Assembly (NCBI GenBank): GCA_030622125.1
Contig: JAUXGM010000118.1
Location: forward strand, 1-6,856
DNA length: 6,856 bases
Source: a bacterium
GTDB lineage: Bacteria; AUK180
Reading direction: 5' to 3'
The notes under the pieces are model-generated. The model was not told the origin of the DNA. It did no database searches and saw only the letters and a list, made by a program, of their open reading frames with translations. Both the position numbers and the translations under genes were made by a program. Each line of letters opens with the position of its first letter. Within the stretch, counting starts at the first letter, position 1. Below, in pieces: positions 1 to 6,856 of this stretch.

Positions 1-63
1 AGAGATTTTTTTTGTTGAGATGTGTCCCGGATTCATTTCATTATTCGAAATCTTTTTAATTAT

Positions 64-81
64 TAGAAAATTAATTTTCTA
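64..81. repeat. 18-bp perfect palindrome
   Basis: TAGAAAATTAATTTTCTA reads identically on both strands. It could be a dimeric regulator site or a chance product of AT-rich sequence. No adjacent promoter or gene gives it a role, and no function is claimed. Confidence 0.5.
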
Positions 82-98
82 CTAAGAGAATCCAGTTG

Positions 99-131
99 CC
101 TGTCTGCGTGCTGTCGCACAGCACAGGCAGG
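99..131. repeat. REP-like GC-rich hairpin
   Basis: Bases 99-113 can pair with 119-131. There is an inner 6-bp stem (GTGCTG/CAGCAC) with a 5-base loop, a 2-base bulge (CG), and an outer 7-bp stem with one G-U pair. The imperfect, bulged, GC-rich stem in AT-rich intergenic DNA resembles REP-type dispersed palindromes. No T-run follows on either strand, so it does not look like an intrinsic terminator. Whether it is repeated elsewhere in the genome cannot be seen here. Confidence 0.55.
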
Positions 132-189
132 TAATCTCCGAAAACAAAAAAAACATTAGCATCGGCGTCAAACAGGGAACGTACCAAAA

Positions 190-228
190 AAGTTCAAGGT
201 TCAAAAGTTCAAAAGTTTAAGGTTAAAA
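190..228. repeat. GTTCAAAA-type short tandem tract
   Basis: This is an irregular array of 8-9-base units (AGTTCAAG, GTTCAAAA, GTTCAAAA, GTTTAAG, GTTAAAA). The motif GGTTCAAAAGTT at 198-209 and the later GGTTAAA at 221-227 recur in the same order, reverse-complemented, inside the broken four-helix-bundle gene at 6571-6610. Confidence 0.65.
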
Positions 229-248
229 GCGAATACAACGAAAACGAG

Positions 249-300
249 CGGGACATTCCTCGTAACGAAGTGGAGAAGAGTGTCCCAAGAATGCGTCCCG
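249..300. repeat. Inverted repeat with two competing pairings
   Basis: CGGGACATTC (249-258) pairs with GAATGCGTCCCG (289-300) over 10 bp with a 2-base bulge. Alternatively GGGACA (250-255) pairs with TGTCCC (281-286). The two pairings exclude each other. It is probably a dispersed palindromic element. No T-tract or coding leader suggests an attenuator. Confidence 0.45.
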
Positions 301-417
301 AGGCGGCCAAGGAAATCCAGTTGCAAATTCCGTAAACATCATCATTACAATATTTAATTCCGTTAAATCTGTGGTTAAGAAAATCTTATTTCGCAAAAAA
401 CTAAGTGTCCAAAAATA

Positions 418-446
418 TTGAAGTTTTATAAAAAATATGGTAGAAT
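418..446 (+). promoter_or_regulatory. Sigma70-type promoter, probably giving a leaderless mRNA
   Basis: The -35-like TTGAAG (418-423) is separated by 17 bases from the -10-like TAGAAT (441-446). The -10 is preceded by TGG, an extended -10 TGn motif. Transcription would be expected to start about 5-9 bases after the -10, at 451-455, which is on top of the ATG at 453. No Shine-Dalgarno sequence precedes that ATG, which fits leaderless initiation. The match to consensus is seen; activity is inferred. Confidence 0.55.
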
Positions 447-452
447 GAAATT

Positions 453-2285
453 ATGGATGAAAACGATTCTCTAAGAAATGTTATTTTTAGTTTGATAGAG
501 AAGAAAATATTTACGAATATCGATCTTGGACTTCCCTTTTATATTTTTATTATGGATGTAAACGGGAATGAATTTATACCCATTCAGTATAAAGAGTGTA
601 GTGAAGCATTGAGCTCGGTTAAATATGAGAAATGTACGACATTTTGGAAAAAACAAATTGAATTTGCCAGGATGCTTGATGATGTTGTGTTTTCTAAATG
701 TTACGGTGGCTTTGGAACAATGCTTATCCCTATCAAAATAAATAATAAATTAGTAGGTATCATTGGGGGATGTATTCCCAAACAAGATATTCCAAAGCGG
801 GCGATCGAGAAGTCCATCGCTCTTTTCAAAGGAATATCTCGCATTATAGAACTTATGGGGAATCGCGATTTTTTTTCTAATAAAATGATAAACCATTTAT
901 CTACTTTTATTCAGGAAGTACATAAAGGATATTCAATTGAAGATCCGGAAAGTATCTTTTCCTCCCCTGTCAAAACAGTACAGAAGATATTAGTGGAATT
1001 TACTGCACTCCTACAAAATGTACGTACCTATCTTTTTTTAGGGACTAACGAAAAAAACAAGTTTCTTTTTATTACATCCGATACTTTTAAGGTCATTACC
1101 GGATCGGATGGAATTAACTATTTTTTAAATGGAATAAGGACGGGGGATACCATTGAAGCTTCGAATCCACTTTTTAATATTTTCAACACAGGTGGAAGCT
1201 TGTATCCTATTGTAGCACAAGGGAATAATATTGGTTATTTTTTCATTGAAAAGAACGAAGCGGTAGAAAAAACCGATATTATAAAAAAATATCTTGAACT
1301 TCTACTTTTAACTTTTTCATCAATATATTCTAACTCTCTACTCTTTGATAAGATAAATAAAAGGGGAAAACAGATATACGACCAGGAAATTATAAATTTT
1401 TATAAGCTTGAAAAACTTGTTTATTACGAGCAATTTTTATTTCAAGATAGGATAAAGAAGAATATAGATAACCTGCTTGGCGAAAATTATACCATATATA
1501 TTAAAGACAATATTGATGAACGAGATTTTGTTTGCCGACTCTATCTCTCTTCTAATGAAAATAGGGAAACATATAAAAAAATAGATCAATTGAAAAAGAA
1601 TAAAAAATATAGAGAATACAATGAGATACTTTTTGTAAACTCGGAAAAAGAATTAAATAATAAAACCCTTGACATTCTTTATGACCTCGTTTTTTCGGAT
1701 GTAATCTTTGAAAACAGCAAAAATATTTATCATTCCTACATCTATACGATACTCAACGGGATGGAATTTAAGGATCCCTTTAAAACAGGTAAATATAATC
1801 GTATAATCAGTACGGCGGAACTAATTGCCGGAAGTATAAATTTGACAAATGAAGAGATCGAAAAAATGCGGTTTGCGATCTACTTTATGGACATTGGAAT
1901 GATCGGTGTTTCCGATAGCATTCTCGAAAGTAAAGAAAAGATATCTAAAAGCGACCTAAACAAAATTAAACGACATTCTCTTATTTCGAAATCGTTATTA
2001 GAGGATTTCCCATACTTTAATGAGGAAGTAATTAAAATTATTGAATCGCATCACGAAAATTGGGATGGAAGTGGTTCCCCGAATGGATTAAAAGGAAAGG
2101 CAATTCCTCTACTTTCAAGGATCATTCGCATTGCCGAAACTTATGTTTCTTTAACACACAACAGAAAATTTAGAAAAGCGATGGATAAAACCGTTGCACT
2201 GACGGTCATAAAAAAAGAAAGCGGTGAATTATTTGACCCGGAATTGGCAAAAAAATTTATTGAATTGATAGAAAATGAATCTTGA
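453..2285 (+). CDS. PocR-GAF-like sensor with degenerate HD-GYP domain
   Basis: This 610-residue protein has no signal peptide or membrane segment and is likely a cytosolic signal sensor. Residues ~10-130 resemble a PocR-type ligand-binding domain, with cysteines 49, 61, 83 and 107 and a 'CYGGF...PI...VGIIGG' stretch. Residues ~170-300 look GAF-like ('YPIVAQGNNIGYFFIEK'). Residues ~305-420 are unassigned. Residues ~425-605 form an HD-GYP domain, the family that hydrolyses cyclic di-GMP. Retained residues include H508, H533, H534, E535, D538, the 'DGSG' and the C-terminal 'FDP'. The conserved His of 'TGHS' is Lys447, the HD pair is Met479-Asp480, the following Lys is Met483, GYP is Gly-Ser-Pro (541-543), and the 'vaD' Asp is Glu562. 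Hydrolysis is therefore doubtful and a binding or relay role more likely. The ATG lies immediately after a -10 box without a ribosome site, and the PocR-like domain begins near residue 10, which supports this start. The end overlaps the next gene by 11 bases, so both are probably one operon. Confidence 0.85.
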   Translation: MDENDSLRNVIFSLIEKKIFTNIDLGLPFYIFIMDVNGNEFIPIQYKECSEALSSVKYEKCTTFWKKQIEFARMLDDVVFSKCYGGFGTMLIPIKINNKLVGIIGGCIPKQDIPKRAIEKSIALFKGISRIIELMGNRDFFSNKMINHLSTFIQEVHKGYSIEDPESIFSSPVKTVQKILVEFTALLQNVRTYLFLGTNEKNKFLFITSDTFKVITGSDGINYFLNGIRTGDTIEASNPLFNIFNTGGSLYPIVAQGNNIGYFFIEKNEAVEKTDIIKKYLELLLLTFSSIYSNSLLFDKINKRGKQIYDQEIINFYKLEKLVYYEQFLFQDRIKKNIDNLLGENYTIYIKDNIDERDFVCRLYLSSNENRETYKKIDQLKKNKKYREYNEILFVNSEKELNNKTLDILYDLVFSDVIFENSKNIYHSYIYTILNGMEFKDPFKTGKYNRIISTAELIAGSINLTNEEIEKMRFAIYFMDIGMIGVSDSILESKEKISKSDLNKIKRHSLISKSLLEDFPYFNEEVIKIIESHHENWDGSGSPNGLKGKAIPLLSRIIRIAETYVSLTHNRKFRKAMDKTVALTVIKKESGELFDPELAKKFIELIENES

Positions 2286-3975
2286 ACCGCTTTTTTCTTT
2301 TTTTATTGGATTGGCAGCGTTTATGACCATCAGTTACCTTTCTTTACAATTAAATAAAAAGGTAAAAAAAAATTGGAATGAACGGATTAGAAATCTTTTT
2401 CACAAGGGTTTATTTTTATTTTCATTTATTGCAGCTTTTTTTGTCTTAAAAATATTCGGTGTCGAATTATCTTACTGGACAATAATTATCGGATGGGGCA
2501 TATTTAATTTTATTATTTCATACACAAAAATGAAAAAATGGATAAGATTGCTTCTCTATACACTTTCCTTTCTGATAATATGGAGATTTTCCGGACTCAA
2601 GATAACATATATCAAAAATGATCAACTTTTTACTCTCAGTCCCATTATATCGGTCTTTTATTTTCTTGTGGTTACATATCTTTTTTCTTACCTAAGTGAT
2701 CTTAAAGGTTTTGCAAACGGGATTTTTTTTATCCTTACATTATCAATATTTATTGGAGTCAAATTTTTTGCTCGGGTTGGAATTGAGGAGCTTGATCTTA
2801 TCGCTTTTTTAATTGCAATTTCATTCGGTATATTTATATTTGAACTTGCAATACCTCACTATAAAATTGAAAGGGCAGAAGGTAGATTTTATGGTTTCCT
2901 GATCGCTCTTTTTTCCGTTTACTCAAATACAAACGCTCTTTTTTTTGAAACTATCCTCCTGCCGCTTTTTGTTCTTTTCGGACTTATTTTAATTTATCTT
3001 TTATCTTTTTATCCGAATTTTAAGAAAGGAAGAAAGAAAGATTATATAATTCAGTATCCTAAATATGATATATTCATATTTGTTTATCTTGTGCTTTTTA
3101 GTGTCTGCCTTATTGGAATATTTTTTAAGGAGATCGGAAGTTCACATTTAATAACCATCTTATCGGTTATTGTTTTTTTGGTTCTTGAATTCTATTTTTT
3201 TCTACAATTTTTGGAAAAGAAAAAAAATCCCGTAAAAAAGGACTTAAAAAAAATTGATCTTTTTGGTATCAAGGTCAATAATAATACATTTAATGAAACC
3301 GCTGAATTAATAGAAAATGCGATTCTCAATGAAAAAAAATTATTTATTGTAACCTTAAATCCTGTTATGGTAATGAACAGTTTTGAAAATAAAAATCTAT
3401 TAAGTGCTTATCGTAATGCGGACCTGATACTTCCCGATGGAATTGGAATTGTCTGGGCTTCATATTTCCTGGGAACTCCCTTAAAACAACGGGTAACCGG
3501 AATAGAGATCGCTGCAAACATATTAAATAATCCCGTCAAACCGAATATGAAGGTTCTACTTTTCGGTGCAAAAAAAGGTATTGCAAAGCGAATTCAAAAA
3601 GAGTTCATACAGAAATACCCTGCTCTTGATATTGAAATATTGGATGGTTATAGTAATTATAGAGAAAGGGAAAACTTGCGGATAAGGGTAAGGAATAATT
3701 CTTATGATCTTATCCTTGTTGCTCTCGGATCACCTGCACAGGAATTATGGATAAACAAGGAATACAATAACAAATTTACGGAAAAAGGGATCTTTATCGG
3801 CGTCGGCGGGAGTTTTGATGTTCTATCGGGATTAAAAAAACGGGTTGCGGACAAATGGAAAAAAAAAGGATTAGAATGGTTCTTTAGAATAATTTCAGAA
3901 CCACAAAAACGATTAAATCAAATATTTCACCTTTTCAATTTTGCTCTCAAGGTTTTTATCGAACGACTGGAGTAA
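2275..3975 (+). CDS. WecA/TagO-like membrane domain fused to GT26 glycosyltransferase
   Basis: The 566-residue protein has about 11 membrane segments (roughly 5-25, 44-62, 66-84, 89-107, 121-140, 145-165, 174-195, 204-220, 224-246, 266-284, 290-312) and a cytosolic WecG/TagA/CpsF (GT26) domain at ~325-566. GT26 enzymes transfer a sugar onto undecaprenyl-diphosphate-linked sugar. Their hallmarks are present: T360 in 'VTLNP', D388 in 'LPDGIG', 'QRVTG' (405-409), 'GSPAQE' (485-490), 'GVGGSFD' (509-515) and the C-terminal 'LEWFFR..SEP' appendage. The membrane part follows the WecA/TagO/MraY order: 'SYLSDLKGFANG' (138-149) aligns with the family NLIDGLDGLAAG, and 'KIERAEGR' (197-204) with KIFMGDTGS. 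The catalytic aspartates are replaced (Ser141, Lys144, Glu202), as is the DDxxD region (Ser82-Tyr83), so it is probably a pseudoenzyme. The ATG is the first possible start, because TAG lies one codon upstream. There is no good ribosome site, so translation is probably coupled to the upstream gene. Confidence 0.88.
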   Translation: MNLEPLFSFFIGLAAFMTISYLSLQLNKKVKKNWNERIRNLFHKGLFLFSFIAAFFVLKIFGVELSYWTIIIGWGIFNFIISYTKMKKWIRLLLYTLSFLIIWRFSGLKITYIKNDQLFTLSPIISVFYFLVVTYLFSYLSDLKGFANGIFFILTLSIFIGVKFFARVGIEELDLIAFLIAISFGIFIFELAIPHYKIERAEGRFYGFLIALFSVYSNTNALFFETILLPLFVLFGLILIYLLSFYPNFKKGRKKDYIIQYPKYDIFIFVYLVLFSVCLIGIFFKEIGSSHLITILSVIVFLVLEFYFFLQFLEKKKNPVKKDLKKIDLFGIKVNNNTFNETAELIENAILNEKKLFIVTLNPVMVMNSFENKNLLSAYRNADLILPDGIGIVWASYFLGTPLKQRVTGIEIAANILNNPVKPNMKVLLFGAKKGIAKRIQKEFIQKYPALDIEILDGYSNYRERENLRIRVRNNSYDLILVALGSPAQELWINKEYNNKFTEKGIFIGVGGSFDVLSGLKKRVADKWKKKGLEWFFRIISEPQKRLNQIFHLFNFALKVFIERLE

Positions 3976-3977
3976 TG

Positions 3978-3999
3978 GAAAGAAGTGTCCCTATCTTTC
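3978..3999. terminator. Possible weak bidirectional terminator between convergent genes
   Basis: GAAAGA (3978-3983) and TCTTTC (3994-3999) form a 6-bp stem around a 10-base loop, followed on the plus strand by a T-rich run interrupted by C. The stem is short and AU-rich, so intrinsic termination is uncertain. It is the only hairpin found in the 55-base gap between the converging genes. Confidence 0.2.
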
Positions 4000-4030
4000 T
4001 TTTCTTTCAACCCGTTCACCCAGCCCATTT

Positions 4031-6292
4031 TTATCTGATTACGGCAATTTTACCTTTTTTTTGCTCACCATTTTCATTTGTAATTACAAATATGTAAACC
4101 CCGGAAACTATTTTTTTATTATTATCATTTATCACCTGCCATTCATATTCAGGTAGATCACTTTTTGCTTCAAAAACAAGCTCGCCTCTTATACTGTAAA
4201 CCCTTATGGTGCAATTTATGGTTAAATTATTAAATTTAACACTATCCCCCTTACAAGGATTAGGATAAGCAGTTGAATTATCAAGGTTTTTATGCCAAGT
4301 TTTTTCACCGATAAAATCTTGTGTTTCATTACCATCTAAATCCGGAAAAGTGGCATTTTCAGGCGTAAATTTATAATGTTTTTTAGAAGGAGTTATGATA
4401 TAAGTTACACCGTCACTTAAATTATTAAATGAATAATTTCCATTTTTATCTGTAATGGTAGATGCTGTTGAATCACCTGAAAGACTAACAGTAACCTTAT
4501 AAATAGGCTTTGTCATATCAGTTATAGTACCGCTAATACTCCAGATTTTTAATCTACCGACAAAATCCGCATTGTAAACATTACTGCTTAAATCACTATA
4601 AGTTCTTTTTACCGGAATAAATGAATAATGCTCTTTTGAGGGTTCTATAACATAAGTAGAACCTGCAATCAGATCACTAAATACATATTCACCGGATGAA
4701 TTTGTAGTGGTGGTATCATTATTTGTTCCATCTTTTATAAGTGATACAATTACACCTTCCAAGGGATTACCATCTTCGGTTATGTTACCTGTAATAAAGC
4801 ATGTATTAAGATTACCTAAATAATTTGCTTCTTCATCTTTACTCAGGTTCGTATAAGTCCATTCAACAGGAATAAATGTCCAATGATTTTTTATAGGTTT
4901 AACCACATAATTTGAACCGGCATCCAAATCGTAAAATGAATAATTACCGGAGGTATCTGAAGTGGTTGAAATTAAAGGTGTCCCATCTTTTATAATTGAA
5001 ACCGTAACATCCGGAATCGGATTAACACCATCTGTAATGGTTCCACTGATATTATATACCACTTTATATTTCCTTGTCCAGATATTAATATCCTGTCCTA
5101 AATCGCTTCTATTTTCAATTCCTGTAACATATACATTACCGGAACTATCTACAGCGATACCATAACCAACATCATCACCATTATTAGGCGAATTATAAGT
5201 TCTTGTCCATATCTCATTACCATTAGTGTCATATTTACTCGTCCAGATATTATAGTATTGTCCTAAATCTCCTCTGTCTTCATATCCGATAACATATACA
5301 TTACCGGCACTATCTACAGCGATACCATTACCACAATCAAAACTATTATTAGGCGAATTGTAAGTAGATGTCCAGATCTCATAACCATTAGAGTCATATT
5401 TCCTTGTCCAGATATTCCAACCCTGTCCCAAATCACTCCTAAGTTCAGTTCCTGTAACATATACATTGCCCATATTATCTACCGCGATATCTTCTCCATC
5501 ATCTTCACTACTATTAGGCGAATTATATGTAGAAGTCCATATCTCAAATCCATTAGAGTCATATTTTCTTGTCCAGATATTCCAACTCTGTCCCAAATCA
5601 CTCCTATTTTCAGTTCCTATAACATATACATTACCGGAACTATCTACTGCAATACCCTTACCATATTCATCACCATTATTAGGAGAATTATATGTAGAAG
5701 TCCAAATCTCAAAACCATTAGAGTCATATTTCCTTGTCCAGATATTATTCCTCTGTCCCAAATCGTCTCTATATTCATCTCCGATAACATATACATTACC
5801 GGCATTATCTACGGCAATACCATGACCAAAATCACTACCATTATTAGGCGAATTATATGTAGAAGTCCATATCTCAAATCCATTAGTGTCATATTTCCTT
5901 GTCCAGATATTCCAACCCTGTCCTAAATCATTTCTGCCTTCAGCTCCTGTAACATATACATTACCGGAACTATCTACAGCGATACCATAACCAACATCAT
6001 CACCATTATTAGGAGAATTATATGTAGAAGTCCAAATCTCAAAACCATTAGAGTCATATTTCCTTGTCCAGATATTAAAACTCTGTCCCAAATCGTCTCT
6101 ATATTCATATCCGATAACATATACATTACCGGCGCTATCTACTGCAATACCACGACCTTCATCCCAACTATTATTAGGTGAATTATACGTAGATGTCCAA
6201 TCAACTACCACACTATCGCCAAAAACCAAATTAGATAGAAAAAACAAAAGCCCAATAAAAACAAATAGACACTTAAAATAATTTCTTCTCAT
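4031..6292 (-). CDS. Secreted SBBP beta-propeller protein with C-terminal sorting domain
   Basis: A 753-residue exported protein. Residues 1-~26 are a signal peptide (MRRNYFK, hydrophobic core, 'LVFG' before the mature part). Residues ~32-409 are seven repeats of 55 residues, the last cut short at ~48. Each carries 'WTSTYNSPNN', 'GIAVD..GNVYV.G' and 'DLGQ..NIWTRKY', matching SBBP repeats, so a seven-bladed propeller is inferred. Residues ~412-494, 498-579 and 584-663 are three carboxypeptidase-regulatory-like beta domains ('SGTITD...G.YSF..L..G..Y...P'). Residues ~670-753 resemble T9SS type A sorting or FlgD-like domains ('AYPNPC', 'IRVYSIRGELV', 'SGVYIF', 'GKIAVIR'). The role is probably adhesive or surface-structural; no catalytic motif is seen. 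The ATG at 6292 is preferred over GTG at 6295 because AGGAGG lies 5 bases from the ATG but only 2 from the GTG. The only strong promoter upstream is at 6741-6769. Confidence 0.9.
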   Translation of the reverse strand: MRRNYFKCLFVFIGLLFFLSNLVFGDSVVVDWTSTYNSPNNSWDEGRGIAVDSAGNVYVIGYEYRDDLGQSFNIWTRKYDSNGFEIWTSTYNSPNNGDDVGYGIAVDSSGNVYVTGAEGRNDLGQGWNIWTRKYDTNGFEIWTSTYNSPNNGSDFGHGIAVDNAGNVYVIGDEYRDDLGQRNNIWTRKYDSNGFEIWTSTYNSPNNGDEYGKGIAVDSSGNVYVIGTENRSDLGQSWNIWTRKYDSNGFEIWTSTYNSPNSSEDDGEDIAVDNMGNVYVTGTELRSDLGQGWNIWTRKYDSNGYEIWTSTYNSPNNSFDCGNGIAVDSAGNVYVIGYEDRGDLGQYYNIWTSKYDTNGNEIWTRTYNSPNNGDDVGYGIAVDSSGNVYVTGIENRSDLGQDINIWTRKYKVVYNISGTITDGVNPIPDVTVSIIKDGTPLISTTSDTSGNYSFYDLDAGSNYVVKPIKNHWTFIPVEWTYTNLSKDEEANYLGNLNTCFITGNITEDGNPLEGVIVSLIKDGTNNDTTTTNSSGEYVFSDLIAGSTYVIEPSKEHYSFIPVKRTYSDLSSNVYNADFVGRLKIWSISGTITDMTKPIYKVTVSLSGDSTASTITDKNGNYSFNNLSDGVTYIITPSKKHYKFTPENATFPDLDGNETQDFIGEKTWHKNLDNSTAYPNPCKGDSVKFNNLTINCTIRVYSIRGELVFEAKSDLPEYEWQVINDNNKKIVSGVYIFVITNENGEQKKGKIAVIR
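5066..6199 (-). repeat. Seven 165-bp tandem coding repeats (propeller blades)
   Basis: The DNA repeats in exact 165-base register, starting at 6199 and stepping down by 165, with no indels between units. Conserved blocks encode 'WTSTYNSPNN' and 'NIWTRKYDSNG'; variable positions follow SPNN and DLGQ. Units 2 and 7 share a 69-base identical stretch (5945-6013 and 5120-5188), which points to recent sequence exchange within the gene. Confidence 0.9.
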
Positions 6293-6297
6293 CACAA

Positions 6298-6303
6298 CCT
6301 CCT
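6298..6303 (-). promoter_or_regulatory. Strong Shine-Dalgarno site of the secreted-protein gene
   Basis: The minus strand reads AGGAGG, then TTGTG, then ATG. The five-base spacing selects the ATG at 6292 as start over the in-frame GTG at 6295. It also shows that this organism uses canonical ribosome sites, which makes their absence before the plus-strand operon notable. Confidence 0.8.
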
Positions 6304-6317
6304 ATAATAAGTCACCA

Positions 6318-6330
6318 GTCACCAGACACC
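6318..6330. repeat. Left arm of 13-bp inverted repeat around four-helix gene
   Basis: GTCACCAGACACC here is the exact reverse complement of bases 6699-6711. Another partial copy (GTCACCA, 6311-6317) lies directly to the left, giving a short 7-base tandem. The pair brackets the broken four-helix-bundle gene almost exactly: the stop codon ends at 6333 and the ancestral ATG is at 6675. Confidence 0.65.
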
Positions 6331-6332
6331 TG

Positions 6333-6675
6333 TTAAAGACTTCTATAAAAATTCCATAACAAATTACCAACTTCCTGTCTTAAATTTTGAAGTTTCTTAT
6401 GAATTTTCTCGTTAAAATATTCCAATCTTAATGAAAAATCTATTAAATATTCTGTTTCTGCAAGTGAGCCTAATGCGATATTTACAAATTGTCTTAACTC
6501 TTTTTTCCCTTGTCTGCCACACCCTTCTACAATATTTGTAGGAACTGATAAAGCTGCTTTTCGTTTTCCACCTTTAACCTTTGAACCTTTCAACTTTTGA
6601 ACCTTTTTTTGTTTTCCATTATTCATCTGCTTTTTGCCATACAATTAATTTCTTATATCCTTTCTTTTCTTTCAT
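6333..6675 (-). pseudogene. Broken four-helix-bundle (23S rRNA IVS-family) gene
   Basis: From the ATG at 6675 the minus strand encodes MKEKKGYKKLIVWQKADE and then TAA (6619-6621). This matches the start of the family, whose first helix normally reads like 'f.dLevwqkA.el'. The remainder continues in another frame, from 'RKAALSVPTNIVEGCGR' to 'WNFYRSL' and TAA at 6333-6335, matching helix 2 onwards. Roughly 25 residues between the halves (end of helix 1 to start of helix 2) are missing and replaced by low-complexity repeat DNA. The downstream part forms an open frame of 97-103 codons from a TTG (6644) or ATG (6626), with a Lys-rich translated-repeat N-terminus and no good ribosome site. It is probably not functional. 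Intact relatives are small proteins of about 120 residues, found as inserts in 23S rRNA genes or free-standing, with uncertain function. The residual homology is clear; non-function is inferred. Confidence 0.8.
6563..6618 (-). repeat. Low-complexity insert flanked by 8-bp direct repeats
   Basis: The 8-mer GTTTTCCA occurs at 6563-6570 and 6611-6618. The 40 bases between them read, on the minus strand, as a GGTTCAAAAGTTGAAAGGTTCAAAGG-type tract (given here without its ends). The arrangement resembles an insertion with target duplication. Removing one copy plus the insert (48 bases) does not restore the gene, so a deletion must also have occurred. Confidence 0.55.
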
Positions 6676-6698
6676 TCAGTCTTTTTCCTCTTCAAATT

Positions 6699-6711
6699 GG
6701 TGTCTGGTGAC
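6699..6711. repeat. Right arm of 13-bp inverted repeat around four-helix gene
   Basis: GGTGTCTGGTGAC is the exact reverse complement of 6318-6330. It lies 24 bases upstream of the ancestral four-helix start codon and about 30 bases downstream of the -10 box of the minus-strand promoter. Confidence 0.65.
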
Positions 6712-6740
6712 CTTGTATTCTCATTTCGTACCTTTTTTAT

Positions 6741-6769
6741 ATTATAATCCAAATTTCATTTTTTGTCAA
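6741..6769 (-). promoter_or_regulatory. Perfect-consensus sigma70-type promoter
   Basis: On the minus strand TTGACA (6769-6764) is followed after exactly 17 bases by TATAAT (6746-6741), a full match to the housekeeping consensus. Transcription would start near 6734 and run through the broken four-helix gene into the secreted beta-propeller gene, leaving a leader of about 440 bases for the latter. No better promoter is seen directly upstream of 6292. Confidence 0.8.
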
Positions 6770-6856
6770 CAAATTTTTATACTTCCTTTCTGTTCCAATG
6801 CCTGTAAATTTAGGGACGGTGTTTCGATTATGCCGATTACAAATTGTTTACTCCGA

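Follow-up and report, generated by a model that had tools for sequence, protein, structure and literature searches.

WecA and MraY are membrane enzymes that start the synthesis of many bacterial surface sugars. In known pathways, WecA or TagO makes a lipid-linked sugar that WecG or TagA then extends, and WecB makes UDP-ManNAc. How lipid-linked sugars pass between successive membrane enzymes is not settled. MraY, WecA and TagO have attracted study as drug targets. The first of these steps is carried out by the PNPT superfamily (WecA/TagO, MraY, DPAGT1; PF00953) and the second by GT26 enzymes (WecG/TagA/TarA/CpsF; PF03808; 7mpk, 5wb4). For TagA, the roles of Thr37, Asp65, Arg214 and Arg221 have been described, and activity requires that the protein associate with the membrane via its appendage (PMC6493773).

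Here we describe a gene in which the fold of the first step, without its catalytic residues, is joined in frame to a putative enzyme of the second. The gene occupies positions 2275..3975 of the window, by which we mean the whole 6,856-nucleotide stretch of bacterial DNA analyzed; it and all its features lie on the forward strand. Its open reading frame is intact (ATG at 2275, stop at 3975) and encodes 566 residues, in which a pseudo-PNPT membrane module is followed by a GT26 domain, an architecture shared by 110 further proteins. The main result is that a dead PNPT fold is kept across phyla as one half of a GT26 enzyme. No description of the fusion was found in the literature searched, whose coverage was incomplete. 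A natural fusion of a step-one fold, devoid of catalysis, to a step-two enzyme offers a direct way of testing the hand-off, and the gene is near-universal in the sampled Synergistota, a phylum with cultured members.

An earlier, sequence-only reading of the window had called the N-terminal half WecA/TagO-like. Since this half of the window protein has no Pfam match on its own, the claim needed independent tests, and these bear it out. A profile (A2) made from four family members was run on 386 genomes, where its matches outside the family were mostly WecA-type PNPTs (E 1e-8 to 5e-3 per genome); the exceptions, two near-threshold unrelated matches, were an MscS-like protein and a frame with stops. 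With hhalign, four family sequences matched eight active PNPTs at a probability of 97 (E 8e-11), and 12 fusion N-termini matched active PNPTs at 99.5 (E 7e-23). Against PF00953, two same-class fusions align over nearly the whole model (52-53 bits, E 6e-14, cut-off 27). PDB sequence searches with the N-terminal half gave no matches.

The fold was predicted with AF2 from 82 fusion proteins, with no active PNPT in the alignment; an earlier model from 4 sequences (pLDDT 54) was set aside. Mean pLDDT is 82.8, and pTM is 0.64, so the relative placement of the two halves is uncertain. Residues 1-287 (2275..3135) form 10 helices matching MraY (VIA-align of model residues 1..287: Z 19.5, 272 residues, 4.2 A). 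DPAGT1 is matched at Z 17.9, and the next unrelated fold at Z 8.3 only. Helix order is that of the PNPT superfamily, the helix count up to the end of the MraY match equals that of MraY, and a periplasmic hairpin is common to both. Residues 1-287 have the PNPT (MraY/WecA) fold and descent. A prediction with some other fold had been named beforehand as grounds for abandoning the claim; the fold obtained is PNPT. An unrelated membrane domain in this place is excluded by the profile, by Pfam matches of homologues and by the fold. Unlike the rest of the superfamily, the fusion has lost the catalytic residues and gained an eleventh helix and the GT26 domain.

To describe this loss, we aligned 85 fusions with 11 stand-alone PNPTs and scored nine positions: the Asp pair, four residues of NxxNxxDxxD (both Asn and both Asp), the GDxGS-loop Asp and a pair of His. 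PNPT positions are numbered after L002, an intact PNPT from the window's genome. None of the nine is kept in the window fusion. In its degenerate NxxNxxDxxDG motif (residues 135-149, YLFSYLSDLKGFANG; 2677..2721), N150 is aligned with Y135, N153 with S138, D156 with S141 and D159 with K144, and in its degenerate PxxxFxGDxGS loop (residues 193-207; 2851..2895) the catalytic D213 is replaced by R200. Both His of the HxxH motif (H278 and H281) are lost, and D99/D100 of the first cytoplasmic loop fall within a deletion of about four residues around Ser82-Lys85, so that residues 82-88 (SYTKMKK; 2518..2538) mark the place of the Asp pair. Ser141 and Lys144 had already been read as standing where aspartates are needed, and Ser82-Tyr83 as a DDxxD region without its Asp pair; the alignments agree with both. 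Glu202, which had been taken for a third such site, is actually at the G215 position, two residues away from Arg200, with which the catalytic Asp aligns. Beyond the aspartates named in that reading, both Asn and the His motif are also gone.

The same loss is found in every fusion checked. Among the 85 fusions, 3 proteins keep none of the nine positions, 68 keep one, 13 keep two and 1 keeps three; 26 more fusions from another phylum keep 0-3, and the stand-alone PNPTs keep 8-9. The catalytic set is missing in 111/111 fusions checked, which span four lineages, and present in 11/11 stand-alone PNPTs. Some positions persist: D156 is retained in 78/85, most Synergistota members among them, and Glu stands at D213 in 44/85. 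At the position of the GDxGS-loop Asp, all members of the window's class have Arg or Lys, as do L055 and L067. Two glycines conserved in the PNPT superfamily are likewise conserved in the fusions, G160 in 84/85 and G220 in 81/85. Rescue of catalysis by shifted aspartates, which had been set down in advance as a finding that would count against a dead domain, can be rejected, as no shifted Asp was seen in the alignments. We also sought an active PNPT-GT26 fusion among the searched genomes and found none, the other long GT26 frames being joins to other domains or overlong frames in GC-rich genomes. Judged by alignment, the PNPT half of the fusion lacks the catalytic residues.

The GT26 (WecG/TagA/CpsF) domain and its C-terminal appendage comprise residues 325-566 (3247..3972), of which residues 382-545 match PF03808 (E 1e-43, 149 bits versus a cut-off of 27.4). 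TagA from T. italicus is matched by sequence (E 3e-35), and the AF2 model matches TagA at Z 26.4. The fold and the active-site Thr and Asp are those of GT26 enzymes. In the alignment to TagA, Thr360 (3352..3354) is the equivalent of Thr37 and Asp388 (3436..3438) that of Asp65, the proposed catalytic base, and both are invariant across 82 fusions. Two of the three TagA appendage arginines are also present and conserved, namely Arg538 and Arg546 (3886..3912), the equivalents of Arg214 and Arg221; the third, Arg224, is Gln549 in the window fusion. As first proposed, then, the GT26 half is apparently intact and a putative enzyme. It scores below the cut-off of the TarA equivalog (NF041710; 162 of 350 bits), and no other GT26 was found in the window's genome (96% complete). 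Other GT26 fusions in our survey likewise join the domain in frame to another, with partners that, named by eye, are sugar-transferase-like, GT2-like, CsaB-like or a tandem GT26; unlike the window fusion, none of those read has an inactive PNPT. A tandem example is the 494-residue protein of L041 (1444-2925, reverse strand), which consists of two GT26 domains, and similar 488-residue proteins exist.

The membrane module is predicted to have 11 helices, the last of which (residues 291-316; 3145..3222), past the MraY match in the AF2 secondary structure, would take the chain to the cytoplasm and place the GT26 domain there. The positive-inside count fits this topology: with AF2 helices, Lys and Arg number 22 in the predicted cytoplasmic loops of the window fusion versus 3 in the periplasmic loops, and in 82/82 aligned members more are inside than outside. 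Whereas TagA is peripheral on the membrane (PMC6493773), the GT26 domain of the fusion is tied to this 11-helix module. A comparison of two congeneric species from the window's family gives dN/dS values of 0.024 (residues 1-320) and 0.022 (GT26 half). The dead half is under strong purifying selection and as constrained as the enzyme; on its dN/dS and the intact frame, a broken or decaying gene in the window is rejected.

Homologues with the same fusion had been suggested as a check, and the 111 fusions come from the window's class, a phylum of three genomes, Synergistota and a phylum of 39 genomes; all combine the fusion with absence of the catalytic set. The gene is present in 4/5 genomes of the window's family, in both genomes searched of its sister family and in 3/3 of the three-genome phylum (G021). 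In Synergistota (the phylum of G264), the N-terminal half is matched in 118/120 genomes and 48/48 genera, and the GT26 half follows in the same frame in 75/75 loci read. This set includes Thermanaerovibrio acidaminovorans (PMC3035242), which carries the fusion gene, and Aminobacterium colombiense (PMC3035294). Fusions were confirmed in 28 genomes of the 39-genome phylum, which holds G261 and G124. Because the same fusion occurs in several phyla and its first half is always inactive, the inactive half probably has a conserved noncatalytic job. In the GT26 tree, the window's class is grouped (99/92), as are the Synergistota (97/91); this analysis does not establish that all fusions arose once, nor does it reject it (p-AU 0.149). 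In the PNPT tree one branch divides pseudo from active members (SH-aLRT 83), a weak result that cannot decide the origin because long branches meet.

Other genes appear to supply the reaction that the dead half has lost. Besides MraY and one WecB-type epimerase, the window's genome encodes three WecA-like PNPTs that stand alone, so that enzymes other than the fusion cover step one. Apart from any fusion, PF00953 enzymes and WecB were present in 20/20 genomes searched, 19 of which carry the fusion; the other, G002, has no GT26 at all. In the three-genome phylum, and in both of the Synergistota wec loci read, wecA adjoins wecB. The fusion gene adjoins serS, near recR, in two Synergistota loci read.

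In the window, the fusion gene is overlapped by 11 bp by an upstream gene (453..2285, forward strand) that encodes a PocR/GAF-like sensor region and an HD-GYP domain. The latter looks catalytically degenerate because the histidine of its HD motif is replaced, giving MD in the window's family and ED in the sister family. This gene order is kept in the window's class, with overlapping or abutting genes in five loci (the window, L024, L026, L077 and L078). In L077, from the sister family, a site-2-protease-like gene (Peptidase_M50 and CBS; 2457-3518) lies upstream of the sensor gene, and L078 has a gene that starts like it.

In general terms, we lean toward the view that these proteins, near-universal in Synergistota and known from no fewer than three further lineages, make up a widespread class of PNPT pseudoenzymes that reuse the MraY/WecA fold noncatalytically, to bind a lipid-linked sugar or WecA and so to feed or control the fused GT26 domain. 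As to what the dead half does, the best explanation, to which we give about an even chance, is docking: the protein would be a GT26 glycosyltransferase embedded in the membrane, with a pseudo-PNPT half that receives the lipid-linked sugar made by WecA, perhaps while paired with WecA. A separate active WecA-like enzyme would make polyprenyl-PP-HexNAc, WecB would supply UDP-ManNAc, and the GT26 half would add the second sugar, possibly ManNAc or a derivative (the sugars are guessed from the family). The dead half, using lipid-binding surfaces inherited with the fold, would dock the membrane-bound acceptor and keep it close to the active site of the GT26 domain, and may pair with active WecA as it does so. 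Permanent residence in the membrane would replace the reversible peripheral binding of the TagA type. The dimer interface of MraY binds the carrier lipid C55-P (PMC9046198), and a lipid II site has been proposed there (PMC10914600), which is a precedent for noncatalytic lipid binding by a PNPT fold. The suggestion in the sequence-only reading that the dead half could be a platform presenting substrate is a reasonable hypothesis.

Pairing could also be the principal role. If the pseudo-PNPT half acted chiefly as a partner subunit, a mixed dimer with active WecA would set the GT26 domain beside acceptor synthesis, and lipid binding by the dead half itself would be unneeded. PNPT enzymes such as MraY do dimerize (PMC9046198), and 19/19 fusion-bearing genomes encode, in addition to MraY, one or several separate PF00953 enzymes. 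However, the fusion gene is not adjacent to wecA in any of the four groups of loci read, which counts against the docking reading as well, and we regard a partner subunit as possible but rather unlikely.

Less likely again is that the dead half is merely a membrane anchor, its PNPT origin being the accident of a membrane gene located next to a GT26 gene. A permanent anchor could help, given that TagA needs appendage-mediated membrane association to be active (PMC6493773). Yet one helix would suffice for anchoring, and instead an 11-helix fold is maintained under the low dN/dS given above, its two glycines are nearly invariant and the class recurs in four lineages.

An improbable variant is a regulatory sensor, in which the dead half would bind the lipid-linked product or the carrier and turn the GT26 domain up or down. 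A feedback site for lipid II has been proposed at the MraY dimer interface (PMC10914600), and in the window's class the fusion overlaps the gene with the sensor region and degenerate HD-GYP domain; against this, neither Synergistota nor the three-genome phylum has that gene next to the fusion. It is very improbable that the N-terminal half remains enzymatic by using other residues: the retained D156 and the Glu at D213 favor this, but across families the losses extend to the Asp pair, the second Asp, both Asn and the His pair, the window fusion is altered at every one of the nine positions and no shifted Asp pair was seen.

The remainder of the window holds two genes on the reverse strand. One (4031-6295) encodes seven SBBP beta-propeller repeats, three carboxypeptidase-regulatory-like domains and a type IX secretion C-terminal signal, and the other (6333-6644) encodes a four-helix-bundle protein of the 23S rRNA intervening-sequence family. 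By eye, short AAGTTCAAGGTTCAAAAG-like stretches that resemble each other were noted near the two window ends (about 185-230 and 6580-6605), on opposite strands.
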